NCBI GenBank assembly: GCA_027604705.1
Contig: JADHYV010000003.1
Coordinates: 911,326 to 975,325 of the forward strand
Length of the DNA: 64,000 nt
Direction: 5' to 3'
Source: Allomyces arbusculus
Lineage: Eukaryota; Blastocladiomycota; Blastocladiomycetes; Blastocladiales; Blastocladiaceae
The notes under the pieces were generated by a model, which saw nothing but the letters and a program-made list of their open reading frames with translations, was not told where the DNA came from and made no database searches. Numbering within the stretch: position 1 is the first letter of the stretch; each line of letters starts with the position of its first letter. The position numbers and the translations under genes were made by a program. Of the stretch, positions 1-64,000 are shown in pieces.

Positions 1-154
1 CAACGAAAGAGAACAAGAAAAGATCAATCACGCCAGCAGCATCCGCACAAACAACAAGCAAATCCACAAATTGATATCTTCAAACATTTTCGTTCTCGTT
101 TCTACATGCGCACAAACGGACATCGCCCTCCGTGCTTCTCGTTCAGGGGCACCT

Positions 155-1665
155 TTAAATTTCAACGTGTTCGACGCGTGCCTCGACTGACGCGCCGCGC
201 GACTTGTTCCGCTTCCGCGACCGCGACCGCCGGCGCGCGCCACCACCCTCCACCTGGTCCCCGGGCACCCCATCCGGCAACGCGCCGGGCACCGGGCGCA
301 CGTGCAGGGCATGGTCCGGGTCAATCGCCAACAGTTCCGCCAAATCCGCGGGCAACTCGTGCCGCGACTCGACAAACGGCAGCTGCTGGTGCGGCAGCGA
401 CAGCCGCAACACTTGCCCGTTCGGCAGCAACAACACCGTGAAGCGGAACGCGGCCACCACGGTCCCGTCGGCAGTCGCCGTCACGGTGCGCGGGATCAGC
501 AAACCGTGGTTCGCACACTCCTTGAGCCCGAACCGCAGCGACGTGTCGAGTGCCGCCACATTCACCGGGTACTGGTCGGCCACGTGCGCGAGCAACTTGC
601 GCGACGAGCTCATGCGCAGCTGGTACCGGCCGTGCGCGTTGCGCGTGTAGAGGGTCGGTTCGGCAATGTCGCGGACCGGCGCGCCGACGGTCGCCGGGTC
701 AGCGACGAGGACGGCGCCGGACGTCGCGTGCGTCGTTGTCGACAGGTAAATCGCGATATCGTAGACTTCGTTCACGCTAAACTCAAACGCCGCACTCGGA
801 TCGGCCTGTTCCGGCGCGTCCTCGATCACCACCGGGTCGGCGTCCGGGTCCGGGTCCGCGGGGGCATTGAACAGCCGGTGTGCGCCGTTCTCGTCCCCCG
901 GCAAGCCGCGATGAATCCGCGCCGAGAAGGTGCCGCGCACGGGCGCGCACCCGTACGCCAACGCGATTTTCCGAATCGTGTCGACGACGGCCGTCGACGA
1001 CTGGCCCGGTCGAATCATGCGCCATGCGGTCTCGGCCGCGAAATGCGCCGCGGTAATGGCGTCGGCCATCGGGCCCGTGGTCGGCGTTTCCGGGTCGGCT
1101 GCGAGCACGGTCGTGTGGCCCGTGATACACGCGTATCCGTCAATGTGCACGCCGAGCTCGACTTTCACGAGGTCGCCCTCTTTGAGGACCGTGAGCGGCG
1201 CCGTGGCGGCGGTGTCGTCGTCGGTGCCCGTTGGTGCGCGTGGCGCGTAGTGCTGGACCGTGTTGTTGATGTTGATGCAGGTCGGGAGCGCAAGACCCTT
1301 CTTGACGGACTTGTACCCGGCGCCCGCGCACTTGGATGCGACGAGGTCGTCGCCGATCTTGCACAGGTCGGCGGCGGCCATACCGGGCTTGATGAAGGAG
1401 AGCAGCTCGCGCATGACGCCTATCGACCACGTCAAGGACGGAAAAAGTTCGTGAGCTGCACGTTCTGTAAAATAACACGGCGAGAACACCACGCGCGATG
1501 TTCCGTACCATTGCAGATATCGCCGGCGAGCCGGTACTTGGCCATGACCGTCGGGTCCGACAAGTTGTTGCTGAGCGTCATCGCCGACAGCTGGTCGGCG
1601 AGCGCCGTGCGGTTGATGGCCGCGGGGGACACGGAGCGCGCGCGCGCGCTGGAGACGACGGTCAT
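155..1665 (-). CDS. Ebp1/PA2G4-like protein (MetAP-fold, non-peptidase)
   Basis: Two exons, 1665-1509 and 1419-155, give 473 aa; the intron (1508-1420, 89 nt) starts GTACGG and ends ATAG. The product has the pita-bread fold of type 2 methionine aminopeptidases. It resembles the ErbB3-binding protein/PA2G4 family through FIKPGM near the N-terminus, KVELGVHIDGYA, and a C-terminal block with the family pattern ECANHGLL followed by FRFTVLLLPNGQ. The Asp of the MetAP metal site before the HIDG loop is replaced (VELGVHIDG), as expected in Ebp1, which binds RNA and ribosomes rather than cleaving Met. The tail is basic (RRRSRSRKRNKSRG), like the nucleolar/RNA-binding tail of the family. The start ATG at 1665 is the only one that joins in frame to exon 2; longer readings upstream are low-complexity. 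Family assignment is firm, cellular role is by homology. Confidence 0.88.
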
Positions 1666-2717
1666 GATTGATGAGGGTGGACTGGGACCTCGACACGGGC
1701 GGACTAGATGCGCCTGTGCTGGAGATCGAAGCGAGAAAGGCAACCGCGGGTGGGCCGGGTCGCGTCGAGTCGAGCAAGAAGGTGTGGGTTGGTGGAACTG
1801 CAGGAGCACGCAGGTGCAAGGAGCGAGGACTCGCGCGCGACGGGTCCAAGGGCCGCTTTATACTCCGCGGGTATCGAAGGAGGCGCGGCAGCCAGGCCGA
1901 CTCTGTCAACGACAGGGTCCCCGCTCCGTTCGTTCATTTCGGCGGGCGCTGACGCGGCTCTTGCAGCGGTTGCAGTATCCGCTTGTTGCGCCTGATTTTT
2001 GCGTCGCAAGCGGTCTGCTTGGCGAGGAAAATGGATGGGACGGGAGGAAACCTTTTGGGATGAGTGGACAAAGCGTGCGCCCCCTCGACGAGAAGACCTG
2101 CCCGGCGCATAAAGCCAACCGTGCGTCGGCGTTACGTCGCTTTGCCTGGGCCATGATGCCGGGCCTGGGGAAATAAACCAAATAATCGTCATTCATATTG
2201 ACGTTTGCTGGCAGGTCGGTGTTAGACAATGTTGATGCGCGTGGAGATGCGCTCGTAGGCCTCTTGCTGCAGCTTGCGCCGGCGCGCGGTCACGGCGGCC
2301 GCGGCGCATGCGAGCACGGCGAGGTTGAAGAACTGGAGGTGAAGGTTGATCCATGATGAGCGTGAGCACGGATTTGCAGCAAGTTGGGCTTGGCGACGCG
2401 CACCAGGAACAGAACAAAACGGTCGGGTTCATTCATGGTGGTGGTGCTCGCGCCAGGTCGCGCGCGTGAGCAGCGTTGCCCGCGGGCAGCCGCGCGGAGA
2501 GTGCGACGAGTGTGTGCTCGCCAACGCTGGGCACCGTCCAAAAATGGCGCCGTCGTCGACGTCGACGGGCGGACGATGATGCCGACGATGGGATGAGCGA
2601 CGCGGTCAGCGCTGCTCACGGGGTCGTGCAGCTCGTCGTGCGCAGCCGCCGCCGTCCCGGTCGCCGCGATCACAGCGACGGTGACGCGCACCAACCAACG
2701 CACGACCACCCGCAACC
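1666..2717. other. Divergent intergenic region, Ebp1-like / MED17
   Basis: About 1.05 kb between two divergent start codons, so it must hold both promoters. Overlapping open frames on both strands show no family resemblance and no consistent splice structure. I see no clear TATA element. Confidence 0.5.
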
Positions 2718-4871
2718 ATGGACCCGCCAGCATCGGTACCAGCAGCCGAACCGTCTGCCGCCGTACCGGCCAAGCGGCCCGCGCCGACCGCCACCACCAG
2801 CACGGCTCCACCCGCCAAGCGCCAGGCCGGCGCCGTGACCGTGACCTCGCTGCACGACCATGCGCTCGACCTGCTCGACATTTACAACGACGCGACGCAC
2901 GTTCTCGCGCCGTACGTGCTGTGCCGCTGTGCCCCCGCCATTTCGGTCGTGATCGTCGACTGACGAAGACCGGTGCAGCAAGGAAACCCCCACGCAGCGC
3001 CTGATCGCGCGCATTCGCCACCTCGACTTCCAGCAGTTCGCGCCGCACGACGAGGACGATGAGGATGACGATGACGAGGACGAGGCCGACGGCGCGGCCA
3101 AGACGGACCAAGAAGACCACGATCACGATGACAGTGACGACAACGACGACGACAACCACGCCATGAGCGTCGCAACAAGCCGCGCGCCGACGACCGCCGT
3201 CTCGACGGGCGTTGCCGCAAGCTCAGCACCCGCGCTCGATCAGGTCGCGAAATCGCCCGAGGAAATGGAGCGGTTGGGCGCCGAATTGATCCAGCACCTC
3301 GAGTACGTCGCGCTCTGCTGCCTTTTTTGCTCATCAATTCCCATCCTGACCCTCTTAATTGAACGAATAGCATGGCCTCGCACGAAATCTGGGCGCTGCG
3401 CGAACTCGTCAACCTGCTCCTCGAATCCCCGACCGTCCCGCCCGGCGTCCCGCCCGCGCACGCGCACCTCTTCAAAGTCGTCCACCCAATCCACTTCCCG
3501 AAACCGCGCATGCCCGCGTCCGCGCGGCTCGACGAAACCGCGTTCGCGACCGCGGCCAAACGGTCGCACCTGTCCGCAGGCGCCGCCCTGCTCCGGCGCG
3601 GCGCGCGCTCTCTCCGGGCCTCCCTCCGCGCGGAGCACGCCTTCTTCGTCGACGAAGCGCTACCACTACGCGACCGGAACTGGCGGTTGCGGCTACGGAC
3701 GGACGTGGCCGTGGACGCGAGGGGCCCAACGCGCGTGTTTGGTGGCGGGATGTACGTGGATTACCGGTACGATCAGGTCGAGGCGGCGTGTGCGCCCGCC
3801 GCGAGGGAGAGGTTGCCAGCGCCGCCGAGGGCCGAGCTACTGCGCGTGCTTCGCGACCAGGTGGTGGGCAAGGACAAGGAAATGGTGTCGGTCGCGGACG
3901 GACTGCAGGTGACGCTGGGCGCGGGTGGGGGCGACCCGCAGCGGATTCGGGTCGCGTGGATTGGTGGTGGCGAGGGTGGGGATACGGCGGACTCGGCGAG
4001 CAAGGCCGCGGCGGCGGCACCGACCACGTCGGATCCGCCAGCACCCGCGCCGACTCCCGGCGAGTCCAAGGTCGACGCGCACTTGCGCGCCGCGCAAGAG
4101 ACCTACTACCACCGCCTCTTATTCGCACAACTGTGCGAGGACGCGGCCACCGTCCCGAACGTCTCGCACCGCGGCAAGTCCCTCGTCGTGACCCTCGGCG
4201 CGCACGGCGGCGTGTCCATTTCCCTCGGCGCACCCCCCACGACGCCGACCCTCGAAGAACACGTGCTCGCGCGCGGCACCTCCCTGTCCCGCTTCGTCGA
4301 ATGGCTGCAATTCACGCACGCGTCGCGCGCGGTCGTCGAGACGGCCGCGCACACGGCGCACGCGATCGCGCCCTGGACTAGCGTCCGCGTCGCGACGCGC
4401 CGGGTCCCTGCTGCGCGGGACGCGGATGAAGGGTTGGTCGTGCGTGTGGAAGTGCCGGCGACGGGGGCCGAATTGGATTTGGCCGTGCATCCGCCGGCCG
4501 AGATGACGGTGCGGATTCCGGCGTCGGGGCGGCATGTGGTTGTCGGGGATGTGGCTCAGGTCGCACAGCTCGTGCAGTACCAGGTCGCGGATGAGGTCCG
4601 GGCGTTGGTACGTGACAAGGCCAAGGCGTTGGGGGTGCGCCGTCGCGCGGCAGCGGCGGGTGATGGCGAGGATGATGATGAGGAAGGTGTGGAGGGCGGG
4701 GAGGGCGGGAAGGGCGGTGGCGGCGCGGTCAAGGTGCACATCGAGTGGCCGGGTGAGGACGAGGTGGGGAAGCCGGCGCGCGTCGTCGTGGATGGGGCCG
4801 CGGCACCGCAGGCGGGCGGGAGCGGGTGGGTCGAGCGCGCGTTGCTGGCGGGCGGGTCGTCACGCGTATAG
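2718..4871 (+). CDS. MED17: Mediator complex subunit 17 (Srb4/MED17)
   Basis: Exons 2718-2911, 2979-3302 and 3371-4871 encode 672 aa. The introns (67 and 68 nt) both have GTACGT donors. MED17 is a scaffold subunit of the Mediator head that links activators to RNA polymerase II. Supporting segments are RHLDF in exon 2 (family: RIDF); HLSAGAALLRRGARSL followed by LRDRNWRLR (human: SLAGAAQILLKGAERL and LRQHWKLR); RIRVAW (human YIKVSI); and AHLRAAQETYYHRLLFAQL (human KLEAAQNVLLCKEIFAQL). Residues about 80-110 are a long acidic run rich in Asp/Glu/His. The start has a good context (aaccATGG). The C-terminal third is poorly conserved and rich in Gly/Glu. Confidence rests on several collinear motifs. 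Confidence 0.82.
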
Positions 4872-5541
4872 GGCGTGGTGGGATCGTGGTTGTGCGTGCA
4901 GGGACGCGTCGCGCGCGTTGGCAGCGCCGATAAAAATGGATTGCGATGAGGTGCATCGGCGCGAGCGCGCCGCGCGGCATCGTCGATGGCGACGGTCGCG
5001 GGGTGCGGACGGCCGATGCGCAAACGCGCCGGCATGCAAGTGCCGCCGCACACCGCGAGCGATCGTGGCAGGGCCGGCCATGGTGCGTGGTGCGACCAGC
5101 GGGAAGGCGGAGAGGGAGGCAAAGCGCAGGGAGGGCAGAATGGCCATCAAACGAAATAAACAGCGGATGCGGCGACATCATTGGCCGTCATATACAGGCG
5201 AGGCGCTTGGCTGCGGCAGGGACACGCCTGGTTCCTGCTTCGTGTCTCCCGTCTCCGGGCGCGCGACTCGCTCGACTCGCACACCGCTCTTCCTCCAACC
5301 GGCAGCTCGGCCCCCGCCCGCCTGGCCCACCACCGAACCGACCGACTGACGACACGGCATCGACGGCGACGACCACGACCGCGACGCGACCGCACCGCCA
5401 CGCCACTTGCCGCGCACGCACCGGCTCCCGCACGGCCAGCAACCGACCAACTCGCCGGCCCACGCCGACGTGACTATGTTCAACGGGCCCTGGTGTCCGT
5501 CGCTCGTCAAGCCGCTCTGAACCGAGCGCCAATCCACCACC
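4872..5541. other. Intergenic, MED17 to zinc-cluster gene
   Basis: 670 nt containing a candidate polyadenylation signal (AATAAA-like, near 5155) for MED17 and then a pyrimidine-rich leader before the ATG at 5542. No gene is seen. Confidence 0.4.
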
Positions 5542-7671
5542 ATGTCCAACGTCAACGCCAACGGCGCCGCCGCCGCCCCGCCGCCGTCCGCCCCGACCAC
5601 GCCCGCCGGCGTGCCGCTGCCGCTCATCCCGATGCCCGTCGTCTCGGCGGCGCCGCCAATACCGTCTGCCCCACCCAGCGCTGCGCCGCCCGTACCGGCC
5701 ACCGAGCCGCCGAGCACGAGCGCTGCCGCTCCTGCGTCTGCCGCTGCCGCGCCAGCGCCCGCGACGACGCCCGCAGCTGCGCCTGTGACCGCGCCATCGA
5801 CCACTGCCGGGACCCCAAACTCATCGGCGCCGCCGTCGGGCAAGACGACGCCCGCGCAAAAGCGGAAAAAGGTGCCTGTCCGGCCCCCTTCCCTTGTTTG
5901 ACTCGAATGGGTTTTGCGCAGGACGACTGACCGCGCGGCACGCTGCATGACGGTGACGCCGCGGTGCAACGCGAACGACGACGACCTAGGCCGTGCGCGC
6001 TTGCAACCACTGCCAGAAGGCTCACTTGACGTGCGATGACGGTACGTTTCTGGTGACTCTTGCGCCACGGGTCCTCTGCTGGACCCAACTGACGGCGCGA
6101 TTATCGTCTGGGATACAGCCCGACCGTGCGGTCGCTGCGTCAAGCGCAAGCTCGAGGCCACCTGCACCGACGGTGTCCGCAAAAAGGCAAAGTACTTGCA
6201 AGACACACCCACCGAGCGTACGTTCCCCGCGTTTGTTCCTGTTCTTCGCTGCGCGGGACGGAAACTAACCACTCTGCTGCGGATCCACTAGTTCTCAACC
6301 CCAACGTCTTTTCGAGTACGCTCCCCCGCCGCCGCTTGCTGCTGCGTGCGAACCGCCCCGTCCGCTCACTGACCTCCGCTTCCTCCGCCCTTCCAGACGC
6401 CGCACAGGCCGGCATCCAACCGGCAATCGCGCTCGACCCGACGCAACCGCTCCTGACGCTCCCAATCAACGTCGTGCAGCCGAATGCCGCTGCCGCTGCC
6501 GCCGCCGCGGCAGCCGCAGCTCTTGCCGCGACCAACCCTGGCGCCATGCCCGGCACTCTCCCCGGGGCCATGCCCGCCGCGTCCCTGCCCTTCGGTTTCC
6601 CGTCTGAGGCCGTCAACCTCGAGCTCGCGATCTTATCCGACATGATCCCGCCAGATGCCGCTGCGCTCGCCACGTCTGCGGCCCAGCCGCAGGCGCAAGC
6701 GGTCGCTGCGCCGTACAATCTCGAGGCGGCGATGGCGGCGGTCGCACAGGCGTCGCCGGCGGTCGCGGGCGCGCAGCCCGCTGGCCAGCAGCAGCCGGGC
6801 ATGGCCGCGTGGCAGTCGCAGGCGATGCAGTTGTTGGGCCCGAGTCCGACGATTGGGCCAGTGCGTCGCGTGTATTCGCCGCAGGCCGCGTACGCGGCGG
6901 TCACGCAGCCGTATAATTATACGGAAGGGTTTCATTACCTCGTAAGTTATGTCAAGGCGAGGTACGTTTGTTTTCTTCGCTAGGTTTTGTGATGTGCTCG
7001 AGACCTGATTGCGTGGATTGGCGTCGACTTCAGAATGGGCAAGGATGACATTATGCGCATTTGCAAGGCGATGCTCGCGTTCCGACCGTCGTTTATTGCG
7101 CTCATCATGAACTTGACCGAAGAGGACCTGGTCTTCATGGAAAAGTGTTTCCAGCGCACGCTGCTCGAGTACGAGAAGCTGATCAGCTTTTCGGGCACGC
7201 CCACGGTCGTGTGGCGACGCACGGGTGAGATTGCTCTGGTCGGCAAGGAGTTTAGTCTGTTGACGCAGTGGACCAAGGACCAGATCTTTTCCAAGAAAAC
7301 ATACATCTACGAGGTACGCCGCTTTCTCGTGCTCGCTTGGCGGTGCCCCGCTACTCGACTGATCGTGACCGGCACTGGCACCGTGTGTCTTAGCTCATGG
7401 AAAACGAGTCGGCCGTGGCCTACTGGGAAATGTTTGCTGCGATTGCGTTCGACAATGCGCAGTCGTCGGTGCTCACGACGTGCACGCTGCTCTCGCCCGC
7501 GGGCCACGCGATCCCGTGCACGTTCTGCTTCACGATCAAAAAGGATATTTTTGATATTCCGCTCGCGATTGTGGGCAACGTACGTGCTGTCCTGTTTGGT
7601 TGCTTGGTTTTGGCCCGCAAGCGTTGGGCTCACGCTTCTCCACCGTCTAGTTCTTGCCGATTTTGAGCTGA
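5542..7671 (+). CDS. Zn2Cys6 transcription factor, ERT1/AcuK gluconeogenesis-regulator family
   Basis: Eight exons (5542-5871, 5990-6041, 6119-6217, 6292-6315, 6397-6961, 7034-7313, 7394-7579, 7651-7671) give exactly 518 aa. Residues 1-110 are Pro/Ala-rich and end in a basic stretch (QKRKK). The zinc cluster spans Cys115 to Cys143 with spacing CX2CX6CX5CX2CX8C, followed by RKKAKYL, typical of ERT1/AcuK/Rds2 factors that bind CCG-type sites in gluconeogenic promoters. The C-terminal half carries the family's PAS-like region: [35 protein letters not shown], and the terminal motif IVGNFLPIL. An Ala-rich linker separates the two. The zinc cluster is split over two small exons. Family membership is well supported; the target pathway is by homology. 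Confidence 0.9.
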
Positions 7672-8188
7672 GCGTCGGCGTGCCGCGACCGACTGACCGA
7701 CCGACCGGGTCGTGCTCGCGTGTTCTGTTACCAAGGGCGAATTCGGGGACGGGAACGACGGCCGGACGACAGGCCTGGCTCTCATTTTTTATTATTCGCA
7801 CTTGTTTATATTTTCTTCGTGGGAGGGCGCCCGGCCCGTCCGGCCCGTCCGACGAGCCTTGGTTGGCTCGGTTTGATTTGTTATGGTTTGGTTTCGTTTG
7901 GTATGTGTGTGCTTTTGAACAAGACAAAAGATTGCCGTTGGCGGCCGTTTCGTTTTTGCACGAATTTCTTGACCAACTGCAAACTCCTGGCCAGCGACAC
8001 GGCTCCACCGCGAGGCACCAAGTTCGACTCCGGAGCAGAGCAAGTTGCCGACCGCTGATGCACGTGCTTGACCACCGCAGAAGCGACCACCCGCGACCAC
8101 TTTCGCGGTTCGACTACCGACCAACTTCGACCCACCCCGTATTGCACCCAATTCGCGCCCTATTTCGCGGCCACTGACTGCAGTCACC
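7672..8188. other. Intergenic, zinc-cluster gene to HDAC
   Basis: 517 nt including T-rich stretches (7785-7830, 7870-7915) that may contain the 3' end of the upstream transcript, then the HDAC leader. No coding signal. Confidence 0.4.
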
Positions 8189-10190
8189 ATGTCGAAACCC
8201 GTCGTCTCGTATTTCTACGACCGTATGCACCGACCGCCCATTTGGACCAACTCGACCACCATCGCGACCCCGCGCGGCCGCGTCCAGTCGGCGGCTGGTC
8301 GTCATGCTGCGAGCTCGTCCCGCGCACGCTCCATACCAAGTCTCCGCCATTCCTGACCCCGCCGCGCACCCCCAATCACCCGAAAATCTAGCCGACGTCG
8401 GCAACTACCACTATGCTCCGGGCCACCCGATGAAGCCGCACCGCATTCGCATGACGCACTCGCTCATCATGAACTACGGGCTCTACAAGAACATGCAGAT
8501 CTACGTACGCTATGCGCGCCACGCGCCTGCGCTGCTGCTGGAGCGTCCGTCGACTGACGCGACCCGACCGGCCGCTGGTAGCGCCCGAAACCGGCGACGA
8601 AAGAGGAAATCAAGCGGTTCCATGCCGACGAGTACATTGATTTTCTCTACCGCGTCACGCCGGATAACATGAAGACGTATGCCAAGCAGGCGGCGAAGTG
8701 TACGTGTTGGAACCCATGGAGCGTGGTTGGCGGGCGTGCATTTGGCTGACCGACGTTGTGCACGCCAATTTCTAGTCAACGTCGGCGACGACTGCCCAGT
8801 CTTCGACGGCCTCTTCGACTACTGCTCGCTGTCGACGGGCGGGTCGCTCGGTACGCCGCCCTCCTACCCCGCATCCCCCACCCTCCCGACACCCCCGCGA
8901 CCAACCGATCCCTTGCAACAGAGGGCGCCGCGCGCCTGAACCTCGGCCGGTGCGACATAGCCGTCAACTGGGCGGGCGGTCTGCACCACGCCAAGAAATC
9001 CGAGGCCTCGGGCTTTTGCTACGTGAACGACATTGTCTTGGGCATTCTCGAACTGTTGCGGTACCACAAGCGCGTGCTGTACATCGACATTGACGTACAC
9101 CACGGCGACGGCGTGGAAGAAGCGTTTTATACGACCGATCGCGTCATGACCGTCTCGTTTCACAAGTTTGGCGAGTTTTTCCCGGGCACGGGCGACTTGC
9201 GCGTACGGTCCTGCTCATTTTTTTTTCTTTTCGGTGCGTGTTTGGGGTGCTGACGGTTTGCGTGCCACCTGGCTAGGACATTGGCGCGTCGGCGGGCAAA
9301 TACTACGCGCTCAACTTCCCGCTGCGCGACGGCATTGACGACGCGACCTACCGGTCGGTATTTGAGCCAGTCATCCAGTCGGTCGTCGACTGGTACCGGC
9401 CGGAAGTGATTGTCCTGCAGTGCGGCGCCGACTCGCTCGCGGGCGACCGGTTGGGCCGGTTCAACCTGAGCATGCAGGGTCACGGCCAGTGTGTAGCCTT
9501 TGTCAAGAAACTCGGCTTGCCCGTGATGTTGTTGGGCGGCGGCGGGTACACGATCCGCAACGTGTGCCGGACGTGGACGCACGAGACGGCGGTCGCGTTA
9601 GGGGTGCAGTTGGATAAGAGTACGTTTGGGTGCTGGTCGGGGAAGAAGTCGAGCCGAATCCTGACTCCCGGCGCGCCGCACGACCGCGTAGACTTGCCGT
9701 ACTGCGACTACTACGAGTACTTCGGCCCGGAGTACACGCTCGACGTGCCGGCGAGCAACATGGACAACTTCAACACGCCGCAATACCTGAACAACGTCAA
9801 GTACGTCCCCAACCCCTCTCTCCCGCTTCCCGCTCGCTCTTTTCTTCAACCATCCTGACCACCGCCATGCGCCGTTTTTGTAGAGCCCGCATCTACGAGA
9901 ACCTGCGCCACCTGCAACACGCGCCGTCCGTACAAATGCAACCTGTCCCCTACGACGCTGACCGCGAAGATCCCGCGCGCGCCGCTGCAGACAGTGCCGA
10001 CCCGGACGTGCGGGTGCCGCAGGCCGTGCGTGACGAAATGCGCGTGCATGACCAGGAAATGGCCGACGACGCGGTGAATCACGCGGGAGTGGCCGGGCGT
10101 GTTTACGATACGAGTTTCAAGGGCGACGAGGACGGGATGGACGTGGACGAAGGGGCAAGGGAACCGGCGGCGGTGGGGGACGCGCCGTGA
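8189..10190 (+). CDS. Class I histone deacetylase (Rpd3/HDAC1 type)
   Basis: Seven exons (8189-8222, 8392-8504, 8582-8699, 8776-8850, 8922-9202, 9277-9800, 9884-10190) encode 483 aa. The enzyme removes acetyl groups from histone lysines using Zn2+. Diagnostic class I segments are present in order: [40 protein letters not shown], catalytic His pair in GGLHHAKK, zinc ligands in [12 protein letters not shown], zinc Asp in [12 protein letters not shown], and the transition-state Tyr in GGGGYTIRN. The C-terminal extension after HAPSVQMQP is acidic and charged, ending without a recognisable motif. The first intron (169 nt) is long for this window. Likely nuclear, in Sin3/Rpd3- or NuRD-type complexes, by homology. 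Confidence 0.97.
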
Positions 10191-10370
10191 GGTGGAGTAG
10201 GGATAGGGGGGTTTATAAAATCCAGTTTTGGAGTTTGTAAGTGGTTTGCCATGTCGTGGAGCTCGAGTCAAACGGGGCGTCGGTGCGCAACGGTCAGGAG
10301 CTGGCCGCGTGCCAATACCCTGGTCCAAGGCAGCGAGAGAAAAGGACTGCACAGCAATGATCTACTTGCT

Positions 10371-11668
10371 TCACTTGTCCTTGTTCTCCTCGGCCAAGGG
10401 CGCCCGCTCGTCGTCTACAGTGCCTGCAAACGCCGCGCGCGTGTCCGGGATCATCGGGTACTTTTCCGCAAATGGGTCGAGTTCCGTGCGCCGCCAAAAC
10501 AGGAGCCCAATCTACCCCACCCACCATCGCCACAAACCGCGCCGTCAGTTTCGCAAGCCCACACTGCCGCCACTCCACTCGAAGAGCCAATCGTACCAGC
10601 GCCATCAGCGCTTTGAAATAATCTAAGACGTTATTCGCCGGCGCGTGCATGCGGCCGGCACACCGCAACAACTCGCCCGTGAACGTGGTCGTGATTTGGA
10701 AATGGCCCTTGTCGACGCCATTGAAGAAGTGCTTGGCACACTCGTCGGGCGACAGGATCGGGTCGTCCTTTTCGAGCTGTTTTGTCAGTTCCGGCTTGGT
10801 TTTCTGTTCTTGCTCGAACCCGGGCGTGTCCATGGTGCCGGGCAGGAAGACGTGGATCTTGACGTTGCGTGCGGCGCCGCCGAGCACTTCGTGCCGCAGG
10901 CACTGGCCGAGCGAGATGATGGCCGCCTTGGTCGGACTGTATGCCGAGTACCCGGAAAACTAGACGCGCGCGAAGTGGTGCGATTCGTCAGGTGATCGTG
11001 GGACCATCACCGGCAGCGTGAAGCGGGAGGGGCGTACCCCGATCAGCCCAGCGACACTGCTCACAAGTGCAATCCGGCCCTGGGCCGACGTCCCCGCCCG
11101 GCGTGCGCCGTCGAGAATCGCGCGCAACCCGGCATGCGACGTGTTCACGGCCGACATGTAGTTGACGTTCATCTGCCACTGGAAGTCCTGCGGCGACAAG
11201 TCGAGGAACCCTTTGGGCACGGACGTGCCGGCATTGGCCACGACAAGGAACGGCGGGAGCCCGATGCGCGTGACTGCATTCGCAAACGCGCGCTCCATGT
11301 CGCTCGTCACGGCACAGTCGGCGGGCTCGGCGATGATTTGCTGCGCGGCATTGGGCGCAGCGGCCTAGAATCGGGGGAGGACGGCAAGAAATGAGTTGGT
11401 GATGGAGCAGGGGATGGTGGGGACCACATTGTGCGCACTTTCAAGTCGGCGACGGCCGTATCGAGCGGACCTTGCCGCCGCGCGACAAGGCATACGTGTG
11501 CGCCGCGCGCGACGGCCACCTTGGCGATCGCGAGACCGAGCCCGGCGGACCCACCCGTGATGAAGACGTGCTGCGTGTCGATGGACGGTCCGAGTGTCAG
11601 TGACGATGGTCATGGCGGCAAACGGCTGGGTGGACAAGCGAGCTGACCTTGTTCTTGAGGTCCAGCAT
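10371..11668 (-). CDS. 3-ketodihydrosphingosine reductase (Tsc10/KDSR-like SDR)
   Basis: Five exons (11668-11648, 11570-11439, 11364-11038, 10959-10597, 10511-10371) encode 327 aa. The protein is a short-chain dehydrogenase: TGGSAGLG cofactor motif at residues 12-19, VANAG, and the catalytic pair Tyr167/Lys171 in YSAYSPTK. Long-range similarity is to the NADPH-dependent reductase of the second step of sphingolipid synthesis at the ER. Support includes KIHVFLPGTMDTPGFEQE and the hydrophobic C-terminal segment ALMALIGLLFWRRTEL, created only when the last intron (10596-10512) is removed. It converges on the HDAC gene with 180 nt between stop codons. The first exon is only 7 codons; its join to the TGG motif is phase-consistent but less certain than the rest. 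Confidence 0.85.
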
Positions 11669-12137
11669 GGTCTTAGTTGAGCGATTGGTTAGTCCAAAGA
11701 GCGGTTGAGATTGCTTAAGGTCGCCGAGGTGTTGCCGAGAACGACGAAGCAATGTGGATGGCGGCCAGTTCGGAAGGTTGGTTCAGCGAGCCGCAAGCTT
11801 GGTTGCTGTGGCGAGGCTGCCATGCGTCACCACATCATCACTCAATCTGTTCGGGGGTCGTGCGACGATGACGACGACGGCTTGGTGACGGTCAACACAC
11901 TATCACAACAGTCGGCGTCCACGAGAGCAGGAGAGGGTGAAGAGCGCTTCAAAGCGCACGACAAATACGAATCTGAAGTCGAGGACGTTGCAAAATGACC
12001 TGGCCAGCTCGCACCATGCTCGCGCGCGAAAATGGGCAAATGCAATGAATCAGCAAATGTTCAACGAGACGCTTCCTTCTGATTCCTTCATCTCCCGGAT
12101 CGGCAGTTTAGCGAAGAAAAAAAGTAGGTGTTTGCGT
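11669..12137. other. Gap without gene
   Basis: About 470 nt at the edge of a lower-GC stretch. It must contain the promoter of the reductase gene on the minus strand. Nothing else is supported. Confidence 0.4.
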
Positions 12138-12700
12138 TCACAGAATGGCATCATCTGTCATGATACAACTTTCCCGGACAAGGCGGTCGCGTACTGCAGC
12201 ACGAACTGGGCTTGGGTCAAAGAGGTCCCGCTCGTCCGCGCCCACTTTGACGCCGAGCTCTCTCAAACGCTCGGCGATGGGAAGAAACCCAACGACGCGA
12301 GTAATATCTGGCGAGCGATGCTGTCCACAAACAGAACCAGAACATGGAGAGTCGGCGCGAGTTGGTGGAGAAGACGCGGATGAACCGCAGCGAGCCAGTC
12401 GAAATGCGCGGTCATGAGATGCGGGAATGGCCGTGCGAGCAGCGTGTCAAAGGCGGAATGGGGTGCTGTCACAACGAGCGTGAGTTTGCGCAATCGCGCA
12501 CGCGGAACTTGTGCCAGCAAGCGCGCCTTGATGCTGTATTTACCGCGACTACTTGCAACAATCGCCAGCTCTTCGAGATTTTGCTGCAACTGCAAAAAGG
12601 TCGCGAGGTTCTCGTGACTCCGATTGAAGACTTCAACAGAGAGGCCGATGGCAGATCGATGGCGACGCTCCCAGTTCAAGTCGCAGTCACACAGTTGTCA
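12138..12700 (-). pseudogene. Frameshifted partial copy of F-box-like family protein
   Basis: The minus strand encodes a clear but incomplete homologue of the intact protein at 15192-13960. Matching segments are VEVFNRSHENLATFLQLQQN (intact: VEVLNRSHEYLVSFLQSQQN), ARLLAQVPRARL, and ADERDLFDPSPVRAA. The first two lie in one frame and the last in another, with the switch near 12315. Only by changing frame there does the text align through FLP to ADERDLF. The N-terminal half, including the F-box, is missing. The copy is in tandem with the intact gene on the same strand. A single sequencing indel could mimic the frameshift but not the missing N-terminus. Confidence 0.8.
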
Positions 12701-13959
12701 AGAGTGACATGAGCGTGAGCGGAAATTGTACGAGATGTGACATGTAAATCCGGCTCACAGGTGCGGGCAGTGCAGATCGGCCGGCGAGTTGTCAGTGCAG
12801 AAGCCCTTTTGACATCTGAAATTCACAACAAGCAAAACGCGACAAATAACGACGCATCAAAAATTGTATCGACATCGAACAACAGCAGGGCCATTCCCTG
12901 CAACAAGCGTGAGATCCACGGCACGAGTCTTGCGCGCGCTGGTCGTGTCGAGCTTTTGAAGCTTGGTGCGCTTGTGGTTGTGATCCAGCACTGGAGGCGC
13001 AGCTGGCTTGGTAGGCAGCACCGCGTCCTTGGGGGTCAGCACACGCTTGGTGACTGGCACAGTTTCGCGGCCAGGAAGGTGCTTGGAACCGATTCGCAAC
13101 ACGACTTTTTCGGCACGCGCGGGTTGAGCGGCCGGTTTCGGTTGGGCGGCGGGATTGTGGCGACCAGTGCGCATGACCGGGTGGAGTAGGTTGGGCGGCT
13201 GGTACAGGCTCAAGACGAAAGACCAGCACTTGCGGGCCGAGGCGCGAGAATCGGGCGAGTCGCCTGCTTGGTAAAGAACGCAGCGTCACTGATAATGTCC
13301 TTGTAATACGCGTCGAGCTCGCGGCGGTGCCAGTGGAACCAAATATGGTTCAGTGCGTCGTCCATAAAGATCCTGTTGGGCGGCAAGACAAACCAAACCA
13401 GCGGGTCAGACAAGTGCGTGGCACGCGAAATCACAACAAAGAGGCTATGAACGATGCATGGCGGCCTCACACACCGCTTCATAGGGTCGACCTCGGCCAA
13501 GCGTGCAAACGTTGGCAAGCGCAGATGTCATGGTCATTTTGGAAGCGACTCGATCCCCAAATTGAACCGTACTGAGGCTCAGCTGGTTTGCGAGATCAGA
13601 CATGACTTCCTGCGACAGAGGCACGACAATCAGTTCCGAAAATATCGGCAGCTCCTTGGTGAGCGTGAAGTAGAGAGAAAATGAAGTGGGAAAGTGCGCA
13701 CGCAATGTCAGTTGGAAGGTGCTGAAGGTGCAAATGAGATCAGCATCAATCAATCAGGAATGGAGCATGGAACAGCAAATGCGGAGCCACAAACCAAATT
13801 GTGTTGGTACAGCCATCACACAGGGGAAGAACATCACAAACAGTGTCACACACTATCTGTCGTCTCAAATGTTTTTCTCCACATATGTCAGTCTCAACAG
13901 GAGGAAGATTACCAGCGACATATCAAGCCATTCCAGTTATATTCATCAGCCTGTGATCA
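12701..13959 (-). other. Possible decayed coding region, unrecognised
   Basis: Two minus-strand frames look non-random: 13518-13210 (containing HLSDPLVWFVLPPN and ELDAYYKDIIS, faintly Tudor-like) and 13213-12857 (Pro/Lys-rich). They cannot be joined by a normal-sized intron with compatible phase, and a third frame at 13753-13445 stops just before the first. This may be a broken gene with frameshifts, or chance. No function is proposed. Confidence 0.22.
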
Positions 13960-15192
13960 TTAAGCCCCCTGCTCAGATGGGCGAAAATAGAAAACGTGTG
14001 TTTGCGTCGATGTACTCGCACTATGAATTTCCACGGTCGAACTTTCCTTGAGAATGCGGTCGCATGCTGCTGCGCGAACTGGACTGGGGTCAAAGAGGTC
14101 GCGCTCATCAGCACACACCATGACACGCAGCTCCTTCAATTTCACAGCGACAGGTAGAAACGCGAGCACGCGAGAGATATCTTGGGAGGCCACACGGTCC
14201 AAGAACACAACTAGAACGTGAAGAGTCGGTGCAAGATGACAAAGCAAGTGTGGGTGGGTTGATGCAAACCAGTCCAGACTGGCAGATGTGAGATGCGGGA
14301 ATGGCAACGCCAGAAGCCCATCAAAGGCAGAATTGGGTGCTGTCACGCCCAGCACGAGGTTGTGCAACCGTGTGCGCGGAACTTGAGCCAGCAGGCGCGC
14401 CTTGAGGTTGTGATGGCGAGAACAGGTAGCATTAATCATCAACTCTTCGAGATTCTGCTGGGACTGCAAAAACGAGACGAGATACTCGTGGCTGCGGTTG
14501 AGGACCTCCACAACAAGGAAAAAATGGCGCAGCGTATGTGGCGGTACAGCAAGGAAGAATCGTGCCCACGTCTTCATGCTGCGAGTGGAGTGATATGATA
14601 GGGTCACATTCAGAGAGACAAGTCGTGGTGAAATAATCTGGACAGAGGGCGGGATACCACGTAGCGCCAATTGAGGACCCATTGTACAGCATCGGAACGG
14701 GAGCAGGGAGCGATAAGGAACCATAGCAAGGTTTGGGCCATCCACACAGGTTGGAAAATCAAGCAACAAGTATGCCCGGCCATCCATATAGGCCATCAGC
14801 GTGCACGCTTGAGGCACAAGAACAGCTGGTGCAAACCGTTTACCAAATGCAACTGGGCCAGTACCATGCGGGCGTCCCAGGTCGAGCTGTGTGGGATTGA
14901 TGATTTGGACCATCATGTTGGAAGGTGTGCCATTGCAACCCATGGTTGCCACCCTTAATGTTGCAAACCGGGTGGCAAGGCGGATGCATGCATCGATGGC
15001 AGGAGCGTAGAGACGAGGCGAGGCGCGGGCAAGCTGGACGAGCACGCCATCGTCAGCAGCATCAAGGAGGCTGGCAATGCGGGTTTGGAGCTCAAAAGGA
15101 AGTAATTCGAGCATCGTGTCTGTGGAGCTGGCAATCAACAACTGCTTGAACGCGTAATTTGCTGCTGCGGCGGGGTCTTGATGCGGCTGCAA
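13960..15192 (-). CDS. F-box-like / LRR-like protein, multigene-family member
   Basis: A single uninterrupted 410-aa frame, unusual here because almost every other gene is intron-rich. Residues 27-66 (LELLPFELQTRIASLLD then LVQLARASPRLYAPAI) fit an F-box-like helix set. The remainder shows repeating leucine-rich stretches such as LPFPHLTSASLDWFAS and HLAPTLHVLVVFLD, as in F-box proteins that present substrates to SCF ubiquitin ligases. Two broken paralogues lie in this window (12138-12700 and about 45690-46247). GC content is lower than in the housekeeping genes. Start could also be the internal Met27. The SCF role is inference from the fold. Confidence 0.7.
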   Translation of the reverse strand: MQPHQDPAAAANYAFKQLLIASSTDTMLELLPFELQTRIASLLDAADDGVLVQLARASPRLYAPAIDACIRLATRFATLRVATMGCNGTPSNMMVQIINPTQLDLGRPHGTGPVAFGKRFAPAVLVPQACTLMAYMDGRAYLLLDFPTCVDGPNLAMVPYRSLLPFRCCTMGPQLALRGIPPSVQIISPRLVSLNVTLSYHSTRSMKTWARFFLAVPPHTLRHFFLVVEVLNRSHEYLVSFLQSQQNLEELMINATCSRHHNLKARLLAQVPRTRLHNLVLGVTAPNSAFDGLLALPFPHLTSASLDWFASTHPHLLCHLAPTLHVLVVFLDRVASQDISRVLAFLPVAVKLKELRVMVCADERDLFDPSPVRAAACDRILKESSTVEIHSASTSTQTHVFYFRPSEQGA

Positions 15193-15897
15193 ACACTCGT
15201 GCAGCGAAATGGATGTTGAGAAAAAAGTGGAGAGAAGGGCGTTTCAGCCGAGTACCGCCAGTTTTTGAACGACACGAAATGGCCCGTCGCCTCGAAAATC
15301 GCACGTGCCAGAGCGTGTCAACAAAGCTAAATTTTAAAATCTTCGAATGCCGTAGCAAGCGGCGTAGGTCGGAGTGGCTAGTTACTACGCAGTCCATATT
15401 GACGTCTACGACCTGGATTCAAACCATACCCCGGGCGTGTCTGTGACCTTGGCCTGGCTCACCACTGGGGCTGCTTGATGTTTTGGATGGGAGATGCGCT
15501 GTCTCAACCCACCCCTTTAGAACAACAGTGAGCGACAGTGAGCGAAGCACATCACGATGGCCTCGCACTCCCATCAACCAGTTCCTGTGTGCGCGTTTCG
15601 TTCGGACTGATGTCAAGTCTGATTCACCCCGCTTGCACGACGTGGACGCAGGCCGAGCTTGCAGCGCCCTGACGAGATCCTCAAAACAGACATATCCTTC
15701 CACAGCTGCTCCGTCGACATGCAAGCGCTCTGACATGCAAGCACTCGCCGCACACATGACCCCAATGTCTATGCATGACGAAGGTCGACTGACGCTCAAT
15801 GCCGTGCCGCTGTCACAATCGTCGCAACCACGACCATCACTGACGCCAACGCGACCGTCTCGGCGACCGTCTCCGCGTCGCGTGCCAAGATCGCCGC
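15193..15897. other. Gap between F-box-like gene and FAS remnant
   Basis: About 700 nt with an A/T-richer part (15300-15400) and no convincing gene. The 159-codon plus frame at 15483 shows no family features. Confidence 0.4.
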
Positions 15898-18800
15898 TTG
15901 CCGGCCACTTTCAAGGCGCTCATGGCCGATTTCCACCGCCAATACCTCACGACCTCGAATAAGGTGCACATGGCCACGCGCGACCCCGTCGGTTTTCCGA
16001 CCGAGACGGGCGACGACGACACGAGCCCGCAGGTGCTCGCCTTAAACTACGCCGCTGTCGAAACGCTCACCCGGTTCCTGCCCGCCGGTGAGGCCGCTGA
16101 CGCGCTCGCCAAACTCACCAAGCCCATAACGCCCGCGTTCTTCTGCACGCCGCTGCAGGGGCAAAAGCCTGCGGCGGCACTCTCTGTCTTTGCCGTGTTT
16201 GGCGGCCAGGACACTCGACCGCGTATCTGGACAAATCGCGCGAAAGCGAGGCCGTTTATGGCACGCCGATCCGCGCGCTCGTGGATGCGGTCGATGCGCA
16301 CTTGGCCAAGCTGCTGCAGTCGAGACAAGCCAAAGTGTTCACGAACGGCCGAGCGTGCGCAACTGGCTCGACCGGCCAGCGCGTGCGCCCGACGCAGATT
16401 ATTTGGTTGCCGCGCTTGTGTCGATGCCGCTGATTGCGCTCACACAGTTCGTGTGGTACCTGGTCATGGTCACTTCCCTTAGTTCGACGTTTGCCGACGC
16501 GCGGAAACGGTGGTTTATTGGCTCTTTTTGAATCACGTTCGACCGTGCTCTCTCGCTCGTCGTGTCGAGCTGTGATGCTAACCACTGGTGATGCGACTCC
16601 AATTTTTAGCTGCCTTGGGTCACCCGCAGGGCATGATTCCCGCAGTGGCCCTCGCCGCGTCCGACTCGGAATCGGCATTCCTCGCTAACACGCTGCAGGT
16701 ATTGACGCTGCTCTTCCATTTTGGCACGCAAGCGACGCTCGCCTTCCCGCCGACGTCGGTCCCGCCGCGCGTGACCGCTGACTTCGAAGAAATCGGCGAG
16801 GGCATCCTCTCCGCCACTGCAGTCGACCGCGTGCGCGACCTCGTGCAGGACAAGGCGTTGGGCGTCACGTTCCTCGCCAAGGACTTGCCGTGCCCGTGTT
16901 CGCCACGTCGGGCAAGGACCTGCGGATGTTGGACGGTGCCGATCTCGTCGTGTTCCTCGCCGACGAGATATGTACGCGCGCGGTCGACTGGGAATCGCGA
17001 CAGTGTTCAAGCCGACGACTCACTTTGTCGATTTCGGCCCCAGCGGCGCGTCGAGTGTCGTCGATCTGATTCATGGCAACAAGGAAGGGTCCGGCGCACA
17101 AATCATTCTCGCGTTGGTTTTTAACAACGTTTCGGGTATGCTCGGGCGGCTGGCGCTGCTTGACGCGAGCCGCGACATGATCCCATACGCGCTGCACTGG
17201 GCCAAGGAACACCGCCCGCAGCTTGTCGAGGTCGGCGACGTCGTGCACCTCGACACCAAGTTCACGCGACAGATTGGGCGCCCGCCCGTCATGGTCGCGG
17301 GTATGACGCCGACCACTGTCTCGGCGCAGATTGTGTCAGCCACGCTCAATGCGGGTTACCATGCGGAACTCGCTGGCGGCGGCCACTTCACCGAGGCCAT
17401 GCTGCGGGACAAGGTCAAGGATAACATGACGCAGGTCGTTCCGGGCAACGCGATCACGATCAACATGAAGTTTATGAACCCGCGGGAGTGGGCGTTCCAG
17501 TACCCGCTCGTCCAGGCGCTGCGCCGCGAAGGGTTTCCGGTCGGGGGTTTGTGTCGCCGCCGGTGTCCCGCCGTTCGAGGCTAGCGAGATTCTCACGTCG
17601 CTCGCGGCGTGCAGGGATCAAGCACGTTGCGTTCAAGCCCGGTTAGGCCGACGCGATCATGCAGGTCGTGTGCATTGACGAGGCGCACCTGAACATGCCG
17701 ATCCTGTAGCAGTGGGCCGGCGGCCGCGCCGGTGGGCACCGCTTGTTCGAGAACATGCACGCGCTGTTGCTCGAGCACTACGCAGCGATTCGCTGGCGCA
17801 AGAACATTGAGCTCGTGGCTGGGTCCGGGCTCGGTGGGGTCCAGGACACGCTGCCGGACCTGATGGGCGACTGGGTGCAGGCCTATGCGCGGCCCGCGAT
17901 GCCGTTTGACGCGGTCCTGTTTGGCTCGCGCATGCTCTTCGCCAAGGAGGCGCAGACGTCGGATGCCGCCAAGGACCTGATCGTGTCGTGCCCGGGAATC
18001 AACGACGAGACCGGCTGGGAAAATGCTTATGTCAAGCCGACGGGTGGCATTCCACGCGGCGTCACCATGTACGCGTTGCATGCAACTACGGGCACGATCA
18101 AGCAGCTCTACAAGGAGCAAGCCCTAGCAGTGGGTCATGTCGTGTGTTCGAGTGTCCGTCTCGGGGGACTACAACCTGATCCACACGGCGCCGCTGCTTA
18201 CTGACTTAGCGGGCCCCGACGCGATCACGCACGGCATGTGGACGTCGGCGCTCACGCGTCGCTGGGCCAAGCTCTATGCGGCCGAGAACCAGCCGCAGCG
18301 TGTGGTCTTGTTTGCCGTCGACTCTGTCGACGTGCCTGCCCAGCATGGAGCTCACGACGACGCTGCGCCACAACGACATGCAAAAACGGCCACAAGATCA
18401 TTGAAGTGACCGGCTCGACTGACCGCGCGATCGTCAAGGGCACCGCGCACGTTGTGCGGGCCCTGTCGTGCTTTGTCTTCACGGGCTAAGGGTCGCAGGA
18501 AGTCGGCATGAGCATGGACCTGACGAGGCATCGCCCGTCACACGCGAGGTTTGGGACTGCGCCAACAGCCGGTTCAAGTTCGAGTACAGATTCTCCACAT
18601 TGGAGATTGTGTGGTCGAACCCCAGGTCCATGAGGATACATTGTGGTGGGCCGCGCGGGCGCAACATTCACGCCAATTTCAGCAGCATGATCTACGACGC
18701 CATCGATCCAGAGCCGGGCAAGGTTGCGACCAAGTCGCACTTCCCCACGATTGGCGAGCACACTGGGTCCTGCACGTTCACGGCGCCACAGGGCTGCTGT

Positions 18801-18990
18801 ACGTGATGCAGTTCACGCAGCTGGCATTGACGCTCGTGGAAAAGGCCGCGTTTGCCGGCATGGAAGCGCACGGTCTGGTACCGCCGGACTGCCCGTTCGT
18901 GGGCCTCAGCGTACGGTGCACACTATCTGGCGCGTGCTGCAGCCGGCCCGATTCGTGATGCACTGACGCGTGGGCCGCACCAGACTTCGC
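15898..18990 (+). pseudogene. Decayed fatty acid synthase beta subunit (FAS1)
   Basis: Fragments of fungal FAS beta appear in the correct order but in changing frames. The acetyltransferase domain (FAVFGGQ near 16200; RNWLDRPARAPDADYL near 16360; AALGHPQGMIPAVALAASDS at 16610) comes first. The enoyl reductase follows (HFVDFGPSGASS; GRPPVMVAGMTPTTVSA; AELAGGG; LVAGSGLGG; MPFDAVLFGSRM). Next is part of the dehydratase (SGDYNLIHT; ITHGMWTSA), then the malonyl/palmitoyl transferase start ([22 protein letters not shown]). In-frame stops interrupt conserved blocks at 17644 (TAG), 17707 (TAG) and 18487 (TAA, where FTGQGSQE is expected). The acetyltransferase nucleophile Ser of GHSQG is Pro (codon 16624-16626) and the transferase GHSLGE motif is unreadable. 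At about 3.1 kb it is half the usual 6 kb length. Confidence 0.92.
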
Positions 18991-19173
18991 CCACACTTCT
19001 TCGCTCCCTCGCTCCCAATTTTCAGATTTGGCTTTGCGCTGGTTTGTTGAGCATCATATATTGTTACTGCGTCCCTCTGATCGTCCTGGCTGTCGCCTAT
19101 AACTGGTCAGGCAAAAAGGCACAGCGTGAGCAGGCAGCACGGTTGGACCCAGTCGCTTCATTTCTACTCGCGA

Positions 19174-19194
19174 CCCCCCCCCCCCCCCCCCCCC
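19174..19194. repeat. C21 homopolymer
   Basis: An uninterrupted run of 21 C on the plus strand, shortly before an alternating TA tract at about 19228-19239, between the FAS remnant and the CDT1 pseudo-copy. Confidence 0.9.
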
Positions 19195-19252
19195 AAAGAG
19201 CATGACACCGCAAAGCCGGCCAGACAGTATATATATATAGTTCGGACAGGTA

Positions 19253-20033
19253 TCAAGGTTCAGTCTTGTGAGTTTTGCCTGAGGTAATCAGAATGCGCCG
19301 GAGTTTTCTGACGTGGCGATCATCCATCGCCGCTGTCTGCTGCTGCGGCATGCCTATCGTCGGCTTGACCGTGTCACTCCCCGACAGCACGACGCCCTCG
19401 GCAGGCCCCACTGCCGCCGACCCAACTGGTGCCGCCACCGCCGCCGTCGACGACGAGCCGGCCTCGCCACCCTCACTGGTCCCGGTATTCGCAAACTTAG
19501 CCGCGAGCGCCTGCTGCGCCTGCGCGATCATCAGCTTGACCGTCGCCTGGGCGGCCGGCGCGATCCGCACAAACTTCTTGACGCCAATCTCTACGACGTT
19601 GCACCAGGCCGGCACTGTTTTGGTGAGCAAATGCTGGTACTTGGTCGCCATCTGCAACGACATGGGCGCATGCGCCGTTGCGGGATATCATAGGCGAGGA
19701 ATTCCGGTTTCGAGACGACCTCCCGCTCCTCTTCCGAAACGTCCTCGTCGTCGTCCTCGTCGCGAGGGGCGGTGGTGATCGATGGGCGCGAGGTGGCCGA
19801 GGTCGGACACGACGTGGCAATATTCAGGGTAGGGCGCGGTGTGACGTCGGTGGTCGTCGTCGCAGGGGCTGCGAGGGCCGCAAGGGCTGCGAGGGAAGCA
19901 AGGGCTGCAGGGCGGGGGTGTTGGCGGACGTGAGCTGAGCGGGGGATGATCGGCGCTTCTTGGACTCGAGGGCTCGATTGATGATGGCGAGCGCAAGCGC
20001 GCTCCGCGTGCCTCGGTTGGCCGGGGTCGCCAT
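19253..20033 (-). pseudogene. Internally deleted copy of CDT1
   Basis: On the minus strand this stretch matches the intact CDT1 gene at 39368-41926 in three blocks. They are a Thr/Pro-rich part (ATTTTDVTPRP, SCPTSATSRPS), the acidic block EEEREVVSKPEFLAYDIPQRR, and the C-terminal winged helix (MSLQMATKYQHLLTKTVPAW, NVVEIGVKKFVRIAPAAQA). The geminin-binding winged helix between blocks 1 and 2 is gone. About 630 nt are missing between blocks 2 and 3, where the frame also changes (junction near 19665-19690). The C-terminus diverges after the Ala-rich tail. A short frame from the ATG at 20033 could still be translated. The copy is 19 kb from its parent and in opposite orientation. Confidence 0.9.
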
Positions 20034-20041
20034 GGCTGCGA

Positions 20042-20059
20042 GGGGGGGGGGGGGGGGGG
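20042..20059. repeat. G18 homopolymer
   Basis: Eighteen consecutive G immediately upstream (on the minus strand) of the first ATG of the CDT1 pseudo-copy. Confidence 0.9.
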
Positions 20060-20374
20060 CGGGGGCTGATGCTGGCAGGGGTATTTCGTGGCGAGTAGCT
20101 GGCAGCGGCGAGGAGCGGCAAGGAGGAAGTGGTTTGCTTGGTTTGGCCGATGTTGGCGTGGACGTGCAGCTGAAGAGGGGTTTTCTGAAACCCCCAAACC
20201 ACCGATTGCACTCGGTGCCGTGCAAGGGCAAGAAGAATGAAACCTATGTAAATCAGCATCCACTGCCTCTTCGAGCAAGCGTGGTATGGGTTGGACACAA
20301 CGGTAGGCCCGTATACACTGTCCCTGATCTCCATTTTTTTAAAGCGCGACTTGCTGCAACCTTTTCCACCAATC

Positions 20375-21204
20375 ATGTCCACCTCAACCAACGCCGCATT
20401 CCACCCGTCCGCGGCCCCTGTACCGAGCATGTCGCCAGGCCCAATACCAACCGGCGCGCCCAGCTCGAGCCCACCCACGTCCTCGTCGCCAACTCCAGCG
20501 CCCACATCGCGATTCCATGCGCTTCACCGCGCGCGCGGCGCCGGCTCCCTCTCCACCACCGCGCACCGCGACCGGACACGTCAACGCGCGCGAGACCAAG
20601 CGCGTGCGGCTCGTGCGGCATTACAGGACCGCGCGCGCGAAGCCGCGACGGGGACGTCGTTGGCGCAGCAAGCGGTGAGTATGTTCTTGTCCGTCCGCAC
20701 GATCGTGCGCGAGACGCGATGGCGCAGGGGGGGAACTGATACGTGTCGCTTGTTGCGATGTAGGCATTCCGCTCAGTCGTCGATGCGTACTGGGACGCGT
20801 TTGCTGCCGACGAGCACGCGTTCTTGTCACTGGACGACTTGGCCGACCTCGAGGCCGAATTCCGCGCGGAACTCGACACCGGCGAGGAGATCGAGATTGA
20901 CGACAGAAGAAGCCGCAGTTGGGGAATTCCATCGTCCTCCCCCGCCGCCGCGTCGAGCGAGCCGCTCCCGTGCCTATTGTGCGATGCGCGCGCAATGACG
21001 CAGGTGGGCGGAGACCTCGTGTGCCGCGCGTGCCATTCTCACGTGTCCGCTGGGATCTCGTACGACACGGCGCGCAATGTGCTGGATCAGGCGGAGATGG
21101 CGCACGGGATGGCGTGTCCGGGCACGTTGGTCCGTGGGTACCACCCAGAGGAGGGGTTCGTCGCGCAGTGTATGACGTGTGGGGCCGGGGAAGTCTTGTT
21201 TTGA
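20375..21204 (+). CDS. RPA-interacting protein (RPAIN/RIP-alpha family)
   Basis: Exons 20375-20674 and 20764-21204 give 246 aa; the intron has a GTGAGT donor. The family carries replication protein A into the nucleus. The middle segment AFRSVVDAYWDAF followed by LDDLADLEAEFRAEL corresponds to the EEW and EELAVLEEIQQEL region of the human protein. The C-terminal zinc-binding domain is complete: CLLC, VCRAC, an H/CPGTL segment, then CMTC near the end, matching the C-X2-C layout of RPAIN. The N-terminal 70 residues are Pro/Ser/Arg-rich and unconserved. Its stop lies 120 nt from the stop of the convergent membrane-protein gene. Confidence 0.82.
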
Positions 21205-21324
21205 ATACCAACAACAATTTTGGTACGATTTTGGTGTCCGAATTGTTATTTTGCTCGAGGTCCACGATGAGCAAAAATTGATTTCTCAAGTCCTTTTAAT
21301 GACACGCCCCGTTCCACCGCCACT

Positions 21325-22615
21325 TCAAAACACGCCGACGTGATCGGACGACGTGTGCAGCTCACCCATCGACGACGAATTGGTCGTGCCCGTTGCCGGC
21401 ACGGCCGTCGTCCCACGCAACCCGCTCGGCGTCTGCGTCTGCTGTTTTTCTCCGACGCCGCCGTGAATATGAATCACGGATAATGGCACGTCGTGCAAGT
21501 GCGACGGCCCGCCACCGGCGTGCATGTGCGACGCGATCGGTGCCGCATATGATGCCTTGACTTTCTTCTTCAGCATCCTGCTCAAAGTAAGAAGGAAGTA
21601 ACAGAAGAACCGCATGCGAATCGACTCGGCAATGTAGACACTGACTGTGGGCAGCGGCGCGGTCAGGATGAGAAAAATGGTGGAGGTGAGAGGGAGAGAA
21701 ACGTACCCCATTGCGGGTCAAAGTCGGCCGCTTGCACAATCGCATTGGCCACAATCATGAGCACGCATTCGAGGCCGAGCACCCACCGCACGTTGCCAAG
21801 CAATTCGTGAAAGTTTTTGCGCAGCTCGTGGCCCGATTTGCCGCCAATGGATCGCAGGACGGCAATAAACCCGAGCGAAATACCGAGGTTTACGAGCGAG
21901 TCGTACACCGACCAGGCTAACCGGGTGGACAAGTTGCGTGAGAGCGTATTCGAAGAGATAAGGGTGGTCTGATGCGGGGGCGGTGGTGGACGCACCAGAA
22001 AAGAGCACGTCGACGAGCGGCAACTGCTCTTCGCCGTTGGCGCCATACGTGATATACGTGTAGGCGAACATGGCGTTGTTGGCTGTGCACAACAGGATGC
22101 TGATACCCGTCAGGGCGAGCAATGCCTTGGTGAGCGTAGGCATTTGGATCATCCCGACCGAGTGGAATCTGGTCGTGAGAGGCGACAGTAAGACCCGGAA
22201 GCTGCAGCGTATCCTCAACTGTTTCCCAATATCGTACCGCGCCATGTTGAGCCCCACAAACCCGCACCCGCCGACCCACGCGAACAGTACCCCAAGTGCC
22301 TGGAGTAGTGCCGAATCCTTGGTGTGCGCGTCGCCCGCAAACCCAATGGCCAAGTCGAGAATGTGCGCGACGGCAATGATACCGAGCAACACATAGTAAA
22401 TGGACCTGCCGGCGCGGCGGTAAAGCGTCACGGCCGTGGTCAAGGTGCTCACGTCAATGGCGACGCAAATGCCGAGGCCAAACGAGATGGCCGAAAACTT
22501 GAAGACGGGCTATCGACGCGGTGACGGGACGGCGGACGTGATCAGATACGAATATCGGACCGGCACGACGGTGCTGAGCATGGCATTGCGCGCGGACCTC
22601 GGATGCGTCGGCCAT
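21325..22615 (-). CDS. Seven-transmembrane protein with cytoplasmic His-rich tail
   Basis: Five exons (22615-22598, 22509-22238, 22168-21996, 21916-21707, 21644-21325) yield 330 aa with no stop. Seven hydrophobic segments can be read: FSAISFGLGICVAI, IYYVLLGIIAVAHILDLAIGF, ALGVLFAWVGGCGFVGL, ALLALTGISILLCTANNAMFAY, YDSLVNLGISLGFIAVL, WVLGLECVLMIVANAIVQA, and IRMRFFCYFLLTL. A basic KKK follows the last helix, then a tail of about 85 residues rich in His, Gly, Thr and Ser. The topology suits a G-protein-coupled-receptor-like or similar heptahelical protein, but I do not recognise a defined family. The first exon is six codons (MADASE), chosen because its 88-nt intron fits phase and length; the start is the weakest point. 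Confidence 0.7.
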
Positions 22616-23553
22616 GATAGCGACAGTGCCAGAGTCGGGCCGCGTGTCAAGTTGGGAAACGGTGTGGATGCCGGCGTCGTGGCGAGAGGACGCGGTGATA
22701 TGAGCGTGGCTGCAGTCGGGACAAGAGAGCGGCGCGGCGTTGGCGGGGAGCTGCTGCTGTTGCTGCGAGTCGATTTGATGGAACCGGTCGACGACTTCGA
22801 GGGTGGGCGCGACGCTGTCCACCGTTCAGCTTGTGGCATGAGCGAGTCGCAAGAGAGAGCAAGCCGCGAGCGACGAGAATCGCCGGCAACGACAAGCATG
22901 CAAGTGCGCAACCGGGTCGCACCACGTCCGTGGCCAAACGAAACGCGCGGGCGCTAACCATCAGGTGGACAGTCAAGCTGGAACCGGCACGGATGTGGTC
23001 CCGGACGCGTGTGTTGGCTGGGCCGGGCATCGGGGAGCGCTTGTGCATGCACCGGGCGTACGCGCGGTTCTCGAGGTGGTTCGGTTTGACATCAAGGTGG
23101 CGCGCAACAACGGAGAGGCGGGTCGGCCTTGGCGACGGTGGGCGTGCGAAAAGTATTGCGCTGCGATGAGGCTTCCACGCACCCGCCGTCGGCCGAATGT
23201 AAAACTGTGCGCGTGGCGAAGTGGTTTGGCTGCGTACGTTCGAGACGAAGTGGGCGGAAGTTGGACAACAGCGCCGGCGGGGTTGGTTGTTCGCCAGCAG
23301 GACCCGGCGCCACATGCGCAGCCAGTTTCCGCGGTGCCACGGCGCGTCGATGGCATGCGGGATCGGGGATGCCCTGCGGGCCGGTGGCGACAGGCGTGGC
23401 AGGGCCGTCACGTTCTGGGCTCAGCCAGGAGCATCGCCCGCTCTTTTCCGCGCACGGCGGGGTGCGGCCGACAGTCCGGCCGGCCGACGCTCGCCCGGGT
23501 CGCCACGGCCTGAACGCGCAACGCAACGCCGCCCACCAACCGGAAGGCGCACC
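22616..23553. other. Divergent intergenic region
   Basis: About 0.94 kb between the divergent starts of the heptahelical protein and the low-complexity protein. Frames on both strands are GC-driven and lack family features. Confidence 0.4.
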
Positions 23554-25030
23554 ATGCACCACCCGCCCGCATCCGCCGCCAGCGCCGCGCCGCCGCGCCC
23601 GTCGGTCCCCGCGGACCCTGACCACCACCACCACCCTCATCATCGCCACCAACTCCACTCGCACCACAACGCGCATCGCCACCCGAACCATCATGCCGAC
23701 CGTGCCGCCCGGCGCGGCGGTGGCGCGCCCGTTGACTCTGCGGCCGGCCCCGCGGCACACACCGCCACGGCCGGGCCACGTCGTGCTTCGGTCCCGCTCG
23801 TCGCTGCATCCACCGCTCCGTACCAGACCCCTGTCCGTCCGTCCCACCCACCTGCTCCGGCCACGGCTGCCGCCGCGGTCCCCGCGCGCACACCCGCGCG
23901 CCGCCGGCTGAGTTTCCACGCGGACCACCACCACCATGCGCCGCCCACTGACACCGCCCCGCTTTCACCGCTTGCGCGTTCTGTCGACCTCGTGCACGAC
24001 CCGGACGACGCCGACGACGAGGACGAGGAGACCGACCATGCCGACGACGCCGACCCGGATGCAGGCGACAACGAGTCGCTCTCGCTCAAGGACCCGGCCG
24101 TGACCCACGTGCGCAACCCGATCAAGCGACTGTCGCGTCTGTTGCTCGAGGAAGCGCGGATTGGCGACCGCGAGCGCGCCGGTGAAGCCGTCGTGCAGGA
24201 CCTGATCACGCTCGAGCTGACCGACTGGCAGGACGCCGAGGGGGACGCCGTGATGATGGACCACCCGGACCAGCTGGTGCTCGTCAAGCAGCGCGCGGCA
24301 CCGTTGCCGGGGTCACACCTGAACCCGTCGCGCGGCATGGTACGGCACTCATGTCTCACCTCCTCCTCTTCACTTCGGCTCACCCACGTTTCGCACCTTG
24401 CACAGCACTACTCGCCCTCGACCCCGGCCAGCTCCAACACGCCGTCCCCCACCGTCGTGCAATTCCCGCCAATTTCCGTCAACACGCTCCCTCTCGCCGC
24501 CAACCCGCGTTCGCCACGCGCCTTACTCCCGGCCTACCACCACTATTCGGCCTCGTCCCCGCCGCCGCTCCTCCTCGGCAAGCGGTCGCGCACGTCGTCC
24601 ATTTCCGAGACCCCGGCGCGGAAACGCACGCGCGTCGGCGACGCGCCCGACCCGGCGGCCCTTATTGCGAGTCCAAGCGCGCACCGTGTCTCGGCCGGTG
24701 CGTGTGCTCCTGCTGGTGGTGGTGGTGGTGGCGAGTGGTCCATGGCTGACGAACGCTCGCTCGCTGACCCCAGGTTCGCGCAGCAGTTCCTACTCGTCGC
24801 CGAGCTCGTCGTCGGCCGGGTACATGAGCGCCGGTGGCGCATCGTCCGGGACGGGCACGGCGGCACCGACCACGGTCCCGATCCACAATAATGCCGGCAA
24901 GCAGATGCCGCACATGATCAATATCCAGGGCGCGAGCCTCGCGTTCAGTAAGCTCGATTTGCACGGGAGCGGCAACGGGAACGCGAACGCGAACGGAACG
25001 GGTGGCGGGCAGCAACCGCCGCCCATGTAA
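23554..25030 (+). CDS. Low-complexity, probably nuclear protein of unknown function
   Basis: Exons 23554-24339, 24406-24697 and 24774-25030 give 444 aa. I do not recognise it. Residues 10-60 are His/Pro-rich. An acidic block of alternating Asp/Glu at about 150-175 is followed by the only well-structured part, NPIKRLSRLLLEEARIGDRE and LITLELTDWQDAEGD, likely helical. Later segments are Ser/Pro-rich with a basic KRTR-type cluster (GKRSRTSS, RKRTRVGD) that could serve nuclear import. The C-terminus is Ser/Gly/Asn-rich, ending QQPPPM. The first intron has a multiple-of-three length and no stop, so retention would not break the frame. Coding status is supported by both introns having matching phases. 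Confidence 0.6.
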
Positions 25031-26031
25031 TGGTGGAGTGTGGACGACGCGTCGAGAATGACGCGTCGAGAACGACGATCAGAAGAGGGACGAGTGACCG
25101 GGATGGGGATGGGATGGGAGAGCGAACGATGCCCTGTATCCTTTTTCGTTTCCGTGTACATATCAACGAGGTTTGCGTTTTCCTGATTATTTATTTTTTG
25201 TTTCTTGATGCCAGACCGGCCGCGGCAACTTCGTGGCTGCAAAAGCTGCAAGAGCCCGTTCTGCACCTCTCACGGGATGCCGAGCCCAAGCGATTCCAGG
25301 CGATTCACATCGTCACCCACTGCAAGCAGCTGGTATTGTGGCCGTCTCGGATGGTCGTTCTTCGCGGGTCTTTCAATTCATAGCTAAGGAAGGGCTGGCA
25401 AAATCCGGATTTTGAGGCAGGCCATGCAGCTCGTCGTGATGCGCTGTTATTTGTCGAAATGTCGGCAGCAGGACCCAATCTACCGCCAGCCTTTGCTGGT
25501 CGGGGTTCAAATTGATTCCACAAGAACTGTGGCTGCACGGCTGCAAAAGACTGTTCAGTCGCATGGAGCACGACATAGATAGATGGTCGGGTCTCATGGT
25601 GATTGTAATGAGCAGCTGGCGCTGTCGCCGTCTTGGGTGGTTGCCCCTCTCGAGCCTTTTAGCTCGAAGTTGAGGGCCGGCAAAACGTGATGTTCTTGAC
25701 GTACCCTATAAAATGGAGGAGGGTTTGCTGCGCCAGTTTTTGCCTGGTCACACCAACCCGTTTGTATGCCCTTTCACCAGCACAAAGACTGAGAGCGTGG
25801 ATTTGGAACAAGGCAAGAACTCCGAGTTCTCCAAAAACGTTGGTTGTCCTACCAGCCCATTTGGGGAGAGTGATCAGAAAACTGCGTTTGGCGGCTGTGG
25901 TACGGGTGCGATGGCCGATAATTTGGAGCAACCTTGCTGCTCGGTGCTCATACATGACCTCTCACAATGGTGGATCGAAGCATAAACTAACCATGTCGCT
26001 GTTTCTTTCTGCCGCAATGTCACACCCCAAT
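25031..26031. other. Gap without gene
   Basis: About 1 kb of lower GC DNA between the orphan gene and URM1. A TATAAA element occurs near 25707 but no gene start is recognisable behind it. Confidence 0.4.
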
Positions 26032-26461
26032 CTACCCACCATGCAGCGTCGAAATAAACACAATCTCGTCGCCGGCCTTGAGCACGTACTCGAGGTCACC
26101 CTCGAGCTCCCAGTCGGCGTCGTTGATGAGCACGAGAATGCCCGGTCGTCTAGCCCCAACCCACATCGTAAGTTTACGCTCCGCACCCGGAAACACAACG
26201 ACAGGACGCAAACGTACACGCTGTCGCCGTCCATGAACAGCTCCGGCCGCTCCTTGAGCAAGTGGTCGCGCACCCACGGCAACAGGTCGCGCATCGTGGC
26301 CGCGCCGGCCTTGAGCGGAGCGTCGACGGTCATGGCCTTGGTGCCGCCAAACAGGAGCTCCATGCCGCCGCTACGGTCGAGGTTCGGGTTAGACAGTGAG
26401 TGGAGGGCGTAGCGGGAGGCTGGGAGATGATGTACCTAAAGCGCAACTCGAGCGAGACCAT
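26032..26461 (-). CDS. URM1: Ubiquitin-related modifier 1
   Basis: Three exons (26461-26436, 26370-26218, 26149-26032) encode 98 aa, the normal length of Urm1. Urm1 is a sulfur carrier for tRNA wobble-uridine thiolation and a protein modifier. Family segments: [11 protein letters not shown] near the N-terminus, [17 protein letters not shown], then [11 protein letters not shown], ending in the Gly-Gly needed for activation by the E1 Uba4. Both introns (65 and 68 nt) sit inside conserved sequence, and their removal restores exact family spacing, which fixes the model. Confidence 0.96.
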
Positions 26462-27109
26462 GGCAATGGATATCTGTTGAAGCGAGAGCGGACGGGCGTC
26501 AGGGCTCGTGCTGATCAGGAGCAGCCAGTAAGACTCGTATGGAGCAGCTTCGTGGTGGGCAACCGAAATCTGTTGCCAAGGGTAGGAATGGCGCGCCCTG
26601 ACGTCGACGAGATCGAGCACCCGAATCTTGGATGAGCTGGTTACGGACGTTCAAATGTGGCTGGTTCAAGCTTGACTTTCTTTTCAATTCAAGTCGCGAA
26701 TTCGATCTGATTCTCTTGCAGCAAGTATTGCACACGGTTGCAGTGCTTGGCCCGCCCTTAATCGTCGAGAAAATTGCTCGGTTGCTGGAAGTTGCGATGG
26801 CTGGCCATCAGAACAGCATGAGTGAGTAAATACTTGCATAGGTTTGACTCTAACCGTCACAACCGCGTCCCTCGCTCGCAAACGTCGCGGAGGACGATCC
26901 ATCAAATCTTCTACTCATTTCCACCAGCCGAGCTGCAACCCGACCCCACTTCCAGCAAGATCAACGTAGGCATCAACAATAATGATCCAGCCCTCGCGAA
27001 CCTGTATTCTTGCGCACGATTGAATGCTCCGCACACGAGCCCAACAGATCGTGATCAGCAAATGCTCACTACACCATCTCTACCTGCACCAATCCGTCAG
27101 TTGAGCACC
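26462..27109. other. Divergent intergenic region, URM1 / PIH1
   Basis: About 650 nt between divergent starts. A plus-strand open frame from 26822 runs into the PIH1 gene, but its first 96 codons show no conservation and are probably 5' UTR. Confidence 0.4.
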
Positions 27110-28219
27110 ATGGCGACGGAAACCAATCATCTCTCGGCGCTCTCCAACATTCCGACCGCCGACAAGGCCGCGCACGCTGAGTGGGAGCAGGTCATGCAGT
27201 CGGTCATGTCGGAAATGAAGCAGGACCCAGAACTGCAAAAATGTACGCCCACTTCCCCTTTCCTCCACGGGACCGCAACGTTTACGAGCCCTGACCGCTC
27301 TCTCCACCCCTTTCCAGCTCTCGCCGAGGCCCTCCAGGCACAGACCGAGCAGGAAGCCTTTGAAATCACGCCGTTGCCCGGCTTCGCCATCAAGACTTCG
27401 CTCACCAAATCGACCGCGACCTACCCGTCCGGATTCAAGGTCTTCATCAACCTGTGCCACTCGCCGTACGTGCCGGCACCGCCCGTCGCGACCGACGACG
27501 AGATTCGCGCGGCGATCACCGGTGCGGATGGGGCCGCGTGGAAAGTGCCGATGAGTTTGACGGGGCCGCGCGACGATGCGGATAAGTGTACGTTGGATGG
27601 ATTTGCAGGCGACGGGTGAGCTGGCGCGATGACTGACGAGAAGACACTGGTAGTGGGCCGTCCATGCATCGTGTTCGACGCATGCGTGCACTCGGACGTG
27701 GTCGCGAAAGCCGAGGGCGACTGGGACTTCAAGCAGTTTATTATCGAGCTCGCGATCCAGTGGGCCGAGGAGAAGCACGCCATGAGTTTGTCGCGCGGTA
27801 CGCATAAATTCGTTTCCACTTCGTTTGATTCGTGCGACCCCCCTCACCTCAGCTCGCACCCGCGACGTCCAGAATTCGCCCTCCCGAAGATGAAATCCAA
27901 GGGCCCGCCCGGGATCCACAAGGTCTACCGCGCGAAACGCGCGGGTGTGGCCACCATCCCGCAGCAGGAACCGCTCTACCAGGTCAAGCACCAGCCGGAC
28001 CAAAAGCGGGTCACGGTGCTCGTGAAGCTGCCGTTGATTGCGACAGCGCAGCAGGTCGCGCTCGATATTGAGGAACACAAGGTGGAACTCGACCATAAGC
28101 TGTACCGGCTGTCGGTTCCGATCCGTGCGGGGACCGTGGACGTGGATCATGCCGAGTGCGATGCGGTGTTTGACAAGTCGACGCGCGTGTTGCAGGTGAC
28201 GCTGCCGCTCGTCGCGTAG
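27110..28219 (+). CDS. PIH1 domain protein (R2TP complex, PIH1D1/Pih1-like)
   Basis: Four exons (27110-27242, 27318-27587, 27654-27797, 27873-28219) give 297 aa. Pih1 proteins work with Tah1 and the Rvb1/Rvb2 ATPases to deliver Hsp90 to snoRNPs, PIKK kinases and polymerases. The PIH-N domain shows ITPLPGFAIKTS, KVFINLCHSPYVPAPP, and, across the second intron, DKLGRPCIVFDACVHSDV followed by DFKQFIIELAIQWAEEK. The C-terminal half (YQVKHQPDQKRVTVLVKLPL to VLQVTLPLVA) has the CS-like beta-sandwich pattern of the PIH C-domain. The start ATG at 27110 (caccATGG) is preferred to the upstream in-frame Met at 27062. Confidence 0.88.
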
Positions 28220-28432
28220 GTAGGGTGGAAGCAGGGCATGAGTGTTGGTAAAAACCGTTCTGTTTGATTTCACTTTTGGTGTATTTGGACTCCACTATCA
28301 AAAAGGTTTCCACGGACAAATGGGGGGATGGGACAGAAACGCATGTGCAACAAAAAGGAGAACAAAATCGCCGCGAACGGCTGGAGCAAAATCGAGCGAA
28401 TGGCACATCGTCTGCCAGCGTCATTTCGCGGA

Positions 28433-31400
28433 TCACCTCGGCTCGCACGCGAGCGACCGCTCGTACGCATCGTCGTCCGACAGCGGCACGTAGTCGCGCA
28501 CGTAGGCTTGGATTTCCGGCACCGGCGTCAGGTTGTACCCTTCTGATTGCAGGTACTACGTTGACCCACAACTTCAGTCTCACACTCTCTGCAAATTGAT
28601 ACAAGCGCCTCGCACGCACCTGGAATTTCTGAATCAAGTCGGCCATGACCTGGTACCGCTGGAAGTTGACGAGCTTCCCATCAATCGACCGCGCGAGGCT
28701 GCGGTCGAGGTAGTACAAGTCGCGCTCGAGAATCGCCGGGAACGGCACGGCCGGCGGCTGTGCGTCGCGCATGAGTGCGCGCAGCGACTTGTAGTTGATG
28801 TCGGGCGAGCAGTTGGCGACGAGGTCCTGCAGCATGCGCTTCGATTTGGTCGGAATGAGCTAGCATCGCAACAAAGTGGTCAGTGTCTTGTCGCAACGAT
28901 CCCCGTCCAATTGGGTGCGTGCAAGCGCGTACCGATTTGGTCCGCTCCAACCGCCACACGGCACTCGACTCGAGCGCGGCCATGATTTCCGAGACGCCGT
29001 TAAAGTTGTTGAGCTTGAGCAATTCGTCGGCGAGCGTAATGAACCGCTCAAAGACGACGGCGCGCGTCTTGGTTTCGCGCGTCATCAAAATCTCGGACCG
29101 CACCCACTGCATGACGTGGTTAAACCACCGCGTCATGGCCAAGACCGTCGCTGCCGTCTCCTCCTTGTTCTTGCGCATCCAGTTGATGCCAATCAGCTCG
29201 AGCGGCTACCATGGGAAAAGCAATGGGTCAGCAGGACACAACCGACAACCAAACGAGAAGAGCGAGAAAGAAGACGCACCGACATGGCCCGGAACAACTC
29301 CGACTCGACGAGCGTCAACTGCCGCGCGACCTCGACCATACTCAAATCCAGGAACCGGATCCCCTTGCCCTCTTTCCTCGACCCGCCGCGCAACCACGCC
29401 GTCGACTTGGACAGCGTCCCGACCGCGGCCAGCGTCGCGCTTGACGACGGATTACTCCCAAGCCCCGCGGCCGACCCGATACTGCCCACGGGCAGCGGGT
29501 CGCGCAGGTACTTTGGCAAGACGGGTGGCGGTGGAGCCGGGTGCGTGCGCAAGACGGCGTCGCCGAGCGCTGTGGTCGTGGTCGTGACGAGCCCAGAGAA
29601 CTCGGAGTTGAGTTTCGACTTGACGAGGCACTCGATTTGCGGCAGGATTTCAGGTTGGTCCTCGGGAACTATGTGGTCGCGGAGGAACGACATGACGCGT
29701 TGCAGGAACTCGCTATGGGTTGCAGTCGTGTCAGCGGAATGGAATGGGGCGGCGGGATTGACGGCGCAAAAAGAGGAGACGGACCCTTGAAAGTCGCACC
29801 AGTACTTGGTCATCCAGTCGCTCAAGACGTTGTAGATCCTAGAAAACGTTTGGCACACGGGTCAGATGGGCGCCGACGCGACGAGAAATACCGACACAAA
29901 AGACAATGTCGAACCTCGAGACAATTTTGGTTTTCCTCGGCCGGTAGAGCGCCTGAATCGCCGCAAGCACCTCCTCGGGTGTCATGAACTCGCGGTACGT
30001 GAGCAGGAACGTATTGCGCAGCTGGTAGTCTGTTTCAAGCGAGCCACCGTCAATCCCTTACTCACCTTACCCCCCCCCCCCCCCCAATCCAGACCGCACG
30101 TACCGATCGGATGACCCACAATCAACCTCTCCACCAATTTCTCCGGCACCGCGGCGCGAATCTGCCTCTGCCCGCCATCCGCCTCGGCGGCCCCACCATT
30201 CGCAAACAAAATCAGACCCTGCGACTCGTCGCGCGCATCCATGTCGGCCTGCCCACGACTCGCCTCCTGCATGACTTCGTGCAGGACATGCTCGTGCAAA
30301 CCGACGAGACTTTGCCGCATATCGGCCAGTTCGCGCTCGAGGATGGAATTGCGCGCCTCGGCACTGCGTAACTTGTCGACGAGTTCGAGCCGCGTCGATT
30401 CGAGGTCGAAGGTCGCGTCGGTGTTGGGCGGCGTCACCATGGTTTCCTTGTCGGACATGGTCGCAGCGACGACCGCGCCCTGCGCGCGGCGGAGGGTGCG
30501 TGGCGGGGTCGTGACTGCGGCGACGGCCGCGGAAGAAGACGAACCGGCTATGGCCGCGGCTGCGGCGGCCGCGCGACTTGATGGACGGTCGGGGGACCAC
30601 GGCGACGTCGACCGCGACGCTGGGCGGGACGTTGACGTTCCCACTGCCGCACTCGCACGCTGCTCATCGAGCATTTCCGCCACCGGCTTGGTCCCCAGGA
30701 CGACCGCCGTATCGACCGAAACCGACCGCATCGACATTTGCCGATGCATGTCGTGAATCGTCTGCTGCGAAGTGCGGGCCACTTCGCGCAGTTCGGTCCG
30801 GTGCTGTTCGGTCAATTGCGCGAGCTGCGTCTGGAATGTGGATTCCTTGAGCGCCAAGTCGCGCTGCAGCGTGTGCAGCTGGTGCCGCTGCTTGGCGATC
30901 AGTTGCATCAGGTAGTCGTTGCGCTCGCGGTAGAATTGCAGTTCTTGCATGGCGTTGAGCTGCGCGAGGTCGGATGAGTCGCCGAGGAGCTACGAATGGG
31001 TGAAATTGGTGAGACCCCGCTCATCATGACGTGAACGGACGCGGTCGGTACCTCGCGATGGTGCTCGACTGTCTGCTGCAACGTCCATTTTTCCTCGACG
31101 AGCTGCGCAATCGTCGCGTGACAGTGCGCCTGGAATCGCGTCTGGCCCGCGACCAAGTGCACAATGATATCGCGCAACTGGTCGACGTCGTTTGGCAGTG
31201 CCGTGCGAAACGCCGCGGCCGTTGGCGCCGTCGTGGTCGTCGCGCCGTCGCCCGTTCGTCGTCGCGAGTTGCTCGGAAGCCGACCTGCTGGATGTGCACC
31301 GTCAGCAACCACCTCCGTTCATGATAATCCGGTCACGCCAAGTTGCGTACCGGGCACGCCGTCAAACAAACTCGCCCACTCGGCACTCTCAGGCGCGAGA

Positions 31401-31974
31401 TCGACGGGCGTCTGGCCGCGGTAATTGGCGGCGGTCGGCGATGCGCCGCATGCGACGAGCAATGCCGCGCACGAAAGGTGGCCCATGAGCGCGGCGACGT
31501 GCAATGCCGTGTTGCCCTCGTTGTCCTGTGCGCTGATGTTGACGGGGATCTACCGCACCCGATCGCAGTCAGTCGGGCGCCGCGAGCGCGGGGAGGACGG
31601 GCGGCGCGGTGCGGGGCGGTACCTTGTCGAGTAACAGCTGCACGAGCCGGTCCTGGCCGAGCAGGCATGCTGCGTGGAGCAGGGTCTGGCCTATCACATC
31701 GCGCCGCGGGGGTGTTGGCGGGCTCAGAATGCATGGTGAACGGGCACGACGGCGTGCGTACCGTCGTGAAGCCGCGCATAACTCAGCTGTTTCGGCGATT
31801 GCTGGTCGAGGAGCCAGTGTACGCGCGCATAGTCCGCGGCGATCTGCCAGTGGGATCGACAGGGATCAGCGACCGGGCACAGGAATGGTTGGCGTGGGAA
31901 AGGCGGAGTACCGCCGCCTCGATGATCTCGTCCATGGTGGTCCCGGACGGGAGGGTCGTGGAGGATGGCCGCAT
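28433..31974 (-). CDS. Ankyrin-repeat Ras guanine-nucleotide exchange factor (REM + Cdc25 domains)
   Basis: Twelve exons join without a stop to 923 aa: 31974-31912, 31843-31762, 31690-31623, 31549-31351, 31287-31052, 30989-30104, 30029-29915, 29838-29785, 29712-29280, 29205-28933, 28859-28620, 28555-28433. Order: short N-terminal segment (LPSGTTMDEIIEAA), two ankyrin repeats (GQTLLHAACLLGQDRLVQLL; GNTALHVAALMGHLSCAALL), a long coiled coil (YRERNDYLMQLIAKQRHQL onward), a Ser/Ala-rich linker, and the REM domain (DYQLRNTFLLTYREFMTPEE). The catalytic RasGEF domain follows (RFLDLSMVEVARQLTLVES; LELIGINWMRKN; TRAVVFERFITLADELLKLN; PAVPFPAILERDLYYL). It should load GTP on Ras-like GTPases at membranes. 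The 5' end is uncertain; another upstream exon is possible. Confidence 0.85.
30070..30085. repeat. C16 homopolymer inside a RasGEF intron
   Basis: Sixteen C on the plus strand, that is G16 in the transcript, in the middle of the intron at 30103-30030, which splits the REM domain. Confidence 0.9.
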
Positions 31975-32700
31975 CGTGCTGCGATGTGCCGAGTAGGGAT
32001 GGGTCCGTCAAGGTTGCGTCGTCGGAGATTGGGAAGCGAGAGCCGCAAGGCGCCGGTTGGCCGACCGATAATGGCTCAACCAGGGTGTGCTGTCGGGAGT
32101 ACTTGCGGTCGGCGGTCGGTGCTCGGCTACAAGTGACGGAACGGTGCCAACCGCTTGGTTCTGGTTGCTGGGTGGCTCTCTGGTGACACTTGCAGCTCGC
32201 AAATATGACCGATGCTGGAACAGGCGCTTGCTCCACGTGGTCAAGCGATTGCAGCAAGTCGAATGCAGTGAGTTGACGTGGGTGGCCGCGGGCCAAGTGG
32301 GGGCGAACAGAGCAGGCGCCGTGCGCGCGGTGCGCCGCAAGCGGTGGTCGAGCTGGCAATGATGGCGCGCTGCGGGTGAGATTCGAACCGGTGGCCTCTT
32401 GAGGATTTTGAGGATTTCGTACAGTGGTGGGCTGAAGAGGACAAAACGAAGTCCCCGCGCTCGAACGTGGCCCTTCTCCCCCACGTCCTTGTCCGACGTG
32501 TCCCTCTCGGACGCGTCCTTTCCCGAAGCGTCACAAACAAGACGAGTGAATCTCTAAGATAATGGGACTAAAGAAAGCAGCAAATTGGCCGAGTCGCAGC
32601 GACAGAAATGGCAAAAGAAACGTTGTCTACTCGCGCCACATATATACAAAAATGGTTTCCTCCTCCCATCCATTCCACTCTACTCCTTGGCAATCGCGCT
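31975..32700. other. Gap between RasGEF and MsrA
   Basis: About 725 nt. Around 32370-32400 the minus strand contains GGTTCGAATCT, like a tRNA B-box, but no cloverleaf closes around it. No gene is supported. Confidence 0.4.
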
Positions 32701-33408
32701 TCAATCCTTGAACTCGCGCACAAAGTGCGACGGGCACTCGTACCCGTCCGGGTTCTTGACCAGGTACTTTTGGTGGTAGTCCTCGGCCGTGTAGAACTGG
32801 TCGATTGGCGTGATTTCCGTGGCAATCGGTTTCGGGAAGTACTTTTGCACGCGCTGCTTGACAGCCTCGGCCGTTGCCTTTTGCGCAGGCGAGTAGTAGT
32901 AGATGCCCGAACGATATTGCGTGCCAACGTCGGGCCCTTGGCGGTTCTGTTTGGATCGAAAGAGAGGCGCGGATCGTCCGGATGCCGGATCGTCAGCGAG
33001 CAGTTCCGACAACCGCGATGGTCGATGCAACACGAAGCGTACCACGGTCGTCGGGTCATGAATGCGGAAAAAGAACGTGACAAGCTCCTCGTAGCTGACT
33101 TGCGTTGGGTCAAACTGCAGCCGCACGACCTCGGCGTGGTTGGTCGTGCCAGTGCACACTTGCTTGTAGGTCGGGTTCGTGGCCGACGCGAGGCCGTTGG
33201 CGTAGCCGACCTCGGACGCGAGCAGGCCCTTGGTCTTGTAGTGCTTGTCGAACAGGTGTTGCACGCCCCAAAAGCAGCCGGCGGCAAAGGTCGCGAATTC
33301 GGCGTTGGTGCTGGTAGCGGTGCCGTTGCTGGTCATGGCTGCAGTGGTGGTCGAGAAAAGACGCGTCGTGAAGAGCGACAGGCGGCGGGCAGCAGCAGTC
33401 GTGAACAT
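32701..33408 (-). CDS. msrA: Peptide-methionine (S)-S-oxide reductase (MsrA)
   Basis: Exons 33408-33043 and 32946-32701 encode 203 aa; the 96-nt intron falls between HDPTTV and NRQGPDVGTQYRS, a join that restores a textbook MsrA motif. MsrA reduces methionine-S-sulfoxide in proteins. The catalytic Cys45 lies in GCFWG; other signature parts are EVGYANG, YEELVTFFFRIHDP and YHQKYL near the end. The first 24 residues are rich in Arg/Ser/Thr with no acids (FTTAAARRLSLFTTRLFST), a likely mitochondrial presequence. A second Met at residue 25 could give a cytosolic form. Confidence 0.95.
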   Translation of the reverse strand: MFTTAAARRLSLFTTRLFSTTTAAMTSNGTATSTNAEFATFAAGCFWGVQHLFDKHYKTKGLLASEVGYANGLASATNPTYKQVCTGTTNHAEVVRLQFDPTQVSYEELVTFFFRIHDPTTVVRFVLHRPSRLSELLADDPASGRSAPLFRSKQNRQGPDVGTQYRSGIYYYSPAQKATAEAVKQRVQKYFPKPIATEITPIDQFYTAEDYHQKYLVKNPDGYECPSHFVREFKD

Positions 33409-34220
33409 GGCAGGGGGACGGGGGCCGTGGTTGGTATTTATTGTGGAGGGAATCGTTGAAGCGCGGTGGGTCCGGCACGGTTGAAGGCCCCGTTTTTAGT
33501 TTGAGCCCAGTCGTGGAGCGGCACGATGGCGACACGATCTGATCCGCACGGCTTGGTGTTTGGCGGTGTGCGGGTGGTCGGGAGTTGTTGCAAATCGTTG
33601 CAAATCATTTCTGGCATCGGGTTGGTCAGCGCGTCGTGGAGCGTCGTTGGCAACCGAGGTGTCTGGTGCGATTTGGAGCACCGATGGTGCCATTTCGCGG
33701 CCGTTGTTCCGGCAGGTGTTTTTCCGGAGGCCGATACAGTCCCATACCCCCAAAAGCCACCGAACCCCGGTCCCCCTGTGCTTTTCCGATTTGCGGACGA
33801 CGCGGTCACGTTGTCCAGTTTGACCCAGGCGTCGGTGTCGTCGTGGTGCTCGAGCGCCGGTCGTCGACGTCCGTCCAGGTCAACGTGATCGCGGCCGCGA
33901 CCAGCTCATGTGCCGCAAACCTGCCCTGCCCGCCAACGACCACGGCAATCGACCGCGCGACGCTCGACAAAGCGACAACGCCCAGCGCGGCGTATATAGA
34001 TGTAAATGTGTAGCCTCAATCGCCGGCCAGCCCCTGAACCACCACCACCACACGCCCAAACAGCTTGCACGCCCAGCTCGCTCGTCTTGCGACCTGCCTC
34101 GACCCGACTTGTTAATCTTCTGCAAGGACGGCCGGGAATCAGTCCGTCTGTGGCCCATCGACTGCAGTAGTACTGAATCGTGCGCAAACCGACACGCACC
34201 CTACTGCACTCCACCGTATC
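33409..34220. other. Gap without gene
   Basis: About 0.8 kb. Plus-strand frames here are GC-driven and differ in no obvious way from noise. It includes the MsrA promoter on the minus strand. Confidence 0.4.
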
Positions 34221-34781
34221 TTAGCTCGACAGCACGGCCGAATCCATGCTGGCGCGATCCGCACTCGTCGCACGCTGCTGACTCGGCGGACTCTTCACGG
34301 GACTCGCCGGCCCGACGCCCTCGTCCACTTCCTCTTCTTCGGCATACTCGCCCCCCGCAATCGCCGCGGCCACGACCGCAGCCCCGAGCGCGCGCAACAA
34401 CTCGTCCAGCACCTCGCGCGCGTTCCGGACGGGCAGGGACTCGGCCGCGCGCGCGAGGCACGACGCGACGCGCGGGGTCCCACGAGCGGCACGCATGGCC
34501 GCGTAGCAGTAAGCCTGCGCGGTCGCGACCAGTTCGGGGCGGGACGTGCTGGCCGGGGCTTGCTCAGCGTGCAACGCGAGGGCGCGCACGGCGTCGAGGG
34601 CCGACCGGCACGCGGCGAGCGTCGTCGACGGGAGTGCGGGCGTGATGGGCGCCGAGACGTGTGTGCCGGTGGGCCATTGCAGGACAGCGCGGGCGAGCGC
34701 GATCTTGGTGCAGGTGGACGCCGCGAGTAAACGGCGGGCGAGGTCAGTCACGAACGAGGTCCATGAGCGCGGGCGCGGCAT
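34221..34781 (-). CDS. Small Ala-rich helical protein, unknown
   Basis: A single frame of 186 codons starting at ATG 34781. It is unusually coherent for a GC-driven ORF: predicted helices (FVTDLARRLLAAS, TKIALARAVLQWP, SALDAVRALALHAEQ, VLDELLRALGAAVVAAAIAG) followed by an acidic patch (EYAEEEEVDEG) and a Ser-rich tail. The TKIALARAVLQ helix faintly recalls cyclin-box proteins of the PCL type, but too little aligns to claim it. May be real or chance. Confidence 0.35.
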   Translation of the reverse strand: MPRPRSWTSFVTDLARRLLAASTCTKIALARAVLQWPTGTHVSAPITPALPSTTLAACRSALDAVRALALHAEQAPASTSRPELVATAQAYCYAAMRAARGTPRVASCLARAAESLPVRNAREVLDELLRALGAAVVAAAIAGGEYAEEEEVDEGVGPASPVKSPPSQQRATSADRASMDSAVLSS

Positions 34782-35699
34782 TGTGTCGGTAAAGCGGGGA
34801 AGGAAGAGAGGAAGGACCACCGCGGCGGCGCGCCCGCGCGGATGGCGCGGATGCCACGGCGGGCCGGTTCGACCGGCGGTGGTGGAGAGAGCGATCACAG
34901 TCGCGGCTGCCGCTGCGCCGGGTCGGAAGGCTGGGAGGGGGTCGAGGAAGGGGAGCTACCGGCGCGCGCGTGCGAATCGTGTGCTCGCGATCAGCACAGC
35001 AGCAGAGAACAGACGGACGGACGGACCAGGTCGCGCGGTGAGAAGCGGCTCAGCGTCGTGGATGCGTGCGCGGCGTGCTGCCGCACGGGCGCCGGGAGCG
35101 AAGCGAAGAGGACGGCGGTGGCCATGACGATCGGTGATCAATCTCGAGCGGAGGAAGCGCGGAGAGCCGAGTGCTTGGAGACTGGACGGGCAGGAGGAGC
35201 GAGCGAGGGCGCGCGCAGAGAAGAAGAGGAGATGGAGGCCAAGGCCGACGACGACCACCACCACCACGAAGGACGAAATTGAAGACGGCGACGACGACGC
35301 AGGGCGGCGGTTCGGATGCTGAGCCGCTGCTGGTTGCTGTTGGCAGCGCAGCGAGGCGGACACTTGTTCGCACCAAGCAGAGCACGGCAACCCAAGGCAT
35401 CATTCACGCTGGCATGGGCACGCCGGCCTGAAAACTATGATCGGGCGCTTGCCCTTGCGAACTCGGCCATCACGACGCACCGACTATATTCAAAGACCGA
35501 AACGGGAATGAAAACGAACACGAAATGATTTTGGGCGAATGCGGTTGGCTCGTCAGCGGCGATCGAAATACTGTACAAAAGGAGCGCGAAATGAAATGCA
35601 GCTCGGCAACAACCACCGTCTCCCCCTCAGTGCCACCGCGAGCGTGGCCGCGCCGGCGCTCACCACGGTGGAAACGCACGGAGACACCCGTGCGGATCA
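34782..35699. other. Gap between orphan ORF and Rab4
   Basis: About 0.9 kb containing simple-sequence stretches (CAC/ACG repeats near 35250-35300). Several overlapping frames occur on both strands, none with family features. Confidence 0.35.
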
Positions 35700-36911
<1,212 letters not shown>

Positions 36912-37714
36912 GGCACAGCCGGTACGAAGAGAGAACGGGTAGGCCCAGGGAGAGCGCGCCGTAGGGTTGGGTTGACGTGTGGTTTCAGGTGGATGCGAGT
37001 GCGGCCGCCGTGTCGGGTGCCGTGCACACGGCGATTAATCGTGGATTCGTGGCGGACGCACTCGGACCACCACAGCGATGAGTGGCCGGGTCGAATGGAT
37101 CGCGGGACCAGCGATACGAGCTTGCAGCGTCGGTAACAGGCAAGTTGGCAGGTCGTGGTTCACGTTGACGGGGAGCGGCTCGTAGCCAGCGGCAGAAGTC
37201 GAACTGGTCGAAACAGGCAACGGGTTGATCCAAGATGGCGCGTTCAGCGGGTCGTGCGGGTGGTCTTGCGCGCCGTGCAGCAACTGGTTGGTGTTGGTGT
37301 TTGACGTTGGCTGTGCAGTCGCTGTCGGTGTGGTCGATGTTGAGCACGAACGAGCGTCGCAAACCTCGTGTCGGCGGCTGTCTCGCTGGGTCTCGGTGCT
37401 GTTCAGGATAGAACACGCGCGCACGTCAAGCGTCATACACGGTCAAAACGCAAAGAACATGGAGGGGAGATCAAGGCAAACGCGATGAAAATAGGTCAAA
37501 TGCACAGGTATTCATTAATGACAGACATTCTTTGGGTAAATAGCTCAACCTAGCTTGCGCCTTTGCACTGGAACCCACGGCCCCACCAAACAAACCAACA
37601 GAACAACGCGAAAGAAACAATCCCCTCTCCCCACCGCTCAAATGTTCCTCAACACCACCTCGTGCCCCTCTGCGCTCGACTTGCGCAGCAAGCAACGCGC
37701 CTGCGTGCCGCCGC
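36912..37714. other. Gap without gene
   Basis: About 0.8 kb upstream of Rab4. Open frames on both strands are short and unrecognisable. Confidence 0.35.
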
Positions 37715-38321
37715 CTACACTGGTCCCTTTGCCCCAGCGGCCTCCCCCTTGCCGCCCTTGGCCCGCGCCGCGTGTAGCACTGCCGACCCCAGCGGCGCGA
37801 CCGCACCCGTGCCCGATGCAGTCTTGTTGACACGCGCCTGTGTCGGCGACGTGACCGGCGAGCGCGACGCCGCGGCCCGCGACTCGACCACTTTTGACGG
37901 ACCCGACCAGACTTTGCCGGCGCGCGCACGCCGCTTGACCACGGGCAGATTCTCGAAATCGCTGTCGTCGTCGTCGAGCACAATCACGTTGAGCTTCGGC
38001 GCGCGCGGTTCAGGCACGCGCCCGCCGTCCTCATCGTGGTCGTCGTCGTCGTCGTCGTCGAGCGTGACCACCTCGCGCGCCAGGGCGGCACGCGTCGCCG
38101 ACGTGGACCCGACCGGACTCGACTTGTTCTCGCCGCTCGTTGCCGTGATCGCGTTCGAGCCCGAAACCAGAGCCGAGGCCGAGGCCCGAACCCGAACCCG
38201 AACCCGAACCCGAACCCGAACTCGAACCCGAGGCCGAGGACGAGGACGAGGGGTCGATGCGCCCGCGCTTCGGGTGCGTGTCCGACTCGACCGTTACGAG
38301 GCCGGCGCGCCCGCGCTTGGA
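37715..38321 (-). other. Acidic/basic low-complexity reading, possible C-terminal part of the nuclease-like gene
   Basis: After the stop at 38324-38322 the same frame reopens with KRGRAGLVTVESDTHPKRGR and Ser/Gly repeats. A hexanucleotide repeat then intervenes, and a second frame (from 38071 down to the stop at 37715) reads an Asp-rich block, LNVIVLDDDDSDFENLPVV and basic Ala/Lys stretches. The composition is protein-like (nuclear, charged), but two frame changes are needed. It may be a decayed tail, a separate small gene, or chance. Confidence 0.3.
38185..38220. repeat. (CCCGAA)6 hexanucleotide repeat
   Basis: Six perfect tandem copies of CCCGAA followed by a variant copy. It lies where the minus-strand Ser/Gly reading changes frame. 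Confidence 0.9.
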
Positions 38322-39040
38322 CTACTTGCGCTTGGGCGTCACGACTGACGGCGCCGGCGTCCCATCGTAGAAAAAGTAGTGCACGTTGAGCGCGGCCTCG
38401 GGCGTCTCGACGAGCATCGACGCGAACAAGGTCTCGACGGCCGCGAGCCGCGCATCCCACTCGTCGACCTGGGACGGCCGCACGCGCATCCGCCCCTCCG
38501 AGTCGGGCCCGAAACACGACGTGATCGACACGCCCTCCTCATCGACGAACCCGGACGGGTTGAAGCGAATGAACGTCACGTACTTGGTGCCAATCTCGTT
38601 CGCGAGCTGCTGCATGCGCTCCTGCCCTGCTGCGCCGGGTAGGTCGCGTGCTGGTCCTCGTCGCACTCGAACACGACCGAGTGCTTGTTGTTGATCATGG
38701 TCCACAAGTCGGGCCGTTTGCACGACGCGCCGACTGCACTGTTTGAGGACCAGTCAAACTCGGGGAACTTGTCCATAAAGAACGCAACGAATTCCTTTTC
38801 GGTCAAGTTGTTTTTGGGAACGTCGACGCCACTGAAAATCTCGGCGCAGTCGCGACACAGTCGCGACACAGTCGCGACAGTACCCTTGACACGGCTGCAG
38901 GACACGCGGCAACCGTTCACGTGACGACCGAGACAGATCTCCCTCCCGATTGTCGCACCATGACGTGAAGTGCAAAGGAAAGGGTTGCTGCTTTGCTTTT
39001 GGCCACTGGCGTGCGGTGGGCCGCGACGCGCCTTGGTCAC
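38322..39040 (-). pseudogene. Restriction-endonuclease-fold protein of a giant-virus/eukaryote family, damaged
   Basis: One minus-strand frame holds a Cys-containing stretch (VNGCRVSCSR, LCRDCAEIF), NLTEKEFVAFFMDKFPEFDW and CKRPDLW...HSVVFECDEDQHATY. A second frame holds ERMQQLANEIGTKYVTFIRF, NPSGF and DEWDARLAAVETLFASML. Together they match a PD-(D/E)xK-like family that I know mainly from giant viruses and some eukaryotes (RPD, then E-x-DExQH, then R-x-L...FIRFNPD). The two halves meet near 38640 with a one-base frame change and no room for an intron. No ATG opens the first frame and the usual upstream zinc motifs are mostly missing. Either a pseudogene or a gene with a sequencing indel and an unseen first exon. 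Confidence 0.65.
38847..38879. repeat. 11-bp tandem repeat, three copies
   Basis: Three perfect copies of CAGTCGCGACA in the N-terminal part of the nuclease-like frame. Because 11 is not a multiple of three, copy-number change would shift the reading frame. Confidence 0.9.
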
Positions 39041-39367
39041 GCCAGCAACCTGTTATTCAGCTCGAGCACCCGTGCGCTGTCCACCGCACGCTCCACCGCA
39101 CGCTCCACCACATCCGCCCCCACCACTGTCGCCAGAACTCCTACCGCTGGCCCGTTCGTCGTCTCGTCTCGTCTCGGTCGTCCCATTGTCGACCAATCCG
39201 TCTCCGCGCGCGACCCCGAACGACGCTTTCAACCGCGACCAGACCAGCGCCAACTTGCTGCACTCGCTCGCTTATGCGCTGATTGCGCACCGCCCGGCCT
39301 GCTGCACCTTGCAAGTTAAACAATAGAATTTCCCACTCATTGCTCAACACCAACCAACCACCCGACC
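39041..39367. other. Promoter region of CDT1
   Basis: About 330 nt between the nuclease-like remnant and CDT1. It contains a tandem CCGCACGCTCCA-type duplication near 39085-39115. No gene. Confidence 0.4.
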
Positions 39368-41926
39368 ATGTCGGCGCCCAACCCGCCCAAGCCGCAGCAA
39401 ACGCTGCTCTCCAGCTACCTGAACGTCGTCAAGCGCACGACGCGGTCTGCCGCCAAGGCCAACGCCAAGGCCAACGCCGACACTTCCACCACGGCACCTA
39501 CCGCCCAGCACTCGCCGCCCAACTCGCCCAAGGACACGCGCGCCGCCAAACGCATGCGGCTCGGCCCGCAGAACCTGCCCACCTCAGAACCCGATGTGGC
39601 CCCCGTGCGATCGTCGGCGCGGCTCGCGGCGCGCGCGCAGAACTTGTCGGTCGTGACCGAACAGAAGCGCGCGCGCCGCACGCCCATCAAGCTGGCGTTA
39701 CCGCACGAACCTGCCATGGTGGCCTCGCCGATCAAGTTGGCGCTGCCAGAAGATGAGCCCGTGGTGGAGAAGGACGTGCCCGTGCGCTCGGCCACGCCAG
39801 AGGCTCCAGCAACCCCCGCCAAGAAGCAGGGCACGCCGGCGACAAATCGGGTCGAGCGCGCGCTGCAGATCCTCGACAGTCCGTCGAAGCCCACGTCGGC
39901 CCGCGGTACCGCAACGCCGCCCGTCTCGGCGGGGCTCATGTCGCCGCGCGCGGCCGCAGCGGCGGGCGTCTTGTCGCCAACGGCCGCGTCGCCGTCCAAG
40001 CCCAAGGGTCCGTCGTGTTTATGGTCAGCGCTGATTTGGGATTCGTTCTTGCACTGACCCCACCCTGATTCTGCTCTGATAGCCTCGCTCAAAGACCGGT
40101 TCGCGCGGCTCGCTGAGCGCGCGCCACGCCGCAACCTGATCACGGCCTTCGAGTCGGCGCTGCCTGACAAGCCCACCGTCCCGCGCACGCCCACGTCCGC
40201 TGCCGGCACCCCGACGGTCCCCGCGTCTCCCGCGACGACCACCACGGATCTCACGTCGCGTCCGACCTCGGCCACCTCGCGCCCTACCAGTATCAGCACG
40301 GCCCCGACGCCGCGCCCTCCCCGCCCCATCCCCACCTCTCCCACGATCCTCGACCCGTACCGCCTGCCGCATCTCGAGGATATCAACCCGTCATCGACGC
40401 CGTTGCCCACGGGTTCCGCGACGCGCCGCCCGCGCCTTGTTCCCGCGGGCCAGCCGCACGAGATCGCGCCGACGCAGCGCGTGCCGCTGTCGGCGGCCAT
40501 GACGCACCTGGACCAGGTCTTTAACGGGCTCGAATTCTCGGTCGCCTACCAGCGCGGCCGCGGGGAGCTGTGCACGTTCCAGTCGGTGCAGCGCAACGTC
40601 GAGAACGCGTCGTCTCGCGCGTTTACGCTCGGTCACGTTGCGCAGATTCGCGGCGTTTTTCCCGAGGCGTACGACTTGCAGGCGGTGAAAGCGGATTGGC
40701 ACGGGAACAAGGTGGAGACGGTCGCGTTTGATTTCAATGTGGCGTGGGCGCGCAAACGGCGCGTTCGCGACGACGAGGACGACGACGACGACGACGACGG
40801 CGAGGACGTTTCGGGAGAGGAGCGGGAGGTCGTCTCGAAACCGGAGTTCCTCGCCATCGATATCCCGCAACGGCGCATCGAGTTCCGCGCGCGCCTGATC
40901 GCGCTCGTCGAGCGCGCGCACCGCGCCTTCCTCGCCGCGCGCGACTTGCGCGACTGGGAACCGACCGACGCGCTGCGGCCGTGGCACCCGGAGTTTGATT
41001 TGAATACGGTCGCGATCCCGGTCATGGCTTTGCCGACGTTGCGGCCGCTGACGCCGCGCAAGCGCGCGCATTTACCGACGGCCGCGGCGGTGCGCGCGGC
41101 GAAAGCGAAAGTGGTCGCAATGGACTTGTCGGATTCGGACGAGAGTGGGGCCGAGTCGGGTCGCAGTTCGCCGACACCGAGTTCGCCGAAACGGCCGGGC
41201 GTGCAGCAGCGGTTTAGTAAGTTGTTGGAGCGCGTGCGCGCCAAGGAGGAACAGGTGAAGCGGGATGTCTTGTTGGGGATGTCGCCCGAGGAAGTCCGGG
41301 AGAAGACGATGTTGTCGCGGTTGCCGCTGATGGCGGAGACGGTGCAAATGTACGTTGTTCACTTTCCGCCCGCGGATCATTCGTTGGCGCCCGAGGAACT
41401 CACGGATTCGAATTCTTCGTCTAGCCAACTCGCGCAGCTTGGCAAGAACGTGGCGCCACTCGCGACGCTCGCGCAAAAGGTGGTCGACAGTTACCCGACG
41501 CCCATGTCGTTGCAGATGGCGACTGAGCATTTGCACTTGCTTGCCAAGACGGTGCCGGCGTGGTGCAATGTCGTGGAGATTGGCGTCAAAAAGTTTGTGC
41601 GGATCGTGCCGGCCGCCCAGGCGTCGGTCAAGCCGACGATCGCGCAGGCGCAACAGGCGCTCGCGGCCAAGTTTGCGGGTGCCGAGACGGACGAGGGTGG
41701 CGAGGCCGGCTCGTCGACGACGACGGCAGCGGCGGCACCGGTCGAGTCGGCGGCGGTGCAGGCCGTGGGGCCAGCGGCGCGCGGTGGCGGGGCGCCGGTC
41801 CCCACGCGGGCGTCGACTGCGGCGACGCGTGGCGGCGGCGGTGCGGCACTCCTCGGCGTGCGTGCACCATCGAAGGGTGGGCTCGCCGCGCGGCAGGCGC
41901 TGCTGCAGGCGGCGCGCAAAAAGTGA
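39368..41926 (+). CDS. CDT1: DNA replication licensing factor Cdt1
   Basis: Exons 39368-40016 and 40083-41926 encode 830 aa. Cdt1 loads the MCM2-7 helicase at origins. At the N-terminus, residues 11-18 (QTLLSSYL) form a PCNA-interaction box, expected to couple destruction in S phase to PCNA/CRL4. A disordered Ser/Pro/Thr-rich region contains several SP/TP sites. The central winged helix (HLDQVFNGLEFSVAYQ, CTFQSVQRNVENASSRAF, HVAQIRGVFPEAYDLQ) matches the geminin-binding domain. An acidic Asp-rich insertion follows, then the C-terminal MCM-binding winged helix (RLPLMAETVQMYVVHF to WCNVVEIGVKKFVRI). A Gly/Ala-rich tail ends the protein. A deleted copy lies at 19253-20033. Confidence 0.92.
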
Positions 41927-42953
41927 TGGCGGGCACGCCATGCTGGGGACAGGAGCGATGACGATGACAGTGAATTTGATGGCAAGTCTGATTTTCTTCC
42001 GCCTGCCGACAGGGTGTGCGCCCGCTGTGAAAAGCGCGAGCAGGCTCAGAGAGGGTCGCGTGCGCGCGGACATGAAAAGGGGATCACAAAATTGGCGGTG
42101 CGGGCGTCGCCTATGCGGGCGCACCCGTGCATGGGCGAGGGGACGTGGTGGGACGCGGTGCGACGCGGTGCGACGCGAAGTGCTTGGCGCCTTGGCCCAG
42201 GAGTTACCGCAGCGAACGGCGCGATCCGGGGCACATCGGCGCGCGCTGCCGGTGGCATTGTGTTTTGTTCTCGAGCGCGTCTGGAACGGTCCTGGAAATC
42301 CTGGAAATGAGGTTGCGGTCGCGCACGAGGGGCTTTCGAGCATGCAGGAGCATGCACATGACCGCGTTCGATGACTGCGGGCGCGGCCCGGCGCTTGGCC
42401 GGCGGGCGGTGGCCTTCGGCGCTACGCGCTGCTGACGGCGACAATGGGCGCGCGCGCCTGCGGGAGATGCCGCCTCGACCCTGTCCGCACGCCCGCTGCA
42501 CCACCCCGCAGCACTCCGCCCCGGCTCGCGCTCGACGGCCCGTCGGGCATCGCGCTGCACCCACTCTTGCACGCCATGGCGCCGCTCTGCGCACCACCGC
42601 TCTTCTTCCTCTCCAACTTGCCGCACTCGCCGCGCTCCACCGCCCCACGCGCTCAAGACTAAACGGCGCCTGGACTGCGGCGGCCCGCGCTCCTCGAGCG
42701 TCGACACGACAACCAACCGCATCAACGGGCGACCCGACTGCGGCCGCTTCCGACCCTTTCTTCCCCACACGACGCCGCTTGTCCGCCAGCCAGCCACCGG
42801 CCCACGCCTTCGCGCCCACGTTTTCCTCCGCGCACTCGGCTGCGGCAAACCGAGCCGTCGCGCCAGCGCCCTGTCCCCCCGCACGCGCGCTCTCTCCGGT
42901 GATCGCGCGACCCACCGGCCTCATCGCGCACCCGCACTGCAACCGCCGCCGCC
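41927..42953. other. Gap between CDT1 and antiporter
   Basis: About 1.0 kb of GC-rich DNA with many overlapping frames on both strands and no recognisable product or consistent splicing. Confidence 0.35.
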
Positions 42954-45433
42954 ATGGTCGGGGGCCTCCACATCGACGCCAATGAGGTGCCCGGTAAATA
43001 CTTATTCGTCGTCGCCATGCATCGCTGCCCGCGGATCCGCACGCGCTGACCCACGGACCGCGCGCACCGCTCTCCAGTCGCTGCCGCCGTCATCGGCGGG
43101 TTCCTCATCATTTTCGGTCTCTACTCGGCGGTCCTCAAGGAACGACTCTACCTGTCCGAGGCCCTGATCAGCACGACGCTCGGATGCCTCACCGGGCCGT
43201 ATTTACTGGGCGTGTTCCAGCCGCAGCAATGGTCGAGCTTGAACACGATTATTCTCGAGGCGTCACGGCTGGTGCGTCTTTTTGGTTCAATCGATCGACT
43301 TGCCGTGACGTGCCCTTCTGGCCGAAACTCATGCGGCAGGGACTGCGCCGCACCGCTCTACTCCGCTAAATAGGTCATAGCGATGCAGATTATGGCCGCT
43401 GTTTTGACGCTGCCCGTGCATTACTACCGGTACACGCCGCTTCGCCCTGGCTCCATTTCGTCCCCATCGGTTCGTGCCACTGACGTCTGCACCGGCTCGG
43501 CTCACTATAGGCACCACTGGAAGTCGATTCTCGTACTCTTGCTGCCCGTCATGACCTGCTCGTGGCTCGTCACGGCCGCGCTCATTTACTGGATCATGGA
43601 CATGGACTTTGTACGGTTCTTTTCCATCCTTGCCCCCCAGCCGCGTACACGCGCCGCTCGACTCGATGGCGACTACGGCAACTGACGCCATGCGCGCCCC
43701 CTTGTTCTTTTTGCCGTAGACCAAGGCGCTGATTATCGGCGCAACGATGGCACCCACGGATCCGGTTCGTCCCTGCTCGCCCTCCGTGATCACCCGCATG
43801 TCGGTCCTCTGACCACCGGTTCCTATCCTGTTGCAACTAGATTCTGGCCAACTCGATTGTCAAGGGCAGTTTTGCCGACCGCCACGTGCCGCGGCACATT
43901 CGGTACCTGTTGTCGGGCGAGAGGTGCGTGTTCCCATTACGTCTGCGGTCCTCCTCAACGACTCCCCGCGGCTCACTACTACCCCCCCCCCCCCCCCACG
44001 CCACTTAGTGCGTGCAACGACTCGACGACCGCGGCGTTTGTTTGGATCGGGATCTTGATCTTCCGCATGGGCCACGACGTTGGCGGCCTTTTGCGCGACT
44101 TTGTGCTCTGGATCTGTCTCTACGAGCTCGCGCTCGGCGCGCTATTCGGTGCCGTGGTCGGCTGGATCGCGCGGCACGCGCTCAAGTACTCTGAGCTGCA
44201 CGATTTGATCGACCAGGAGAATTTCCTGTCGTTTGCGATTGCGTTATCGGTACGTTTCCAGGTGACGAGAAGACGGGCATGGTCATGGGACTGACGCGAT
44301 TGGTGTTGGGCGGTAGATTTTTGTCGACGGCGTCTCGGCGCTGCTGCAGATGAACGATTTCCTGGCCGTCTTGACGGCGGCGATCGCGTTCTCGTGGGAC
44401 GGCAGTTTCCACCAGGTCACGAAAAAGAGTCAGATCCAGGAAGTGCTCGACAACCTGTACCTACGTTTCTCACGCCACCATCCATGTCGCGTGCCCGTTC
44501 CATCCCACTCACTCACTCTCGCTCCCGCACCACGATAGTGTCAACGCCTGGTTCTTCGTCTTCCTCGGGTCGATCGTACCATGGGACACCCTCCTACACG
44601 GCGCCATCCCCTTTTGGCGGTACATTGTCCTGGCCATTGCGATTCTCGGCCTTCGCCGAATCCCCGTCACCTTCGCTTTCTACCCGATCCTGCCCTCCCT
44701 CACGAACCCACTCGAGGCCCTCTTCGTCGGCCACTTCGGGCCCATCGCCGTCGGGACCGTCTACTACATGGCGATGCTGCGTAAGGAGTTTCCGGCCTCT
44801 TCCGGCGGCGACGTGCTTGCACACCACCTGTCCGCCGCCGCCTCCGCCGCCGCCGGCACGCTCACGACAGCCTCGGCGGAAGGAGGACCGACGGACGCGT
44901 TCCCGGAACTCGAACCAACGATCATGGCCGTCGTTCTTGCATCGATCATCGTGCACGGCATGACGATCCCGCTGTTCAAGGCCGGCACGATCGCCGCGCG
45001 GACCCTCTCCGCGACCTCCACGCGCAGCCGGTCCCGGTCGCGCGCAGCAGCCAACGCCCCGCTGCGCCCGCGGTCGAATTTGGGCGTGGACGCGATTTCG
45101 GGTCCGATGAACGCGCGGCCCATGTACGCAGCCGTTCCCCTTGCGGCCCCCTCGGGATCGGACGCGACGATTCGTGGCGCGTCGACCGACCAGGAGAACG
45201 GGTGGGGCACGCCGAAAGTGGACGCGGTCGAAGCCGCGCAGGCGACCGCCGGATCCCTCGGGTATGTCCGGGAAACGACGATTTCGATTGTGGATCCGGC
45301 CCTGTTCTTGCCGAGTAGGAGGGACGAGGCCGAGGCGGTCGAGGTCGAGGATGAGGTAGGGATGGTGCATGTCATGGAGGAAGTGCGCGGAAGGCCGGGA
45401 GCCCCACCGGGCGGGCGCAGGATTGTGGAGTAA
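42954..45433 (+). CDS. Na+(K+)/H+ antiporter, fungal Nha1/Sod2 type (CPA1)
   Basis: Nine exons (42954-42993, 43078-43271, 43374-43429, 43511-43610, 43720-43764, 43841-43923, 44009-44249, 44317-44456, 44539-45433) join to 597 aa. The family exports Na+/K+ at the plasma membrane using the proton gradient. Signature blocks in order: VIGGFLIIFGLYSAVLKERL, YLSEALISTTLGCLTGPYLLG, SRLVIAMQIMAAVLTLP, KALIIGATMAPTDPILANSI, KGSFADRHVPRHIRYLLSGE, and the ion-binding Asn-Asp motif in ACNDSTTAAF. The C-terminal hydrophilic tail (about 170 residues) is shorter than in yeast Nha1. The intron before ACND contains a C16 run. It would work with the H+-ATPase encoded 6 kb downstream. Confidence 0.93.
43982..43997. 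repeat. C16 homopolymer in antiporter intron
   Basis: Sixteen C in the coding-strand sense within the intron 43924-44008, ending 11 nt before the acceptor AG, where a polypyrimidine tract is expected. Confidence 0.9.
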
Positions 45434-45689
45434 GGATTATGGGGTGGAGAGAGTGGAAGAAGGGGGTATACAGAGAGAGAAACATACATGATGCTCGTCC
45501 TTGCACAATTGTCGGTCGCGGGCTGGTTCGGGTCGGGTGGCTAGGCCTGCGCGCGCGCACGCAAGAAAGAGGCCACGCGCCTGTCGCGCGGCAGCACAAT
45601 CATGGGCCAGGTTTCGGCCGCCTCGCTCACGGCGTAAATCTGGGTCGAGCGCGCTGCCCTGCCGCGAGACAGCGGATCGGCTGTCGTGG
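45434..45689. other. Short gap after antiporter
   Basis: 3' flank of the antiporter gene; no additional gene seen. Confidence 0.4.
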
Positions 45690-46247
45690 GCTGACTCACT
45701 CCTGAGCGTTCTCGATGAATAATACGAGTACCTTGGGCCGTTCTTTCAGTATCAACCGCAACTGGAGGAACCGACGCTGACGGTGCCCAGTCGTGGAGAG
45801 ACAGACCTCAAGCAGCGCTTGCTTGTCCAGATCCCGCGCGCGCGGCTGCACATGCTGGAGCTGACCATGAATGTACACGTGGTGTATGATCGGCTCTTGA
45901 TTGCGCCGCGCTTCGCGCAGCTCACGGTCGTTCGGCTCGGGTGGGCTGCTGCCACCCGCCCATTGCACCTCTCTATTGCGCCGACACTGTGCATGGTGGA
46001 GCTGGTCTTGGACCACAGGCGTCAAGCAGTTTCCCACGCTGTGCCCACGTTTCTTCCCAGTGCCGTGCGCTTGACCGAGCTGCGCTTTTCGATGAAACTC
46101 CATCAGGGCGGCCAGTTTGATCTGATTCCAGCTTGGGTGGCGCTTGGTGCACACTGGATAGCAGACCGTTCAGGTGCAGTCGACCATGCAGTGCAGTTGC
46201 AGCAGTATACCCACACGTTTCACTTGACCGTGGAGGCGCAGAGGTGA
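45690..46247 (+). pseudogene. Third, truncated copy of the F-box-like family
   Basis: The plus strand encodes a homologue of the intact protein at 15192-13960, lacking its N-terminal half. Alignable segments: LSVLDE-stop-YEYL (intact: VEVLNRSHEYL), FFQYQPQLEE (FLQSQQNLEE), LKQRLLVQIPRARLHMLEL (LKARLLAQVPRTRLHNLVL), SIAPTLCMVELVLD, FLPSAVRLTELRF (FLPVAVKLKELRV), and the terminal YTHTFHLTVEAQR (QTHVFYFRPSEQGA). The TAA at about 45718 interrupts a conserved block; downstream the frame stays open for 170 codons to 46247. It is more diverged than the tandem copy at 12.4 kb. Confidence 0.8.
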
Positions 46248-47271
46248 TACGGTTTGGATTGGGTTCAACATGTTGGTGTGGAAATGGCCAAGTGAGGAGA
46301 GTGGTGTCGCCATTGTTCATCATTGATGTCTTGTTCTATTCGACTACCTTTCCTGTTTGTATCATTCTCAATGACGGGCCTGTCTCATCAACCATTAGCA
46401 CGTTGGTACAGTCATGTCAACGTTCGTGTGGTCGCATTATCCATTAATCAATTCGTTACTGACAGAATTTGCACGACAGTCGTGAGTTGCTTGTGTGGGT
46501 TCTCATAACATTGCAGTGCGGTACTGGGTCCAATGTCCATGTTGTGGAGCTAGTGTGTCAAGTTTGGGCATCTTTGATGCTATGCCTTGGTTTGAACCAT
46601 TCTCCATTCAACAGCGTTCTGTATTTACACCGTGGCGCTTGCCCCGCTGATACTTCCCAGGCAACGGACATGTCGTGGAGCTTAAATCGGCCAATGCTGG
46701 TGATTTGTGGCAGAGAATCGTCAAGTGCGGTGTTATGACAGCATTGCAGCCATCATCGAATTCTGCACAGGGCGCATCATGCGTGAAGAAGCGGAAGCAG
46801 CGATCATTCCACCGCATGACGCGATTCATTCTTTGCGGTGGGAACGGGGAGTGGGTGAGCCGATTACCCGTGGAGAGAAATGGGAAACACCAACGAATGT
46901 CGAGTTGTGATGTGCTGACCAGGACAAAAGTGTCAAGACCAGCATTGCGACCAGAATCGGCAGAGGCCCCGGAATTCTGCTCGGACGCAAACTCATCATC
47001 TCATTCCTTCCACAAGAATCCGATTTGCGTGCGTGTCGTGGTCGCGCTGATAGTTGCCCATTCTTGACGACGAAGGGACTGAACATCACTGCGGTGGATG
47101 ATGATCACGTTTGAGCAATGGCTGTGGCAGGCCTTGCCCACCGCACGTTGGGGGCGCGTCGAGGCGTTACTGCTGGTCGGATCTGGCCGGACTGTCGCTG
47201 CTGTCAATCAACATCGCCAGTTCCAGCAACTCCTTTGCAGTCGATTGCACCAACCAGCTGCCCTTTCTACG
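46248..47271. other. Gap without gene
   Basis: About 1.0 kb of lower GC DNA. A plus frame from 47098 continues into the lyase gene but its first 58 codons lack conservation and precede a good mitochondrial presequence start. Confidence 0.4.
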
Positions 47272-48453
47272 ATGATGGCAACGATCCTGTCACGGTCCCT
47301 GCTGTGCGCAAGCACCCGATCGCCCGCCGTCGCGCGCGCTCTCTCCACTGCCGGGCCTGCCGTCACCCTCGCCAGCGGGCAGACCACGACGTTGCCGCGA
47401 CCCGAGCGCGTGCGCCGCTCCGTCTTCAACGTGCCCGGGTCCGACGAACGCAAGCTCGCCAAGGCGCCTAAGCTTAACGCCGACTCCCTCGTCTACGACC
47501 TCGAAGACGGCGTGCCATTCGACAAGAAGGGCAAGGCGCGGTCGCTTGTTTATGACGCGCTCGAAACAGTCGACCTGGGCCGGTCTGAGCGCGCCGTGCG
47601 CATCAACTCGATTGGGTCTGGGCTCGAGCTCGCCGACTTGCAGGCCGTCTTGCCGTCGTCGCAGTTGCAGTGTATCGTGATCCCGAAAGTCCAAGCCGCA
47701 AAAGATGTGCAGTTTGTGGACGTGATGATTGATGCGGTCGCGCCGGAAGCAAAGTGCCTATCTTCTCCACCCACGTGCTGCTCGATCATGCGCGACCTGA
47801 ACGGCTGACGACGACGACACGCACCTTCTGCCCCACAGCCGCGCCAACATCCGACTCATCGCGTGCATCGAGTCGGCACTCGGTCTGATGAACCTGCGCG
47901 AAATCGCCACCTCGTCCCCACGTCTCGACGGCCTCATCTTCGCGTCCGAGGACCTGTGCGCCGACATGGGCATGGTCCGCACCCCGCACCGCCGCGAACT
48001 GCTCTACGCGCGTTCCGCCGTCGTGACCGCGGCCGTTGCCTACGGCCTGCAGGCCATCGACCTGGTCTGCATCGACTACAAGGACCACGCGGCGCTCGCC
48101 GAAGAGTCGCGCGAAGGGCGCGAAATGGGGTTCACGGGCAAGCAGGCGATTCACCCGGGCCAGATTGAGTTGATCCACGAGCATTTTTCGCCGTCGAGCA
48201 AGGAAATCGACTTTGCGACGCGCATCGTTGAGGGGTACCGCGCGCATGCCGCGAAGGGGGTCGGCGCGTTCACGCTCGACGGGAAGATGATTGATATGCC
48301 CGTGGTGAAGTGGGTGCGTTTCTCGTCTTTGCGGCACGTGGTGCGTCGTTCGTTCGGTTCGTGTCGAACCGTCGTCTCACTGCGTCCGTTCGTGCTTGCG
48401 AACGTGGATAGGCTGAGAAACTGCTCGCCAAGGCACAGTGGACCAAGGCGTAG
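47272..48453 (+). CDS. CitE/CLYBL-type citramalyl-CoA lyase, mitochondrial
   Basis: Exons 47272-47753, 47839-48313 and 48412-48453 give 332 aa. The family uses a TIM barrel and Mg2+ to cleave citramalyl-CoA (itaconate degradation, vitamin B12 protection in animals). Motifs: RRSVFNVPGSDERKLAKA, DSLVYDLEDGVP, RAVRINSIGSG, CIVIPKVQAAKDV, RLIACIESALGLMNL (Glu ligand), GLIFASEDLCADMGM (Asp ligand), FTGKQAIHPGQIELI, and GAFTLDGKMIDMPVV. The first about 25 residues (ILSRSLLCASTRSPAVARALST) form a clear mitochondrial presequence. The last exon is only 14 codons. Substrate is by homology; malyl-CoA-type activity is an alternative. Confidence 0.9.
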
Positions 48454-50003
48454 GGGCGCGGCCAGTAGTTCATCGTGTTGTATTCCTTGCTCCCGACACT
48501 GCAAATGGAAACAGTTTTGGATCGACGCGCATCATGTTTGTCAACACCGACTCTTTCAGGCACTGTTTGTCGAAGCCGACGCTCATGCCCGCTCGCTCAT
48601 ATTTAACTCACGGTCGCACTCACAGTGGGTCACAGACCGTGGCACCCCCACGACGCGACCTACACATCAGAGGGAGCGACAACCCCTCCCCCCCCCCCTC
48701 CCACATCAAATCAGCGCGATTCCCGCTCGTTTCCTCATGTCGTGATGCACAAGACTCTCATCAGCGTCAATCCATGCTCACAACTCTACTCTCGAAGAGG
48801 ACACCCTCCTCATTCTGGCGCAGTCGGGTCGAGTGTTTTTTTACGTCCCTGCCGCCCAGTCTCAGCCGTGTGCTCGCCGCGACACGCAACACCACAATTC
48901 ATTCCCGTCTGCCATCGTCCTTCGCAGCCACGCCGCGCACAACTCCGGTGCAGACCTGTGTAGGAGCCAGCTCTGCTCTGACCCGAAATGGTCGCGGTGG
49001 TCGCACACATGCTTTTCTCCTTGGTTCCTCGCTTGTAATTCTTTTGGGTCCACCGTCTTCATTCATTTTCCTCTGCCAAGCACTTGGGATCGCTCCGGCT
49101 TGTGGAAACAAGGTTCCAGAAATGGATTGCAGCAACATGGCGGCACCGGTTCACCGCTCGGCCATGATCTGCTCATGCAAATGCTTCGCCGACCCGCCAA
49201 TCGCGTCGTTTCCAGGTTTCATAATCGCAAGTGCGGTAGCTTTGCGAGCAGGTCAAAAAATAACTTTGCCTTTTGGTAGTGGGCCGAATGGGGTTCGCGT
49301 CTTGGTAGTGAGTCGGGGCGGACGCGTCGGTACACGACCAATCACGGCCGCGATCATGACGAGGGTATCGCGGCTCCTGCCTTCTCTCATCCCGTTGGTC
49401 TTTTGACCATCGCCATTTCTTTGCACGAACCATCTCGCTCGTGCACTAATCGCAAGCGTTGGACCCAGGACCCACGCACCGTATCGATGCAGCGCGCAGG
49501 ACCCACTCAAACGCGCCTTCGTCATGTTCCTCGAAACCTATCAGGCTTGTCTCGACCATTCTGCAGCACTTCCACCTGCAGTCCACTTTTCCATCCCGAA
49601 CACTCTCGGGTGCAGCCGCAACAAAAAAGAACGCGTACAAGCAACGGCCGCAGCTGAATAACAATACCGAACACGACGCGGTCCGCAGACGAACACTGAC
49701 GCGCGTCGGCGGCTGGGGACAGGGGCGCGCGTTGATCGGCACACGCCCCCTCAACTTATCCTTCTTTCTAGGTCCCACTCTTTGGGCCGCTGCGACCATT
49801 TTCCATGCACTTGCGTGCGAGATCCCCTGTTTTTGGATCCCCCAACCGCCTGCGCTAGGCCGCGTCATGGAACACGTCTGGAAGAGTGGCGTCCGCAGAG
49901 ACTAGATCAGGGTGTTTTTTGGACGCGCGTGCGCGCTTCATACGCGTTGCGTCTTTGTCCCCAAAGCGCCACGGCCAGATGGTCGTGCGTGCCTGTTGCT
50001 TGC

Positions 50004-50018
50004 GGGGGGGGGGGGGGG
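50004..50018. repeat. G15 homopolymer
   Basis: Fifteen consecutive G in the long non-coding stretch. Confidence 0.85.
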
Positions 50019-50410
50019 AACGGCCGCCCCCGTGTACCGCGTGCCTGCGGCCCTCTCGCCAGGCTCATCGCTGGCGGTTTTGCGCGCGTGCCCAATGTCC
50101 ATTCCAGCGCCGGTTGGGTGCCAGTGCGCCCGGCCCGGCGCGCGGCTGGCTCGAACACGTTGCGCTGCACGCGCGCTGTGGCGGACCTCGCGCGCCGACG
50201 CGCGTCGCAGGTTCAGGCCAGACTAAGAATGGAGCGCGCAGGGGCGCCGTGCGGGCGAGAAGGTGTCATGTGGCCCGTTCTGGATTGGATCATGTGGTGC
50301 GATACTGTACGCGCTCATGATGGCGTGGGCCGCGCGATTGGTGGCACCGAGCGCGAGAGGCGCTGCGATTGCGGTAACGGGAATGACCTGCGGACCTTGG
50401 CTGCCCATGG

Positions 50411-50431
50411 CCGACCGACCGACCGACCGAC
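50411..50431. repeat. CCGA tetranucleotide repeat
   Basis: Five tandem CCGA units in the long gap upstream of the H+-ATPase gene. Confidence 0.85.
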
Positions 50432-51336
50432 GGATGTTGACGCGCGACGATTTCGACGAGGTTTGACGGCGAGGAGGCAAACTGGGCGGAAATTGAAAAA
50501 TGACGGCTCGGCTTGCACAACGTGCCCTGTCAACTTTGACATGTGGGGGGTGCGTCGAACGAACGAGCTGAGAGCGCGCGCATAACGATGCTCATGGGAC
50601 CCAGACGCGCGAGGCTGGCTGGTTCATGGTTTCATTTGCGCAGCGTGGTTGGCACTGTGGTTTTGCGCGGGAAAGTAGGCATCGCGAGTGGCTTCTTTCC
50701 GGCTTGCGCGTGGAAAACCGAGGCGGAAAGCACGCGGTGCTCGTCGGCGGTTGGGGCTTGTTGGCGCGAGGTTTGCCTCCATCGGTCCCCTTTTCGCAGG
50801 GTGCCTTTTCTGTTCGGCGAATGGCCTGCCGGGGGAGCGAATTTGGGAATGATTTTCCGCGCGCGGGATGCGGCACGCGTGAGTGCGTCGCTTCTCGCGC
50901 GAGGCGACTGGCCGGTCACTGGTGGGTTCTGGCAACCCGTCAAGCCAGCGGGAACGCACCCCTTGTGCGCGCTTTCGCCAGTGCAGCAGCAAGCAGCAGC
51001 AGCGTTGCGCCAGAGCAGACCGGCCCGCAACCACCCCCACAACAAGTCAAGCCTGCGGCCGGCCCCCACAAAACCGGCGCACGCCCGCCGCCCCTCGCTC
51101 CCTCTCTCCATCAAGCGCCCAAGTGCACTTGCCTGCTGCAACCGACTGCATCTTCGAGAGCGCCCGCGACTGCTGCAGCACCTGCTGCACTCCGCCGTCC
51201 CGTCAGCGCTGCTCGTTGCTCGCTGCCGTTTGCTGCTGCCGTCGAGCGCCCCACACGTTGACTACCCGACGACCGACTTGCGTCCGCTGCCTTGCACCAA
51301 CTTGCACCACGACCAGTGGGGTCAGGACTGTCCGCC

Positions 51337-54300
51337 ATGACCAACAACGGTGCTTTTCCTCTTGTTCGTCGATTGGATGGCCGATTGGCAGTCGCTCGCT
51401 TGCTTCGTGCTCTCTCGTACACGGCGAGCTGCACGCATCTGAGCGACATTGGCCCCCCGCCTCGCCTCACAGCAACTCTGTTCTCCGTGACCTCGGCACT
51501 GACCACCATCGACCACTCTTCCACTTCCAGACTCTACCGTGGTCGACATCGCGACGCGCGACCAGCCGCACGCGCGCGAGGAGGCCAAGCCGCTGACCAA
51601 GAAGGCCGATGCGGGCGACCATGAGCACGTCAACATGGAGGGCGACGAGATTTCGCCCGAGCTCGAGGCGCAGCTCCACACAGATCACAAGACGGGTCTG
51701 ACGGCCGCCGAGTACCAGGCGCGGCTCACGCAGTGGGGCTACAACGAGATTATCGAGCAGCGCCAGTCGCCGCTCGTCAAGTTCCTGCTCTACTTTACTG
51801 GCTCGATTTCCTACCTCATTGAGATTGCCTGCATTATCTCCGGCGTGCTCGGTCACTGGGTACGTTTCCTGTTGTCTGCTCGGTCGGTGCTCGATTCGAG
51901 CAAGGTCGCGGCGGCGTGCCGTGGCCGACAGTATCGCACTGCATCGGCGTGCTGCAGCTGCACTGCTCGGCGCCTGCTGTCCCTCCGGTGGCTTGTGCGT
52001 GGCTGGGTGCTTGTGCCCGATGCGGGGAAGTCGCGATGCTTGTTTGGCCATGGCTCGCCATGCCTGAAAGCAGCGACTTTCGACGAACAATGACTGACCA
52101 TTTCGAATCGCTCATCTCCGACCACCAGCCCGATTTCGGTATTCTGCTCGCGCTGCTCATCATCAATGCCTTTGTCGGTTTCGCCGAGGAGTCCAAGGCC
52201 GAGTCGGCACTTGAGGCCCTCAAGTCGAACCTGGCCTCGAACGCGCGTGTCTGGCGTGACGCTCACCTCGTCGAGGTGCCCGTGCGTGAGCTCGTGCCCG
52301 GCGATGTGATTGTCCTGCGTCTCGGTGACATTGTCCCCGCCGACTGCCGCTTGCTTGGTATTGGCGCGACGGGCGAGGAGGTCGATGACGGTCTCAAGGT
52401 CGACCAGGCTGCTCTCACGGGTGAGTCGCTGCCCGTGACGCGCGGCAAGGGCCAGGTCGTCTACTCGTCGTCGATTATCAAGCAGGGCCAGATGCTCGCC
52501 GTTGTCGCCAAGACCGGTGACCACACGTTCATTGGCCGTGCCGCGAACCTGATCTCGATTACCAACGAGGAGGGCCACTTCCAGAAGATCATTGGTCAGA
52601 TTGGCAACTACCTGATCTACATGACCATCGGCTTCGTCGCGGTCATTCTGATTGTCCGTCTGGCGGTTCAAAAGAAGGCGTGGCTCGACACGCTCAACCA
52701 AGTCGTCGTACTCACGATTGCCGCCATTCCCGTCGGTCTGCCCACGGTGCTGTCGGTGACCATGGCCGTTGGCGCCAAGCAGCTCGCGACCAAGCAGGTC
52801 ATTGTCAAGCGTCTCCCGGCCATTGAGGAGTTCGCTTCGGTCTCGATTCTGTGCTCCGACAAGACGGGCACGCTCACGCTCAACGAGCTGTCGTTCGACA
52901 AGCCCTACCTGACCAACGGCTACACCGAGGACGATCTGCTGCTGCAGTCCTACTTTGCGTCGGAGCCCGGAGCCAAGGATGCGATTGAACTTGCCGTGCG
53001 TGGTGCCGCTCTTGAGCGCGTCGAGCTGCTCAAGAACCTGCCTAAGGGCCAGGAGCACAAGATTCCCGGCTTCAAGGTGCTCAAGTTCATGCCGTTCAAC
53101 CCGAACGACAAGTACACGCGCGCCAAGGTGCAGAACCTCGAGACAGGCGAGATTTTCGAATGCATCAAAGGTGCCCCGCAGGTCGTCATCCGCCTGTGCG
53201 GTGGCCACCAGGAGGCCGAGCAGGCCGTTGTCGACTTTGCGCAGCGCGGTCTTCGTGCGCTCGGTGTCGCTCGCACGCGCGCCGATGGCAACTTTGAGCT
53301 CGTTGGTCTGATTTCGCTGCTCGACCCTCCACGCCCGGACTCGGCCCACACGATTGCCGAGTGCAAGAAGCTCGGCGTCGACGTCAAGATGATCACCGGT
53401 GACCAGGTTATTATTGGCAAGGAAGTCGCGCGTCGTCTCGGCATGCAGCGCTGCATTCTCAACGCGTCGCGTCTCGTCGACCCCAAGGCTTCGGAAGACG
53501 AGCTCACTCGCCGTTGCGAGCACTCGGACGGTTTCGGCCAGGTCACGCCCGAGCACAAGTACCGCGTCGTCGAGCTGCTGCAGCGCAAGGGTTACCTCGT
53601 GGGTATGACCGGTGACGGTGTCAACGACGCGCCCGCTCTTAAGAAGGCCAACGTTGGTATCGCTGTCGAGGGCTGCACGGACGCTGCTCGTTCGGCTGCC
53701 GATATCGTGCTGCTCGCCCCCGGCCTCTCGACAATTGTCGATGGTATCAAGACGTCGCGCGCCATTTTCCAGCGCATGCGGTCCTATGCCATCTACCGTA
53801 TCACATCGACGATCCACTTCTTGATCTTCTTCTTCCTTGCGATCATCATCTACGATTTCACGCTCCCGAACCGTCTTATCATCTTGATTGCCGTACTCAA
53901 CGACGCGGCCACGCTCGTGATTGCCATTGACAACGCCAAGATCTCGTACCGTCCCGACAAGTGGCGTATTGGCCAGCTGATTTTCATGTCGACGGTGCTC
54001 GGCATCTTGCTCACGATCGCGTCGTTTGGCCACTTGTGGGCCGCCATGGCGCATTGGCCCACTGAGCCTCTTGAGACCGTGGAGGGCGTGGCGACTACCA
54101 TCCACTCGGTCATGTACCTGCAAATCTCGTCGTGCCCGCATTTCGTGATCTTCTCAACGCGTGTCGGCACCTACTTCTGGAAGTCCCTGCCCGGTCTGTG
54201 GTTCACTCTCGCGGTCGGTGGCACGCAGGTCTTTGCCATGTTCATGTGTATCTTTGGCTGGGAGGACATGGAGGCCAAGGCAATTGGCCCAGCCTGGGGT

Positions 54301-54579
54301 ATTGGTATCATGGCCGTGTCGCTCGGGTACATGGCGTTCCTCGATGTGGTGAAGGTTCTCATCTTCCGCCTCTGGTCGTTTGAGCTGACCGCCAAGCTCT
54401 GGCCGGTTCCGTCGCGCCGCAACAAGTTGGCCCAGCGCCACGCGAATGACATTCGCGACAAGCGCGTCGCTGCCAACTGGGCCAAGGTGCAGGCCATTGT
54501 GCCGCAGTTCCAGGTGATCACGGCGTTCAAGGGCACCCAGGCCGGGTCGCTCGATGTCGTTGGCTCGAAGATGGAGTAA
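51337..54579 (+). CDS. PMA1: Plasma-membrane H+-ATPase (P3A-type)
   Basis: Exons 51337-51349, 51531-51859 and 52129-54579 encode 930 aa. The pump exports protons with ATP and energises secondary transport. Key motifs: LTGESLPV (actuator), IPVGLP in M4, phosphorylation site CSDKTGTLT (Asp about 358), KGAPQ, DPPRPDS, MITGDQ, and TGDGVNDAPALKKA hinge. M5-M6 follow (YRITSTIHFLIFFF; LNDAATLVIAIDNAK). The C-terminal regulatory tail is moderate in length. The first exon is only 13 nt (MTNN), and both introns are long for this window (181 and 269 nt). Third-position T (GGT, CGT, GTT, GCT) is much more frequent than in neighbours, as in highly expressed genes. LTLNELSFDKPY after the phospho-site is closer to protist/plant than to yeast pumps. 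Confidence 0.95.
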
Positions 54580-55098
54580 GCGGTTGCTTGCGTTGCGTTG
54601 CTCGTTCGGCGCCGTGCGTGCGCGCACGCGTCGGTAAGAAGGATGTTTGAGAACTCGTTTGCATTTCGTTTTGGGGACCATGTTGGTTTTGTTAGCATTC
54701 ATTTCGTTTTTGCGCGTGTCGGCAGCAGCAGCGGCCGCGCTTCTGGCTCGGTCGGATGCTGCTGCTGCTTAGGGGGATTTGTATTTTTTTTTCAGAGGTC
54801 GCGTCTGGTTAAATATAGACCAACATCCTTTTTGGTCTCGTTTGCAATTGTCTTGAGTGCGCCGATGCGCTCGCTTCATGCTTTCTTGTCGTGTCTGCAA
54901 GAGATGCGTTGCTGCTGGCACTTGAGCGGTTGCTGGCTTGCGTGTTGACGGTCTTTGGCTTTCCGACGTGCGTTGCTGTTTGTGGTGGACGTCGTCTTTG
55001 TCGACTTGAACATTTCAACGCACTCCACCATTGACAGACTGACATGACGATATTATTACCACTGGCCTTGAACAAGTCCATCAGCACCCGCATCGACC
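54580..55098. other. Intergenic, H+-ATPase to ligase IV
   Basis: About 520 nt, T-rich (for example the T run near 54784-54792), consistent with a long 3' UTR and the ligase promoter. Confidence 0.4.
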
Positions 55099-58000
55099 AT
55101 GGCGTACGCGGCGCATACCGCTCGTGCCGCGGCCGCCGCGGCCGCGCAGCAACCGCTCCGATGGAACGAGTTCACAGACGTGCTCGAAGAGGCGCACACA
55201 AGCCGGCAAGACCGCAAGCACCTGCTCCTCCGCGGGTGCGTCTCGTCTCCATATGCCCCGCGTCCCCAATGCGAGTCGCGTCCGGCCAACGCTGACGCGT
55301 CTCGTCCACCAGTCTCCTCGAGCGCGTGCACGCGCGCCGCGACCCAAACGAGGCCAGAGCCGTGCTTCGCCTGCTCTTGCCCGCACACGACCGCGCACGC
55401 GGCGTCTACAAGCTCAAGGAAGCCGCACTCGCCAAGTGCATCAAGGACGCGATGCACTTGCCCGAGGCCAGCGACGACGCGCGCGCACTCAAGAACTGGC
55501 GAGCGCCGAGGGCGGGCCATGCGGGGGCCGGATCGCACGGTGACTTTGCCGCGGTCGCGTACGACGTGTTGGCCCCGCGCATGCCCACGGCGGTCGCGGG
55601 GGGCGGGTCGGTGCTCGTGACCGAGGTGGACGCTAAGCTCGATGCGCTCGCAGCGGCAGCGGCGACGGGCGACGCGTGCGCCAAGGATTTGGTCGTGCAG
55701 TGGGCATTGTCGGTCATGACCCCCAAGGAAATCAAGTGGTGGTTGCGCGTGGTGCTCAAGGACTTGAAACTCGGCATGTCGGAACGGACCGTCTTGAAGG
55801 AGTGGCACCCGTCGGCAATGCAGCTGTTTACCACGTCCTCGGACTTGCATGCGGTCGCGACGAGATTGATAGACCGCGCCGCGACCTTGACGGCGCACGA
55901 TGCGGCATTGCAGGTCATGGTCCCGTTCCGCCCAATGCTCGGGTTCAAGGCCGACCGGCTCAACTTATTACCCGAAAAGCTCGCGCGGTTCCAGTCGCCC
56001 TTTTGGTGCCAGGAGAAGGTGGACGGCGAGCGGATCATGATTCACTACAAGGACAGCGATTACAAGTTCTACACGCGCAACGCCGTCGACTGGACAAGCG
56101 ATTTCATGAAGTCGTGGGTGCGGCATGTGGGCCCCTTTTTCGATCCGGGCGTCAAGGAATTTATTCTCGACGGCGAAATGGTGGCCGTCGATACGCGCAC
56201 TCAAGAGGTCTTGCCGTTTGGGACGCTCCGCGCCGCGCAGCAGTCGGATGCGATGGACGCTGGCATGCTCGCAACTCACCCGCGGTACTATTGCTTTGAC
56301 CTGCTCTTCGCGCAGGGCGAGTCGCTGCAGCACCGCGCCCTCGCCGACCGGTATCTGGCGTTGCGCCAGTTTTTCCACCCGCGCGTCGGGTGGTTCGAGA
56401 TCTTGCCCGTCGTCGAGTGCACGACGCCGAATGACGTGCTCGTGCAGCTCAAGGCCATTTACGAGTCCAAGGGGGAAGGGCTCGTCGTCAAGGACCCGGC
56501 GTCGATGTATTTACCCGGCGAGCGGCCGCCATGCTGGCTGAAAGTCAAGACCGACTACAGTGACGAACTCGCCGAACCGATGGACTTGGCGATCATGGGC
56601 GCGTCGTGGGGTGAGGGCAAGCGCGGGAACCGATTCAGTCATTTTCTGCTTGGGTTGCGGAACCCGGGCGCGGGGCGGAACGGCGAAGATACGTGGGTCT
56701 CGTTTGCGCGCGTCGGGTCCGGGTACACGATCCAGCAACTGGACGACTTGCATGCGGCCATCTGCGACCAGTATCCGAATCTCGCGAATGGCAGTTCCGC
56801 CGTGGTCGCGCCTGAGCCGTCAGCGCTGACGGTGCCCGCGAACTTGCCGCCGCCGCCGTGGGCCGAGGTCATGGGCAACTCCAAGGAGCGGCCGGACATG
56901 TACATTTTCCCAGTGCGCGGAATGGTGCTCGAAGTGATTGCCGCGGAACTGGCCGCGGCCGAGGACTTCAAGGCCGGCGCAACCTTGCGGTTCCCGCGCG
57001 TGCGCCGCATTCGCAAGGATAAGGACCCGGCCGAGGCCATGTCGCTCGACGACATGAACGATATGTGGACCATGACGCAGGGGCGGCTCGTGCGCGCACC
57101 GACTGCCGAGATTTTCACGGCCAAGGCCGGTGCGGGCAAGGGGAGTGGTAAAAAGGGGGCCAAGCGCACCAAGGACCGCACGATCTTGTCGACATTCCAC
57201 CGGTTCGACCGCGACGTCTTGGCCAAGCCGCTGTTTGACGGAATGACGTTCCTCGTCTGCGCGAGGGACGGGAACAAGGACGACCCGTTATCGGCCGAGG
57301 CGCTGTGCGAGCTCGTGCAAAAATTTGGTGGGAAAGTCATGGCCGCGGCGCCGTCGGAGCCCAAGAAGCGCGGGAAAGCGGCGGCGGCCGCGCCGGCCGC
57401 CGAACCGAATCCGGCCCAGCAGCTAGATTTCGTGCTCGTGACGGACCCAAATTCGTATTCAGCCTCGTCGCTGCGGCGACGCGCCAAGTACGACATGATT
57501 CGCGGCGATCACCTGCTCGACTGCGTTGCTGCCAAGCAGTGGACCCCACCACCGCCCGACGCATATCTGTTCATGACCCCGACCACGCAGGCGCGATTGG
57601 GCGCCGAGTTTGACGAGTGGGGTGACCACTACACGGCGCCGATCGTCAACGACAAGCAGTTTGCGCGACTGCTCGAGTATATGGACCGCGCACCCGCCGC
57701 GGCCGCCGTCGCCGACACCGACAACGACGATATTCCGCCGCGGTTTGCCATGTCGTTTGCGGGGATCGACCTCGATACGCCGTGGCTCGCGCGGTACGAC
57801 GCGAATGTCATGGGTCGGGAACCCGCGATTCATGCCGATCGCGCAAAGAAGGTCGCGCAGCTCGAGGGGTTGCGCGCGCGGTACTTTAATTCGACCGGGT
57901 TCCCCGGGCGATGGTTTGATGGGATGCGCGTCTACCCGCACATGTATGCGGTGGTGGGGGACGTGACGACGCGCGCGAGGGGGGTGCCGAGTGCGAAGTT

Positions 58001-58283
58001 GGCCGTAGCGATTGCAAGGTTGACGATGTATGGCGCTGAGGTCGCGAGTGATGTCTTGACGCCCGCGGCGTCGAGGGCAGTCACGCATGTGTTGATCGAG
58101 GATCGTGAGAGTGGGTTGCCGTACGTTGCTGGTTTCTTTTTGACGTGGGTGTGGAAGTGCGGGATGGGGACTGACACGTCGATGCCGATGGTATGCAGTG
58201 AACTGCAGGGGTTCAAACACGTTATTACGCCCGAGTGGGTCGCACGATGCTGCCAAGAGCAGACGCGGTTGCCTGAGACGTAA
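55099..58283 (+). CDS. LIG4: DNA ligase IV
   Basis: Exons 55099-55235, 55313-58120 and 58199-58283 give 1009 aa, slightly longer than usual. Lig4 seals double-strand breaks in non-homologous end joining with XRCC4/Lif1. The N-terminal DNA-binding domain includes VYKLKEAALAKCI and IKWWLRVVLKDLKLGMSE. The adenylation motif EKVDGER has the active Lys near residue 280, followed by FYTRNAVDWT and FILDGEMVAVD. Downstream are EGLVVKDPASMYLPGERPP and WLKVKTDY. Two BRCT regions close the protein (FLVCARDGNKDDPLSAEALC to DHLLDCV; then from WFDGMRVYPHM to VITPEWVARCCQEQ). The last intron (78 nt) lies in the second BRCT and has no stop. Arg/Ala-rich insertions separate domains. Confidence 0.93.
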
Positions 58284-59919
58284 ATGGCGCGCCTGCGTCA
58301 GTCTGCTGGGGATGGTCGGATCTTTCCGTCGTGTAAATAAAGGATCAATCGTTGCCACGTCTCCTGACAAGCCAATGGATCGAGATTCACCTTGCGGCCT
58401 GCACTCGACTGTGCTGCCGCAGGCGGCTGCTTTGTGGTGCTCAGATCGTGTTGATGACTGTTCGCTGTTGTTGTCCTGCGCGTTGCCATTCGCCAGTTGC
58501 TGTGTGCACTGCGTCTTCGAGCCGCCATGTCGTCGCTGTGTCCATTATTGCTCAGCGATTGGATTGCGTTCTTCGCTGCTCCAGGAGTGGCTGCTCACTC
58601 ATACTTGGCGTGTCTGATCTTCCAGCCCAACGATTACAGGTGTTTTTGGTGACAAGTCGATGGACAGTTGACCCCGCTCAGCTCTAGATCGCAGGTTGTA
58701 TTGTCGTTCAATTCCTTTGTTGACTCTTGTCGTTGAAGGATGTTATATTTTGGAAACAGGCAGATTCTTGCAGCGCAGGTGAACTTACTTGGAATTTATC
58801 AGCGAGAGATTTCCTTGAGACATTCGGCATCACAGCGCTGCTACGGCATTTTTCAAAAGATCGGATTGTCTCAACACGATCTCTGACTTCTCCCACCAGG
58901 CACGCGCCCCCGCCGTTCAGGTCGTGACCAATGATTCCTACAACCGTAGTTCCTCTCATTTGGCGTGCACCCTCGCCGTCCAATTCGTGATCATGGCTGT
59001 CCATGCCATCGCTATTCAATTCACTACGACGCTTTCGTTCTCAAGTCGTCATGAATGATTCGTTAATCACGTTGCATCCGCGTCCTTCAACTCAGTCGCC
59101 GTTACGCGCAATGAAGCGTACCAATGTGTGCCATTCAAGCCGTGACCGCGTTTCTGGACGTGGGGCGAAGTAGGTGCACTTCCTAGAGCCGGTTGCAATC
59201 CAAACAGTGAGCAACTGCTGATCGTCGTCCAATCCCATGGTGTCTCCCAATGCTGGTGGAGAACCTCCATACTTAAAGCCCCCTATACTCTCGGTGATGG
59301 GCGGGGAAGGGACCAACAGATCGTAACGGATCAGGAGGCGGTGAGGCCGTGGTGCTTCTAAATTATAGACCTGCAGTCCTGCTCGACCTCAGTGCCAGTA
59401 ATCTGTGGACTTGCTAATGTCTTCGAGGCCCTGACTGACAATTTTTTTGTTCTTTTGAGCTTTGATAGAAGAAGACGGACAGCCGAGCTCTGAGAAGATG
59501 GGAGTGGGCAAAGCCGAGCTGAAAGTGTGTTGTTTCCGTTCGTTCACCTCATCAAGCGTTGGTTTGAATGTATTCTGGCTCTTGTCGGCAGTGGACAAAC
59601 CGAGCAAAAACACGATCATGCGTTTGGTGCACAAGACTCCATTAGACTCGATGACCGGTGCTGTGGGGCAGCTCCAAGCATCGCCTCTGCCGGCAGCCTC
59701 GTGAACGATATCAAATGACAGGCACCAACCAACGATGCAACTAAGCGCAAACGGACCCGAGCGAAGTGAGCGAGAGCTCGACGAGGATCATGACAAGGGT
59801 CTGTTTGTGTCAGATTTCCATTACTTCAGCGCCAGCAGTCTCGCCTTGGTTGTACGCTGCAGCAAGCTGACGGTGGTCAGATTCCCGTTGACCCGTGCAC
59901 CAAAGGCGAATCCATCCGA
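58284..59919. other. Gap of lower GC DNA
   Basis: 1.6 kb with no supportable gene. Around 58905-59140 short related phrases (GTCGTGACC, TTCGTGATC, GTCGTCATG, GCCGTGACC) recur at irregular spacing, which may be a degenerate repeat. Confidence 0.35.
58336..58341 (+). terminator. AATAAA polyadenylation signal, ligase IV
   Basis: A perfect AATAAA 52 nt after the ligase IV stop codon, well placed to direct 3'-end formation. Confidence 0.45.
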
Positions 59920-62900
59920 ATGCTCGAGCGACGCACCGAGGATCGCATCCCTCTTCATAACGAGCGGTCGCCCAGTCCAAGCCGACGGCGATGGACCACC
60001 ACCACCACTACCACCACCACCACCACCACGGCCTCGGCCGCAACAACGACCGACAACGTGACACAAGCGCTCATGAGCGCCAACGACCACGTTGGCCCTG
60101 GCGGCCTAGAACTGCCCGCTCCACGACGACGAGGAGCTTCTCCGCCTGTTTCCGCTGCTCTTGGCCCTGCCCATGGCTCAACATTTGCGATCATCCTCGT
60201 TCTTATCGTCAACGCGCTTATGCTTGCCGTCCTCTTATTTTCCGGCCCATCGCTGCTCTCGGAAACGGATCGCACGCACCATGACGCCACTGCGCCTCTC
60301 CGCTATGACTCGACCCGCTTGGCACTTCATTATCTGCCTGTCAAGGCCGGGAAGAGTGTGGCCGTTGTTGATACTCATTTGATCAGGGCCAACTCCAATG
60401 TCGACGGTGGGATCGAGATTGCCGACTGGGTCTCAGGCGACGTGCTTGCGCGGATACCGTTTGGACGTGTAAAATGGACAGCCACGATTCCCGGCTCGCC
60501 ATGGATTGTCGCGTGGTCCTCGATTTGGTCGGAGCTGGCGCTCTTCAAGGTGGACACGCTAAGTCGACTAGAAAAAGTGGCGGTGGCATGGGAGGGTGAC
60601 GAGGATGCCGTTGGAATTTGCGCGGGCACGTCGGTCATTGGCGACCGAATTGTTGCGCTCTTGCAAAAGGGCGGCGTGGCTCAGATCTATCGCGTTGTTT
60701 CGCAGCTCGACTCGGTCGTATTGCAAAAGGTACGATGATGCCGCCGTACGGCAGTTGATTGTCAACCATGTGACTTTCTGGCAGCAAATCGGTTCACTCG
60801 CAGCTTCTCCCGTCATAGATGCGGGCTGTGACGGTGCTCACGCACCTGAACGAGGTTATGACGAGCTGCGTGATTGATGGCACCGCACCATATCGCGTCA
60901 TTGTTGCCACAACTGCCGGAAACTTGCTCTCGATCAACATTGCGAATGTGAACGACCAACGCGCACTCATTGCTACCGACTCTCGTCCCGACTTTGATAC
61001 CTTCCCGCTGAGCTGGCCCATCACGGTCATGACCGTGTTCTACTCGGGGAATGGGACCTCACCGAATTTGCTGACGTATTCGTCGCATCCTGACCACTTG
61101 AGCGGCGTCTTCTCGGTTATTTCTCCCACTCTACCGGGCTCGAAATCTGACGGCACGAAGCGACCGTGGCGTGTGGTGGGAACGTTTTGGCTCGATGGAC
61201 TGGTTGGCAAGGTGTCGTCGCTCGCCGTCGTCCCGGCGCGCTCTGATTTGGCTCTAGTGGCGATGGGAAATGCTCTCGTTGTTCATGGTGGTCAAGTTCC
61301 TCCTGCTGACGATGGAACCTTGCTTGTTGCGCTCGACCCGATCCTAACCGACATGGGCATTTCGGTTGGCTTTATTTCCAACGGCGCAGCGCCGAGCCTG
61401 CTCACATCATGTTCGAACATGTCATGCGGTTCCAACGCATTCTGCCCAGTTTCCGGCTCTGCGTCATGTTCATGCTTTGACGGTTTTTCTGGCCCGCTGT
61501 GCGATGAACCTGTTTGCCTCGACAAATGTCGTGGGCACGGCCAATGCTTTGGACCCATCTCGTGCAACTGCACGGCCCCGTTTGTAGGCCCATCGTGCCG
61601 CGACATTGGCGTCCAACCGGCCGTCACACTCCGCCCATCCATGCTCGTGTCCCATGGTGTCGCCGTTGATAATGACGATGCCGAGATTTATGTCCACCCG
61701 CGCGATCCGGCAGCTTCGGTCGTACTTGGCACGACCAAGAGCCGCGGCGGGGACGGTGGATTGCACGTGTGGACCATGGACGGACGCGAAGTGTGGTTTG
61801 CGCCGATGCCCAAGGGGTCTGGGCTCAACTCGGTAAGCGTGCTGACGGCCGTTCCCGTGGGCAGTGCAAAAGGTGGAAAGTTGGATTTGGTGCTTGCAGG
61901 GGTTCGTGGTGAGCGGAATGCGATTGCGGCTTGGTGCGTCTCCTTGCCTGCTTGATCCCCTCCGTTTTTTTTACTCACAACAATGCGATTCACAGGCGCA
62001 TCGACCCCGATGCGGTCCTGCACAATGCGAAACTGGACGTCGACCATCTCACGTCGATGCGTGAACTGAAACGCATTCTCGTACCTGTCGGCAACCACCT
62101 CGTCGACCTTGACCCGGACGATATTGCCGTCTACGGCTCGTGCACGCTCTCCTATCAGCCGCGTGGCACGCCTCCCGTGGCACGTCGGCATTACTTGTTT
62201 ATGGCGACCAAGTCGGGCATCGTCCACCAGTTTCGTGTCGGGCTCGATAGTCCCGTAGCCGCCGACCTGGAGCCCAGTGTTCGCCTCACGCGGGTGCGCC
62301 ATTGGACTGTCGGGTTTGGCACGCAGCTCGAAAACTGTGTCGGTGACCCGGACTCGGGCTCGCTTTATATCGGCGAGGAGGCCGTCGGCGTGTGGCATTA
62401 CCCGCTGGGCCTGCTGTCCGAGGAAGAGTCGGTCCCTGTAGTTGCCGTTCCTGATCCCAACCCGGTGTCGCGCCGGTACCATTTCCCGCTCGGCCGTCGT
62501 CCGGGCCAAGCGCCAATGGCACCAATTTTGCTCGACTCGACGCCGCTCGTGAATCCGCGCGGCCAGCTGCACCGTGATGTGGAAGGCCTTGGCCTCTACC
62601 GGGACCCGCGCGGCCAAGGCCGCCATGTGCTCGTCGTGAGCAGCCAGGGCAGTAACTCGTACAACCTGTACGAGCTCGGCGCCGCGGATCCGCCGCCGCT
62701 CGTCGCGTCTCTGGCGATCGTCAGCGGAGCTAAGGGCGATGCCGTTACGAAGACTGATTCGCTCGCTGTGACGAGCGCGGTAGTGGGACCCGGGTTTAAG
62801 CACGGCGTGCTGGTCGTGCACGACGATGCGACGACCGATCCGTGGGATTTGACTCGCGTTGAGCCGAACGCGTCGTTCAAAGTCGTGGCCTGGAGTGAGA

Positions 62901-62932
62901 TTTTGGCCGGGATGAGTGCGACAAGGGCCTAG
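59920..62932 (+). CDS. Type II membrane protein with EGF-like repeats and beta-propeller phytase domain
   Basis: Exons 59920-60729, 60819-61933 and 61996-62932 encode up to 953 aa. A cytoplasmic segment with a Thr run precedes one membrane helix (FAIILVLIVNALMLAVLLF). About 370 residues of beta-rich sequence follow, then two EGF-like modules (CGSNAFCPVSGSASCSC, GFSGPLC; CRGHGQC, CNCTAPFVGPSC). The C-terminal domain resembles beta-propeller phytases/3-phytases: DDAEIYVHPRDPAASVVLGT, GGLHVWTMDGRE, YIGEEAVGVWHYP, and VEGLGLYRDPRGQG followed by VVSSQGSNSYNLYE. Those enzymes use Ca2+ to release phosphate from phytate. The start may instead be Met at 60073. Extracellular orientation and activity are inferred. 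Confidence 0.85.
59995..60031 (+). repeat. ACC trinucleotide repeat encoding poly-Thr
   Basis: Near-perfect ACC repeat (one variant unit) reading as a run of 12 Thr if the 59920 start is used; it would be in the 5' leader if translation starts at 60073. Confidence 0.8.
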
Positions 62933-64000
62933 GGCGTAGGCTGGCGATGAGATGAATTTGAATTGAACGAGCTAACGAAGAATTGGGGTCCTTTCTGCGA
63001 AAGGGAACGCGGCTCAAACAGCGATTACCATGCATCGCACGCCACAGCGACGACCTGTGCCCAACCAGGCCGAAGTCCGTTCTGCTAGTCCCAGCAAGAC
63101 GGCAATCAGCATGCATAATACGATACGGCGCTAAAGAGTCGAGGAGGTCAGCAGAAACTCTGAGACAAGATCCGGCAGACACGTCCATTTGCAAGCCATA
63201 ATTTATCGTCGCGGGTCAAGAGTTTGCAATCCGCAAACCAAGTGGTTCGCCGTTCTCAAAGTGCGTCATCCCGCTATGATGTTACTCAGGATCATAGATC
63301 CTTGTTGCCGCAAACATTAGTTGTGAAACAAAAGCCGGCACCCCTCCACATATATTGGGGCTTCGACTCGCCATCGTGCGCCATTATTCGCTCGCCGGAT
63401 CGCAACAAGCCAGCATTGCCCGAGGAAGTCTGTGGTAGGATTAAGAATGGGTGCAAACGCTTGTGGTTCATACGCAAGGACGTAATCCTCGACGGCTAAA
63501 AGCCAAACCATGGGGAAATCGGCAATCGCGTGCAAAAACTTTCGTACAGCAACTCGACGGGCGCTTGCTGCAGCAGAATGTAACAATATCATAACGTGAC
63601 CGTCGAGTAGAGTTTGTTGTTGTCACAATACACGGTACTCATGGGGCTCTCAATGTAGCACTTTAGCTGCCACGCGTTTGATTTATGTGCAAGAATTGAG
63701 GATGTTATTCGAGGAACGGGTCGAATATTACCTGCAACTCATTGCTGTGCGCAAACAACAGCGGCTGCGACCGGCGCACCTCAGCGCCTGCTTCCGGTGG
63801 AATGTATATCGTCGTAAAATGGTTCATTTGAGGTTGAGGCGCAGCGTGCGCTCTCGATGGCCATCACGACAACAGTCGCAAATTTCAGATAGAGACTTGC
63901 AAGTGAACCTGGGTTTGCTCACAACAACTTTCCGGGCGGTCATGTAAACAAAAATTTGTTTCATGATGTGGTCGATCACTTCAGTGGCACAGCGTGTTGC
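62933..64000. other. Right-end gap, no gene seen
   Basis: About 1.07 kb of lower GC DNA. Short frames on both strands (for example minus 63592-63317) have no recognisable features. A gene truncated by the window edge cannot be excluded. Confidence 0.35.

Follow-up and report, generated by a model that had tools for sequence, protein, structure and literature searches.

Fungal type I fatty acid synthase (FAS) beta subunits (FAS1) are represented by solved chains such as PDB 2uv8 chain G, 4v58 chain G and 7q5s chain B, and a single-chain (fused) FAS is described for Ustilago maydis (PMC7300031). The locus reported here lies within the terminal 64 kb of contig C3 of the Allomyces arbusculus assembly, a stretch referred to below as the window. 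It is a relic that we identify, with a probability of about 0.93, as a duplicated (non-processed) pseudogene of FAS beta whose intact gene is located on contig C12. Compared with fungal FAS1, the relic lacks the acetyltransferase serine, the malonyl/palmitoyl transferase (MPT) active site and everything after it, as well as about 0.3, 1.9 and 0.15 kb of internal sequence, and it is not a working member of the family; compared with single-chain FAS, it retains sequence of the beta part only. It shares with duplicated pseudogenes in general a retained intron, disabling lesions and an intact paralogue, whereas its dN/dS indicates a period of constraint before it died. Such a period is common for old duplicates.

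An intact fused FAS gene on contig C12

The original prediction, made from the window alone, had proposed a search of the whole assembly for FAS genes. This was carried out over 25.9 Mb in 197 contigs by family and DNA search, and led to an intact fused gene. PF08354 (FAS1 helical family) has two matches in the assembly, the relic and the gene at C12:401464-413231, which starts with an ATG at 401464, ends with a stop at 413231 and contains 3894 codons with no internal stop. Its single intron is 83 nt long (GTACGT...TACTAAC...CTAG, with splice sites placed by eye), and the stop-to-stop open frame of exon 2 extends over 3607 codons. In the two pieces of exon 2 that were scanned against Pfam, beta-type families (PF16073 SAT, PF08354, FAS meander, FAS1 dehydratase region and its insertion, MaoC dehydratase, acyl transferase) are followed by alpha-type families (ACP, FAS_I_H, ketoacyl synthase, phosphopantetheinyl transferase); FAS_AT_central falls below the Pfam cut-off, and no Pfam family is named for ketoreductase in these two pieces. 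Exon 2 also aligns to solved fungal FAS beta chains and then to alpha chains, the part searched matching 4v58_G residues 265-2054 and similar ranges in the other beta chains. Ten motifs occur once each in the gene (GHSQG, GDYNPIH, GHSLGEY, GGKST, LYGESK, GACATA, FHGTGTKANDF, GHPKGAAAAW, GVDIE and KWAAKEA), and we take them to be the active sites of AT, DH, MPT, ACP, KR, KS and PPT. The gene is thus predicted to encode a complete-looking single-chain FAS. As one open frame with beta followed by alpha, it is like the single-chain FAS of U. maydis as described in PMC7300031. The FAS type and the introns point to a fungal genome; a search for 5.8S rRNA gave 0 matches.

Neither a third FAS copy nor a second alpha part was found among the best candidates scored in DNA searches with C12:400999-408499 and C12:408500-413999, which together cover the whole intact gene and which recovered only C12 itself and the relic on C3. 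A search with the ketoacyl-synthase C-terminal family PF02801 gave two matches, one in the C12 FAS and the other in a 340-codon frame on contig C16, where C16:65446-65763 represents a separate ketoacyl synthase.

Extent and structure of the relic

Homology to the intact gene (C12:401739-407253) is detectable on the + strand from window position 15774 to 18905, with a weak translated match from 15632. The relic had first been placed at 15898-18990; homology was confirmed, but it begins upstream of that interval, at about 15774, and ends at about 18905. The description of the locus as an FAS beta gene in ruins holds for the beta identity, although its one intact relative is a gene in which beta and alpha are fused, not a stand-alone FAS1.

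Four blastn blocks on the + strand, 78-86% identical to the intact gene and collinear with C12:401834-407247, make up the relic, and the tblastn matches are spread over all three + frames, in agreement with the ordered FAS beta blocks in changing frames of the original prediction. Block 1 (15846-16804; 78% identity to C12:401834-402807) includes the retained intron and is presumably the N-terminal/acetyltransferase region. Block 2 (16813-18056; 86% identity to C12:403107-404360) presumably covers the end of the acetyltransferase and the enoyl reductase region. Block 3 is short (18063-18154; 84% identity to C12:406244-406333), and block 4 (18156-18899; 83% identity to C12:406489-407247), which follows a deletion of about 155 bases, is taken to hold the end of the dehydratase and the start of the MPT domain; these domain names assume the FAS order as we know it. 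The three long blocks cannot be chance similarities (E of 1e-221 or lower), and the short block has an E of 1.5e-18. In Pfam scans of two pieces of the relic, PF08354 in block 2 was the sole match, and the other piece had none.

The relic amounts to 3.05 kb, compared with 5.41 kb for the corresponding part of the intact gene, which makes the predicted loss of about half the expected length a fair estimate; the whole intact gene spans 11.8 kb. Its 3' end falls just before the MPT active-site motif GHSLGEY. In comparisons with the intact gene, the neighbouring segments 15244-15640, 18900-19408 (two targets) and 19817-20400 never outscored the best of 50 shuffles. Neither an alpha half nor a 5' end of this copy was found near the relic or elsewhere in the assembly, so that the copy may never have been a complete second gene.

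Disabling lesions and retained intron

The three nonsense codons that had been predicted are all present in the ancestral frame of the + strand: a TAG at 17644-17646 (TCG in the intact gene, codon 801), a TAG at 17707-17709 (TTG, codon 822) and a TAA at 18487-18489 (CAA, codon 1763). The same is true of the predicted substitution of the acetyltransferase nucleophile in the GHSQG motif, where the codon at 16624-16626 (+ strand) specifies proline in the relic, but serine in the intact copy (codon 361) and in three solved fungal beta subunits. Lesions not listed in the original prediction are 15 small indels that shift the frame, three larger deletions and damage to the splice donor. About 0.3 kb is missing at the junction 16808-16809, between about 402811 and 403103 of C12, and 1.9 kb (about C12:404361-406243) at the junction 18056-18063, both on the + strand; the third deletion, of about 0.15 kb, is the one that precedes block 4. 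Downstream of 15846, there are 23 small exonic indels in a list transferred by hand, and three of them, near codons 141-146, may represent a single misaligned event. Eight of the 23 keep the frame, which is about the chance expectation.

The intron (16521-16609, + strand) occupies the parental position. Its donor reads GCTCTT instead of the GTACGT of the intact gene, while an acceptor TAG and a branch-point-like TGCTAAC are retained. Intron divergence between the two copies is 21 of 79 aligned sites (0.27), compared with 0.34 at synonymous sites. Because the parental intron is kept, the relic arose by DNA duplication and not as a retrocopy, and a processed pseudogene was rejected. Neither the continuous open frame nor the active sites of a functional fungal FAS beta are found in the relic, and its sequence supports no present biochemical role. 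With an intact homologue elsewhere, disabling lesions and the parental intron, it has three features that characterize a duplicated, non-processed pseudogene.

Divergence and selective history

Over 966 codons aligned between the relic and the intact gene, dS is 0.445 and dN 0.099, for a dN/dS of 0.22 (bootstrap 0.18-0.27); excluded from these counts are indel-broken codons, the region upstream of 15846 with its weak alignment and further indels and, for dN/dS, the three stop codons. Differences at first, second and third codon positions number 100, 99 and 254, at about 985 sites each, so that third positions differ 2.5 times as often as first or second ones. This pattern bears on the possibility that a partial duplication of the beta part was dead on arrival, never functional and drifting neutrally from the start. 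Such an origin would fit the finding of neither alpha half nor 5' end at the relic, yet we regard it as unlikely, both for the excess of third-position differences and for the results of simulations at the observed synonymous distance (three background ratios, 60 runs each). Copies simulated as dead on arrival reached a dN/dS of 0.34-0.58 and a mean of 10-12 stops, in contrast to the 0.22 and three stops of the relic. Since the observed dN/dS is lower than that of all these simulated copies, it is probable that constraint acted on the C3 copy for at least half of its existence, until it died. In the simulations, the dN/dS fits a relic branch constrained for about 50-65% of its length, and the three stops fit about 70-80%, two estimates that do not fully agree; for the dN/dS argument to hold, synonymous sites have to be near-neutral, both copies must evolve at equal rates and gene conversion must be absent.

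To place the amino acid changes, both copies were compared with an outgroup of three solved fungal beta chains at 473 codons from block 1 (exon 2 part) and block 2. Both copies have the same residue at 402 of these codons; the differences fall on the relic side in 40 cases and on the intact side in five, 24 are undecided, and two codons are stops in the relic. At the 247 sites that are invariant among the outgroups, the residue is kept by both copies at 156, lost by the relic alone at 28 (including two stops), lost by the intact copy alone at none, and kept by neither at 63. Almost all of the decidable protein change sits in the relic.

The scenario that we favor starts with a duplication at the DNA level, either of the fused FAS or only of its beta part, which would have placed a second copy on the present contig C3. 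This copy would have remained under protein-level constraint for about half the time since the split or longer, and it then lost its function, as its stops, frameshifts, deletions and missing catalytic residues attest. The C12 gene, judged from its sequence, would supply cytosolic fatty acid synthesis. An improbable extension of this scenario is that the relic is the remnant of a second, separately selected FAS or of a stand-alone beta-type protein that was later abandoned; such a second FAS may have worked for a long time alongside the fused one, for instance as a specialised synthase or a supplier of starter units. For the history of FAS duplication in fungi, the period of constraint that the copy probably went through is of minor interest.

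Other explanations for the relic

A copy acquired from another lineage, through hybridisation, introgression or a homeologous chromosome set, would also account for a long constrained history before death, and a constrained divergence from the resident gene at a dS of about 0.45 is what it would produce. We consider it less likely still than a copy dead on arrival, as gene order is not shared: among 443 stop-to-stop frames, each 90 aa or longer, in the 80 kb around the C12 gene, compared with the window at an E of 1e-5 or better, nothing beyond the FAS gene itself, at the relic, was in common. Moreover, DNA searches with positions 1-61499 of the window revealed, besides the FAS relic and the CDT1 relic described below, only a few gene-family paralogues and short repeats, and on this evidence a genome-wide second gene set is not indicated.

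Continued expression of the locus, whether of a truncated protein or of a non-coding (for example antisense) RNA that would act on the intact FAS, seems very unlikely. Stretches of 86% identity do remain, and the + frames reach 269 codons between stops (3607 in exon 2 of the intact gene), with up to 187 codons of one frame matching the gene. However, no parental start region was found, the splice donor is altered and the lesions are spread over the blocks.

The original prediction had left a choice between a dead paralogue of an intact copy kept elsewhere and the loss or replacement of cytosolic de novo fatty acid synthesis, in which the relic would be the remnant of the only FAS beta. The C3 copy is indeed beyond function, but the loss is highly improbable given a C12 gene that is open over its full length, has the motifs that were sought and carries on its own side only five of the 45 outgroup-decidable changes. 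If C12 were a contaminant, the loss would be revived; the intron that both copies share and their DNA identity of 78-86% speak against this. Because the same assembly carries the intact fused FAS, the relic is best understood as a duplicated pseudogene, as the first of the two options had it, and a unitary pseudogene, in which the only copy is lost, was rejected. The striking claim of a fungus without cytosolic fatty acid synthesis is replaced by a well-supported ordinary pseudogene, and a housekeeping gene that is broken in one window should not be equated with the loss of a pathway before the rest of the assembly has been searched. Sequencing or assembly error can be dismissed as the source of the stops and frameshifts, since, even if several of the lesions are one-base indels, the larger deletions, the 14-22% divergence and the losses of invariant residues are unlike read errors, and the same assembly has the C12 FAS open over 3607 codons and a P-type ATPase of the window over 918.

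Surroundings of the relic

A second relic lies 0.5 kb downstream of the FAS relic. It is a CDT1 pseudogene fragment on the - strand (19409-19816), consisting of three short pieces that are 86, 92 and 97% identical to the intact CDT1 gene of the window (40058-41926; Pfam PF08839 and PF16679), of which they match positions within 40252-41758. Differences at codon positions 1/2/3 are 13/10/18, 1/4/4 and 5/2/2 in the three pieces. Compared with the FAS relic, the third-position share yields p 0.14 for the longest piece and p 0.03 for all three, so that the codon-position pattern is flatter in the CDT1 relic, but by a weak contrast. This contrast is too weak to support a younger age and a different origin for the CDT1 relic, and the two relics may have arisen in one common event or separately. 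The CDT1 relic is flanked, at a distance of about 0.2 kb on each side, by a 21-base poly-C run (19174-19194) and an 18-base poly-G run (20042-20059), which are possible breakpoints or assembly-weak spots; homopolymer runs of 15-16 are also found at 30070, 43982 and 50004.

Several other sequences of the window have paralogues. The peptidase M24 family gene at 175-1603 has one on contig C38 (66%), and the gene at 8424-9590, presumably a histone deacetylase, has paralogous stretches on C3 itself (at about 426 kb), C11 and C21. Positions 12167-12638 and 14040-14512 are paralogous to each other, with 71% DNA identity, the latter lying within a stop-to-stop frame of 427 codons (13960-15243, - strand) that has no Pfam match. 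Finally, the gene at 21560-22517, membrane-like by eye, has a diverged paralogue at C8:530430-531463 (67-69% identity, with one 47-base piece at 87%).
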